Shown: piece by piece, positions 1 to 39,839 of the stretch | How the letters are laid out: every line of letters starts with the position of its first letter | Position numbering within the stretch: the stretch's first letter is position 1 | Assembly: GCA_022563885.1 (NCBI GenBank) | Contig: JADFMM010000019.1 | Location: forward strand, 1 to 39,839 | Length of the DNA stretch: 39,839 nucleotides | Reading direction: 5' to 3' | DNA from: Planctomycetota bacterium | GTDB taxonomy: Bacteria; Planctomycetota; Phycisphaerae; Sedimentisphaerales; Anaerobacaceae | The notes under the pieces: model-generated | What the model was told of the DNA's origin: nothing | The model's database searches: none | Seen by the model: the letters and a program-made list of their open reading frames with translations, nothing else | Position numbers and translations under genes: made by a program

Positions 1-497
1 ACCTTGAGCAGGCGGCCCTTGCGACCCGTGCCCTTGACCTGGGTCAGATCGACGCCGAACTCGCGGGCCAGACGCCGGACCGAGGGGGCTGAGAAGATGG
101 GTGCGCCGGGCACGGCGTCCGCTGGGGGAGGTGCTGGAACGGGAGGCGGTTTGGGGCCTCGAGCCGGCGCCCGCCGCTGCGGCGACGATTCCGCGCGGGC
201 TGACAGGAGCGATTCGACCGACGGAGGCACTTCGGCGGTTTGCGAAGCGCCCGCTTCCTCATCGACTTCCAACAGGAGGAATTGTGTGCCGGTCGAGATA
301 CGGTCGCCCGTGTGGACGCGGATCTCCTTGACCTTGCCCTGCGCGGGAGAGGGAATGTCCATGGTGGCCTTGTCTCCCTCCACGGCGATGAGCCCCTGTT
401 CGACGCTGACCTGCTCGCCCACCTCTACCAGGATGTCGATCACTTCCACTTCATCGATCCCCAGTTCGGGAACCGCTATTTCTTGAAGGGCACTCAT
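1..497 (-). CDS. aceF: Pyruvate dehydrogenase E2 (dihydrolipoamide acetyltransferase), N-terminal part
   Basis: Partial gene that runs off the left edge; about 165 residues are visible. E2 transfers the acetyl group from E1 via a lipoyl arm to CoA in the cytoplasmic pyruvate dehydrogenase complex. The N-terminus is a lipoyl domain with the lipoylation motif E-G-D-K-A (Lys at about residue 43). A Pro/Ala-rich linker follows (about residues 105-130), then the start of the peripheral E3-binding domain (SAPSVRRLAREFGVDLTQVK, then GTGRKGR). The catalytic domain lies outside the window. Only one lipoyl domain is seen, whereas E. coli AceF has three. The ATG is 12 bases after the aceE stop, so the two are almost certainly co-transcribed. 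Confidence 0.93.
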   Translation of the reverse strand, partial: MSALQEIAVPELGIDEVEVIDILVEVGEQVSVEQGLIAVEGDKATMDIPSPAQGKVKEIRVHTGDRISTGTQFLLLEVDEEAGASQTAEVPPSVESLLSARAESSPQRRAPARGPKPPPVPAPPPADAVPGAPIFSAPSVRRLAREFGVDLTQVKGTGRKGRLLK

Positions 498-509
498 AGC
501 GTCTCTCGC

Positions 510-3173
510 CTAGGCATAGAGCGGTGCGGTTCGCTCGGTATCGATCTCAAAGGCCTTGATCGCCTCGGCGACCACGGCCTGTTTCACTTGACCCTCGTGA
601 CAGAGTTCACTCAGGGCGGCGACGACGATGTACTCCGCACTGACCTCAAAATGACGGCGCAGGTTGTCGCGGCCGTCAGAGCGTCCGAATCCGTCCGTGC
701 CCAGTGCGAGAAACCGGCCCGGCACATGGGCGCGAATCTGATCGGCGTAGGTCTTCATATAGTCCGTCGCCGCGACGACCGGTCCCGCCTCGCCCAATAC
801 CTGGGTGACATAGGCCAGCCGGGGGAGTTCTGTCGGGTGCAGCATGTTCCAGCGGCTGCATGTCTGTCCCTCTCGGGCCAGTTCATTAAAGGAGGTGACA
901 CTATAGACATGGCTGGAGATGCCGAAGCGTTCGGCCAGCAGTTGAGCCGCCCTGCGTACCTGGAGCAGGATGGTGCCCGAACCGAGCAGCTGCACACGAC
1001 TTGGACCTCCGGCCTGGACATGATCCAAGCGGTAGATCCCCCGTCGAATGCCCTCCTCGACGCCTTCCGGCAGGGGCGGCTGGGCATAGTTCTCATTCAT
1101 GCAGGTTATGTAATAGAAAACATCCTCCTGCTCCTGGAACATCCGCCGCAGGCCGTCCTGAATGATGACGGCCAGTTCATAGCCATAGGTGGGATCGTAG
1201 CTGATGCAGCTTGGGATGGTGTTGGCCAGGATGTGGCTATGACCATCGGCGTGTTGCAGTCCCTCCCCATTGAGCGTGGTCCGCCCCGCCGTACCGCCGA
1301 GCAGGAACCCCCGCGCCCGTTGATCTCCGGCCGCCCAGGCCAGATCTCCGACCCGCTGGAAGCCGAACATCGAATAGTAGATGTAGAAGGGGATCATGGG
1401 CGTGTCGTTGGAACTGTAGGAGGTGGCCGCCGCCAACCAGGAACTCATGGCGCCCAGTTCATTGATGCCCTCCTGGATCACCTGACCCTTTTGGTCTTCG
1501 CGGTAGTAGGCCACCTGATCCTTGTCCTGCGGGATGTATTTCTGTCCTTCGTGAGCGTAGATACCCACCTGACGAAAGAGCCCCTCCATGCCGAACGTGC
1601 GGGCCTCATCGGGAATGATGGGGACGATGTGTTTGCCGATCTTCTTGTCCTTGAGCAGAGAACTCAAAATGCGGCCCAAGACCATCGTCGTCGAGATCTC
1701 ACGATCACCGGAGCCTTGGGTCGCCGTCGCGAAGGATGTGAGGGGTGGAAGCTCGAGCGTTTCGGAAAACCGGTCTCGGCGCCAGGGCAGATACCCTCCC
1801 AATGCCTCCCGGTGACGTTTGAGGTACTGCACTTCCTCTGAATCCTCACCGGGATGGTAATAGGGGATCTCCTCCAACTCGTCGTCAGAGATGGGGATGT
1901 CGAAGCGGTCTCTGAAGTAGCGCACATCGTCCATGTCCATCTTTTTTACCTGGTGGGCGATGTTCTTGCCCTCGCCTGCCTTGCCCATGCCATAGCCCTT
2001 GACGGTCTTGGCCAGGATCACGGTGGGGCGTCCCCGGGTCTCGATTGCGTGTTTGAAGGCGGCATAGACCTTGAAGGGATCGTGTCCGCCCCGATTCAAA
2101 CGCCAGATGTCCTCGTCGGAGAGGTTTGCAACCATGGCCTTGGTTTCGGGATACTTGCCGAAGAAGTGCTCCCGCGTATAGGCCCCGCCCTTGGCCTTGC
2201 AGTTCTGGTATTCGCCGTCGACCGTCTCTTCCATCAATTCGAGCAGTTTGCCGGTCTTGTCCTGAAGAAAGAGGGGGTCCCAATAGCGACCCCAGATCAA
2301 CTTGACCACTTCCCAGCCGGCACCGCGGAAGGAGCCCTCCAGCTCCTGGATGATGCTGCCGTTACCCCGCACGGGACCATCGAGACGCTGCAGGTTGCAG
2401 TTGATCACAAAGACAAGATTGTCCAGGTTTTCCCGACTGGCCAGTCCGATGGCGCCCAGCGATTCTGGCTCATCCACTTCACCGTCGCCGATGAAGGCAT
2501 AGACCCTCTTCTGCGAACAGTCCTTGATGCCGCGGTCGGTAAGATATTTCAGAAAGCGGGCCTGGAAGATGGCAGATATCGGTCCCAGCCCCATGGACAC
2601 CGTGGGAAACTGCCAGTAGTGGGGCAGCAGACGCGGATGCGGGTAGGAGGGCAGGCCCTTGCCGTCCACTTCCTGGCGGAAACTGTCCAGTTGGTCCTCC
2701 GTCAGCCGTCCCTCCAGGAAGGACCGAGCATAGATGCCGGGAGAGCTGTGCCCCTGAAAGTAGACCAAATCGCCCCCGTCCGCGGAATCGGGGCCGCGAA
2801 AGAAGTGATTGAATGCGACATCATAGATCGTGGCCGCCGACGAGAAGCTGGCGATGTGCCCACCCAGTTCCAGGTCTTTCTTGGACGCCCGCAACACCAT
2901 GGCCACGGCATTCCAGCGGATGAGGGCGCGAATGCGCCGCTCCAGCGTCCTGTCCCCCGGCATCTGCGGTTCTTGCCAGGGAGCGATGGTGTTGGTATAG
3001 GCCGTTCTCCCCCGGTAGGGGAGATGACCGCCGCTGCGGCGCGTCTTGTCGATCAGCTTCTCGATGATGAAGTGGGCCCGATCCGTGCCATCCTGTTCGA
3101 TGACGGCATCGACCGATTCGACCCATTCGTGTGTTTCATCGGCGTCTATGTCTACGCCAAGGGTGTCAGACAT
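510..3173 (-). CDS. aceE: Pyruvate dehydrogenase E1 component, homodimeric type
   Basis: 887 residues, the same length as E. coli AceE. It decarboxylates pyruvate with thiamine diphosphate and reductively acetylates the lipoyl group of E2. The ThDP-binding motif starts at G229-D230-G231 and ends near N258 (VINCNLQRLDG). The order of conserved blocks matches the alpha2 family of E1 (N-terminal LIRWNAVAMVLRASK, SSPGIYARSF, GLPSYPHPRLLP, HSHILANTIPSC). The ATG at 3173 is preceded by AAGGA at about 7 bases. It is the first gene of an aceE-aceF operon; a lpd/E3 gene is not visible. The AGTAATCAG-type hairpin repeat lies 40-120 bases upstream of the start, in the promoter region. Confidence 0.97.
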   Translation of the reverse strand: MSDTLGVDIDADETHEWVESVDAVIEQDGTDRAHFIIEKLIDKTRRSGGHLPYRGRTAYTNTIAPWQEPQMPGDRTLERRIRALIRWNAVAMVLRASKKDLELGGHIASFSSAATIYDVAFNHFFRGPDSADGGDLVYFQGHSSPGIYARSFLEGRLTEDQLDSFRQEVDGKGLPSYPHPRLLPHYWQFPTVSMGLGPISAIFQARFLKYLTDRGIKDCSQKRVYAFIGDGEVDEPESLGAIGLASRENLDNLVFVINCNLQRLDGPVRGNGSIIQELEGSFRGAGWEVVKLIWGRYWDPLFLQDKTGKLLELMEETVDGEYQNCKAKGGAYTREHFFGKYPETKAMVANLSDEDIWRLNRGGHDPFKVYAAFKHAIETRGRPTVILAKTVKGYGMGKAGEGKNIAHQVKKMDMDDVRYFRDRFDIPISDDELEEIPYYHPGEDSEEVQYLKRHREALGGYLPWRRDRFSETLELPPLTSFATATQGSGDREISTTMVLGRILSSLLKDKKIGKHIVPIIPDEARTFGMEGLFRQVGIYAHEGQKYIPQDKDQVAYYREDQKGQVIQEGINELGAMSSWLAAATSYSSNDTPMIPFYIYYSMFGFQRVGDLAWAAGDQRARGFLLGGTAGRTTLNGEGLQHADGHSHILANTIPSCISYDPTYGYELAVIIQDGLRRMFQEQEDVFYYITCMNENYAQPPLPEGVEEGIRRGIYRLDHVQAGGPSRVQLLGSGTILLQVRRAAQLLAERFGISSHVYSVTSFNELAREGQTCSRWNMLHPTELPRLAYVTQVLGEAGPVVAATDYMKTYADQIRAHVPGRFLALGTDGFGRSDGRDNLRRHFEVSAEYIVVAALSELCHEGQVKQAVVAEAIKAFEIDTERTAPLYA

Positions 3174-3213
3174 TCTGTTTTCCTTCTCTTGAGGATAGGG
3201 TTCTCAGGCCGGA

Positions 3214-3293
3214 ACCAGTAATCAGTGAGGAAGTAGTCAGTAATCAGCCCAAACCGATGACTGAGGGAACCGAGCACCGATTACTGATCACTG
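3214..3293. repeat. AGTAATCAG-type hairpin repeat
   Basis: The stretch starts with ACCAGTAATCAGTGAGG and AGTCAGTAATCAG and ends with the inverted complement CCGATTACTGATCACTG, so it can fold into a hairpin. A related copy lies at 27305-27367. Both sit just upstream of a gene start: aceE here, the kelch gene there. It could be a transcribed hairpin or a dispersed palindromic repeat; its function is unknown. Confidence 0.6.
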
Positions 3294-3360
3294 TTTGCCG
3301 AACGATAGGCATTTTCGATAAATGGCGTTTCTGCAGCAAAGCGCACGATCTTGGCATTAA

Positions 3361-3597
3361 GAAGCGATCGCCCTGGTACCCCAGAATGGAGACGGGGCAA
3401 TCGAACAAGCGGCACTGCCGCAGCCAAAAACCGCGATTTCAAAGAACCCGCGCACAGAATCCAGCACAGTCTGCGGCGGAAAGGGTCAAAATGACCCTGG
3501 TTTGGCCCATCTTATCGAGGTCTGGCCGAACCTGCAAGCTCCCGTGAAACGGGACATTCTCAACCTCATGCAGCAGCAGGGAGGCGACCATGCGTAG
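3361..3597 (+). pseudogene. Remnant carrying an LxxLIxxWPxLxxxxKxxIL C-terminal motif
   Basis: An open frame of 78 codons between stops at 3358 and 3595 with no ATG, and no convincing start. It ends in GLAHLIEVWPNLQAPVKRD followed by ILNLM. This Trp-Pro/Leu pattern is familiar to me from C-termini of recombinase-associated or hypothetical proteins of Planctomycetota, but I cannot name the family. Its TAG overlaps the ATG of the next ORF (ATGCGTAG), which suggests the two were once translationally coupled. I read it as the surviving 3' end of a lost gene. Confidence 0.4.
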
Positions 3598-3826
3598 AGA
3601 GTCGACGCCTACACAACAGGAGAAAGGTTTAGGCAAGGGCGGTATCGCTCCACCGGTTGAGCATCAATTCAAGCCCGGCCCGTCTGGCAACCCGGCAGGC
3701 AGCCCGAAGGCCAAAACGAATCTCTACAAGCACATCGGCAAGTACTCAGGTATGAGGGACGCAGAATTGGCACAATCGGACCTGGAGAGCCTGACCCAGT
3801 CAGGGAAGGCGGCGCGAAGGGTGTGA
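3590..3826 (+). CDS. Small protein with DUF5681-like motif (possibly truncated)
   Basis: 78 residues. The segment FKPGPSGNPAGSPKAK (residues 27-42) matches the signature of DUF5681, usually FKPGQSGNPxGRPKG, found next to phage terminase or transposon genes. Family members are normally longer, so this is probably a truncated copy. The start is well supported: GGAGG lies five bases before the ATG, and the ATG overlaps the stop of the preceding remnant. The sequence after the motif (NLYKHIGKYSGMRDAELAQS) is not recognised. There are no phage or integrase genes nearby, so it appears to be a leftover of an inserted element. Confidence 0.5.
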   Translation: MRRESTPTQQEKGLGKGGIAPPVEHQFKPGPSGNPAGSPKAKTNLYKHIGKYSGMRDAELAQSDLESLTQSGKAARRV

Positions 3827-4243
3827 AAAAATCCGTTTCAAAACTTTAGGGAAAGGGGACACGTGACGCAGACAGCACCGCTTGGCAGTGACTCTGTATT
3901 TTTGATCACAGCAAAGGGGAGGGGATAATATGCAGTCACGGGAACGCCAGGTACCTCAGAAGGCAAGTTGTAGGTCATCGTGGAAAATCTGTAAGCCTAT
4001 GCATTCAAATAAGTCACACTTGATTAGGGGTGTGACATTGCTTAAGGCGTCTGCATGGAAACCACCGAAACTAAAAAACAAGGAGCACTACGTGATCAGG
4101 GGTCTTCATTTTCCACCTGGACCGTCTGCGTAACGGATCCCTTTAGGGCGGCATCCTGGACGGATGCAGTGCCAAGAGGAAGTGTGAGCATGGCGCACAG
4201 CAGAACACATGCCGGCAACCCGTGTGACCTCAATCGGTTTGTT
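3827..4243. other. Intergenic region, no gene seen
   Basis: About 415 bases between the DUF5681-like ORF and the stop of the acyltransferase fusion. The short open frames here have no recognisable product. No tRNA, clear terminator or inverted repeat was noticed. Confidence 0.5.
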
Positions 4244-7200
4244 TTACTTGATACCACTATTTTGACGCTCCATGATCATTGCGACTCCCATCCGCGTGCG
4301 GCACCGCCTTGCCAATTCTAGGCCAATGACACTGGCCCCACACAACGCCGTCATGGAAAACAGCACCCAGCCTAGCGGCCCGATGCTCTTGAGGGCATCT
4401 AGATCCGAGCCTTGAAGAAACGAGCTGGCCGAGCGCCTTTCCGTGTCGCGGAATATCTGAACGTCTTTGGCTGTGTAAAATCGCGAGGTTTCGGTCTGTT
4501 CGTCGCCATCAATGAAGGCGATGAACTCGAACTGAGCGGCATCGGTTTCATATTCCTCGTTGAATTTCTTGACCAGGTTGATGGCCGGCATGGTTTGCCG
4601 CCCCATGATCTCCTGCAGGGGAAAGTCGATCGTTCCGGAGTTTCCGCCGTAGGCGCGATACACGAGCTCGGTGCAAACGAGCATGTGGGTCGTTTCGAAG
4701 TCAAACTCAAAGTCGTAGGGTCGACCGGCGTAGCGGAATGCCGTTCCGATGGCGATGTTTTTCTCTTCTTCGCTGACCCTCGGCCGCAACACGGCGACCG
4801 AATCGGCGCCGCCGATCGAGTGCTCAAGCGACGAGAAGATGACGCCCTCGCTGACCGCCTCGATGATGACGTGCTCGTGGCCTTCATTATCCTTGGCGGC
4901 GAACGCCTCCCAATGTTTGCGTACGTGTTCATTCTCGTCGAGACCGCGTTGGCGCAAGTCCTCAGCCGTGCCGACATACACCGCACCGTGCGGCCAGTAG
5001 CCGGGCAAGAAGGCGTTTGAAAGATACCAGTTCCGCCGTTCCAGCAGGATGTCACCCGGCTGGAGCAGGGCGGCCAGCCTGGCAAGCTGCTTTTTATCGA
5101 TCAGAGGTTTTCCCATATGCGGTTGGCGGATCTTGAAATCTCCGATCCAGGTCGAGACGGCGGATTGCGTTGCGTAGCGAGCCTGATGAAGCAGTTTCCC
5201 CAGGTCCGCGACGGCAATTTCGATGATGCTCTCGAGGCCGCCGCCGCTCGCGCGGATCGTTTTTTCCGCCTCGGATATCGCCGTGTGAAACGGGTCGTAC
5301 TTCGCTGATTCGGATAGTCCGTGGGCCTTGAAGAGGTCTTGCACGTGATCCTGGTGGTAGTACTGCCGGGCCAGTTCGAACATTTCTCTGTTCCGGGTAC
5401 TGGCGAGATTACGCCGAATCATGTCGTAGAGCCCCGCCGGGATGCCCCAACTCGGCTCCGGTTCATTCAACTTGGCGACCGCCTCGGAGCTGTCGCCAAA
5501 TTGACGAACGAACTTCAGCGACGCCTGATAAAGCACGGCCGCCGCCGTGAAGTCCAAGAGAAACGTACGGTGGCGCAGCTCCTCATTTTCAATGTCAGCG
5601 TATCGTTGGTACCTCCAGACGATGCGCAGGAGAGCCTCGCGGTACGTGATGTATCGTCGCAGGTGTTCGCGGACGGCGTCGTCGTCCGCTTGACGGGCAA
5701 ACGACCGGAGTCCGTCGGCAAACTCGCCTTGAATCGTTTGCGCCTCGGTTTCGAGTTTGTCGAGGCCGCCGATGAGATGCACAATCGCCTTTTCGTCGGC
5801 GGTCAAGAAGGCTTCGATGTCGCGCTGAGGCATGTTCTTCAAGTCAAAGCCGTTACCACTGAGCGGATTGTCCAATAGTCTGTATTGCGCGACCCAAGCG
5901 ACCGCTGCGATGAGCAACACGACCAGGATTCTCACCGCCACGCGCGCCAAGCGTCGTTTGTTGAACGGCCGCGTTTTCGTTTCGGGTCGGGGGGAGACTT
6001 TCGCGTACTCCTCGGCCAACTCCTCGAGTCGATCGCGAAGCTCCGACTCCTGCCCGCGCAATCGTTTCAACGTGTCGCGGCGTACGGTCACACGCACCTG
6101 ATGCCAGAGCAGCTGCGCCGTCTGTCGGGCCCTGCGCCAGTAGTGGATGGCGATCACGCCGAAAAACGGCGCGGCGATCAGCCATGTCGCAAGGAACCAG
6201 GTGGAAAAATCATATCCGAACATCCACCACGCGACCACGGCGTACCAGATCAGATAGAGCGGCACGCCAACGAGCAGCCGGTTGGTCGAAATCGTGTTGC
6301 GCCCCGGCTGGTCCAGTTTCGCGGCCAGCCCGCGAACGATGACGAAGGGAACCAGGTGATGCAACGTGCCCACCAGCGCCGGGATGAACAAAAGAATCAG
6401 GCAAAGAACATTCCACAGCAGCTCCGCGCAAACCTTCATGCCGTGCAGGCGCAATACGGGCGAATCGATCCGCAGACCCGCCGATTGAACCTGATCACGA
6501 TACGCCTTGATATCGTCGGCGACCGATTCGGCACGCGCTCGATCGTTCGCCAGGAAATAATTCATGGCATCCGCGATGCGTTTCCGTCGCACGAGCGGTG
6601 GTACCGGCTCTTTTGCAGAGTCCTTCGGTGGCTCGACAAGGGTCTGGAGATCGTCGAGCCACGGCTCCCACTCAGGTTCGTCCAGATGCACGACGACATC
6701 CTTCAGGCGAGATTCGAGCTGCTGCGTGAGCGCTCGCCTGGCTTTGCGACCCTCACCCTCGTGTTGTGCCAGGCACTCGCGGACGTCGATGGGTTCTCCG
6801 ACTTGGATCCAGGCCGAAGAGCGAAACGCGTCCTTGCGTTCGTAGCTGATTCCGATCGGCACCACCCGTAGCCCCGTGGCCCCTTCTTCGACCGCTTGGA
6901 TGGCCATGCGGGCGGCGCCGGAGCGCACCATTTCGAGATGCGCTTGATCGGTTGATTTTCCTTCCGGAAAAATGCCCATCGCGTGGCCTTCGACCAGCAC
7001 TTTTGCGCCGAGGGCTAGGCTTTCGATGTTCCGTCGGACTTCGCGAGCATCGTCGCTGCCGCGAAAGGCCGGGATCATGCCCAGCGCAGTCATGGGCGGA
7101 CCGAGCAGGGGGTGGTCGAACAGGGGCGCCTTGGCCAGGAACCGAACCGGACGACGGGCGGCGATACCGATTAGAACGGGATCAAGCAGCGAATTCCCAT

Positions 7201-7342
7201 GATTCGCGCAGAGCAGGACGGGATCCGACTGGGAAATGCGATCCGCGTCGGTGATCTGGATATTGGGGTAGTATCGTCTGACCAACCAACGAACCAGGCT
7301 CCGCGTGAGTCCCCTCGCTTCCCCCGCTTGCTCGTTTGACAT
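4244..7342 (-). CDS. PlsC-type acyltransferase fused to membrane helices and a YiiX/LRAT-like permuted papain domain
   Basis: 1032 residues. Residues 1-250 form a glycerolipid acyltransferase domain: NHGNSLLDP puts the catalytic His at 48 and Asp at 54 (the H-x5-D spacing of the Gpt2-like branch), and FPEGKS at 125-130 is the acceptor-binding motif. Hydrophobic helices lie at about 305-340 and 350-400, with another at about 480-500. A charged helical region leads to a C-terminal permuted papain-fold domain (YaeF/YiiX, DUF830-like) with LLQPGDILL, H785 in WPHGAVYVG, E828 in IIEAVSEG and C890 in MLVCTELVY. A last membrane helix sits near 995-1015. Family knowledge: PlsC domains acylate lysophospholipids, and LRAT/YiiX-like folds act on acyl esters or amides. 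Inference: a membrane enzyme that both removes and adds acyl chains. It is the last gene of a four-gene operon, 13 bases after the PLD gene. Confidence 0.88.
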   Translation of the reverse strand: MSNEQAGEARGLTRSLVRWLVRRYYPNIQITDADRISQSDPVLLCANHGNSLLDPVLIGIAARRPVRFLAKAPLFDHPLLGPPMTALGMIPAFRGSDDAREVRRNIESLALGAKVLVEGHAMGIFPEGKSTDQAHLEMVRSGAARMAIQAVEEGATGLRVVPIGISYERKDAFRSSAWIQVGEPIDVRECLAQHEGEGRKARRALTQQLESRLKDVVVHLDEPEWEPWLDDLQTLVEPPKDSAKEPVPPLVRRKRIADAMNYFLANDRARAESVADDIKAYRDQVQSAGLRIDSPVLRLHGMKVCAELLWNVLCLILLFIPALVGTLHHLVPFVIVRGLAAKLDQPGRNTISTNRLLVGVPLYLIWYAVVAWWMFGYDFSTWFLATWLIAAPFFGVIAIHYWRRARQTAQLLWHQVRVTVRRDTLKRLRGQESELRDRLEELAEEYAKVSPRPETKTRPFNKRRLARVAVRILVVLLIAAVAWVAQYRLLDNPLSGNGFDLKNMPQRDIEAFLTADEKAIVHLIGGLDKLETEAQTIQGEFADGLRSFARQADDDAVREHLRRYITYREALLRIVWRYQRYADIENEELRHRTFLLDFTAAAVLYQASLKFVRQFGDSSEAVAKLNEPEPSWGIPAGLYDMIRRNLASTRNREMFELARQYYHQDHVQDLFKAHGLSESAKYDPFHTAISEAEKTIRASGGGLESIIEIAVADLGKLLHQARYATQSAVSTWIGDFKIRQPHMGKPLIDKKQLARLAALLQPGDILLERRNWYLSNAFLPGYWPHGAVYVGTAEDLRQRGLDENEHVRKHWEAFAAKDNEGHEHVIIEAVSEGVIFSSLEHSIGGADSVAVLRPRVSEEEKNIAIGTAFRYAGRPYDFEFDFETTHMLVCTELVYRAYGGNSGTIDFPLQEIMGRQTMPAINLVKKFNEEYETDAAQFEFIAFIDGDEQTETSRFYTAKDVQIFRDTERRSASSFLQGSDLDALKSIGPLGWVLFSMTALCGASVIGLELARRCRTRMGVAMIMERQNSGIK

Positions 7343-7355
7343 TACCTAGTCTCCT

Positions 7356-8573
7356 TCAATTGAACAACTGATGAAGTTGCTGCAGCGAGGCAATCACTTT
7401 ATTGTACTTGTCCAGCTCGGCCATCGATACCACTTTCTGACCCTGGCTCACCCGAAGGTCGACGGTCCTCTTGACTGCGGCGATAAACTCTGGATGATCT
7501 TTAACGACGACATCCATCTCGGCCGCACGTTGCATCGAAAAGACGGACGTATTCGCCGAACCGAGAATGACCAACTCGTCGTCGATCAACATGAGCTTCG
7601 AGTGGATCATCTTTTCGGAAAGATAAACCACGATGTCCGCCTGACGGAAGATCCGAAGAAGCGACCGGTAATTGATGTCGTTGCCAATATTGGCCACCTT
7701 GGAAAACAACATCGTGACCGGAACGCCGCGTTTGGACACCTCGATGATTTTTTGACTGACGTCCCGATCACCGATGTACGCCATTTCGATGTACAGCGAG
7801 CGTTTGGCGCCCGACATGATGTCGAGCATGGCCGGTTTGATCTCGAATCGCTTTTCCCCGTCGATCACATTGTTGAGCACGAAGTCGAGTGATCGCTCGG
7901 CGTCGAAGTCGACCGTGCCACAATGGCGGCGGTGGAATCGATCGATCGATTCCCGCCCGACAATCTCGACCATGTAGTCACGATATCCACGATGTCGGTC
8001 CTCGATGTTGATGCTACCGGTGATCATGACCCGTTGGTCGAAGATGTAATACTTGGTGTGCGTGTGATCGACCCATTCGATCGTGACGTTTTCGTGAGCC
8101 ATCACCTGCTGGCCGAGGCGGTCGTTGTAATCGTCCTCGACGTAGGACTCCGGAAACGTTAGCGCATTGAGCTTGTACATCAGGCGTTTGGAGGCCGAGA
8201 TCGGAATGTTGAAAAAGGATTTTCGGTTCATCTCGATCCGCTCGTACATGAACGCGCCGACGTCCTTGTGGATGTGGATCTTGACGCCGTGGTCGGCCGC
8301 CGCAAGAATCTCGCGACCGATCTGGTTCCCGATGTCATCATTTCGCCAGACGAACATGTGAATGACGATCGAGTCCGAGGCGTCTCTGATCCGCTGAAGC
8401 ACGCGGTGAAATGTCAAAGCCGCACCGTCCGTGTCGTGCACATCGGATAACAGTTCGATGCCTTGTTCGCTGGTTCCGTGTTCCATTTCCACTTCATCGA
8501 GATCCGAAATGATCTGCTGCGACGTGACTCGCTTCCTCACCCTGAGTCCCGATTCCTTCCAATGGGACACCAC
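7356..8573 (-). CDS. Phospholipase D / cardiolipin synthase-like protein
   Basis: 405 residues with two complete HKD motifs: H172-x-K174-x4-D179 (HTKYYIFDQRVMITGSIN) and H324-x-K326-x4-D331 (IHSKLMLIDDELVILGSAN). Two HKD motifs in one chain form the PLD active site used by cardiolipin synthases (ClsA/B/C), phosphatidylserine synthase and phospholipases. There are no obvious N-terminal membrane helices, so it resembles ClsB-type enzymes. The exact reaction cannot be told from sequence. The chosen start is a GTG with a weak ribosome site; Met30 is an alternative. It lies 30 bases after the amidohydrolase and 13 bases before the acyltransferase fusion, which suggests a shared role in phospholipid turnover. 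Confidence 0.9.
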   Translation of the reverse strand: MVSHWKESGLRVRKRVTSQQIISDLDEVEMEHGTSEQGIELLSDVHDTDGAALTFHRVLQRIRDASDSIVIHMFVWRNDDIGNQIGREILAAADHGVKIHIHKDVGAFMYERIEMNRKSFFNIPISASKRLMYKLNALTFPESYVEDDYNDRLGQQVMAHENVTIEWVDHTHTKYYIFDQRVMITGSINIEDRHRGYRDYMVEIVGRESIDRFHRRHCGTVDFDAERSLDFVLNNVIDGEKRFEIKPAMLDIMSGAKRSLYIEMAYIGDRDVSQKIIEVSKRGVPVTMLFSKVANIGNDINYRSLLRIFRQADIVVYLSEKMIHSKLMLIDDELVILGSANTSVFSMQRAAEMDVVVKDHPEFIAAVKRTVDLRVSQGQKVVSMAELDKYNKVIASLQQLHQLFN

Positions 8574-8603
8574 ACCGGATTATCTTTCATCATGCGGCCT
8601 AGG

Positions 8604-9602
8604 TCATCCATCACGCGGCGGGGATCGGAGTCCCATTAAATCCAGCAACTGACACGTATATGCCGAGCCGAAGCGAAACGATTGTTTTATCCGCAGGTCC
8701 ATGTCCAATCCGTTGTGGCGTTCCGGCGGAAACAGGCCGGTCCGCAACACAAACGGCAGGCGGGCAGGCGGGAACGGATAATCGCTGCCATGGAGAATGC
8801 GGGAGGTGATATCGGTTTCCGCCCGACTGAGGCGCCATAATGATGTCCAGCGAATCAGGCTAGCCATAATGGCCGTGTCGCCGTACAGGTTGTCGTGCCG
8901 ACGCATCATCTGCACAAAGGTGGGATAGTAGGTTTCCGGGTCAAACAGGGCGCAAGTGCCGCAATGCGCGGCGATGACAACCCCGCCGTGCTCGAGGGGT
9001 CGCGCCAAGCGTGTCGGGTCAGTGAACTTTTGCGATCGCACAGTACACGAATGTTCGTACCCGGTGTGAAACATCAGCACCACGCCGAGATCGGCGGCGC
9101 GACGATAGAAACCGTCAAAGCGGGACAGGGCAGGATCCACGCCCTGGATCGCCGTGTGGATCTTCACCAGTCGACATCCGGCCTCGCACACACGTTCTAG
9201 CTCGGCCAGTGCGTCGCGGCGAATCGGATTGATCGAGCAGCCGGGGAGAATCTTGGTCGACCTCTGAGCCAGATCTAGCACGTAGTCATTCGACACATAG
9301 AAATGTGTCGCCAAGTCGTCGCGCGTACCGTCATCGCGATACACGCTATCTTGCGCCAGTACCACCACATAGTCGAGCTCCGACTGATGTACGTGCCGTA
9401 ATAAGCGTGAGCGCAGTTTCTCGCTAATCGTCGCGCCCTCTTCCTTCTGAATGGCGGTCAGACGCAGCAGTAGTCTCGTCAACCATGCCCGCCGGGTCCG
9501 CGCCGAAAGAAACCCGTCGCGCGGGTTTTCACCCCAGCAGAACACGTGCGTGTGAGCGTCGACTAAGGGCTGTTCGCCGGGTGTTTGCGCTGCGGTGTTC
9601 AT
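8604..9602 (-). CDS. Metal-dependent amidohydrolase (Amidohydrolase_2 type)
   Basis: 332 residues forming a predicted TIM-barrel hydrolase. Visible metal ligands are H17-x-H19 (VDAHTHVF), a His in MFHTGYEHS, a His in IAAHCGTC and the Asp of HGSDYPFPP near residue 270. The substrate is unknown. No signal peptide is seen, so it should be cytoplasmic. It is tightly spaced inside the lipid operon: 22 bases after the MFS transporter gene and 30 before the PLD gene. This suggests it acts on a headgroup or other product of lipid turnover, but that is inferred from context only. Confidence 0.85.
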   Translation of the reverse strand: MNTAAQTPGEQPLVDAHTHVFCWGENPRDGFLSARTRRAWLTRLLLRLTAIQKEEGATISEKLRSRLLRHVHQSELDYVVVLAQDSVYRDDGTRDDLATHFYVSNDYVLDLAQRSTKILPGCSINPIRRDALAELERVCEAGCRLVKIHTAIQGVDPALSRFDGFYRRAADLGVVLMFHTGYEHSCTVRSQKFTDPTRLARPLEHGGVVIAAHCGTCALFDPETYYPTFVQMMRRHDNLYGDTAIMASLIRWTSLWRLSRAETDITSRILHGSDYPFPPARLPFVLRTGLFPPERHNGLDMDLRIKQSFRFGSAYTCQLLDLMGLRSPPRDG

Positions 9603-9624
9603 GACTTTTCAGAGGGTAACCAAC

Positions 9625-10896
9625 TCATTCCACATCCGCCAAGGTAAACCCCCGTGCCTTCAAGCGCCACGAGAAAAAGGCCACTCCCACCGCCATGAGC
9701 GCAGCACTGATTAGAAAGATCCTCTCTGGATTTGTACCGAAAAATTTACTAAATTCACTAATTATCCAGAATAGCAGCGAAGCCAGCAACAGGAAGGCAA
9801 ATGAAATGCAGTTGGCCGTACCCAGGAATCTCCCCCGCTCATCGCCCGGCGAGAGTCGCTGGAGCAAGGACTGCAGGGGGATGATGTAGAAGCCGGCAGA
9901 CACGCCCGCTCCGAAGATGAAAATGGCCACGTTTGGCATTGTTGGCGGAACAAACCCGAGCAGGGCGAAAAAGAACGTCAACCCCGCTGCGCCGATCGGA
10001 ATCAATCGCGGTCGTATGGTGTTCCCTGAGATCAATCCCGCTGCGACGCTTCCGAGACCGATCGCCAGGCCCATCACGCCCAGCAGCACACTCGCTTCCG
10101 TCCGCGTCACACTAAGCACATCGGAGTACTCCGGAATGATCAACAGCGCGAGACCTGCGAGAAAATAGAAATACCCCCATGCGAGCATTATCATCAGCAG
10201 GGGCTTAGCGGCTATTTCCCTGATCACGCTGAAATAGGTGGCGAACGGATTTGGGTCGTAGTTCAGCGTTCGATCGCCAGGCTCTAGCTGCTGTAGAAAT
10301 GTCACCGCAACAAGTCCCGCTATGGCGACGGCCACCATGACCACGCCAGGAAGCCAGAGAAGAGCAGGCATCGTACCACTGGGGTCTGGAAGCGGACTAT
10401 AGGCATCCGCAATAATCCCGGCCGAGTATGTCCCAAGGATGACCGCGATGTTGGTCATCATGTTGATGGTGCCGTTCGCCCGGCTGAGATCACGCGACCC
10501 CACCAGTTCTGGTATCATGCCGTATTTCGCCGGACCAAAGAATGCGCTTTGGCACGTCAATGCAATAAGAGCGCTCAAGGTGATCCACAAATTACCGATC
10601 CAGAAGCCGATCAGGGCAAGGATGGCGATGGGGATCTCGATTAGCTTGGCCAGCACGCTGACATAGCGTTTGCTGTTGCGATCGGCAAACTGACCCGCGT
10701 AGCCCGACAACACGATGAACGGCAGCGTGAAGCAGATGCCGACGATGCCCTGCCCGCCAGCACCAAGGTCACCCGCCCACGCCCCATTGATGACCATGAA
10801 AATCAGTACGCCCTTGAGGATGTTGTCGTTGGCAGCACCGAAGAACTGCGTGACGATCAGCGCGAGGAATCCGCGTTTCAGTAGTCTGTTTTTCAC
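9625..10896 (-). CDS. MFS transporter of the lysophospholipid transporter (LplT/Aas-associated) type
   Basis: 423 residues from the GTG at 10896, with about 12 hydrophobic helices. The N-terminus (FLALIVTQFFGAANDNILKG) and SAFFGPAKYGMIPELV are hallmarks of the LplT-like MFS branch, whose E. coli member flips lysophospholipids inward for reacylation by Aas. The GTG at 10896 has GGAGG five bases upstream. A second GTG at 10932 and an open frame up to 11094 add only low-complexity sequence. It is the first gene of the lipid operon, followed after 22 bases by the amidohydrolase. In E. coli LplT works with an acyltransferase; here the operon ends in a PlsC fusion, which supports the same logic. 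Confidence 0.85.
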   Translation of the reverse strand: MKNRLLKRGFLALIVTQFFGAANDNILKGVLIFMVINGAWAGDLGAGGQGIVGICFTLPFIVLSGYAGQFADRNSKRYVSVLAKLIEIPIAILALIGFWIGNLWITLSALIALTCQSAFFGPAKYGMIPELVGSRDLSRANGTINMMTNIAVILGTYSAGIIADAYSPLPDPSGTMPALLWLPGVVMVAVAIAGLVAVTFLQQLEPGDRTLNYDPNPFATYFSVIREIAAKPLLMIMLAWGYFYFLAGLALLIIPEYSDVLSVTRTEASVLLGVMGLAIGLGSVAAGLISGNTIRPRLIPIGAAGLTFFFALLGFVPPTMPNVAIFIFGAGVSAGFYIIPLQSLLQRLSPGDERGRFLGTANCISFAFLLLASLLFWIISEFSKFFGTNPERIFLISAALMAVGVAFFSWRLKARGFTLADVE

Positions 10897-11183
10897 GGTC
10901 CCCTCCGCGTTGGGTTGTTTTTGGTCCGTCACTGCGGCATCCCCTGCAGCTTGCTCAGAGTTCGAAGTCCATAAATCTCGGGCGACAGGCGGTCTCGTAG
11001 GCAATCCGCATCTGTCGCTGCTGCGCATACAGCCGAAGACAGGCCGTTGTGCACCCGTCATCGCTGATAACGGATGGGCATTTGGATTCTTCAACCATCA
11101 GAACGATTATACCCCTCTGAAGCAAGGCAGATCAAGGGGCTGTTGCATGTGGGGTGTACCCGGTCCATTTGAGCCCAGATACC

Positions 11184-11370
11184 GGCCTGGTTCAAACCAG
11201 GGTAACAATGTGTCTGGATCGAAATCGGGATCGAAATCGGAACGAGAAAAGCCTTTGGTGCTACCATTGTCCTGATGGATGAAAGACGATTTCGATAGCG
11301 ATTTCGATTTCGATCCTGAAACGGCGGTTTACTCAGTGTTACCCGGAACCGTCGATTTTTGAACCAGGCC
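11184..11370. repeat. Miniature inverted-repeat element, family R187, full copy
   Basis: 187 bp with perfect 13-bp terminal inverted repeats (GGCCTGGTTCAAA and TTTGAACCAGGCC). It is flanked on both sides by the 8-bp direct repeat CAGATACC (11176-11183 and 11371-11378), as expected for a target-site duplication. The interior holds GATTTCGAT-type direct and inverted motifs and no coding capacity. A second full copy is at 30827-31002 and a partial one at 22676-22755. Confidence 0.88.
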
Positions 11371-11567
11371 CAGATACCAGGAAAGCAGGCCTAATCGGGC
11401 CCAAATCCGGATCCAATCATAGTCTGAGGCAGCACCGATTTCATGCCGATACGGGTCAGTGTATGTTAAAAGGTGTCCAGGAAGGTATTGATATCCACGC
11501 AAGTGAGTCCTGGGCCTGATCCGATTCTGGATACTCAATCTCCCGGCCTCCGACTACAGGCCGTTAG

Positions 11568-11807
11568 GGGACCGGCAAGAAAACTGCGGCTTCCGTGATA
11601 CAATCCTGTCTGCGATAGCAGCATTATTAAAGAACCTCGAAATAACTTGGACTTTTGAATGCCCAATTGCACCCCATCTTTGATCGCTTCTCAATCGCGA
11701 AATCCCCGACGTAGAACGGCTACGCCTATGGTTTCGCTCAATCGGGTGCGACCAAATATGGGGCACACTTGGACCCCAAATTGTCCAAGTTATTTATTGC
11801 CGATCCC
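11568..11807 (+). repeat. Miniature inverted-repeat element, family R180, long variant
   Basis: 240 bp, opposite in orientation to the 180-bp copies. Ends are GGGACCGGCAAGAAA and TTATTGCCGATCCC. Relative to the 180-bp copies it carries about 57 extra bases near the left end (about 11584-11638), which are also present in the copy at 35934-36214. The core reads through a conserved frame starting MPNCTPSLIASQ, as in the other copies, but the conservation is at the DNA level and the frame has no independent start signal. Confidence 0.85.
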
Positions 11808-12055
11808 TAAGAGATTGCGGCCGCGCATCAGTGAAAATCAGTGCCGATGCGTGTTCTTGTTTCCAACTCTCGAGCACTCCCTGCTCGGCTGGGCTGCTTT
11901 CTTCCTTGAATCGTTATCCCCCCCGGTTGTACAATCACCTGTGTAGGTTGTAATCAGATTTCTCCTATCCAATGTTATGCTCGCTGGTTTTCTGATAGGG
12001 GTGTCGTGCGCGACCTCCGCTGATGACGGCGTTGTCGAAAGGAGCGGACACGATC

Positions 12056-13534
12056 ATGCAGCCGGAAGAAGTGGTCCTTCAGACTGACCTCAAGCGCCTG
12101 GCCCCGCTGACCGAGGCGTTGCATGAAATGGCCGGAGACATGGTCGCGCTGCAACAGACCTTCAAGAGCAGGGAAAGGGGCTTTTACACCAGCGACGAAC
12201 ATGACGCGATCGAAAACCTGCTGTTCCGCTATGTGATGTGCCGCGATACGATGTGGGAGGTGGTCGACTTCCACCGCGACTACGAAACGCGCTTCACGAG
12301 CGAGGAACATCAAACCAAATCCTTCGCCATCGGCTTCGTCGCGGCGCTCAGCCTGTGTGAGTACGGGAGTTTGTTCGTCCACGCCTTTCTCGATTCGCCC
12401 CAGACAATCGCCAAACTCAACGAGGCCTACTACCGGCTGGAGATCCCGGAGGACACCTACGACCGGGTTTTCATGAGCCTGACGAATCCCGACAACATCC
12501 GCGACCTGCGCGCCGCGATGCAGATTTATTCCCAGGAGATGGCCAAGGCGAATACGCCGCTGCACCGGCTGGCCCAAACGGACCCCGCCTACGGAAAGCT
12601 GTTGAACGGCCTTCAAGAGAAGTGCGTCGAAGTCGATGCGCGCATCGAGGACATCCTGGAAAAACGCTCGTTGCTGAGTTCCGCGCTGCGCAACCAGCTG
12701 CGCCATTCCAAAATCAACCAGTTGGCAAAAGTGGCGCTTAAAAAGACCAACAGCGCCATGGAGGCGATCCGGGCGCTGACCTATACGCGTATGAGCCGGA
12801 TCAAGGAGCCGACCGCCGGGCCGCTTGATTTCACCGCCGCACAGTGCGTGCAATTAAAAAAAATGCTGCGGCCTGGCGACGTCATCCTCACTTATTCGGC
12901 CGGCTACATGTGCAACCTGTTTCTTCCCGGCACCTTCAAGCACGGCATCACCTACGTGGGCTCCCCCGAGGAGCGAAAGCAGGCCGGTCTGGAACAATGG
13001 GTGGAGGACAAGCAGCCCGCCCAGCGCGAAAAAATGCAACGGGACCTGGAGACCGCCAGCCTTCCCGACGGCTCGGAGGCCGACCTGATCGAGGCCGTGG
13101 CCGAAGGGGTGGTTTTCAATTCGCTACAGTACATTTTGAAGGCCAAGGCCAACCGGCTGGCGGTGTGGCGTCCGCGGCTGACGCACGCCCAGCGCATCAA
13201 TAGCCTGGGGACGGTTTTTTCTTTCCTCGGCTGCGGCTACGATTTTAAATTCGACTTCAACGACGCCTCCGAGCAATGCTGCACTGAGCTCATCTACCGC
13301 AGTCTGAACAAAGTCGGGCCCATCGAACTACCGCTCACCAGGCGCCTGGGACGCCAGACGCTGAGCGCGGACGATTTTTGCCAAAACGCCCTGAGACAGG
13401 GCACCGCCGTCTTTGAATTGGTGGCGCTGGCGGTGGCCGATGAATCTCCCTCTACAAACCGAAACCTCGCCGCAATTTACACCGGCCAAAAGGCCCTGGA
13501 CAAAATGCGGGACCTCGTGCGGGAAACAAGATAG
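12056..13534 (+). CDS. YiiX/YaeF-like permuted papain-fold protein, paralogue of the fusion's C-terminal half
   Basis: 492 residues. The ATG at 12056 is preceded by GAAAGGAG at about 11 bases; an ATG at 12023 lacks a ribosome site. The N-terminal about 250 residues are helical (for example LLNGLQEKCVEVDARIEDIL) and parallel the helical linker of the 1032-aa fusion, sharing blocks such as AKLNE. The C-terminal domain repeats all key blocks: MLRPGDVILTY, His in FKHGITYVGS, Glu in DLIEAVAEGVVFNSL, Cys in EQCCTELIYRS, then LPLTRRLGRQT. Family: permuted NlpC/P60-like cysteine hydrolases/acyltransferases (C92). No acyltransferase domain and no clear signal peptide. It lies divergently from the lipid operon, across a repeat-rich gap. 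Confidence 0.82.
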   Translation: MQPEEVVLQTDLKRLAPLTEALHEMAGDMVALQQTFKSRERGFYTSDEHDAIENLLFRYVMCRDTMWEVVDFHRDYETRFTSEEHQTKSFAIGFVAALSLCEYGSLFVHAFLDSPQTIAKLNEAYYRLEIPEDTYDRVFMSLTNPDNIRDLRAAMQIYSQEMAKANTPLHRLAQTDPAYGKLLNGLQEKCVEVDARIEDILEKRSLLSSALRNQLRHSKINQLAKVALKKTNSAMEAIRALTYTRMSRIKEPTAGPLDFTAAQCVQLKKMLRPGDVILTYSAGYMCNLFLPGTFKHGITYVGSPEERKQAGLEQWVEDKQPAQREKMQRDLETASLPDGSEADLIEAVAEGVVFNSLQYILKAKANRLAVWRPRLTHAQRINSLGTVFSFLGCGYDFKFDFNDASEQCCTELIYRSLNKVGPIELPLTRRLGRQTLSADDFCQNALRQGTAVFELVALAVADESPSTNRNLAAIYTGQKALDKMRDLVRETR

Positions 13535-13702
13535 AGCTGGAGCCCTTGGTGACATCCGCCAATTAAACGACTCGGCTTTACAGATTGATGCTTGGGACCG
13601 GCAAGAAATATCCTTCAGACCGAACTCGACAACCAACGCATTTTCATACGGCTCTTCCAGTCCGCCACGGGCGGATGTCCAATCGCATATACTTGCGGAG
13701 CC

Positions 13703-15667
13703 TTACCGAACTCTCCTGAGGGCTCGTCGTGCTCTCTGCTGGGTGCCGTTGTTCTTCGATTTCTCAGCCACCGTTTTTAGCACCTGCCGACGCTGGTCCT
13801 GGGAGACTCCGCGAATGTCTTGCCCAGCGACTTGGATCATGGCCGAATAGGCTTCCTCGACAACCGCCGGATCCTCAGCGAGTGCCTGCAACAGTTCCAG
13901 GGCACTGGCGCTCGGCGCTTCGCCCAGAACAGCGATCGCCTGCCACATCTCTTCGGTGCGCTTGATGTGGGACCGCACCTCTTCGATCTTGGCGACCTTT
14001 TGTTCGTTGCTGAGCTTTTTATTGCCGCGTAGGTAGCGGAGGTAACCACGCAGACCCAGCACCTGGTGGGACATCTTCTCATTCGATTGGGCCAAACCCA
14101 AGAGGGCTCGGCCTGCCTCGTCGTCCTCCGGCCAGTCATTCGGCCACGTCGATAAGATCCGCACCGCCTCGTCTCGGACGGGAGACTCAGCGCTCTCCAT
14201 GGCGGCTTTGACAGCCGCCAGCGCGTCGGTCCCGCCCATGATGGCCATGGCGTGCAGCCCGATCTTGTGGAGTTCACTGTCACGGCTCGCAGTCAGCGGT
14301 CGCAGGTGCGAGATGTATCTCACGCCGCAACGGCCACAGGTCGCCAGCAAGGCCTTTCTGAGGCCTGACCGTTCGCCGGAGCTGCGGGTCTCTTGCAGCA
14401 GCTTGACGAGATCGACGATCTGCTCGTCTTGGCCGATGATGCCGATGGTCTCTATGGCCGCGCCGCGTATCCTGGCATCCCTATCGCGCAGGCTCGACAC
14501 GACCAAAGGCAGGGCCGCGCCGATTTGCCTCTGACCGGCCAGCTCGATGAGAGCCTGCTTCCGTTTGCCACTCGCCTGGGCCAGGCGGGCGAGCAGGTCG
14601 GCATCCACCTCTTTGCCAGGGAGTCTGACCAGCGTTTCCATGGCAGCCTCTTCCAACTCGGCGTCGTCCGTGATCGCGGCCTCCAATAAGACCGGTATAC
14701 TCGATACCTCGCCCAGCTCGATCAGGATGTCGATGGCCGTCAGGCGCAGGTCCTTCTGTTGATCCTGAACCGCCTTGTGAACGATCGGCAGAACGGCAGC
14801 GTCGCTACGGTCGGCCAGGGCCAGCAACAGGAGGGACCGCCGGTCCCGATTCAAGCGTCCCAGCTCGACCGCCAATGCCTCGGTCACGTCGCGGCCGGGA
14901 AGCTCGCGGGCCGTACGCAGTCCGGCGTTGAGCCTATTCTTGTCTTGGGATCGCAACTGCTCGATCAACAGGGGAACACCGTCGGACTTGCGTGCCAGAA
15001 TAGCGCCGCGGATTGCCTCTAGATGTCTCTGGTTGGGCAGGTCGGCCTGGCGGACCCTGTCGTAGAGCTGGACGGCCGCGGCGGTCCTATCGCTGGCCAG
15101 GAACCCCTCGGCGCAGAGAATGCAGCCTTCGGCCGCCGCCGAGCGCACCGCAGGTCGGGCATCGGCAAGGGACTGCGTCAGTGCCTTAGATGCCTGTTCG
15201 CCGCCGATGTGGCCCAGGGCCACGGCCGCGGCCGATGCGACGCCGGCATGGGTATCGTTTAGCTTCTGCGCCAGTGCGTCGACGGCCTTGGCATCTCGAC
15301 GCACGGCGATGGAATTGATCGTCCCAATCAGTGTCCGACCCTCTAGATTTTCCAGCGCGTTGCGCAGGGCGGCGTCGGCGGCGGGCCCGGGGATCGCCTC
15401 GAGGGCAATCCGCGCCCACGATGTCAGCGCCTCATCCGCCAGCAGCGGCGCCAGGGCGGGGACGGCTTGATCGGTGCCATAGATGGCCAGTTGCTTACAG
15501 GTGATCGCTTTTTCGGCTGCAGGGGCATCCGACAACAGTAGGGCGATCAGGTCGCCTTCGTTCATCTCTGCGGCCGGTCCCGGCCGATCTTGAGCGATGG
15601 CCCCGGCCGATGCAACGACTAGCAGAAGAGTAACCGCCCATAGGGTATATCGTCTTTTTATAGTCAT
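13703..15667 (-). CDS. Exported HEAT-repeat protein
   Basis: 654 residues from the ATG at 15667 (GAGG seven bases upstream). A signal peptide (MTIKRRYTLWAVTLLLVVAS, then AGAIAQ) is followed by a long array of HEAT-type helical repeats of about 30-35 residues, for example DALAQKLNDTHAGVASAAAV followed by ALGHIGG. Such solenoids bind other proteins; no catalytic motif is seen. It is the last gene of the exported-protein operon, 40 bases after the Gfo/Idh/MocA gene. Upstream in-frame codons up to 16000 are shadow sequence of that gene. The partner is unknown. Confidence 0.85.
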   Translation of the reverse strand: MTIKRRYTLWAVTLLLVVASAGAIAQDRPGPAAEMNEGDLIALLLSDAPAAEKAITCKQLAIYGTDQAVPALAPLLADEALTSWARIALEAIPGPAADAALRNALENLEGRTLIGTINSIAVRRDAKAVDALAQKLNDTHAGVASAAAVALGHIGGEQASKALTQSLADARPAVRSAAAEGCILCAEGFLASDRTAAAVQLYDRVRQADLPNQRHLEAIRGAILARKSDGVPLLIEQLRSQDKNRLNAGLRTARELPGRDVTEALAVELGRLNRDRRSLLLLALADRSDAAVLPIVHKAVQDQQKDLRLTAIDILIELGEVSSIPVLLEAAITDDAELEEAAMETLVRLPGKEVDADLLARLAQASGKRKQALIELAGQRQIGAALPLVVSSLRDRDARIRGAAIETIGIIGQDEQIVDLVKLLQETRSSGERSGLRKALLATCGRCGVRYISHLRPLTASRDSELHKIGLHAMAIMGGTDALAAVKAAMESAESPVRDEAVRILSTWPNDWPEDDEAGRALLGLAQSNEKMSHQVLGLRGYLRYLRGNKKLSNEQKVAKIEEVRSHIKRTEEMWQAIAVLGEAPSASALELLQALAEDPAVVEEAYSAMIQVAGQDIRGVSQDQRRQVLKTVAEKSKNNGTQQRARRALRRVR

Positions 15668-15707
15668 GATTGTCCTCATCACTCGGGTGGATTCATTCGG
15701 ACGGAGA

Positions 15708-16991
15708 CTAAATCCGCCAGGGTTCGCGTAGGGCCTCGGAACGTAACCTGTTGGCCTGCTCGTCGCCGATGAATTCATTCTTATTCGGGTCGTACCTGAC
15801 CTTGCGATCGAGGTATAGGGCAATGTTGGCCGCATGGCAGGCAATATGTCCCCAGCAGGCCACGTCGGCGTTGGCCCGTGTGAGCGCCCGCGTCTTGACA
15901 CAGTCGAGGAAGTCCCGCACATGAAAATCGGCCGGGTAGCCCCGTATCGCGGCGCCTTTGCGGAGCAGCAGCGATTTAGGATCTGCAATGATCCCCGCAT
16001 TGTCGCCCGTCTCGACCCACCCGGTTGCGCCCTCGAAGCGGACTGGACACGAGCCGCCCTGCGGCCACCATCCGTCGTTGCGCATGACCAGCTTTACACC
16101 GTTGGCATAGCGGGCGTGCAACTGGCCCTCGACCGGCTCGTATTCCACGGGCGCCGTGCCGTCGGCATCGTTGGCCCACTGGCACAGGTCGACGCAGTGC
16201 GAGCCCCATTCGAGGCACCCGCCTCCGACCATGCCACCGCCTTTTTCGAAGTGGAAGGCGTTCATCAGCTTGCGGGTGTAGGGCCGCCAGGCGGCCGGCC
16301 CGAGGTACATGTCCCAGTCCACCTGCTCCCTGGGCCGTTGGGTCTCGGCCGGGAACCAGCCACTCATCTTGGTCCCCAGGCCACCGGGATGGGCGTGGAG
16401 GGTATCGAGTGCACCGAGTTTGCCGGTACGGGCCAGTTCGACGGCATAGGCGAAGTTGGGCAGGCTGCGACGTTGCGTGCCGACTTGAAACACGCGGGCG
16501 GTCCGGCGAAAGACATCCGCCAGCGCCAGGCTCTGGGCGATGTTCTTCGTGCAGGGCTTTTCGCAGTAGACGTCTTTGCCCGCCTTGGCCGCCATGGTCG
16601 CGGCCGTCGCGTGCCAGTTCGGACCGGTCGCGATCAGCACGGCGTCGATATCGTCGCGTTCGAGTAGCTCACGCATGTCGATGTAGGGCGTGCAGTCTCT
16701 ATTGCCATTGCGGTCATCGACCAGGTCCTTGGCACGTTGGCGGTTGTCGCCCCGTACGTCACAGACGGCCACGCAGCGCAGATCGGGCTCCTGCAGAAAG
16801 CAGCCCAGCACATAACGACCACGATTCCCGATGCCAATGGCGCCCAGCCGGATTCGCTCGCTGGGAGCCACACTGCCATTCTTGCCGAGTGCCGAGCCCG
16901 GGATCACCTGTGGCATCGCCAGGCAGACACTGGTCTTGACTGCGGTCTTGAGAAACCGCCGTCGGTTGAGACCCACTCTTTCTTTGGACAT
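15708..16991 (-). CDS. Tat-exported Gfo/Idh/MocA-family oxidoreductase
   Basis: 427 residues. The start at 16991 has AGGAGG six bases upstream. The N-terminus has a twin-arginine signal (N9-R-R-R-F-L-K15), so it should be exported folded with its cofactor. The Rossmann fold follows: GAIGIGNRGR near residues 50-59, then the family motif EKPCTKN at 144-150, and a C-terminal domain with CLEWGSHCVDLCQWA. The family oxidises or reduces sugars and cyclitols with NAD(P). Exported members are abundant in Planctomycetota; the substrate is unknown. It sits between the small beta-sandwich ORF and the HEAT gene in the same operon. Confidence 0.92.
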   Translation of the reverse strand: MSKERVGLNRRRFLKTAVKTSVCLAMPQVIPGSALGKNGSVAPSERIRLGAIGIGNRGRYVLGCFLQEPDLRCVAVCDVRGDNRQRAKDLVDDRNGNRDCTPYIDMRELLERDDIDAVLIATGPNWHATAATMAAKAGKDVYCEKPCTKNIAQSLALADVFRRTARVFQVGTQRRSLPNFAYAVELARTGKLGALDTLHAHPGGLGTKMSGWFPAETQRPREQVDWDMYLGPAAWRPYTRKLMNAFHFEKGGGMVGGGCLEWGSHCVDLCQWANDADGTAPVEYEPVEGQLHARYANGVKLVMRNDGWWPQGGSCPVRFEGATGWVETGDNAGIIADPKSLLLRKGAAIRGYPADFHVRDFLDCVKTRALTRANADVACWGHIACHAANIALYLDRKVRYDPNKNEFIGDEQANRLRSEALREPWRI

Positions 16992-17053
16992 ACTGAACCT
17001 CCTGGTTAGGACAAGTTTAGGAGCCATAGCCATTACGCTTTTCGTGTGGCCGG

Positions 17054-17443
17054 TCAGTTCTTCAACACATCTAGCTTCGCCCAATAGGCCGCTTTCCAAC
17101 TCCTACCGTTGGGTTGGTTGACAAGTTCGGTTTTCATAGTCCTTCCGGAAAACGGTGACAGATCGATGGCGATATTCGCTCGGCCGTCTTTCACAGTGTC
17201 GGGGCCAATCGTCCGCTTGACAAGCGTTTTCCCGTCCACTTTTGCGATCAAAAGGAAATCCCAACGGGTGTCATAGGCTCCAAAAGCAGTCGATGGGACA
17301 ACTCGGGGGAAATCCCAAGTCGTGGCACGCACAGAAGAACGTTTCACGAACTCTCTTCCCGTTATTGAGAGCGGGGTAATCAGTTCGCTACAGCTGCTCA
17401 ATAATACTTTTCTGTTTATTTCTCTGTGCGTTACGTTGGTCAA
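17054..17443 (-). CDS. Small protein with C-terminal beta-sandwich-like domain
   Basis: 129 residues with a TTG start at 17443 and only a weak AGGCGG-like ribosome site, 29 bases after the PQQ propeller stop. The C-terminal 85 residues (FLLIAKVDGKTLVKRTIGPD, then SPFSGRTMKTELVNQPNG and AAYWAKLDVL) look like the galactose-binding-like beta-sandwich found at the ends of large secreted planctomycete proteins. It has no signal peptide and the N-terminus is not convincing, so it could be the surviving 3' end of a larger gene. Function unknown. Confidence 0.55.
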   Translation of the reverse strand: MTNVTHREINRKVLLSSCSELITPLSITGREFVKRSSVRATTWDFPRVVPSTAFGAYDTRWDFLLIAKVDGKTLVKRTIGPDTVKDGRANIAIDLSPFSGRTMKTELVNQPNGRSWKAAYWAKLDVLKN

Positions 17444-17472
17444 TCTTCACCGCCTTTTGGGCCACATTCCGA

Positions 17473-18738
17473 CTACTTGCTCTGGACGCGATATAAGTGT
17501 GTCTTGGTGCGGAGCAGCAGCGACTTACCCGCCACCGCAGGCGATGCCCCCAGAAACCCGTCTAACTCGTTGACTGCCAATACCCGAAACGTGAGCCCAG
17601 GTTCGATGACAATCGTCTTACCCTGCTTACTGGAGATGTAGATTCGGTTATCTGCATACAATAAGGATGCACCGTATTGGCCCTCCAGACGCTCGGACCA
17701 TACCGTATTTCCCGTTGTCGCCTGTTTACATATCAGTACGCCCCTGTCACTTAATAAATAGAGCAGATCACCGACCAGCACAGGTGAACTTTCATGCGGT
17801 ACGTCCTTGGTCATCTTCCAGACCACGTGTGACTCGGTCACATCGCCGACGCCGCCTTGACGCACGGCCAGTAAATGGGTGGCACCTGGGGAGCCGCCGG
17901 AATTGATGAAGAACAGCCCATGACCGCTGACGATTCGGGAAATGGGGTTGTCGTCACGGTACAGGACTCGCCACAGTTCCTTGCCGGTGCGAGGCTCATG
18001 GCCTGTGACCAGCATGGCTCCGTTGTTAATCAGTTGGGGCGTGCCGTTTACCTCCACGACAAGCGGTGTGTGATACGACTTAAGAAGATACAACGGTTCA
18101 ATATTCTCGTAAAGCTCCCTGGGACGGTCATAGCGCCAGACGTTCTTACCCGTCTTTTTATCCAGGGCGACCACAAACTGAACGTCCGTACCCTCAAGGG
18201 AAAGGATGAGCAGATCCTCGTACAGAATCGGTGAAGAGACCGGTCCCTGCAGATGATTGCAGTTCAAATCGTCACGACGCCACACTACCTCGCCCGTTTT
18301 TGTATCAAGACAGGCCGTGCCATGGCTGCCGTAGTGCACGTACACAGAGCCCTTCTCTACGACCGCAGAGGGCGTGGCATAGGAGTTGTTTCGGTGAATT
18401 CGCTGAGGTCTCTCAGGATGGAACACCTCAACATCGTGAATGATCCGACCACTCGTCAGATCAACACAGACTGCGTAGAGCGTCTCACCCTTCTTCGTGG
18501 CAGTCGTAATCCAGACCTGATTGTCCCAGACCACAGGGCTTGAATAGCCCAAATCATGTATGGACGTCTTCCACACGATGTTCTGGGTTTCGGACCAGTG
18601 TAGGGGCAGACCTGTGGCTTCGCTGTGCCCCTCACCGGTCGGGCCGCGCCAATCCGGCCAATTGGCAGAAGCCGGAGCCAAGCTTGCGAAGAAAGCGATG
18701 AGAATAGTACTTAGCAAAAATGTCTCATTTAACTTCAT
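17473..18738 (-). CDS. Exported PQQ-like (BamB-type) beta-propeller protein
   Basis: 421 residues from the ATG at 18738 (GAGGTG five bases upstream). The signal peptide MKLNETFLLSTILIAFFAS is followed by NWPDWRGPTGEGHSEATGLP, the usual opening of planctomycete PQQ-like propellers. Repeated blades end in patterns such as CLDTKTGEVVWRRDDL and ALDKKTGKNVWRYDR. No PQQ-dehydrogenase catalytic residues can be argued, so this is a structural or binding propeller. It follows the serine hydrolase by 13 bases, so the two are co-transcribed. Confidence 0.9.
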   Translation of the reverse strand: MKLNETFLLSTILIAFFASLAPASANWPDWRGPTGEGHSEATGLPLHWSETQNIVWKTSIHDLGYSSPVVWDNQVWITTATKKGETLYAVCVDLTSGRIIHDVEVFHPERPQRIHRNNSYATPSAVVEKGSVYVHYGSHGTACLDTKTGEVVWRRDDLNCNHLQGPVSSPILYEDLLILSLEGTDVQFVVALDKKTGKNVWRYDRPRELYENIEPLYLLKSYHTPLVVEVNGTPQLINNGAMLVTGHEPRTGKELWRVLYRDDNPISRIVSGHGLFFINSGGSPGATHLLAVRQGGVGDVTESHVVWKMTKDVPHESSPVLVGDLLYLLSDRGVLICKQATTGNTVWSERLEGQYGASLLYADNRIYISSKQGKTIVIEPGLTFRVLAVNELDGFLGASPAVAGKSLLLRTKTHLYRVQSK

Positions 18739-18751
18739 GAACTCACCTCTT

Positions 18752-20470
18752 TCAATTCGCCACACCGCTGGTAATGGCCGCGATGAATTTTGGATGATAC
18801 CCGCCAAAGTTCTTGCCAGCCGTTTGACGTGTCATGGTAATCACGAGATCCTTTTCCAAATCGACTCTGAGCGTGCAGGACGACGCTGATCCATGACCTA
18901 TCGTTCGCTGGCTGAGTCCGTTCCTGCGAAACCACGTCAGACCAATTCCCCAGGTAACGTCCGTGTCCGGGCCGAGGAGTTTGTCCAGTTTCTGTGGCAG
19001 CATCTGCTGGAAAGTCTCTTCGCTGAAGAATCGAAGGTTACCGTATGCGCCATGATTGGCCAGCATTTGACCAACGCGCGCCAGGTCGTATGCGTTTGAC
19101 CACGTCATGGCGGAACCGTCGATCGATTCGATCGATTCACAACCCAGCGGATCGAAGAGATACTTCTGGTAAAGACGGGGAAGCGCCAAACCGGTCAATT
19201 GTTCCAGGGCTTTCAGACCAATGGCAATACTCGAGCCGTTATACCGATGCTGTTTCCCAATCCCCAAATAGGGGTACGCCTCACCGTAAGCATGCTCGAG
19301 GTCGTTCCAGAGATCCGTGAAGTGGCCATCCATGTCGGCCGTGTGCGTAAAGAGGTGATGATAAGTGACAGGAGTCTCCACATCTCTGTCATTGAATTCA
19401 GGCAGTATCTTTCCGACCGGGTCGTTTAGACGGATAATGCCCCGATCAACAAACATCATCAGCAGAGAGCCCGACAGGGCTTTTGTGATGGAGTAGACGA
19501 CGTGGCGGGTGTCCGTCGTGATGGGTTCTCCGTTCCTGGAACCGTAGGCTCGATCGAAGAAAACGACCCCGCGCCGGGCAACGCATGCGTTGAACGGCTG
19601 ATCCGAATTGTTCACCCACTCCTCAAGCACGGCATGGATCTTCTCGACGGTACCGGGTTTCATGCCTGCTTCTTCTTCCGTACCCTTCCTCAACACAGGC
19701 GCGTTCAATCCGTCGACAGCCGCCGGCGTCACAATGTCCTGTGAAAAACGCTCTGCGTTGCCATTGAGCTTTCGTTTTAGTGTCAGCCACCATTGGCGGT
19801 CCATGGTGACAGCACTCTCCAGTTGTGACACGGGACCCTGCTTCGGGCTCATCTCGTTCATACCGGCTAATAGCACCGCTAAATCGTGGGAACGCTGGAC
19901 ATCGCGTTTGACGGCGGATGCAAGGTAGTCATTGACACTTTGCCGCTGATGGTACCATGTCCGCTCCGCCACACCGTAGCCGGGTGGTAGAGCGACTTCG
20001 CCTTGGATCTCATAGCCCCGTAATTGCTGGCGTTTCGGTGTCTTGTAAAGCGTGCGAAACCGTGTATAGACGCGGCCGTCCTCGGCCTTGATCTTCACGA
20101 CGGCGCCGTAACGCCCTGCGCCTGCCGGCTCATCGACGACCTCATAATCCTTGTTATAGAACGTAACGTCGATATCGTAGTCTCCCAGCCACTGGCGAGC
20201 CTCGTCGGGATTGACAAAATTGCATGACGGAAATCGTTTGTTCTGTCTACTCTCGCGGCCTCGATCCCGATCGGACTTTACTTCAAAAAAAACGCTGGGC
20301 TGAAAGACAAATTCAGCCTTCAGTAGGGGCCTTGCCCGGTCGGCCGCAGAATAAAACCCGGTTGTGGACGATTTGATTGGAGTCGGTTCCTGCTGCGCCT
20401 CACTCGTCTGGAATCCAAAGGCAGCCACGAAAAGCAAACCAAGCCCTGTGTATATCGTTTTTGTGCCCAT
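18752..20470 (-). CDS. Exported serine hydrolase of the beta-lactamase class C / esterase family
   Basis: 572 residues from the ATG at 20470, which opens a clear signal peptide (MGTKTIYTGLGLLFVAAFGF). Residues about 30-260 form an N-terminal region I do not recognise. Residues 260-572 are a beta-lactamase-fold domain: S327-I-T-K330 is the nucleophile motif, Y410-N-G occupies the place of the usual Y-x-N, and HGSASS near residue 530 is the third motif. The family includes esterases, D-aminopeptidases and class C beta-lactamases; the atypical second motif makes true beta-lactamase activity unlikely. It lies downstream of the chimeric pseudogene and 13 bases before the PQQ propeller. Confidence 0.88.
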   Translation of the reverse strand: MGTKTIYTGLGLLFVAAFGFQTSEAQQEPTPIKSSTTGFYSAADRARPLLKAEFVFQPSVFFEVKSDRDRGRESRQNKRFPSCNFVNPDEARQWLGDYDIDVTFYNKDYEVVDEPAGAGRYGAVVKIKAEDGRVYTRFRTLYKTPKRQQLRGYEIQGEVALPPGYGVAERTWYHQRQSVNDYLASAVKRDVQRSHDLAVLLAGMNEMSPKQGPVSQLESAVTMDRQWWLTLKRKLNGNAERFSQDIVTPAAVDGLNAPVLRKGTEEEAGMKPGTVEKIHAVLEEWVNNSDQPFNACVARRGVVFFDRAYGSRNGEPITTDTRHVVYSITKALSGSLLMMFVDRGIIRLNDPVGKILPEFNDRDVETPVTYHHLFTHTADMDGHFTDLWNDLEHAYGEAYPYLGIGKQHRYNGSSIAIGLKALEQLTGLALPRLYQKYLFDPLGCESIESIDGSAMTWSNAYDLARVGQMLANHGAYGNLRFFSEETFQQMLPQKLDKLLGPDTDVTWGIGLTWFRRNGLSQRTIGHGSASSCTLRVDLEKDLVITMTRQTAGKNFGGYHPKFIAAITSGVAN

Positions 20471-20513
20471 TGTGTTTTCCCTTTCCTTTTCTGTCTCAAC
20501 ACACCCCATCTGC

Positions 20514-21033
20514 CTATAGAAACTCGCCATGGCGAAGGTAATGGCGACCGTTGCATACCACTGGATGCGCCCAACTCTTTCCCCTGCCGCCTTCGGGAAT
20601 CTCGAAGGAGCTGACCACTTTAAACTCCGTCGGTGTCGGCCGCACGAGGCCCATGAGACGGTTGATGCTCAAGGTGTATAGCATTCCGTTGGCACAGGTG
20701 AGCGAGCCTTTGCCCACGCCGGTGTCGGCACAGCGCTTACGACCGGTTCGCCAGTCCAGGCATACGCATTTGTTCTTGTTGCGGAATAAACCTGTCCCAC
20801 AGAGATATCCATCCTGCACGCTCCACACGTCGGCCAGGGTCACATCCGGCTCAACGAGATAGTGCTCCCAACCGGTGAGACCCTTGCCATCGACACAGAT
20901 CGACAGCGCCTTGCGGCTTTGCGGCTGCCGAGAGAATGTGAGCGGCCCCCTGCAGCATCATGACCACTGCAACACGGGTCATTAGGGAGTGCCTTCGTAT
21001 TGCATTTCCGTTTACGCTTGTCGTACTCTTCAT
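20514..21033 (-). pseudogene. Chimeric pseudogene: DUF1080 N-terminus joined to PQQ-propeller C-terminus
   Basis: An ATG at 21033 opens a frame with a signal-like segment (SLMTRVAVVMMLQGAAHIL). A frameshift near 20920-20940 is needed to enter the next frame, open from 20957 to 20514. That frame first reads DGKGLTGWEHYLVEPDVTLA then DVWSVQDG, which is the opening of a DUF1080 (3-keto-disaccharide hydrolase-like) domain. It then passes directly into CLDWRTGR, VGKGSLTCANGMLY, GLVRPTP and EGGRGKSWAHPVVCNGRHYL, typical of the last blades of planctomycete PQQ-like propellers. It stops at LRHGEFL, where relatives usually continue with YCYD. I read this as a deletion fusion of two neighbouring genes, now dead. 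It lies between repeat R180 and the serine hydrolase. Confidence 0.7.
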
Positions 21034-21059
21034 ACTGTCTCCGGTTTAATCGGGGATAA

Positions 21060-21239
21060 GGGATCGGCAAGAAATAACTTGGACAATTTGGGGTCCAAGT
21101 GTGCCCCATATTGGGTCGCGCCCGATTGAGCGAAACCACAGGCGTAGCTGTCCTACGTAGCGGATTTCGCGATTGAGAAGCGATCAAAGATGGGGTGCAA
21201 TTGGGCATTCAAAAGTCCAAGTTATTTCTTGCCGGTCCC
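21060..21239 (-). repeat. Miniature inverted-repeat element, family R180, 180-bp copy
   Basis: Exactly 180 bp, with near-perfect terminal inverted repeats of about 25 bp (GGGATCGGCAAGAAATAA at the left, one mismatch to the right end). It is flanked by TAA on both sides (21057-21059 and 21240-21242). Internal hairpins include CTTGGAC/GTCCAAG near the left end and CGTAG/CTACG at the centre. The right end forms the last codons of the alpha/beta hydrolase ORF. Confidence 0.92.
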
Positions 21240-22188
21240 TAACGTCGGTATCCTTGAGCCAAGCAATGAAACTGGTCGGCCAGATGGCCGCGGATGCTCC
21301 TCGACCGGTGCCGAGGTCAAAGCCGTGAGAGCCCTTGCCAAAGACATGAAGCTCCGCTTTGACGCCAGCTTTCAACAAGTTGGCATAGAACGCGATGCAT
21401 TTGTCCGCCGGAGTCAACCGATCAATACTGGCATTCGTGATGAAAAAGGGACAAATGGCGGATGCGTCGCCCGCAAGGGAAAGGCGGCCGTCGAGAATCT
21501 CATCGACGTCATCGGGAATCCCCGGATAAAACAAGCCGGCGAAGTCGGGCAAGCCGCTGACTTCGGTGTCCGGATGCTTGGGTTCGGGGGTGAGCGAACA
21601 GGTTAACGCAAGGTGGCCGCCCGCCGAAAATCCACAGATGCCAATCTTGTCGGGATCCAGTTTAAGGTCCGAGGTGCCCTTTCTGAGGATGCGGATGGCC
21701 TGCCTGCCGTCGGCCTGAACGGCCCCTTGGTAGTTCAGCCATGCATTGGCCGGTGGATTGTCGTTGGGAAGGCGCGTTCGGTACTTCAAGACCAAGGAAG
21801 TCACGTTGTGGTCCTTCAACCAGATGGCCAGATCGTGACCTTCGCGATCGAGCCAGACGTCGCGGAAGGCACCTCCAGGGCAAATGACTACGCCCACGCC
21901 GTTGGGGTTTCGGGGTCGGTGAATGCTGTAGGTGGCCGACGTGACAGAACTGAACACGCGATTCTTTCCAGACGGGGACCCAGGTCTTCCCTTGTTGGTT
22001 CGAACTTGCTCTGTGACATCCTCCCGAATCACATAGTCCGGTGGGGGCTTCTCCCAGAGTGGCAATTCCGGAGGTAGGTCAACGGCCCGCAATTGCGTGC
22101 CGAGGGACGATGTTACGAAGAGTAGTGCCAAGAAAGTAGGCGACCGGTGGGTACTGCTGTTAATGTGGTGAACTCGAAATGGCGTCAT
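21184..22188 (-). CDS. Exported alpha/beta hydrolase (esterase/lipase type) with a repeat-derived C-terminus
   Basis: 334 residues with a signal peptide (SPTFLALLFVTSSLGTQLRA). The oxyanion region is VVICPGGAF, the nucleophile elbow GFSAGGH, the acid is likely the Asp in NASIDRLTP, and the His lies in GKGSHGFDLG. This is the pattern of acetyl-xylan/carbohydrate esterase-like members (BD-FAE/Aes group). The last about 18 codons (DRQEITWTFECPIAPHL) lie inside the R180 repeat, so an insertion replaced the native stop. The fold should be complete before that point, so it is probably still functional. It is likely the first gene of the exported-protein operon. Confidence 0.88.
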   Translation of the reverse strand: MTPFRVHHINSSTHRSPTFLALLFVTSSLGTQLRAVDLPPELPLWEKPPPDYVIREDVTEQVRTNKGRPGSPSGKNRVFSSVTSATYSIHRPRNPNGVGVVICPGGAFRDVWLDREGHDLAIWLKDHNVTSLVLKYRTRLPNDNPPANAWLNYQGAVQADGRQAIRILRKGTSDLKLDPDKIGICGFSAGGHLALTCSLTPEPKHPDTEVSGLPDFAGLFYPGIPDDVDEILDGRLSLAGDASAICPFFITNASIDRLTPADKCIAFYANLLKAGVKAELHVFGKGSHGFDLGTGRGASAAIWPTSFIAWLKDTDVRDRQEITWTFECPIAPHL

Positions 22189-22387
22189 GCAGTACTCTTT
22201 TCACGCTAGTGATAATTCTCAACGGAGGTGATATCTACGCCAACACACTTATGTGAGCCATACACGCTATGCAAAAGCGGGTCCATACCTTTCAAAAAGT
22301 TCTCTAGTATTCAAGTATACAACCAAAGGGTCTACAGTACTAACAGGGAGTGAAGAATGATAGGCTGCTATCGTTTTGGGGCCCTTA

Positions 22388-22567
22388 GGGATCGGCAAGA
22401 AATAAGTTGGACAATTTGGGGTCCAAGTGTGCCCGATATTTGGTCGCGCCCGATTGAGCGAAACCACAGGCGTAGCCGTCCTACGTCGCGGATTTTGCAA
22501 TTGAGAAGCGATCAAAGATGGGGTGCAATTGGGCATTCAAAAGTCCAAGTTATTTCTTGCCGTTCCC
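22388..22567 (-). repeat. Miniature inverted-repeat element, family R180, 180-bp copy
   Basis: Exactly 180 bp and flanked by TTA on both sides (22385-22387 and 22568-22570). Ends are GGGATCGGCAAGAAATAA and the complementary CTTGCCGTTCCC. It is nearly identical to the copies at 21060-21239 and 37879-38058. It is in an intergenic position between the alpha/beta hydrolase and the VapBC pair. Confidence 0.92.
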
Positions 22568-22675
22568 TTAGAACACGGACACGGGCATAGCCTGGTTGTG
22601 TTTGTCCAGCGGCAGGGGCCGGCCAATCATACAGAGAATGATACCGGGGCCAACATTGTATTTTAGACGTTCTAA

Positions 22676-22755
22676 AACACCAAAGGCCTTTCTAGATCCC
22701 GATTTCGATATCGGTTTCGCTCCAAACGCGTTGTTACCCTGGTTTGAACCGGACC
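22676..22755 (-). repeat. Partial, diverged copy of family R187
   Basis: On the minus strand it starts GGTCCGGTTCAAACCAGGG, close to the R187 end GGCCTGGTTCAAACCAGGG, then keeps ATCGAAATCGGGATC and CCTTTGGTG in the same order. The other half is missing. It ends 25 bases upstream of the vapB promoter. Confidence 0.65.
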
Positions 22756-22780
22756 CAAATTTACCTTTCAGCACGACAAC

Positions 22781-22809
22781 TTGACTCACACATATGCATG
22801 TGTTATTGT
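22781..22809 (+). promoter_or_regulatory. Promoter with inverted-repeat operator for vapBC
   Basis: TTGACT (22781-22786), a 17-base spacer and TATTGT (22804-22809) make a plausible sigma-70-type promoter 21 bases before the vapB start. The spacer contains ACACA-6-TGTGT (22788-22803), an inverted repeat well placed for autorepression by the VapBC complex, as is usual for type II toxin-antitoxin operons. Binding itself is inferred. Confidence 0.55.
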
Positions 22810-22830
22810 TTGTGTGAAAGGAGGCCGAAA

Positions 22831-23028
22831 ATGGCGACGAACTTGGCCCTTGATGATCAGTTGATTCGTGAGGCGCAAAAGATAGGGAAACACAAGACCA
22901 AGAAAGAGGCCGTGACGGCGGCCCTCAAGCAGTACATTGCCCAAAGAAAACAACTGACGGCTCTCAACCTTGCGGGCAAGATAGACTTTGACGAGAACTA
23001 CGAGTACAAAAAGGCACGCAACCGTTGA
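22831..23028 (+). CDS. vapB: Antitoxin VapB-type (type II toxin-antitoxin)
   Basis: 65 residues, ATG with AAAGGAGG just upstream. The N-terminal MATNLALDDQLIREAQKIG and KTKKEAVTAALKQYI are the ribbon-helix-helix DNA-binding segment of VapB-type antitoxins. The C-terminal tail (NLAGKIDFDENYEYKKAR) is the toxin-neutralising part seen in this family. It ends in TTGA overlapping the TTG start of the PIN-domain toxin, so the two are translationally coupled. The promoter just upstream carries an inverted repeat suited to autorepression. Confidence 0.9.
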   Translation: MATNLALDDQLIREAQKIGKHKTKKEAVTAALKQYIAQRKQLTALNLAGKIDFDENYEYKKARNR

Positions 23029-23423
23029 GGGTTCTCATCGACACCTGCATCTGGTCCCAGGTACTGAGGCGACGATCTCCCGATGTGGAGCTGGCTCACG
23101 TGCTGGAGGATCTTATCAGAGACAGCCGAGTGGCCATCATCGGGCCTATTCGGCAAGAGCTGCTCTCTGGTCTCGCGAATCCTTCGCAGTTCAAAAGGCT
23201 CACCAAAGCACTCCAGGCGTTCGAGGATTTGGAGCTAGGGACCGCTCACTTCATCAAGGCAGCGGAATTCTGTAACATCTGCCGTGGCGAAGGCGTGCAA
23301 GGGTCGACAATAGACTTTCTGATCTGTGCCGTCGCTCATCTGGACCAAGTGCTGATCTTCACCACAGACACGGATTTCAAGATCTATGAAAAGCATTTGC
23401 CTATTAAGTTGTACACCGTGTAG
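23025..23423 (+). CDS. vapC: Toxin VapC-type PIN-domain ribonuclease
   Basis: 132 residues starting at a TTG that overlaps the vapB stop. Acidic PIN-domain residues are all present: D6 (VLIDTCIW), E45 (RQELLSG), D97 (STIDFLICAVA) and D115/D117 (FTTDTDF). VapC toxins cleave tRNA or rRNA with Mg2+ and are neutralised by VapB. The active-site set and full length suggest a functional toxin. Target RNA unknown. Confidence 0.92.
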   Translation: MRVLIDTCIWSQVLRRRSPDVELAHVLEDLIRDSRVAIIGPIRQELLSGLANPSQFKRLTKALQAFEDLELGTAHFIKAAEFCNICRGEGVQGSTIDFLICAVAHLDQVLIFTTDTDFKIYEKHLPIKLYTV

Positions 23424-23559
23424 ATGATGTCGTCATTTGAATAGTTGAATCCGAGGATTGCCCCCTCAGCCACAGAGGCGTTACCCGGCCGAAAGTTGAA
23501 CGTGGTGGCCCGGACCCTCAGCCTCCCCTCTTCGTTAACGACTATTTCCAGGGCTGACC

Positions 23560-23942
23560 CTAAAGCGATCCGGTCCAAGACAAGTCCGCACGGGACAGTT
23601 TAAACTCGGAGGAAAGTCCATTGGCCGCCTCACCAATGATCTCAAGCAGACGAACGACGGCCAGTGATAGTTTACGATCCGTATCCAGTGCTTTGTAACA
23701 TCTAGAATGATGGGTAATCTCGCAGTGCCAGTAGGCTATATGCAAGGAAGAGAACGGAGCCCTGCTTTTTGGCAGGGCGAGTATCTCTGACGCCGCAGAT
23801 GGCCTGCTGCCACAAGAGAGTGCCCATCAGAATGGGTGTTACACAGCACTAGATCTTCCCGTGTCGCATCCCGTACCATTTCCAGGGCTTCGAGAGCCGC
23901 TTCTCGGATATGCTTCAGACGCGTTTCATCGTCAACGTGCAT
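23560..23942 (-). pseudogene. HEPN-domain toxin (HepT/DUF86) broken by a miniature element
   Basis: The gene begins MHVDDETRLKHIREAALEAL then EMVRDATREDL, a typical HepT N-terminus, with its ATG overlapping the MNT stop. At 23850 it enters a 162-bp inverted-repeat element. Beyond it, in the same original frame, it resumes as DTDRKLSLAVVRLLEIIGEA, the HEPN signature, to LSWTGSL. Removing the element and one TA restores the frame exactly across the junction. A second lesion follows near 23575: a frameshift is needed to continue as DRIA, and the catalytic R-x4-6-H is not found downstream (a weak match, FNYSNDDIIYTVYN, lies near 23420-23460). So the ribonuclease/AMPylation-target toxin is dead. 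Confidence 0.8.
23688..23849. mobile_element. 162-bp miniature inverted-repeat element inside the HEPN gene
   Basis: Terminal inverted repeats GTGCTTTGTAACA (23688-23700) and TGTTACACAGCAC (23837-23849) match at 12 of 13 positions. On the gene strand the left flank is GATCTA and the right flank TGGATACG, consistent with a duplicated TA target in which one copy has mutated to TG. TA duplication is typical of IS630/Tc1-mariner-mobilised elements. No coding capacity. Confidence 0.7.
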
Positions 23943-24240
23943 ATTGCACCTCCGCGGTGGCCAAGACCTGGTCTCGAAAATGACGACTCAGGTCCTGGGG
24001 TGTGCGGAGGTCCACCCTGGCCTTGCCAAATAATTTGGCCAAATCTGCCTCAATAGCAGCGAGTCGAAAGAAACCTGGGACAGAGCCGGGGAGAAAGTCG
24101 ATTAACACGTCTACATCGCTCTCGGGGCCAAACCGGTCCGTCAGCACAGAGCCAAACAAAGACAGACGCTGTATCCCATTCACCTCGCAGAAGGTCCGAA
24201 TCTTCTCTTTGTCTAAGTCTATATTTTCTTGACGGCCCAT
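23932..24240 (-). CDS. MNT-domain minimal nucleotidyltransferase antitoxin (MntA type)
   Basis: 102 residues from the ATG at 24240. The nucleotidyltransferase motif is G30-S31-x9-S41-D42-x-D44 (FGSVLTDRFGPESDVDVLID), with the third acidic residue near D77 (KARVDLRTPQ). In MNT-HEPN systems this enzyme AMPylates or otherwise inactivates the HEPN RNase. All catalytic residues are present, yet the partner toxin gene, which overlaps its stop, is disrupted. It may now be an orphan antitoxin. Confidence 0.88.
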   Translation of the reverse strand: MGRQENIDLDKEKIRTFCEVNGIQRLSLFGSVLTDRFGPESDVDVLIDFLPGSVPGFFRLAAIEADLAKLFGKARVDLRTPQDLSRHFRDQVLATAEVQYAR

Positions 24241-24285
24241 GATGCGACCGATACTAGGAGGATTTACTCGGATTGTCAAATTCAT

Positions 24286-24330
24286 GGGAGCGCAATGGGA
24301 GCGCAATGGGGCCGGGGAGCGCAATGGGGC
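24286..24330. repeat. Short tandem repeat GGGAGCGCAATGGG
   Basis: Three consecutive copies of GGGAGCGCAATGG, the last two separated by GGCCG, just upstream of the MNT gene. The remaining bases up to 24468 hold no supported gene. Confidence 0.6.
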
Positions 24331-24468
24331 CGCGCCTAAACTTTCAACTTTTTAGTGTACAGCTATTCATGATCCTACAGCACTTCCCCTCTGCGGCCTT
24401 AGCGATCTCTGCGAGAGACAGTTTTTTGAAGATTGCCACGCTGCGCTCCCAGTGACCGCTTGCCAGTC

Positions 24469-25995
24469 TCACCGAAAGGCCAGCAAGGCATCCTCTGTCC
24501 TCAGGTAAAGCGTGTCTTGATCCATTGCCGGCGTGGCAGCGACGGCCACATCGAGATCGGCTTGATGCGTCACCGTGAACGCATCGCCGCATTTCACCAC
24601 CGTGAGAACGCCCCGGTTGGAAAAGAGATACACATGTCCATTGGCAATCACCGGTGAGGCGCTGTACTGCCCCGCGGCACCCAGTCGTTCCCGATACATC
24701 ACTTCGCCGGTGTCGGTGTTGACGCAGCTCAGGATGCCGCCGGCCCGGACCAGATAGAGTCGGCCCGCGTGAAAAACGGGGGAGGGAATCTCAGGTATGC
24801 CGCGGCGGAGATTCCACTTAACGTGGGTCTCGGTGATGTCACCCCGCCCGCCCGCCCGAATCGCAGCGAGGTTGGGCTGGCCGTGACCGACTCTCATGTC
24901 GGCCGCAAACTCTTCCTGGGTCCAGAAACCGTCCTTGTTCCGGTCGCGCCAGCCGAAGATATCGTTCTGGCGTTTCCTGCGTCTCGCCGGATCGCTGGGC
25001 AGCGGCATTCCGAATCCCGGATGGCCAGGAGGAAGCTCGGGGCGGAAAGGCGAGGTGAAATCTTTGGTGATTTCGTCACGCCCGATTCGGCCGTCGCCGT
25101 CGCGATCGAAATGAAGCATGGCGGTCCAGAAGGGTTCCGGGTCCAATGCGACGTCACCGCGACCGCCCTGCATCGACACGGAAACGAAGAGCTGTCCGTT
25201 GCCCGCGACCGGCACGGCGATGGGTTCGCGTGAAAAACCCATGACGTACCATCTTTCTTCGCCGGTGGCCGGCTCGTAGCCATAGACTCGCCCATTGCCA
25301 AGCACCACCAACTCGGTTCCGCGCTCGTGCTTCCAGATCATCGGACTGGACCAGGCGCCTCGATTGTAGGGTCGAGGCGTTTCCCAAACCGGTTCCCCCG
25401 TCGCGCAATCCAAGGCGATGACCTTGGACCGACTCAACTTGCTGTCCGGCAGGTTGGCATCGTCGTCCAGGACGAGGATTAGGCGTTGCCCATGCAAGAT
25501 CGGGGAGGTGGACACCCCGTACATGCTCTTGGGTGTGGGAATCGGTTTCTGCCATAGTTCAAGACCCTCATGGTCGTAGCAGAGCAGCCCGTATGACCCG
25601 AAGTAGACGTAGACGCGATCTTCGTCCACGCAGGGCGTAGACGCCGCGACACTGTTGGCACGGTGAACGCGTGCCAGCGACACCTCAGGGGCGAGTCGTT
25701 TCCATAAGACCTTGCCCGAGTTCGCGTCGAGGGCCAAGGTCGTCAATCGACCTTCCTCGACGCCGGTGATAAAGAGGCGGTTTCCCCAGAGGACCGGTGA
25801 CGATTTGCCCGGAGGCAGCGGTGTTTTCCATGCGGCTTGATCTGCGACGATCCGCAAAGGAGGCTTGAATCCGGTTGCGAGGCCGGCGCCGTTTGGCCCC
25901 CGGAATTGGTTCCAGTTTACGGATTCGGCCTCCACGGCAAGGGAGCTTGCCCCCAGCGACAAGAGGACACCAACAAGCAATTGTAATAATGTCAT
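24469..25995 (-). CDS. Exported PQQ-like beta-propeller with an inserted EF-hand pair
   Basis: 508 residues from the ATG at 25995 (GAGGAA upstream). A signal peptide (MTLLQLLVGVLLSLGASSLA) precedes WNQFRGPNGAGLATG and a series of propeller blades (for example LALDANSGKVLWKRLAPE). Between blades lie two EF-hand loops: D297-R-D-G-D-G-R-I-G-R-D-E (canonical) and D351-R-N-K-D-G-F-W-T-Q-E-E, joined by a basic, Pro-rich stretch. Calcium may therefore tune the propeller. Family: BamB/PQQ-like, no catalytic site claimed. It lies 23 bases after the kelch gene and is probably co-transcribed with it. Confidence 0.9.
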   Translation of the reverse strand: MTLLQLLVGVLLSLGASSLAVEAESVNWNQFRGPNGAGLATGFKPPLRIVADQAAWKTPLPPGKSSPVLWGNRLFITGVEEGRLTTLALDANSGKVLWKRLAPEVSLARVHRANSVAASTPCVDEDRVYVYFGSYGLLCYDHEGLELWQKPIPTPKSMYGVSTSPILHGQRLILVLDDDANLPDSKLSRSKVIALDCATGEPVWETPRPYNRGAWSSPMIWKHERGTELVVLGNGRVYGYEPATGEERWYVMGFSREPIAVPVAGNGQLFVSVSMQGGRGDVALDPEPFWTAMLHFDRDGDGRIGRDEITKDFTSPFRPELPPGHPGFGMPLPSDPARRRKRQNDIFGWRDRNKDGFWTQEEFAADMRVGHGQPNLAAIRAGGRGDITETHVKWNLRRGIPEIPSPVFHAGRLYLVRAGGILSCVNTDTGEVMYRERLGAAGQYSASPVIANGHVYLFSNRGVLTVVKCGDAFTVTHQADLDVAVAATPAMDQDTLYLRTEDALLAFR

Positions 25996-26018
25996 AAATT
26001 CCTCGGCAACAAAACAGA

Positions 26019-27047
26019 TCAGGGAGCGGGCCGCACCCACATGGCCGGTTGCGGCGTGGCACCGTTCGGTGAACCGCCGCCAACATACAACTGGTCATCG
26101 ATGACGGCCGCCACGGGTGAAGACAAGGCCATGGGCAGATCGCCAAGCGCCTTCCATTGGTCGTTTGAAGAGAGGGCAAGAATCTTGTCGTCGATCCATC
26201 TTCGTTCGCCGATCCGTCCCATGCCCCCGAGAATGAAGATTCGGCCCCCTTGCACGAATGTGCTGCCCTCAGCGTGAGAATGCCCTGTGGGCAAATCCGC
26301 GCCACGACTCCAAGATTCCGTTTGGGGATCATAGATATCGACCCGCGGCTGATCGTCCTGGCCGCTATCGTGGTGAAACATGCCCCCCAGCACGTAGATT
26401 CTCCCGTCGAAAGTAACGGTACTAAACTGGTTGCGCGGCTCAGGCATCGGCGCGGCACTCTTCCATTGGCCCTTGCCTTGCGAGAGTTCATCCAGGTCGA
26501 GCACCCAGTGATCGGCTGCGTCGGTGTCACGGTCCTTCTTCAGTCCACCGACGAAGTGCAGCTGACGGCCGACCAGCGCGAGACCTCCTCCTGCTCTGGG
26601 TTCCGGAAGCGAAGGTGCGGCCGTGTAGGTATCCCTGTCGAAGTCGTAATTCCAGACTTCGGCGATGGCGTACCCCTTGTAGCCGTCCTTGAAACCCCCG
26701 GCGAACCAGACCGTTCGGCCGTCGAGCACCACGTTCATATGCGAGATAGCGCTCGGTAAATCGGCGAGTTTTCGCCAACTCTTGTCCTTCGGATCAAACA
26801 CATCCACGCGCTTACACGACTGGGTTGGCATCTTGTAGCCGCCGAAGACGTAGAGTTTACCGTCCAGCACGGCCGTCCCCGCCTCCCACCGGGGCACCGC
26901 CATGTCCGGGAGTCTCTTCCACGGACTCTCAGGTGCGTCCTGCGCCGTCACCCGGCTGAGACCCATCGACCCCAGCGCCAGCACCGCGGTCAATCCCATC
27001 ACCCTCTTCAAGCCATTGCGTCGAAACCCACTGCGTCTCGGTTCCAT
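26019..27047 (-). CDS. Exported kelch-repeat beta-propeller protein
   Basis: 342 residues from the ATG at 27047 (AAGGAA upstream); an in-frame ATG lies at 27071. The N-terminus RRNGLKRVMGLTAVLALGSM is a basic then hydrophobic export signal. Kelch blades are clear: AGTAVLDGKLYVFGGYK, NVVLDGRTVWFAGGF, LALVGRQLHFVGGL, STVTFDGRIYVLGGMF and STFVQGGRIFILGGMG, each with the double Gly and a following Trp. Such propellers bind carbohydrate or protein, or act as sugar epimerases (NanM); the ligand here is unknown. It is co-directional with the sulfatase upstream and the EF-hand propeller downstream. Confidence 0.9.
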   Translation of the reverse strand: MEPRRSGFRRNGLKRVMGLTAVLALGSMGLSRVTAQDAPESPWKRLPDMAVPRWEAGTAVLDGKLYVFGGYKMPTQSCKRVDVFDPKDKSWRKLADLPSAISHMNVVLDGRTVWFAGGFKDGYKGYAIAEVWNYDFDRDTYTAAPSLPEPRAGGGLALVGRQLHFVGGLKKDRDTDAADHWVLDLDELSQGKGQWKSAAPMPEPRNQFSTVTFDGRIYVLGGMFHHDSGQDDQPRVDIYDPQTESWSRGADLPTGHSHAEGSTFVQGGRIFILGGMGRIGERRWIDDKILALSSNDQWKALGDLPMALSSPVAAVIDDQLYVGGGSPNGATPQPAMWVRPAP

Positions 27048-27304
27048 AGTGACGTTCCTTTTCAGCATTCCTTTCGATCTCGCTGTATCAGAGACCTTCC
27101 CACTCGGTGGGCGCATTACCCATGATCCATTTGCCATTAGATGATAGCGGTAAACCCCTCCGGTGGCACGCTCAAACCGGTTCCGATCCCTTAGAAATCC
27201 ATGCCCCATTCTGTTTCAGGGGGCGGCAACCCAGGCGATCGCATGAAAACTTAGGCAGATGTCGATGCCGCTTGTACTTAGCCCCTCACTGGGATCTCAC
27301 CATG

Positions 27305-27367
27305 GTAGTAATCAGTAATCAGTGACAAAGTAATCAGTTTCTGGCCCATACCGATTACTGATTACTT
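27305..27367. repeat. AGTAATCAG-type hairpin repeat
   Basis: AGTAATCAGTAATCAGTGAC and AGTAATCAG are answered 30 bases later by CCGATTACTGATTACTT, giving a long hairpin. Related to 3214-3293. It lies in the 428-base gap (27048-27475) between the sulfatase stop and the kelch start, which otherwise holds no gene. Confidence 0.6.
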
Positions 27368-27475
27368 AAACGCTAGGAATCCTGGCCAATTGGCATCTCT
27401 GCTGGAATTCGTACGGACTTGGAACCTACATGCATCCGCCCTGGGCGGCAACCAGAATTCTCATCCTTGATTGAC

Positions 27476-29008
27476 TCATTTCCAGTCGGGAGCGTCGGCC
27501 ATCACGCTGGCATTGATTTCGAGCAACTGTCTTTTGAGTCTGGCGACGACGTCGGGGAGTTGAGCCGCGAGATCGTTCTGCTGCCCTGGATCCGTAGCCA
27601 GGTCAAACAACTGAAACCGCCCGTAGGTGCCTGACTTGATCGAGGAGATCCACGATTCCTGAAACATGTTCAAGCGGATGTATTGTCCCCGGAGTTTCTC
27701 TGCTTCTCTGTTGTTGAATCCCTCAAACAGTTGCGCCTGCAAGGTGCTTCCGCGAAGCTCCTGCTCGAGGGTGCCATTCTTGCGCAGCGTTTCTTCGATT
27801 TGCTGCCGCAAGGCAGTCATCTTCTCTTGGTCCTTCGGAAGCCGATAATCGCGATGGGCCACCAGCGAATAGACGCCGTCTCGGATCGCCACGGCGGGTC
27901 CTGATGCCGGCAGGAGCCAGAAGAGCGGCTGATGCCGAGTAAACTCGTTCGCGCGGCCGGTCAGCAAGGGCGAGAGATCGGAACCGTCGAGGTGAACGTC
28001 CGCAGGTTTGTCGATTCCGAGCAGGCCGCAAACAGTCGGTAGCAGATCGACCAACCCGGCCGGTTCGTGTTCGACGTGACCTTCGTAAATCGTGCCCGGC
28101 CAGTAGAAGATCCCCGGGACGCGAATGCCACCTTCAAAATTCGAGCCTTTCTTGCCACGCAGGTTGCCGACGCGATCAGTTCGATAGCTGCCGTTGTCCG
28201 AGGAATAAACGATCAGCGTGTTCTGCGGGGAATCGATTTCTTCCAGTTTCGCGAGCAGCCGTGCGATGGCTCGATCCGTGTTGCCGATGGTGCCGGAATA
28301 GATCGCTGCAGGATCTTTTAGATCGCCATACTGAGAAACGATATCATCCGGGGCGGCAATGGGGGCATGGGGTTCGTGAAACCAGATATTCAGAAAGAAC
28401 GGTGCGTCGGGATCACGCTTCTCGGCCAGCCACGCCATCGCCTCGTCGACGACAATCTGGCAGGCATAGCCTTCGATCCTTCCGACCGGCTTGCCGTTGC
28501 GAATGAAGTTCACGGGATTCCTATGGCTGGGCTGAGCGTTGTTTCCCGTCGCGAACCAATAATCAAAGCCATGATCCGCGGGTGTCGGCTTTTCGCGTTT
28601 TTGCGTCGGCATGCCAAGATGCCACTTACCCAGGTGCACGGTTTCGTAACCGTGGTTTTTCAGTACCTCCGCCATGGTGACTTCTCGTTCCAGCAGGTGC
28701 GAGTTCTGGTCGTAGTCGTGAATCCAACTGTAGACGCCTGCGCGGAGGTGTTGCCGTCCGGTCAATAGTGTGGCGCGCGAGGGCGAGCAAACCGCGGCTC
28801 CGGAATGAAAATCCGTGAAACGCACGCCTCTGGCGGCGAGACCGTCGAGCGCGGGTGTTTTCACCGGTCCGTCATAGCAGCCGATGTCCCTCCACCCCAA
28901 ATCATCCGCCAGCAGTACGACGACATTCGGACGCTGCTCGGCCGATAGGCCGGTGACAGACATCAGGAGAAACATGAAGACAACGGAGGGCAACATTTTC
29001 CTTGGCAT
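27476..29008 (-). CDS. Exported arylsulfatase-family sulfatase
   Basis: 510 residues with a signal peptide (MLPSVVFMFLLMSVTGLSAE). The formylglycine motif is C74-S-P-S-R78, followed by ATLLTGR; metal ligands D35-D36 are in VLLADDLGWRD, and HLGKWHLG carries the substrate/metal Lys and His. A later YSSDNGSYR supplies the Asp-Asn pair. Family S1 sulfatases remove sulfate esters from polysaccharides. Planctomycetes carry many; the glycan here is unknown. The formylglycine-generating enzyme is not in this window. Start ATG at 29008 with GGAG upstream. Confidence 0.95.
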   Translation of the reverse strand: MPRKMLPSVVFMFLLMSVTGLSAEQRPNVVVLLADDLGWRDIGCYDGPVKTPALDGLAARGVRFTDFHSGAAVCSPSRATLLTGRQHLRAGVYSWIHDYDQNSHLLEREVTMAEVLKNHGYETVHLGKWHLGMPTQKREKPTPADHGFDYWFATGNNAQPSHRNPVNFIRNGKPVGRIEGYACQIVVDEAMAWLAEKRDPDAPFFLNIWFHEPHAPIAAPDDIVSQYGDLKDPAAIYSGTIGNTDRAIARLLAKLEEIDSPQNTLIVYSSDNGSYRTDRVGNLRGKKGSNFEGGIRVPGIFYWPGTIYEGHVEHEPAGLVDLLPTVCGLLGIDKPADVHLDGSDLSPLLTGRANEFTRHQPLFWLLPASGPAVAIRDGVYSLVAHRDYRLPKDQEKMTALRQQIEETLRKNGTLEQELRGSTLQAQLFEGFNNREAEKLRGQYIRLNMFQESWISSIKSGTYGRFQLFDLATDPGQQNDLAAQLPDVVARLKRQLLEINASVMADAPDWK

Positions 29009-29141
29009 CGAGGCGGTCTCCTATTCCGGTTGATTCCCGAAAACCCTGATTGACAGAGGTCTATTATCTGCTGTATGTTTTTAGAGTTCTACGTTAGACG
29101 CTGCAAGTAAATAAAGAAAAACTGCTTCCGGAGGTTCTCTT

Positions 29142-30785
29142 ATGTTGAAAAAAAGGGTTTTTCAATGGTTCACTTCCTACCTGGCCCTCGTATTCGCCCT
29201 GCCCCTGGCGCCCCTGATCGGCGCCTCCAGTCAGGTTAGGAAAGGAGAGATGGCCGGATACCTGCTCGTCCCTCACGATAAAGTTCCCGAGACGTATAAC
29301 GCCGGTTTCTCCCTATATGTAGCAGCCTGGCCTCTGTTGCAGGAATATCCGGGGCGTCGTTTTCAAACAGGTCTGTTCGGCACCTGGATGCACGCTCATT
29401 ATGACACCAAGCCTACCAGAAGAGTGTATTCCGATATCGAGGGTGGCCTGGGCTGGTGGCGTGACACGCGCTTCGCCACGGAAACGCCGAAATTCATCAT
29501 GGGCGGCGTGGCCCTGAATTTCGTTGCATGGGCCAACGGACCCGGGGCCGGCAAAGGAAGGGACTGGGATCAACCGAAAGGCAAGTACGGTGTGGCACAG
29601 CTCAGCCCCTGGGTGCTGTGGCCCCCCGATGGCCTGAATCTAAAACAGGGCACCTGCGGTGAACTGTTCGGCTACGGGTATCTGCCGCTGCCGCTCACGA
29701 CGGCCAAATCCACCACCGCCGGGAAAGACGTTCCTACCGGAAACAACTGTTGGACCTTGTTTCTGAACACGGGAAACTTCAAAGGCCCGGTGGCTTTCTT
29801 CACTCCCTATTTCTTTTCCCGCGTGACCGTGGACGACCCAAACCTGGCCGGCATGTTCCTGGATAGCCGTCCCTCCGGCCCCAACAGGGCCTTGCAGATG
29901 GAAACCCAGTACATCCCCAGCGTCCAGGCCACCGACGAGAAGGGTGATACCTACGCCCGCATTGCCCCCACCTCGTTTCCCCGAGGGCCGAAGGGCGACA
30001 CGACGGTCGTGCACCGCGTCATGGCCTACAACAAGAAGGCGCTCTGGGATGCCGTGGAGGCCTGGTTTGAAGGCGGCCCGCCGGCCAGCGGCGCCATCGA
30101 CCCCCGGGCGTCCGTCGTACACAACTTTCCCGGACGAGGACGGGCAACCTGGAGGATCTATGACCGCTCGATCCCCAGGGAAGAAAGGGTGCGCATTGCC
30201 TGGGATTCTTTTGCCAGCCCCGTGGCGATTGACTCAAATACCTTTGGATACCACTGGAACGAGCAACTGGTAACGAGAAAAGACACCGCCGATGGCCCGC
30301 TGGTGACGCTCCCCGAATACTATCGCCTGGCGAAGGAAGGTGAAAAGGCCCAGTGGGTGGTGGTACAGCCCGAAGACGTTCCGGCTGAAACAGGACTGGC
30401 CGAGGTTAGCTTTAGCCGGCCGCCCGCGGAACCCTCCCAACCCTACGTCACTCCCGACGATCCGGAGAGTTGCTGGAAGAAGCCCGGCCCCGTGGCGGGA
30501 CCTTTCCAGGCGTATCCGGGTGACGGCAGCGTGGTGACCTACTACTGGTATCGATTCGCAGACCAGCCTGCATTACTCAACGCCGATTTAACGGATGAAG
30601 AGCGGGAGAGCCTGCAGAAGCGCGTGGAAAAACTCCACCGGAACTGGCAGAAAGACCGCGACTACCTGGCGCCACCCAAGATTGGAAAACTGGCGGATAT
30701 TGACCCGGCCTTGATTGTCACCCCGCCGCCGGGCTTGGAGGCTGGGTATGTCCCCATCGCCACGCGACAAGCGGCGGGAGAATAG
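29142..30785 (+). CDS. Exported protein of unrecognised family
   Basis: 547 residues, ATG with CGGAGG seven bases upstream. An N-terminal hydrophobic signal (WFTSYLALVFALPLAPLIG) indicates export. The body is rich in Trp, Tyr, Gly and Pro, for example FQTGLFGTWMHAHYD, MGGVALNFVAWANG and TCGELFGYGYLPLPL. No repeats or known catalytic motif could be identified. The C-terminal third has a charged helical stretch (LTDEERESLQKRVEKLHRNW). It diverges from the sulfatase (133-base gap), so a shared regulatory region is plausible. I do not recognise the family and propose no function. Confidence 0.8.
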   Translation: MLKKRVFQWFTSYLALVFALPLAPLIGASSQVRKGEMAGYLLVPHDKVPETYNAGFSLYVAAWPLLQEYPGRRFQTGLFGTWMHAHYDTKPTRRVYSDIEGGLGWWRDTRFATETPKFIMGGVALNFVAWANGPGAGKGRDWDQPKGKYGVAQLSPWVLWPPDGLNLKQGTCGELFGYGYLPLPLTTAKSTTAGKDVPTGNNCWTLFLNTGNFKGPVAFFTPYFFSRVTVDDPNLAGMFLDSRPSGPNRALQMETQYIPSVQATDEKGDTYARIAPTSFPRGPKGDTTVVHRVMAYNKKALWDAVEAWFEGGPPASGAIDPRASVVHNFPGRGRATWRIYDRSIPREERVRIAWDSFASPVAIDSNTFGYHWNEQLVTRKDTADGPLVTLPEYYRLAKEGEKAQWVVVQPEDVPAETGLAEVSFSRPPAEPSQPYVTPDDPESCWKKPGPVAGPFQAYPGDGSVVTYYWYRFADQPALLNADLTDEERESLQKRVEKLHRNWQKDRDYLAPPKIGKLADIDPALIVTPPPGLEAGYVPIATRQAAGE

Positions 30786-30826
30786 GCTCGCTTAGGGCGT
30801 GCTGTAAGGGCAATGTCCAAATGTAC

Positions 30827-31002
30827 GGCCTGGTTCGAACCAGGGTAACCATGTGTCTGGATCGATATCGGGATCGAGAAAAGCCTTTGGTGCTACCATT
30901 GTCCTGATAGATAAAAGACAATTTCGATAGCGATTTCGATTTCGATCCTGAAATGGCGGTTTACTCAGTGTTACCCGCAACCGTATACTTTTGAACCAGG
31001 CC
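30827..31002. repeat. Miniature inverted-repeat element, family R187, full copy
   Basis: 176 bp from GGCCTGGTTCGAACCAGGG to TTTTGAACCAGGCC, with the same interior as the copy at 11184. Flanks are AAATGTAC and AAATGTTT, 6 of 8 identical, which fits a decayed 8-bp target duplication. It ends 77 bases before the start of the DUF3863-like gene. Confidence 0.85.
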
Positions 31003-31079
31003 AAATGTTTGGGAAAACCATCTAGGTGGCTCTGGTGCTACTCGCCGGTAGCTTACCGACTCAAGCGAAAGGAACAACC

Positions 31080-32729
31080 ATGACGCTAAGAATTATTTTG
31101 TGCGCTTTGTTTTTAACTATTCCAGGCGAAATCTGCCAAGCCGAAGAGACGAACGCCCCGAGTAGTTCGCCTCGAATTGTGAATATAATAAACTTCATCC
31201 GGCAGTGCGAACCGCGTATTGACTGGATAACAGAGGATGTTCTGTACGAGACTGTTGTCGAGCAGATAAGAATCATGAAGCGTTATCAACTGAAAGGAAC
31301 TTTTCTTCTGCAGTATGATGCACTCATGGATGTCAGGTATCAGAAATTATTGAAGGGATTGCCTGGGGAGATGTTCGAGATTGGGGTCTGGTGGGAGATC
31401 CCGCAACCTCTGGTAGAGAACAGCGGTTACCGGTGGAGGGGGCGGTTTCCCTGGGACTGGCATGCCGATGTTGGTTTTGCAACCGGTTACTGGCCGAAAG
31501 AGCGCGAGAAGCTGACGGATACCTATATGGCCGACTTTAAGAAGATTTTCGGCACCTATCCGGAATCGGTAGGGTCATGGTTCATTGACGCTCACACATT
31601 GCAATATATGTATGACCGGTACGGTATTGTGGCGTCGTGTAACTGTAAAGACCAGATAGGAACCGATGGATATACCCTGTGGGGCGGCTATTGGAACCAG
31701 GGGTATTACCCCAGCAGGAAGAATGCCTATATGCCCGCCCAGAATGCCAAGAACCAGATTCCCGTTCCCATATTCAGGATGCTGGGTAGTGATCCTATTC
31801 ATCAGTATGACAAAGGATTGGGCGGGGATTGGCAGCGTGTTGTTTCGCTTGAGCCTGTATATGCGGGAGGCGGGGGCGATGCCGATTGGTGCCGGTGGTA
31901 TTTCGATGCGTTCGTTGGTGGAGCGGCGATGGGTTACGGCTATGTTCAGGCCGGGCAGGAGAATTCGTTTACGTGGAGGAAGATGGGCAAGGGATTTGAG
32001 ATTCAAATGCCAATGATCGCCCGGTTGCTTAAAGAGGGGAAGGTAACGGTGCAAACTCTTGCCGAGACTGGCAAATGGTTTAAGGATAAGTATAAGGTTA
32101 CTCCGCCGACTTCGGTTACGGTATTGAAGGACCACTCAAAGAAGAACCTGAAGACGGTGTGGTTTAACTCGCGGTTCTACCGGGCTAATCTGCTTTGGGA
32201 GGATGGGACGATGCGCTTTAGGGATATTCATCTCTTCGATGAGAGTGTTGCGTCGGATTATCTCACAAAACCAGGCACTTCAAACAAGTGTAATTACTAT
32301 ACCCTGCCTGTCGTTGACGGATTTCGCTGGAGTTCATTGCAGACTGTTGCGGGCCTCCGGTTAAAATCTGCCGGGGGACTGGAGATAAAGGGAGGCGTAC
32401 CGACTGTCGATGACGGCACTGAAGGCGAACTAACAGTGCGATGGCCGACTCGTTCACCCGAGGGAGAGATCGTCATAACATTTAATGAAACGTCCACAAG
32501 CATTTCGACTGAGGGCGCCGTTAAAAATAACTGGTTCTTGGAATTATCCAGTGATGAAAAGGCGAAGCTGCCTTTTGTAAAAATAGATCGCAAAAAATTA
32601 TCATGTCATTATGAGAACGCCCCTTATTCCATATCAGCGATACAGGGGGTATTTACAGACGAACCAGGCACCGGTTTGCGAATCATGCCAGAGGATAATC
32701 GCATTGTTTTGGATTTCTCAATAAGGTGA
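31080..32729 (+). CDS. Exported DUF3863-like protein with deacetylase/glycosidase-like barrel
   Basis: 549 residues. The ATG at 31080 has AAAGGA eight bases upstream and opens a signal peptide (MTLRIILCALFLTIPGEICQ); an earlier in-frame GTG at 31026 is less likely. The N-terminal 300 residues (IVNIINFIRQCEPR, GTFLLQYDAL, EIGVWWEIPQPLVE, GSWFIDAHTLQYM, YGIVASCNCKDQIGTDGYT, WNQGYYPSRKNAYMPAQ) resemble DUF3863 proteins, which I recall from Bacteroidetes and PVC genomes and which look like a NodB/GH-type barrel. Acidic and His residues are suggestive, but no activity is established. A beta-rich C-terminus follows. It is probably carbohydrate-related by family context only. Confidence 0.78.
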   Translation: MTLRIILCALFLTIPGEICQAEETNAPSSSPRIVNIINFIRQCEPRIDWITEDVLYETVVEQIRIMKRYQLKGTFLLQYDALMDVRYQKLLKGLPGEMFEIGVWWEIPQPLVENSGYRWRGRFPWDWHADVGFATGYWPKEREKLTDTYMADFKKIFGTYPESVGSWFIDAHTLQYMYDRYGIVASCNCKDQIGTDGYTLWGGYWNQGYYPSRKNAYMPAQNAKNQIPVPIFRMLGSDPIHQYDKGLGGDWQRVVSLEPVYAGGGGDADWCRWYFDAFVGGAAMGYGYVQAGQENSFTWRKMGKGFEIQMPMIARLLKEGKVTVQTLAETGKWFKDKYKVTPPTSVTVLKDHSKKNLKTVWFNSRFYRANLLWEDGTMRFRDIHLFDESVASDYLTKPGTSNKCNYYTLPVVDGFRWSSLQTVAGLRLKSAGGLEIKGGVPTVDDGTEGELTVRWPTRSPEGEIVITFNETSTSISTEGAVKNNWFLELSSDEKAKLPFVKIDRKKLSCHYENAPYSISAIQGVFTDEPGTGLRIMPEDNRIVLDFSIR

Positions 32730-32744
32730 TGGTTGGAGAATAGA

Positions 32745-32807
32745 ACTCAAGTTGACTGACTTTTTGGGCGGCCTGAGAGACCGCCCAAAAAATCAGTCAA
32801 CTTGAGT
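32745..32807. terminator. Large hairpin downstream of the DUF3863-like gene
   Basis: Arms of 27 bases (32745-32771 and 32781-32807) match at 26 positions around a 9-base loop; the stem starts ACTCAAGTTGACTGA and ends GGGCGG. It could end transcription of the preceding gene, 15 bases after its stop, though no U-run follows. It may instead be the end of an inserted segment, since a truncated kinase begins right after it. Confidence 0.5.
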
Positions 32808-33711
32808 ATATCGCTATCAGTTCCGGTCTGGGTCAAAGTGCGCCGCACGCCATTGTGGTCCAGCCCCTGGTACGCGAAGCTGAGGTCCTGGGTGTTGTTG
32901 AACTGGGCACTCTGTATGCCTTTTCAGATAAGGCCCTGGCCTTTCTTGATCTGGTAGCAGAGGCGATTGCCGTGGGTGTTGCGACCCTGTTGTCGCATGA
33001 GCGTGCGCAGAGTCTTCTGGCAGTGTTCCAGGCCCAGACCGAAGAGCTGAGTGTGCGGCAGGCGGAGCTGTGGCAAGCCAATGAGACCCTGGAAAAGCAG
33101 GCTGTGGCGTTGAGAACGTCGGAAGCCAATCTCCAGGCCCAGCAGGAAGAACTGCGCCAAACCAACGAAGAATTAGAGGAGCAGGCCCAGCTTCGGGAAG
33201 AGCAGAAACGAAAGATCAGTCGGAAAAACGAAGAACTGGAGAGAACGCATCAAGAGATCGAGAAGAAAGCAAGAGACCTTGACATGGCCTCCCGGTACAA
33301 GTCCGAGTTTCTCGCCAACATGTCCCATGAGCTGAGAACGCCCCTAAACAGCATCCTCCTCTTGTCACAACACCTGTCTGAGAACAAGGACAACACTCTA
33401 ACGGAAAAGCAGGTGGAGTGCGCAGCCACAGTGCATGCCTCGGGCAATGATCTGCTGGCTTTGATCAACGAGGTGCTGGATCTGGCGAAGGTAGAGGCTG
33501 GAAAGATGACGCTCGAGCTTGAAGAGACGGCCATTGGAAACAGTGTCGACGCCATGGAAAAAAATTCAGGCCGGTGGCCCAGAACAGGGGCATTGAATTC
33601 GAAATGCATGTGACCGAATGCGTTCCCAAGACCATCACGACCGATTGCCAGCGTCTGTCTCAGATCCTCAAGAACCTGCTCTCCAATGGTTCATTGAATC
33701 CGAGGCGCTAA
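32808..33711 (+). pseudogene. Fragment of a GAF-coiled-coil-HisKA hybrid histidine kinase
   Basis: Begins mid-GAF domain (ISSGLGQSAPHAIVVQPLVR), without a start codon, directly after the hairpin. A coiled coil (QEELRQTNEELEEQAQLREE) leads to the HisKA H-box SHELRTPLNSILLL, with the phospho-acceptor His codon at 33326-33328. A seven-A run at 33558-33564 marks a frameshift. In the next frame it continues as FRPVAQNRGIEFEMHV to the N-box beginning QRLSQILKNLLSN, then stops at 33711 after an unrelated tail (GSLNPRR). Both ends and the ATPase domain are missing, so it is non-functional. Confidence 0.82.
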
Positions 33712-34121
33712 AACCGCCGTTTTTGGGCCAGAATCCCAGGGGGCTGAGATGCTGGATGCCCCCTCGAATTCCACACTTTTTCATGCCTTTGAAACCGAAG
33801 CATTTCGTGTGATTTTACTTGGAAATACGCCAGCCAATCTTCGTGATGGCACTCGCCACAGTCGCGTTCTCTTCGGCGTACTCACTGATGGTCTCGCCAC
33901 AAGAATAGCATTTACATGTTGGGATCTTTGATGACTCATGTCCCCTAGGCTTTTCCTGGTGCGATCGAATAACTCCTAGGTCTCCCTCGACAGAGACAGT
34001 ATGAGCAAGACCCTAGTTTTTAAGGGTCGACGTCAGATCCCCACCCCAGTACTGTACCATTAAGAAATCCTAGGAAAACGTTGGTCGTACGAGATTGTTT
34101 ATTGATAGATTGGATGTTGCA
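33712..34121. other. Intergenic region with one small unexplained minus-strand frame
   Basis: No supported gene. On the minus strand, an open frame of about 60 codons (about 34013 down to 33829) lacks a normal start codon and contains PTCKCYSCGE, a C-x-C-x2-C cluster, followed by TISEYAEENATVASAITKIG. It may be a remnant of a small zinc-binding protein or chance. Confidence 0.3.
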
Positions 34122-35846
34122 ATGCCAAACATGAATGATCACATCAAGTCTCTTTGCCCCTTCTTTTTGACGGTTTTGATGTTGCTGTTCGTTTCTCCGG
34201 CATCCGGGTTAGATAAAAAATCGAGTCATGCAAAGAATGGGATGGTTGTCTCCACCTCAGAACTTGCCTCCATCGTCGGACGCGATGTACTGGCGAGAGG
34301 GGGTAACGCCATTGATGCTTCCGTGGCCACCGCTTTTGCACTCGCAGTCACCTGGCCATCCGCAGGTAATATTGGCGGGGGTGGCTTTCTCATTTATCAC
34401 TCGGCCAAGGGAAAAGTGACGGCCATTGACTTTCGTGAGAAGGCGCCCTTGGCAGCGACAGAAAAGATGTTTCTGGCGAGTGATGGCACCATTTCAGACA
34501 ATTCCAATCATGAAGGGCTTTTGTCTGTCGGCGTGCCGGGTACGGTTGCGGGGCTATTCAAAGCCCACACACACTATGGCAATTTGCCCTGGGCCCAGTT
34601 GCTGGAACCGGCTGTGCAATTGGCCAGCAAGGGGATTAAAACGACAGAGGGGATTTATCGAAGTATTACCTCCGCCACGACATCCCAGCGCCTGCGTAGA
34701 GACCCTGCAGCCACGCGAAAATTCTTTCAGGATGGCAAACTGCCTTACCGCCCCGGTGATCTATGGCGACAACCGGATCTGGCCGCGACGCTCAAGCGGA
34801 TTCAGCAGCATGGCCATGATGGCTTTTACAGAGGTGAAACGGCTCAACAGCTCGCCACGACCATGAAGAAGGAGGGTGGCTTGATCACGACAGAGGATCT
34901 GGCACGTTACGAGGCCGTTGAAAGAACGCCGATCCACGGGACTTACCGCGGTTATGATCTATTTGCCATGCCGCCGCCCAGTTCGGGGGGCATTACGCTG
35001 GTTGAAATGCTCAATATGCTGGAAGCCTTTGACCTTCGGAAGATGAAACACAATTCACCGCCCTATCTGCATCTGTTAACTGAAACCATGCGCCGCGCTT
35101 TTGCCGATCGCGCCAAACATCTGGGCGACCCTGATTTTAATCCCAAGATGCCGGTGGAACGCCTGATTTCTAAATCACATGCCGCGTTACTTCGGCAAAC
35201 AATTGATCTTAAAAAGTCGTCAAAGAGTGATCCCGAAACTTTTTCACAGCCTCATGAAAGTGAAGAAACAACACATATCTGTGTGGTAGATGGTGACGGC
35301 AATGCGGTGTCGCTGACCACCACGCTTGAAAATGCATTTGGTTCAGCCATTGTCGCCCAGGGGCTTGGTTTCTTGCTGAATAATGAGATGGGAGACTTCA
35401 ATCCCATTCCGGGACATACCGATCGTACCGGACTCATCGGTACACCACCCAATCGGGTCGCACCTCAAAAACGCATGCTCTCCAGTATGACACCCACGAT
35501 CGTGGCAAAAAATGGCAAGCCCGTGCTTGTGATTGGCAGCCCTGGCGGCCGAACGATTATCAATACCGTTTTGCAGGTTATTGTTAATCATATCGATTTT
35601 GATATGGATATCGCTGAGGCCATCGATGCCGCACGTATTCATCATCAGTGGTTACCCGATGTGACGCGATTTGAATCAGGGTCGATTTCTGAAGCAGTCC
35701 AATCGCAATACAGAGCCATGGGGCATGCTATTCAGTTTCGCTCGCAACAAGGCCGGGCGATGGGGATTACCATTGATCATCAAAGCGGACTCCTGAGCGG
35801 CGCGTCGGATCGGCGGAGTGTGGATGGTGCTGCGGTGGGGTATTGA
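34122..35846 (+). CDS. ggt: Gamma-glutamyltransferase
   Basis: 574 residues from the ATG at 34122; an upstream TTG and a second ATG at 34131 are alternatives. An N-terminal export signal (CPFFLTVLMLLFVSPASG) is followed by KNGMVVSTSELASIVGRDVL and RGGNAIDASVATAFALAV, typical of the large subunit. The autoprocessing site is EE/T383-T-H, giving a small subunit that starts TTHICVVDGDGNAVSLTTTL with Thr383 as nucleophile. GIGSPGGRTI-like IGSPGGRTIIN supplies the gamma-glutamyl carboxylate site. The enzyme hydrolyses or transfers the gamma-glutamyl group of glutathione in the periplasm. It appears to be transcribed alone. Confidence 0.95.
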   Translation: MPNMNDHIKSLCPFFLTVLMLLFVSPASGLDKKSSHAKNGMVVSTSELASIVGRDVLARGGNAIDASVATAFALAVTWPSAGNIGGGGFLIYHSAKGKVTAIDFREKAPLAATEKMFLASDGTISDNSNHEGLLSVGVPGTVAGLFKAHTHYGNLPWAQLLEPAVQLASKGIKTTEGIYRSITSATTSQRLRRDPAATRKFFQDGKLPYRPGDLWRQPDLAATLKRIQQHGHDGFYRGETAQQLATTMKKEGGLITTEDLARYEAVERTPIHGTYRGYDLFAMPPPSSGGITLVEMLNMLEAFDLRKMKHNSPPYLHLLTETMRRAFADRAKHLGDPDFNPKMPVERLISKSHAALLRQTIDLKKSSKSDPETFSQPHESEETTHICVVDGDGNAVSLTTTLENAFGSAIVAQGLGFLLNNEMGDFNPIPGHTDRTGLIGTPPNRVAPQKRMLSSMTPTIVAKNGKPVLVIGSPGGRTIINTVLQVIVNHIDFDMDIAEAIDAARIHHQWLPDVTRFESGSISEAVQSQYRAMGHAIQFRSQQGRAMGITIDHQSGLLSGASDRRSVDGAAVGY

Positions 35847-35933
35847 CCTGAAGGGGGCTGTCCAGTTGTGGTCTGAAAAGCGAAGCCTGTCCGGGGATGA
35901 CTCACGGTTCAAGGCTGCCCACGGCTGGACTAA

Positions 35934-36214
35934 GGGACCGACAAGAAAACAGCGGCTTCCATGGTACATCCTGGCTGCGATCGCAGCATTATTAAAGAAC
36001 CACGAAATAACTTAGACTTTTGAATACCCAATTGCACCCCATCTTTGATCGCTTCTCAATCGCGACATCCGCGACGTAGAACAGCTACGCCTGTGGCTTC
36101 GCTAAGAAAGCCTGGAAGGGACAGTCTTTTAAAAGACTGTCCCCCATCCTTGTTTCTACCCAATATGGGGCACACTTGGACCCCAAATTGTCCAACTTAT
36201 TTATTGCCGATCCC
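35934..36214 (+). repeat. Miniature inverted-repeat element, family R180, longest variant
   Basis: 281 bp, from GGGACCGACAAGAAA to TTATTGCCGATCCC, flanked by TAA and ATA. It shares with the 11568 copy the extra left block of about 57 bases (about 35949-36003, including the palindrome GCTGCGATCGCAGC at 35974-35987). It also holds a second insert of about 55 bases near 36105-36159, with a 26-base palindrome at its centre. Confidence 0.82.
36118..36143. repeat. Perfect 26-bp palindrome nested in an R180 copy
   Basis: GGGACAGTCTTTT is followed directly by its reverse complement. It lies within the insert that interrupts the repeat core and has no equivalent in the other four copies. Confidence 0.8.
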
Positions 36215-36217
36215 ATA

Positions 36218-36397
36218 GTGACATGTCAGCAGCAAAAGCGTGATGTCTTCGATTTCTTTTGCTGCGCAATCAACGCCCACTTCCGGCAACAAGCTGCCCC
36301 CATCGCTACTACGTTGAGTCAATTTCGTGAACGGTTGCAGAAAATGGTACGGCAACATCTATTGTATGACCATTTGCAAATGTACCATCCGCTGTAA
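36218..36397 (+). pseudogene. Possible IS66-type transposase C-terminal remnant
   Basis: 60 codons in frame after the repeat, reading TCQQQKRDVFDFFCCAINAH then FRQQAAPIA and ending YDHLQMYHPL. The beginning resembles the C-terminal TCRQQxRxVLxFL motif of IS66 TnpC proteins; the rest is not recognised. It has no start of its own. The next about 270 bases hold no gene. Confidence 0.35.
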
Positions 36398-36666
36398 TAG
36401 CTGAAACATCAGTAACTCATGGTGTTTTATCCATAAACATGATGTGTATGGCGCCTCGATCTGGGCTGCCTTCATCATCTTGAAGTGCACCTACTATGAT
36501 ATCTGCTACTTGTCCTACGCAAAAATAGAAACGAAGGTAAAAATCGGTTGAGTCACGACGTTTCGAAATGGGCAAGGTCAGCATTTTGACGAATATATCG
36601 TAAACACCGCAGACCTCATCTTTTTTGCTATGCCATCAGCCTGAAATACTGGACTAGGGGTTTAGG

Positions 36667-37698
36667 CTAAGCGACTCGGCCATAGACGTAATGCAGTCCC
36701 CCCAGAATTGGCCTGCCCACAATCTTACCATCAATTTGAACAGGGCGGGGGACAGGTGAGTCTTTCTCAAGGGACATGTGCGTTCTGCTGACGTTGTAAT
36801 ACTCATTGATGTATTCGTCCAGTACGCTACGTAAATGGTCTTGGTTTAGAATGATCAAATGGTCCAGGCATTCGTGGCGCAGTGTGCCGATGACACGTTC
36901 GGCGATGGGATTTTGCCATGGACTTCGTGGTGCAGTTGGTGTGTCTTCCAAGCCAAAGTTCCTTATGTGTCTTTTGAAATCATCGCTAAAGGTTCTGTCG
37001 TTGTCGCAGATAACTTATTTGGTTACGTCGTCAAAAGAAAACGTTCCACGAAGTTGCTGAATAGCCCACCGAGAGTGAGGATTTGCAGTGACCGCAAAAT
37101 GCAGCATTTTGCGTCTAGCGTGCGATATGGCAACAAAGACGTATATGGGTTTGAAGAGGATCGTTCGGACGACCAGGAAGTCAATGCCTACGATATGCTT
37201 GGGAACCGGCGTGATTTTTCAGGAATGTTAGCCATCGCTGTTGCTTGGAATTATCGCCGCCTCTGTGGTTGCCCATGTATTTTGCCACGGTATTGTCAGA
37301 AACATCAAATCCAAGCTTTTTGAGCTCGCCTTGGATGCGCTGGGCAGACCATACTGCATTCTCTTTTTGCAGCTTGCGTATAAGCTCGATCAATTCCCAG
37401 TCAATCGTAGGCCTGCCGATTCTTCGAGATTTCCACCTCCAATAGGACCGAAAGCCTCTTTTATGCCAGCCAATAACGGTAGGGGCCTTGACGATGCTCA
37501 GGGATAATTTCCAGTCGTTCCAGATCCTTGATAGCCAATCCCGGAAGAGGCGGCCAACGTTTTCATCTTCGGCCTTTTGATGCTACGCTGTTGAACAGCC
37601 AATTGCTGCCGGAGAGCCAGGTAGTCAACAGCTATGTCATGTTTGCTCCTGAATATGAGCTTTAGGCACTCAAAGATGGGCGTGGCGAGGCCCTTCAA
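36667..37698 (-). pseudogene. Degenerate DDE (integrase-core) transposase of IS3/IS481-like type
   Basis: Reading across three frames gives one transposase of about 340 residues. The N-terminus (TTG at 37698) is FECLKLIFRSKHDIAVDYLA then LRQQLAVQQRS; after a frameshift near 37545 it continues RLFRDWLSRIWNDWKLSLSI, TVIGWHKRGFRSYWRWKSRR and RIQGELKKLGFDVSDNTVAK. After a second frameshift near 37205 it reads VGIDFLVVRT (first Asp), VICDNDRTFSDDF (second Asp) and NPIAERVIGTLRHECLDH (Glu). An in-frame TAA at 37015-37017 breaks the core. The DD-E residues are still visible but the gene is dead. The insertion ends could not be delimited. Confidence 0.85.
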
Positions 37699-37878
37699 TG
37701 TTGCTTGCCTCCGATTATCGCGACAGAATTCATCTCAAATCGATGTCCTGGGAGTTTACATGACTCATTGAAGTCAAACAAGTTCGAATTATTGAGTAGG
37801 ACAATGACGCGATACGGCTGGAAGTACCGATCGATGAGGCGGCGCAGCGACCCCGCTAAAAGGCAGGATGAACACATA

Positions 37879-38058
37879 GGGATCGGCAAGAAATAAGTTG
37901 GACAATTTGGGGTCCAAGTGTGCCCCATGTTTGGTCGCGCCCGATTGAGCGAAACCACAGGCGTAGCAGTTCTACGTCGCGGATTTCGCGATTGAGAAGC
38001 GATCAAAGATGGGGTGCAATTGGGCATTCAAAAGTCCAAGTTATTTCTTGCCGTTCCC
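37879..38058 (-). repeat. Miniature inverted-repeat element, family R180, 180-bp copy
   Basis: Exactly 180 bp, flanked by ATA on both sides (37876-37878 and 38059-38061). Near-identical to the 21060 and 22388 copies. It lies 66 bases after the stop of the neighbouring propeller gene. Confidence 0.92.
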
Positions 38059-38124
38059 ATAGCATGTATCGCATCTACAGAGCCATCCTGACCCCTGACT
38101 GCTTATCCGATGCGAGATCGTCCG

Positions 38125-39273
38125 CTAGTCATGGCCGATTCGCCCGCGGCCGAATTGATCCCCGGCAGCAACGACTTTTCCGTCCTTAAAGTCAACCTCG
38201 AGGACTTTCTCACTCTCGACCGCGCGGCCGTCCTCGTCGGTTAACTCGGCGATGATCTTATGAGTCTTTGAGTCGATCGCTTGTCCCGTCGATGGCCAGC
38301 CAATGGCGCCATCGATGCTGAAGGTCACCCAGCCCGGTTGGCCGCGCAACTTAACGCTGCCGGTCCACTTGGGCGGCATGACGGTTGCGTCGAACATGTG
38401 CATCGTCGAGTTGAATCCGTCCGAAACCCAAATTTGACGCTCGTCCGGTGTCATCCCGATCCCATGGCTTGGACAACCATGGCGCAGGGGCTTGCCGCGC
38501 GGCACACCCGTGATCTCGATCCGATGCAGTTTCTTTCCAGTCTTCAAATCACCGATCTCGAATCCTAGCAGTTCATTGACGGTTACAAAGACCAATGAGC
38601 TATCGCCATTAACGGTAAAAGGTCGAATCGATCCACTGAACGGACCGATGGTTCGCGACACGACGTGTGTCTTCGCGTCGGTAACAGTCAACAGAGGGCT
38701 GCCTAAACCGGCCAAGTACGCTTCGCTGCCGTCGACCGCGTAAACCGTGTTGTGCGCTCTACTGTCGGGCACAATCTCGGTTATGATCGAACCGTCACTC
38801 GCGTTGAGGACGTACCAGCGATCTTTCTCGAACGATGGCTGATAGAGGGTCGACCCGTCTGGCGAGATCGACATCCGATCGCAACCGAGCGGATACTCCC
38901 GTTGCCACAAAACCGTGTCTGTCAAGAGATCCAAGCAAATCAATTGTCGCTTGGTGCTGACATAGAAGCGCTGTGTCATGGCACTCGCGCAGACACCTTT
39001 GATGTTGATCGGCTTGCCTTGTTCGTCAATACCATAGCCGTCGAGCGAAATTCGGCGGACGAACTTGTGGTCGTCGTCGATATCGAAGACAAGGATTCCG
39101 TGTCCTCCGTACTCCAGGTAGTCGCGTATGCCGGGCGAGGCAACGTACAGCAAACGCTGGACTCCCCCGTTGGCTTGAAATTGTCTGCCGGTTTTGTCAG
39201 CGGCACTTGATGGTCCAGTCCATGTTAAAGCGACAACGAGTAAAGCGAGTGTATAGGACAGAATGCGTCTCAT
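38125..39273 (-). CDS. Exported YVTN/lactonase-type beta-propeller protein
   Basis: 382 residues, ATG at 39273 with AAGGAG upstream. A signal peptide (MRRILSYTLALLVVALTWTG) is followed by blades such as RLLYVASPG, MSISPDGSTLYQPSF, PFTVNGDSSLVFVTVNELLG and GIGMTPDERQIWVSDGFNST, characteristic of YncE/lactonase-like seven-bladed propellers. A conserved HGCPSHGIGM segment carries two His that could bind a metal or ligand. The substrate is unknown; true lactonase activity cannot be claimed. It stands alone between repeats, with no partner gene. Confidence 0.88.
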   Translation of the reverse strand: MRRILSYTLALLVVALTWTGPSSAADKTGRQFQANGGVQRLLYVASPGIRDYLEYGGHGILVFDIDDDHKFVRRISLDGYGIDEQGKPINIKGVCASAMTQRFYVSTKRQLICLDLLTDTVLWQREYPLGCDRMSISPDGSTLYQPSFEKDRWYVLNASDGSIITEIVPDSRAHNTVYAVDGSEAYLAGLGSPLLTVTDAKTHVVSRTIGPFSGSIRPFTVNGDSSLVFVTVNELLGFEIGDLKTGKKLHRIEITGVPRGKPLRHGCPSHGIGMTPDERQIWVSDGFNSTMHMFDATVMPPKWTGSVKLRGQPGWVTFSIDGAIGWPSTGQAIDSKTHKIIAELTDEDGRAVESEKVLEVDFKDGKVVAAGDQFGRGRIGHD

Positions 39274-39321
39274 GTGAATCTCCTTGTATCAAAAGAGTGT
39301 GGGGAACTTATTACGTCATTT

Positions 39322-39479
39322 AGAGTGCCTATCAAAATGAATCGTAGCACCGAAAACGAGCGTTTCTGCGACTGGCAAGGAAGGCGAAGCAGGCCGTCCG
39401 AGGACGGTCGATGCAGCCTGACGCCGTCTAGGCGCAGAATAAGCCGTTTGAATGCAGAGTCATTTTGCGTAGGTGCTCT
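39322..39479. repeat. Inverted-repeat element of another type, about 158 bp
   Basis: The left end AGAGTGCCTATCAAAATGA is matched by the right end TCATTTTGCGTAGGTGCTCT, an imperfect terminal inverted repeat of about 20 bp. Inside, TTCTGCG/CGCAGAA and CCGTCCGAGGACGG form further hairpins, so the whole unit folds. No coding capacity and no clear target duplication. Only one copy in the window. Confidence 0.55.
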
Positions 39480-39839
39480 TAGTTTTAAGTCACGCATACA
39501 TTTCAAATCAAAAACGGATTAATATCCGGGCGCCTTGACTGACTAGCGTCAACTAATCCTGGGCGACGAATCCACCCCGTGGGGCACAAAAAAGGCCTTG
39601 CCATAAGATCCTTTCATGTATCAGATTACAGTGGTCTCGGGCGAAATCATCGGCCTGGCTCATTTCAGGGCCACAGTGTCGATCGTTGTCATCGTAATCG
39701 AAACAGTGAGTTGGGGCAATTAGGGGTACCGATTACGACCACGAGCAGTGGTACAGGGACTGGCACCTATGCGAGAATGATTTTGAACCATGCCCCAATT
39801 TCAGACCCAGCCAGGCCAAACTCGAAGCGTAAATCGATT
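39480..39839. other. Right-end region, no gene seen
   Basis: 360 bases without a supported reading frame, RNA gene or repeat. Confidence 0.5.

Follow-up and report, generated by a model that had tools for sequence, protein, structure and literature searches.

Gene organization of the locus

The window, as the whole stretch of 39,839 nucleotides analyzed here is called, comes from contig C311 of a planctomycete genome (6.5 Mb in 470 contigs, 96% complete). Four open reading frames follow one another on its minus strand, at 4244-7342, 7356-8573, 8604-9602, and 9625-10896, with gaps of 13, 30, and 22 bp; the tight four-gene cluster reported in a preliminary description of this DNA is thus present, with a Pfam match for every gene. 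The first gene (9625..10896) encodes an LplT-like MFS transporter of 423 aa, assigned from NCBIfam and Pfam MFS_1 matches. Its reading frame reaches back to a TTG at 11094, and orthologues align only from residue 67, i.e., from the GTG at 10896 where the start had already been placed. It is followed by the genes for a 332-aa metal-dependent hydrolase of the Pfam family Amidohydro_2 (8604..9602) and for a two-HKD phospholipase D (PLD)/cardiolipin-synthase-like protein with a PLDc_2 match (7356..8573, 405 aa from the first start). The last gene (4244..7342) encodes a 1032-aa fusion protein, delineated from Pfam matches, hydropathy, and an alignment of 24 fusions. Upstream of the operon, a sigma-70-like promoter match (TTGATC-18-TATAAT, 10/12 positions, consensus match only) lies on the minus strand at 11106..11135. 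Further away, at 12023..13534 on the plus strand, a free-standing 503-aa paralogue with a Pfam C92 domain is 31% identical to residues 510-957 of the fusion and keeps the catalytic residues; it has no clear N-terminal transmembrane (TM) segment or signal, and may be soluble.

The fusion itself starts with a PlsC-type acyltransferase domain (residues 28-166; Pfam Acyltransferase, 70 bits for a cut-off of 23), followed by hydrophobic, probably TM segments (residues ~308-326, 356-374, 381-399, and 468-486 by hydropathy), a helical region (~510-740), a C92/YiiX-type permuted papain domain (760-931; Pfam Peptidase_C92, 70 bits for a cut-off of 27), and a C-terminal hydrophobic segment, TM5 (~990-1008). 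That a PlsC domain, membrane helices, and a permuted papain domain coexist in a single 1032-aa protein, as originally reported, is borne out by the Pfam matches and by recurrence in other genomes; the occurrence of the same fusion in independent genomes rules out an assembly or frameshift artefact. The TM region also matched Pfam Anoctamin at 20.6 bits, under the cut-off of 28, and such a match, seen in 5 of the 24 fusions, was taken as chance hydrophobic similarity.

Distribution and inheritance of the fusion

A scan of genome contigs returned ten further MAG loci, of which nine matched the fusion over a long stretch or its full length (38-75% identity). The complete arrangement of PlsC domain, TM bundle, helical region, and C92 domain in a single frame occurs in families f74, f57, f38, f67, f32, and f69, in addition to the window's own family, f1. 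The search across genomes that had been proposed for this architecture therefore finds it widespread in Planctomycetota. The closest named full-length relatives are labelled Pirellulaceae, Pirellulales, or Planctomycetaceae, and a relative of the C-terminal half is encoded in 60 of 392 planctomycete genomes. Within the window's own order (161 genomes), the fusion is found in the window genome only and a free-standing C-half in eight others. Viral contigs held no relative. Free-standing N-halves of about 430-690 aa that share the motifs and TM bundle of the fusion occur in many genomes.

In trees made separately for the N- and C-halves, the fusions group into the same two clades, one with the window, f74, f57, and locus L049, the other with f32, f69, f38, and f67, which argues that the two halves have been inherited together. 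One f57 genome (G299) carries the two halves on separate contigs; both group within a fusion clade in their respective trees, suggesting a later fission. Free-standing N- and C-halves are also found together in 11 non-fusion genomes, for 2.5 expected (Fisher p 2e-6, uncorrected for relatedness; seven of the 11 belong to one family). The papain half has thus been a long-standing partner of a lipid acyltransferase, perhaps even when free-standing.

The acyltransferase half

The 24 aligned full-length fusions, homologues that are 28-75% identical and come from at least seven planctomycete families, share an invariant acyltransferase core. In motif I (N47-H48-G-N-S-L-L-D54-P-V, 7175..7204, minus strand), N47, H48, N50, and D54 never vary, and neither does I124-G128, which reaches into motif III (F125-P-E-G-K-S130, 6953..6970, minus strand). 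Of the PlsC residues first pointed out, H48/D54 and the FPEG of FPEGKS are therefore present and invariant in 24/24, but the spacing is HX5D rather than the usual HX4D. The HX5D and FPEGxS motifs indeed set the fusion apart from usual PlsC-type enzymes with HX4D and FPEGTR: ordinary PlsC proteins of the window's order have NHQS(F/Y)(L/I)D and, where read, FPEGTR, while all eight TM-bundle N-half ORFs read from other genomes have the HX5D spacing. In a survey of opisthokont acyltransferases, HX5D was confined to fungal glycerol-3-phosphate acyltransferases (GPATs), whose motif III is FPEG[G/T/I]S[H/Y] (PMC4207751, Table 1). At the level of sequence, the motifs of the fusion thus point to glycerol-3-phosphate (G3P) or DHAP, more than to a lysophospholipid, as the acceptor. 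The N-half also weakly matches ornithine-lipid acyltransferases.

These properties would fit a role in biosynthesis rather than repair, in which the HX5D head would be a G3P/DHAP (sn-1) acyltransferase and the papain head, on the outer side, would N- or O-acylate an envelope component (lipoprotein, aminolipid, or cell-surface amine) with a phospholipid as donor, the LplT-like protein then recycling the resulting lysolipid. Motifs I-IV fit the fungal GPAT-B pattern (PMC4207751), and LnsA and Lnb, which are permuted papain relatives, N-acylate lipoproteins. However, the genome also encodes PlsY, so that a second GPAT is not obviously required, and Lnt (LNT_N) turned up in every fusion genome of the set but G181, an 80%-complete MAG, which rules out the fusion as an Lnt replacement. 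This biosynthetic role is possible, but we consider it rather unlikely.

The same genome encodes two Aas-like proteins with PlsC and AMP-binding domains, of 756 aa on contig C421 and 877 aa on contig C176. The acyl-ACP synthetase that the preliminary description had found missing is accordingly absent from the locus, but not from the genome as far as such PlsC and AMP-binding proteins are concerned. With these proteins, PlsY, and Lnt present, Aas-like chemistry, standard G3P acylation, and lipoprotein N-acylation all look covered elsewhere.

The papain half

Peptidase_C92 (PF05708) was matched in 24/24 fusions, and the motif G763-D764 as well as H785, E828, Y876, and C890, in permuted order, are invariant in all of them (the stretch with the four catalytic residues lies at 4673..4990, minus strand). 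A set of 14 C-halves, with free-standing ones among them, likewise keeps the same His, Glu, Tyr, and Cys without exception, and the catalytic roles of these residues are known from permuted C92/YiiX-type enzymes (PMC3142127). His785, Glu828, and Cys890 are thus intact, as had been noted, and Y876 has to be added as a fourth residue that was then overlooked. The proposed kinship with the acyl-handling fold of LRAT/HRASLS enzymes did not hold: none of the 24 fusions matched the LRAT Pfam family at E <= 1, and YiiX is the best relative of the papain half among sequences with solved structures.

In the YiiX crystal, a fatty acid occupies the active-site pocket (PMC3142127), and other permuted NlpC/P60 enzymes act as phospholipases or N-acylate lipoproteins (PMC12994826, PMC7387801). 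The C92 head could instead be a peptidase or amidase with peptides or peptidoglycan as substrates, tethered to the acyltransferase but chemically unrelated to it, as would fit the amidase/peptidase name of the Pfam family and the cleavage of cell-wall peptides by canonical NlpC/P60 members (PMC3142127). This is unlikely in our view, given that the S1 pocket is hydrophobic in the permuted members of solved structure, that those of tested function work on lipids, and that the partnership with a lipid acyltransferase is long, perhaps including the free-standing forms.

Structure models and membrane topology

AlphaFold2 models made with 9 and 11 rows reached pLDDT values of 64 and 68 and pTM values of 0.39 and 0.47, with the active-site loops that hold His785 and Cys890 below pLDDT 50, too low to reveal the catalytic geometry, and Foldseek gave no significant match of these weak models to the PDB. 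With VIA-align, the papain half matched the B. cereus structure 3kw0_A (Z 8.3, rmsd 3.8 over 142 residues, the active-site loops of the model being below pLDDT 50). Matches of the helical region to 14-3-3, syntaxin, and STAT (Z 8-11) were set aside, as such scores are common for helical bundles.

The charges around TM4 (residues 468-486; 5885..5941, minus strand), which joins the acyltransferase half to the C92 half, bear on topology. The loop preceding TM4 is strongly positive, with a mean flank charge of +3.6 on the N side versus -0.75 on the C side; the N side is at least as positive in 24/24 fusions, with equality in one (p 2.5e-5, the homologues not being independent). By the positive-inside rule, this asymmetry suggests an inside-to-outside TM4, with the acyltransferase half inside. 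The papain domain is thus predicted, from sequence, to be extracytoplasmic, on the opposite face to the acyltransferase. An odd number of hydrophobic segments precedes the positive loop, so that this topology requires a re-entrant segment among them, within ~301-343. Where present, TM5 mostly ends in an arginine-rich tail, with a flank asymmetry short of significance (p 0.1). In free-standing C-halves, the N-terminus carries two or three TM segments, and the loop ahead of the last one is mostly positive.

The predicted sidedness bears directly on the initial suggestion that one polypeptide deacylates and reacylates lipids: both active sites are invariant, but they would lie on opposite membrane faces, so that any coupling between them needs a flip step. 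In its literal form, with both heads acting on the same face and on the same pool of transporter-supplied lipids as a replacement for Aas, the suggestion draws on the architecture and the operon. It nevertheless appears improbable in view of the opposite faces, the HX5D motifs, the Aas-like proteins elsewhere in the genome, and the fact that most fusion families have no LplT-like gene near the fusion.

The neighboring genes

Among NCBIfam models, the MFS protein best matches PRK08633, an LplT-PlsC-AAS fusion, in its LplT part (242 bits over 404 positions), in agreement with its first designation as LplT-like; its score against the LplT equivalog is 95 bits, under the cut-off of 297. It is the only such match in the genome, where tblastn returned no second copy. 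The PLD protein retains both HxK(x)4D motifs in 4/4 orthologues, with a conserved part starting near M30, and scores 56-58 bits against cardiolipin synthase equivalogs, far under their cut-offs of 281-290. In the amidohydrolase, H17-x-H19, H179, and H213 are invariant in six orthologues. Its orthologues at E < 1e-100 are found in fusion genomes only, the closest ones beside or near the fusion. A more distant amidohydrolase adjoins a free-standing N-half in genome G317 (L147), an independent hint that the amidohydrolase belongs with the acyltransferase.

In the window's clade, the neighboring genes remain close to the fusion in spite of rearrangement, with PLD-fusion and the amidohydrolase about 2 kb off at L041, PLD-fusion at L042, and, divergent from the fusion, amidohydrolase-MFS at L043 and PLD-amidohydrolase-MFS at L044. 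The LplT-like transporter and PLD neighbors were found in this clade only, while an amidohydrolase gene directly follows the fusion in the sister family f74, the only neighbor that recurs in a family beyond the clade. None of the three genes lies within about 10 kb of the fusion in f57, f38, and f67, as far as contigs reach. The co-occurrence of these genes with the fusion, which had been put forward as a check, is therefore seen in the window's clade and, for the amidohydrolase, in f74, but not in f57, f38, and f67, and the three proteins look like optional partners.

One further possibility is that the operon encodes a bacterial equivalent of the N-acylethanolamine pathway of animals. The papain head would then acylate the amine of phosphatidylethanolamine with a chain drawn from a phospholipid, in the manner of PLAAT enzymes, the PLD would cut the N-acyl lipid, the amidohydrolase would cleave the released amide, and the LplT-like protein and the acyltransferase head would recycle the lysophospholipid by-product. 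Since no signal peptides were seen on the PLD and the amidohydrolase, taken as cytoplasmic, and the papain head is predicted to face outward, a flip of the N-acyl lipid would also be needed, and we regard this pathway as very improbable. Of note, it would assign a role to all four genes.

Proposed function

The architecture of the fusion, the conservation of both its active sites, the joint inheritance of its halves, and the clade-level gene linkage are direct observations. The acyl chemistry, lipid substrates, and roles of the PLD and amidohydrolase, like the cycle outlined here, we infer from the protein families only. Our tentative preference, held with somewhat less than even confidence, is for a double-headed lipid enzyme of the inner membrane that, in the window's clade, runs a deacylation-flip-reacylation cycle with the LplT-like protein. 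On the outer face, the YiiX-type head would strip an acyl chain from a phospholipid by a Cys-thioester mechanism and hand it on either to water, as a phospholipase A, or to an acceptor, as a transacylase. The leftover lysolipid would be flipped inward by the LplT-like protein, and re-acylated at the cytoplasmic face by the N-terminal HX5D/FPEGxS head, which would transfer acyl chains to glycerolipid acceptors. The PLD and the amidohydrolase may act in the cytoplasm on related head groups or on lipids with amide linkages. Besides the invariant active sites, the agreement of the two trees, the co-occurrence of free-standing halves, and the TM4 charges, this cycle is suggested by the fatty acid in the YiiX pocket, the lipid-active permuted relatives, the LplT-like gene in the operon, unique in the genome, and the E. 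coli LplT/Aas system, in which lysolipids are flipped and then re-acylated (PMC11416262).

Several points count against the cycle. The main doubt comes from the G3P/DHAP-type acyltransferase motifs; with an N-half of this type, a part for the papain head in an outer-leaflet transfer reaction becomes more likely. A nearby LplT-like gene is lacking in most fusion families, and the LplT-like protein might really work with the Aas-like proteins of the genome. The TM5 asymmetry short of significance, the re-entrant segment that the topology requires, and the weakness of the structure models also weigh on it. Were the cycle to be confirmed, a single polypeptide of Planctomycetota, a phylum of unusual membranes, would link lipid reactions on the two sides of the inner membrane. 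A function in lipid acyl transfer or deacylation would also be suggested for the large and mostly uncharacterized YiiX/YaeF family, and a bacterial HX5D acyltransferase family would be tied to such reactions, whereas HX5D has so far been noted as distinctive of fungal GPATs.

Comparison with known systems

Each domain of the fusion is known singly, and no PlsC-C92 fusion was found described in the literature searched, the coverage of which was incomplete, in line with the novelty originally claimed. The bifunctional ornithine-lipid synthase OlsF, which joins a PlsC-type domain to another acyltransferase, offers a precedent, although its partner is GNAT-type rather than papain-type and the similarity is a weak match only. 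By its sequence motifs, the acyltransferase half resembles fungal GPATs (Sct1/Gpt2 type, fGPAT-A/B; PMC4207751), with which it shares HX5D motif I, IPAFR motif II, FPEGxS motif III, and VVPIG motif IV. It differs from them in being bacterial, in having only about 30 residues from motif II to III, and in its attached C92 domain.

As for the papain half, the YiiX/YaeF proteins (E. coli YiiX, 2if6, and B. cereus BCE_A0238, 3kw0) have in common with it the C92 match, the His/Glu/Tyr/Cys set, and the GD motif. In the fusion, however, the C92 domain follows a helical region of ~230 aa and is tethered to an acyltransferase, and the His-to-Glu stretch is 43 residues long instead of 15 in BcPPNE numbering. 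LnsA of S. aureus, Lnb of Bacteroides, and the Salmonella T6SS effector Tox-Act1 are likewise permuted papain-fold lipid acyltransferases or phospholipases, but belong to other subfamilies, none being described with a PlsC fusion, and the fusion genomes retain Lnt. LRAT and HRASLS (PLAAT) enzymes share the superfamily and the permuted topology, but none of the 24 fusions matches the LRAT Pfam family.

At the level of the operon, the closest parallels are E. coli LplT-Aas and the single-ORF LplT-PlsC-AAS proteins (PRK08633), LplT-Aas fusions being already known (PMC11416262). Here too, an LplT-like MFS protein is encoded with a PlsC-type acyltransferase, and the proposed logic of flipping and then re-acylating is the same. 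In contrast to these systems, the locus has no acyl-ACP synthetase, its HX5D acyltransferase carries its own TM bundle, and it adds a fused, predicted extracytoplasmic papain domain together with PLD and amidohydrolase neighbors; if the cycle proposed here is correct, it would thus provide a testable alternative to LplT-Aas.

The two halves of the fusion also occur apart. In G299, one genome of family f57, they are encoded as separate genes on different contigs (L161:6452-8197 and L088:9241-11061), and in both trees each half is nested inside the fusion clade. The split is likely a secondary fission, with both parts retained.

Within the window's own order, most of the free-standing C-halves (loci L033-L039) begin with their own set of two or three TM helices, and no adjacent PlsC-type acyltransferase was found in the stretches read. 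Besides the fusion, the window itself carries a second C92 protein, a free-standing one of 503 aa (12023-13534, plus strand), whose gene is separated from the operon by about 1.1 kb. Its catalytic residues are intact, no clear membrane anchor was seen in it, and in the tree it forms a long branch, clustering with short C92 proteins from other families.

Free-standing N-halves are found as well. In G317, a genome of a distant family, a free-standing HX5D acyltransferase and an amidohydrolase related to that of the window directly adjoin each other (L147:1273-2877 and 2586-4037). Genome G434 (L157:6180-9275) has an apparent tandem pair of HX5D acyltransferase genes (C604:17651-19006 and 18958-20310).

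Finally, clear fusion genes are present on two contigs labelled outside Planctomycetota. That labelled Candidatus Nealsonbacteria (L044) is very likely a mislabelled planctomycete, since its fusion shows 72% identity and lies in the same gene cluster. For the contig labelled Akkermansia muciniphila (L049; 38% identity), the label may likewise be wrong, or the fusion may have spread beyond the phylum.

Follow-up and report, generated by a model that had tools for sequence, protein, structure and literature searches.

The window, a stretch of 39,839 nucleotides of planctomycete DNA, encodes the same two domains in the same order twice, once as a stand-alone protein and once as part of a fusion with an acyltransferase. 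The preliminary description of this locus suggested duplication and splitting, or two enzymes with a shared substrate. The locus raises the question of how the two proteins are related, and what the stand-alone one may do. Our main reading, to which we assign a probability of about 0.65, is that the stand-alone protein belongs to an old, sparsely but broadly distributed subfamily of helical-domain C92 proteins, is exported, performs thiol-based acyl chemistry on a lipid or lipidated substrate, and is a distant paralogue of the fusion.

Domain layout and catalytic residues

The stand-alone protein and its parts are located as follows:

12056-13534, + strand: stand-alone helical and permuted papain-like (C92) protein, 492 residues (open reading frame, Pfam, BLASTP, AlphaFold2)
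12056-12802, + strand: all-helical N-terminal domain, about residues 1-249 (model helices at 3-247; aligns alone with the fusion)
12836-13438, + strand: circularly permuted papain-like C92 domain, about residues 261-461 (PF05708 and fold matches)
12941-12943, + strand: His296, predicted catalytic histidine (invariant in 69 of 69; role by analogy with BcPPNE and YiiX, PMC3142127)
13091-13093, + strand: Glu346, predicted third catalytic residue (invariant in 69 of 69; EAV stretch common to YiiX)
13238-13240, + strand: Tyr395, NlpC/P60 signature tyrosine (invariant in 69 of 69; aligned to YiiX PYDF)
13280-13282, + strand: Cys409, predicted nucleophile (invariant in 69 of 69; aligned to YiiX CSEVV)

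The open reading frame encodes 492 residues, or 503 when read from an in-frame ATG at 12023. Searched against Pfam, it matched Peptidase_C92 (PF05708) over residues 271-443 with 38.8 bits against a cut-off of 27, the sole match at E 1; no Pfam family was matched by the helical N-terminal domain. In the AlphaFold2 model (mean pLDDT 93.6, pTM 0.88), one half is entirely helical and the other papain-like. We assign the protein to the Peptidase_C92 enzymes (YaeF/YiiX-like, circularly permuted papain), with a helical domain of about 250 residues in front.

Conservation was assessed in an alignment of 69 proteins carrying both domains (67 of 84 prepared references, the stand-alone protein and the fusion), in which 14 columns were invariant, H296, E346, Y395 and C409 among them. 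His296 and Tyr395 sit in the two search patterns by which relatives were found, so the invariance of this pair is partly a product of the search; Glu346 and Cys409 lie outside the patterns and provide the sole unbiased invariance among the four. The residues follow the permuted order His - acidic - Tyr - Cys, with the cysteine towards the C-terminus, and the same set in the same order is described for permuted papain-like NlpC/P60 enzymes (PMC3142127).

A sequence search of the PDB with the single protein returned no match at E 10. A profile built from the alignment detected E. coli YiiX (2if6; E 2.4e-7), and the Glu, Tyr and Cys residues fell in matching columns. Structural comparison of the model with VIA-align gave as its two top rows YiiX (2if6; Z 14.1, 2.4 Å, 151 residues, over 269-463) and BcPPNE (3kw0; Z 12.3, 2.8 Å, 152 residues, over 262-460), with unrelated helical rows at Z 10.6 and below. 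Foldseek against the PDB found no match at E 0.001, with YiiX and BcPPNE absent from its top rows. Syntaxin, 14-3-3 and designed helical repeats aligned with the helical half at Z values of up to 10.6; because such values are common among helical bundles, no kinship is claimed for this half. The NCBIfam equivalog model for YiiX (NF007458) scored 18.9 bits against a cut-off of 216, so by this cut-off the protein is not a YiiX orthologue.

Relationship to the acyltransferase fusion

The fusion, the genes next to it and the repeats between them and the stand-alone gene are arranged as follows:

4244-7342, - strand: fusion of 1032 residues; PlsC-type acyltransferase, transmembrane helices, helical domain and C92 domain (Pfam, model)
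7356-8573, - strand: PLD-like protein of the lipid cassette (PF13091, 106 bits)
8604-9602, - strand: amidohydrolase of the lipid cassette (PF04909, 60.4 bits)
9625-11094, - strand: LplT-like MFS transporter of the lipid cassette (PF07690, 81.6 bits)
11183-11368, no strand: second dispersed repeat (92% copy on another contig)
11639-11810, no strand: imperfect dispersed palindromic repeat of about 171 bp in the gap between the stand-alone and MFS genes (genome copies)

BLASTP aligned residues 5-469 of the stand-alone protein with residues 510-954 of the fusion, 140 of 475 columns being identical (29%; 185 bits, E 2e-54). Each half also aligns separately: helical residues 1-255 at 27.8% over 176 residues (60.8 bits, E 1e-15; 200 shuffles of this part gave a mean of 12.7 and a maximum of 21.9 bits), and the papain-like part at 35.5% over 217 residues (134 bits). 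The paralogy proposed in the preliminary description therefore extends through the helical as well as the papain-like half and is not limited to the latter. The motif blocks listed there are likewise present in both proteins, save that LGRQT reads MGRQT in the fusion, and the acyltransferase is missing from the stand-alone protein as claimed, since Pfam detects it in the fusion only (Acyltransferase 70.3 bits, beside Peptidase_C92 at 69.9 bits). The two proteins are the sole matches in their own genome at E 0.001.

The intervening DNA is filled with repeats, as had been noted: the palindrome has at least 38 further copies in the genome at 88-96% identity (40 of 465 candidates scored), and lies in the window also at 21059-21228, 22384-22556 and 37877-38047. 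Four planctomycete fusions match that of the window at 72-75% identity, while the rest of a class of 298 genomes shows no counterpart, and mis-binning of the contig was therefore considered. The tetranucleotide distance to the genome mean was 0.11-0.14 for four 10-kb pieces of the window, 0.11-0.15 (leave-one-out) for 12 of the genome's own contigs (the stretches above 6.5 kb out of 20 retrieved), and 0.18-0.35 for 20 contigs of other genomes, with L024, L025, L027 and L028 at 0.21-0.26. This own-genome composition, together with a high-copy repeat found on many other contigs, indicates that the contig is native, and mis-binning was rejected.

The idea that the C-terminal half of the fusion was duplicated locally and the acyltransferase then lost has in its favour the identical domain order, the identity over 475 columns and the distance of about 1 kb from the operon. 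Similarity between the two genes at the DNA level amounts to one stretch of 37 nt (E 0.004) and fragments that look like chance, which argues against such an event, as does the position of both proteins among their relatives. The latter were taken from a scan of GTDB genomes as the best 80 of at least 500 confirmed relatives, a sample biased to near ones, with taxon labels as given in the submitters' MAG titles. Among the matches listed, the best relatives from other phyla (L007-L021 without the broken L020) are 33-43% identical to the stand-alone protein and thus closer to it than the fusion, which counts against duplication and splitting.

A tree of 85 rows, computed without fragments and repeat loci (L003, L006, L018, L020, L037, L087, L088, L091, L096, L097) and the short L092, places the stand-alone protein in a 16-row group (SH-aLRT 100) with 15 other stand-alone proteins, on a fairly long end branch (0.52). 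Two rows of the group are unlabelled, and the others carry eight phylum labels: Lentisphaerota, Fidelibacterota (Neomarinimicrobiota), Thermodesulfobacteriota, Pseudomonadota, Myxococcota, Kiritimatiellota, Auribacterota and Verrucomicrobiota. The fusion groups with the planctomycete fusions L024-L028, labelled Pirellulales, Pirellulaceae, Planctomycetaceae and Planctomycetota, and in the case of L027 Candidatus Nealsonbacteria, a label hard to credit for a 9.1-Mb bin. A more careful tree of 41 of the 85 rows recovered the stand-alone group with 12 members at 100/100 and fusion groups at 99/95 and 100/100. Constraining this tree to unite the two proteins of the window made it worse by 269 log-likelihood units (AU p 3.9e-5; the pair was set by the original observation, and the test was done after the quick 85-row tree was known). 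The phylogeny thus finds the closest kin of either protein elsewhere, in separate and well-supported groups, and local duplication is rejected under the tree model used.

Both kinds together were seen in none of 28 other genomes with a stand-alone protein (18) or a fusion (10, including that of L031 with its internal stop), a count limited by MAG incompleteness. Where fusion genomes had extra matches, these grouped with other stand-alone branches, and the extra matches checked in the stand-alone genomes revealed no acyltransferase; four matches (G343:C486, G346:C1, G337:C82, G341:C115) were left out of this classification. Taken together, we consider a local duplication extremely improbable: judged from their sequences, the stand-alone protein and the fusion look like distant paralogues that lie near each other, and not like a recent copy.

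The wider family holds further architectures. In six relatives (L056, L057, L060, L066, L072, L085), the acyltransferase is replaced by between three and seven hydrophobic helices, so that the helical-C92 unit seems to have been joined to several membrane modules. From the genus or order of the window's genome, L004, L005, L089 and L090 form a branch of proteins of 580-623 residues with N-terminal transmembrane helices followed by the helical and C92 domains, about 23-32% identical to both proteins of the window. Two incomplete relatives nearest the clade of the stand-alone protein come from one Planctomicrobium-labelled bin, where L020 (136-951) is broken and split over two frames and L201 is a fragment at a contig end. 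A Prosthecobacter-labelled homologue of the fusion (L031, 5077-7923; 43% over 979 residues) has one internal stop in its acyltransferase half.

The N-terminus and export

Two features upstream of the stand-alone gene bear on its start:

11953-12012, + strand: lipoprotein-signal-like peptide IRFLLSNVMLAGFLIGVSCA, in a different frame from the stand-alone gene; possible true N-terminus (lipobox pattern)
12038-12044, + strand: AAAGGAG, resembling a ribosome-binding site, 11 nt before the ATG at 12056 (read from the sequence)

As assembled, the stand-alone protein has no signal, its best N-terminal hydropathy being 0.97. Defined as the best 11 residues within the first 60 or so, an N-terminal hydrophobic stretch is present in all 15 other members of its clade and in L037 and L003, both outside the tree; its mean hydropathy in these relatives is 1.87-3.29, and Lys or Arg precedes it in all of them except L017. 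Six relatives (L011, L013, L015, L017, L019, L021) pass the strict PROSITE lipobox pattern, L014 and L016 have an evident lipobox missed by the strict pattern, and the remaining clade members have N-termini like ordinary signals or an anchor. Among 48 stand-alone rows of less than 600 residues outside the clade (a set without repeated loci and loci cut at the left end), 7 reach a hydropathy of 1.87, a threshold chosen after the values were known, and 41 have no comparable stretch. By hydropathy and lipobox pattern, the branch to which the stand-alone protein belongs looks exported, with lipoprotein- or Sec-type signals.

The upstream peptide passes the lipobox pattern, and for the two other frames over 40 codons the chance expectation of such a peptide is about 0.0014, taken at a hydropathy of 1.78, which is its own value. 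With signals throughout the clade and this peptide just upstream, it is likely that a frame break, whether it arose in the assembly or exists in the cell, has cut the signal off the open reading frame; from this we infer export of the 492-residue protein itself.

The protein could also be a cytoplasmic C92 enzyme, with the ATG at 12056 as its true start and the lipobox peptide upstream by chance. No signal is present as assembled, AAAGGAG is suitably placed, and the sole ATG in the lipobox frame, at 11977, is a poor start that leaves ten codons before the cysteine; the 41 of 48 outside-clade rows described above would likewise agree with a cytoplasmic location. The hydrophobic N-termini of the whole clade and the low chance expectation of the peptide oppose it, and we regard a cytoplasmic enzyme as possible but unlikely, and an exported one as the preferred reading.

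A related observation comes from the same-genus genome G001, where what is left of the relative covers the N-terminal third, in a frame that is broken (L003 1498-1962 (-), contig C123), beside an open reading frame that is presumably quinolinate-synthase-like. As this relative is broken, the gene at 12056-13534 could be decaying too.

The lipid cassette and the proposed chemistry

Over its length, the fusion is 72-75% identical to L024, L025, L027 and L028 and 56% identical to L026, and its cassette recurs, whole or in part, on the first four of these contigs. Among all five, a PLD homologue (69-73%) lies near the fusion in three, an amidohydrolase homologue (70-83%) is found on the contig in three, and an MFS homologue (70-71%) adjoins the fusion in two. 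All four genes stand together in L027; in L024 the MFS and amidohydrolase genes adjoin the fusion, in L028 the PLD gene adjoins it with the amidohydrolase about 2 kb away, and L025 has the PLD homologue. On the 5.2-kb contig of L026, the fusion was found without the other cassette genes. Of 298 genomes in the class to which the window belongs, its own is the sole one with a match whose open frame is as long as the fusion. An RpoB tree (20 rows; open reading frames chosen by BLAST; without G001, L016, L075 and L076; 5 of 29 genomes gave none) places this genome in the Planctomycetota, where it joins two Phycisphaerales-type genomes in a group at 99; its RpoB is 59% identical to the two Pirellulales-type RpoBs. 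As the cassette proteins (69-83%) are more alike than RpoB and the class otherwise seems to be without them, the comparison points to transfer: the fusion and its cassette were probably exchanged with the Pirellulales side, between planctomycete classes, and the direction of the exchange would be a guess. Elsewhere in the window, the protein at 510-3173 (-), presumably pyruvate dehydrogenase E1, has a match of only 55% identity in a same-genus genome, against 83% for the RpoB of that genome; in a second genome of the genus it has no match, and two same-family ones have weak partial matches.

The stand-alone type has no comparable setting. None of the MFS, amidohydrolase and PLD genes was found at 18 stand-alone loci of 3.7-15 kb, no gene cluster extends to more than 4 of the 27 loci compared, and neighbours common to the type were rejected as immediate neighbours repeat in pairs only (L008/L037, L017/L019, L022/L023). 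With no cassette gene at these loci and no other genome seen with both kinds, the neighbourhood lends the suggestion of a shared substrate no support beyond this genome.

The topology of the fusion was examined in nine sequences. The 20 residues before the last helix preceding the helical-C92 part contain more Lys and Arg than the 20 after it in eight, with equal numbers in the ninth; a hydrophobic C-terminal helix is present in six of the nine, with more Lys and Arg after it in all six. This bias suggests an outer location for the C92 part of the fusion and an inner one for the acyltransferase. In the fusion model (mean pLDDT 80.2, pTM 0.51), four long helices occupy the membrane region before C92, and simply counting them as four crossings would place the C92 part inside, provided that the first long helix crosses once.

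Our best guess for the stand-alone protein, made by analogy, is an envelope thiol acyl-hydrolase or acyltransferase acting on a lipid substrate. No enzymatic activity was found on record for any protein with this helical domain, and the guess follows from kinship: in YiiX a fatty acid was found inside a hydrophobic pocket, and action on acyl-amide bonds was proposed (PMC3142127); Tox-Act1 is described as a phospholipase that cleaves PG and PE (PMC12994826); and LnsA is needed for N-acylation of lipoproteins, an acyl-thioester intermediate being described for the superfamily (PMC7387801). The signal, probably lost from the assembled frame by the frame break, would lead the protein to the envelope. 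There the nucleophile Cys409, with His296 and Glu346 to activate it and Tyr395 to assist, would attack an acyl bond in a substrate that is a lipid or carries one. An acyl-thioester would form on Cys409, and the acyl chain would then pass to water or to another acceptor. On this reading, the stand-alone protein and the fusion are distant paralogues that met in one genome, after a probable exchange of the fusion and its cassette with the Pirellulales side.

The name of the Pfam family suggests an envelope amidase or peptidase acting on amide bonds of peptides or lipopeptides instead, and the catalytic set is indeed the same as in NlpC/P60 peptidases. The solved permuted members are described as having a hydrophobic S1 pocket (PMC3142127), and Tox-Act1, an assayed permuted member, as cleaving phospholipids (PMC12994826), so that we consider a peptidase rather unlikely. 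A lipoprotein N-acyltransferase resembling LnsA and acting in place of Lnt would be in line with the description of LnsA, an NlpC/P60 protein that has permuted relatives and is predicted to carry an export signal (PMC7387801). The genome has an Lnt above the cut-off (205.4 against 132.9 bits), as do 27 of 31 genomes examined, which makes such a replacement very unlikely.

The preferred reading, an envelope acyl-hydrolase or acyltransferase, may extend to the cassette. LplT and Aas are described as a lysophospholipid-remodelling system of Gram-negative bacteria (PMC11416262), and the best NCBIfam match of the MFS protein is PRK08633, an acyl-[ACP]--phospholipid O-acyltransferase model (242 bits, below the cut-off of 1221), over the model's first 406 positions. 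A cycle of deacylation, flipping and reacylation is thus a reasonable proposal for the cassette and a weaker one for the stand-alone protein. The C92 enzymes would remove an acyl chain from phospholipid outside, or hand the chain to a protein; the LplT-like transporter would import the lysophospholipid and the PlsC domain reacylate it, the loop being partly contained within one polypeptide. That a free-standing C92 lipoprotein of the envelope and the fusion, with C92 outside and acyltransferase inside, together serve one such phospholipid cycle is a tentative proposal that we think improbable as a whole.

With these results, the copy-and-split account of the locus is replaced by a tested one, in which the two genes represent two old branches of one enzyme family. 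A C92 branch with a helical domain that has no Pfam family is found, apparently exported, under eight phylum labels, and a lipid cassette seems to have moved between planctomycete classes. Among the openly licensed papers listed by the literature searches, no title or displayed abstract describes a helical-C92 protein or an acyltransferase-C92 fusion, which is weak evidence of absence. The roles of bacterial YaeF/YiiX-type enzymes are called poorly understood (PMC7387801); should C92 domains deacylate envelope lipids, the window would allow a direct test for these enzymes.

Comparison with known systems

The closest structural counterparts are E. coli YiiX (2if6) and B. cereus BcPPNE (3kw0), which have the permuted papain-like fold in common with the stand-alone protein and are 18-21% identical to it over the shared fold; their chains of 182-197 residues lack the helical domain. 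The PlsC-C92 fusion at 4244-7342 and its orthologues L024-L028 share both domains and all four catalytic residues, but differ in having an acyltransferase, transmembrane helices and a shared cassette, and in belonging to another clade. Staphylococcus aureus LnsA resembles the stand-alone protein by description, as an NlpC/P60 protein with an export signal and permuted relatives, but has 189 residues and works with LnsB (PMC7387801); bacteria with LnsA are described as having no Lnt homologue (PMC8689077), whereas the genome studied here has Lnt. Tox-Act1 and TseH, also by description, resemble it in a permuted NlpC/P60 core, which in their case acts on phospholipids (PMC12994826), but they are secreted effectors.
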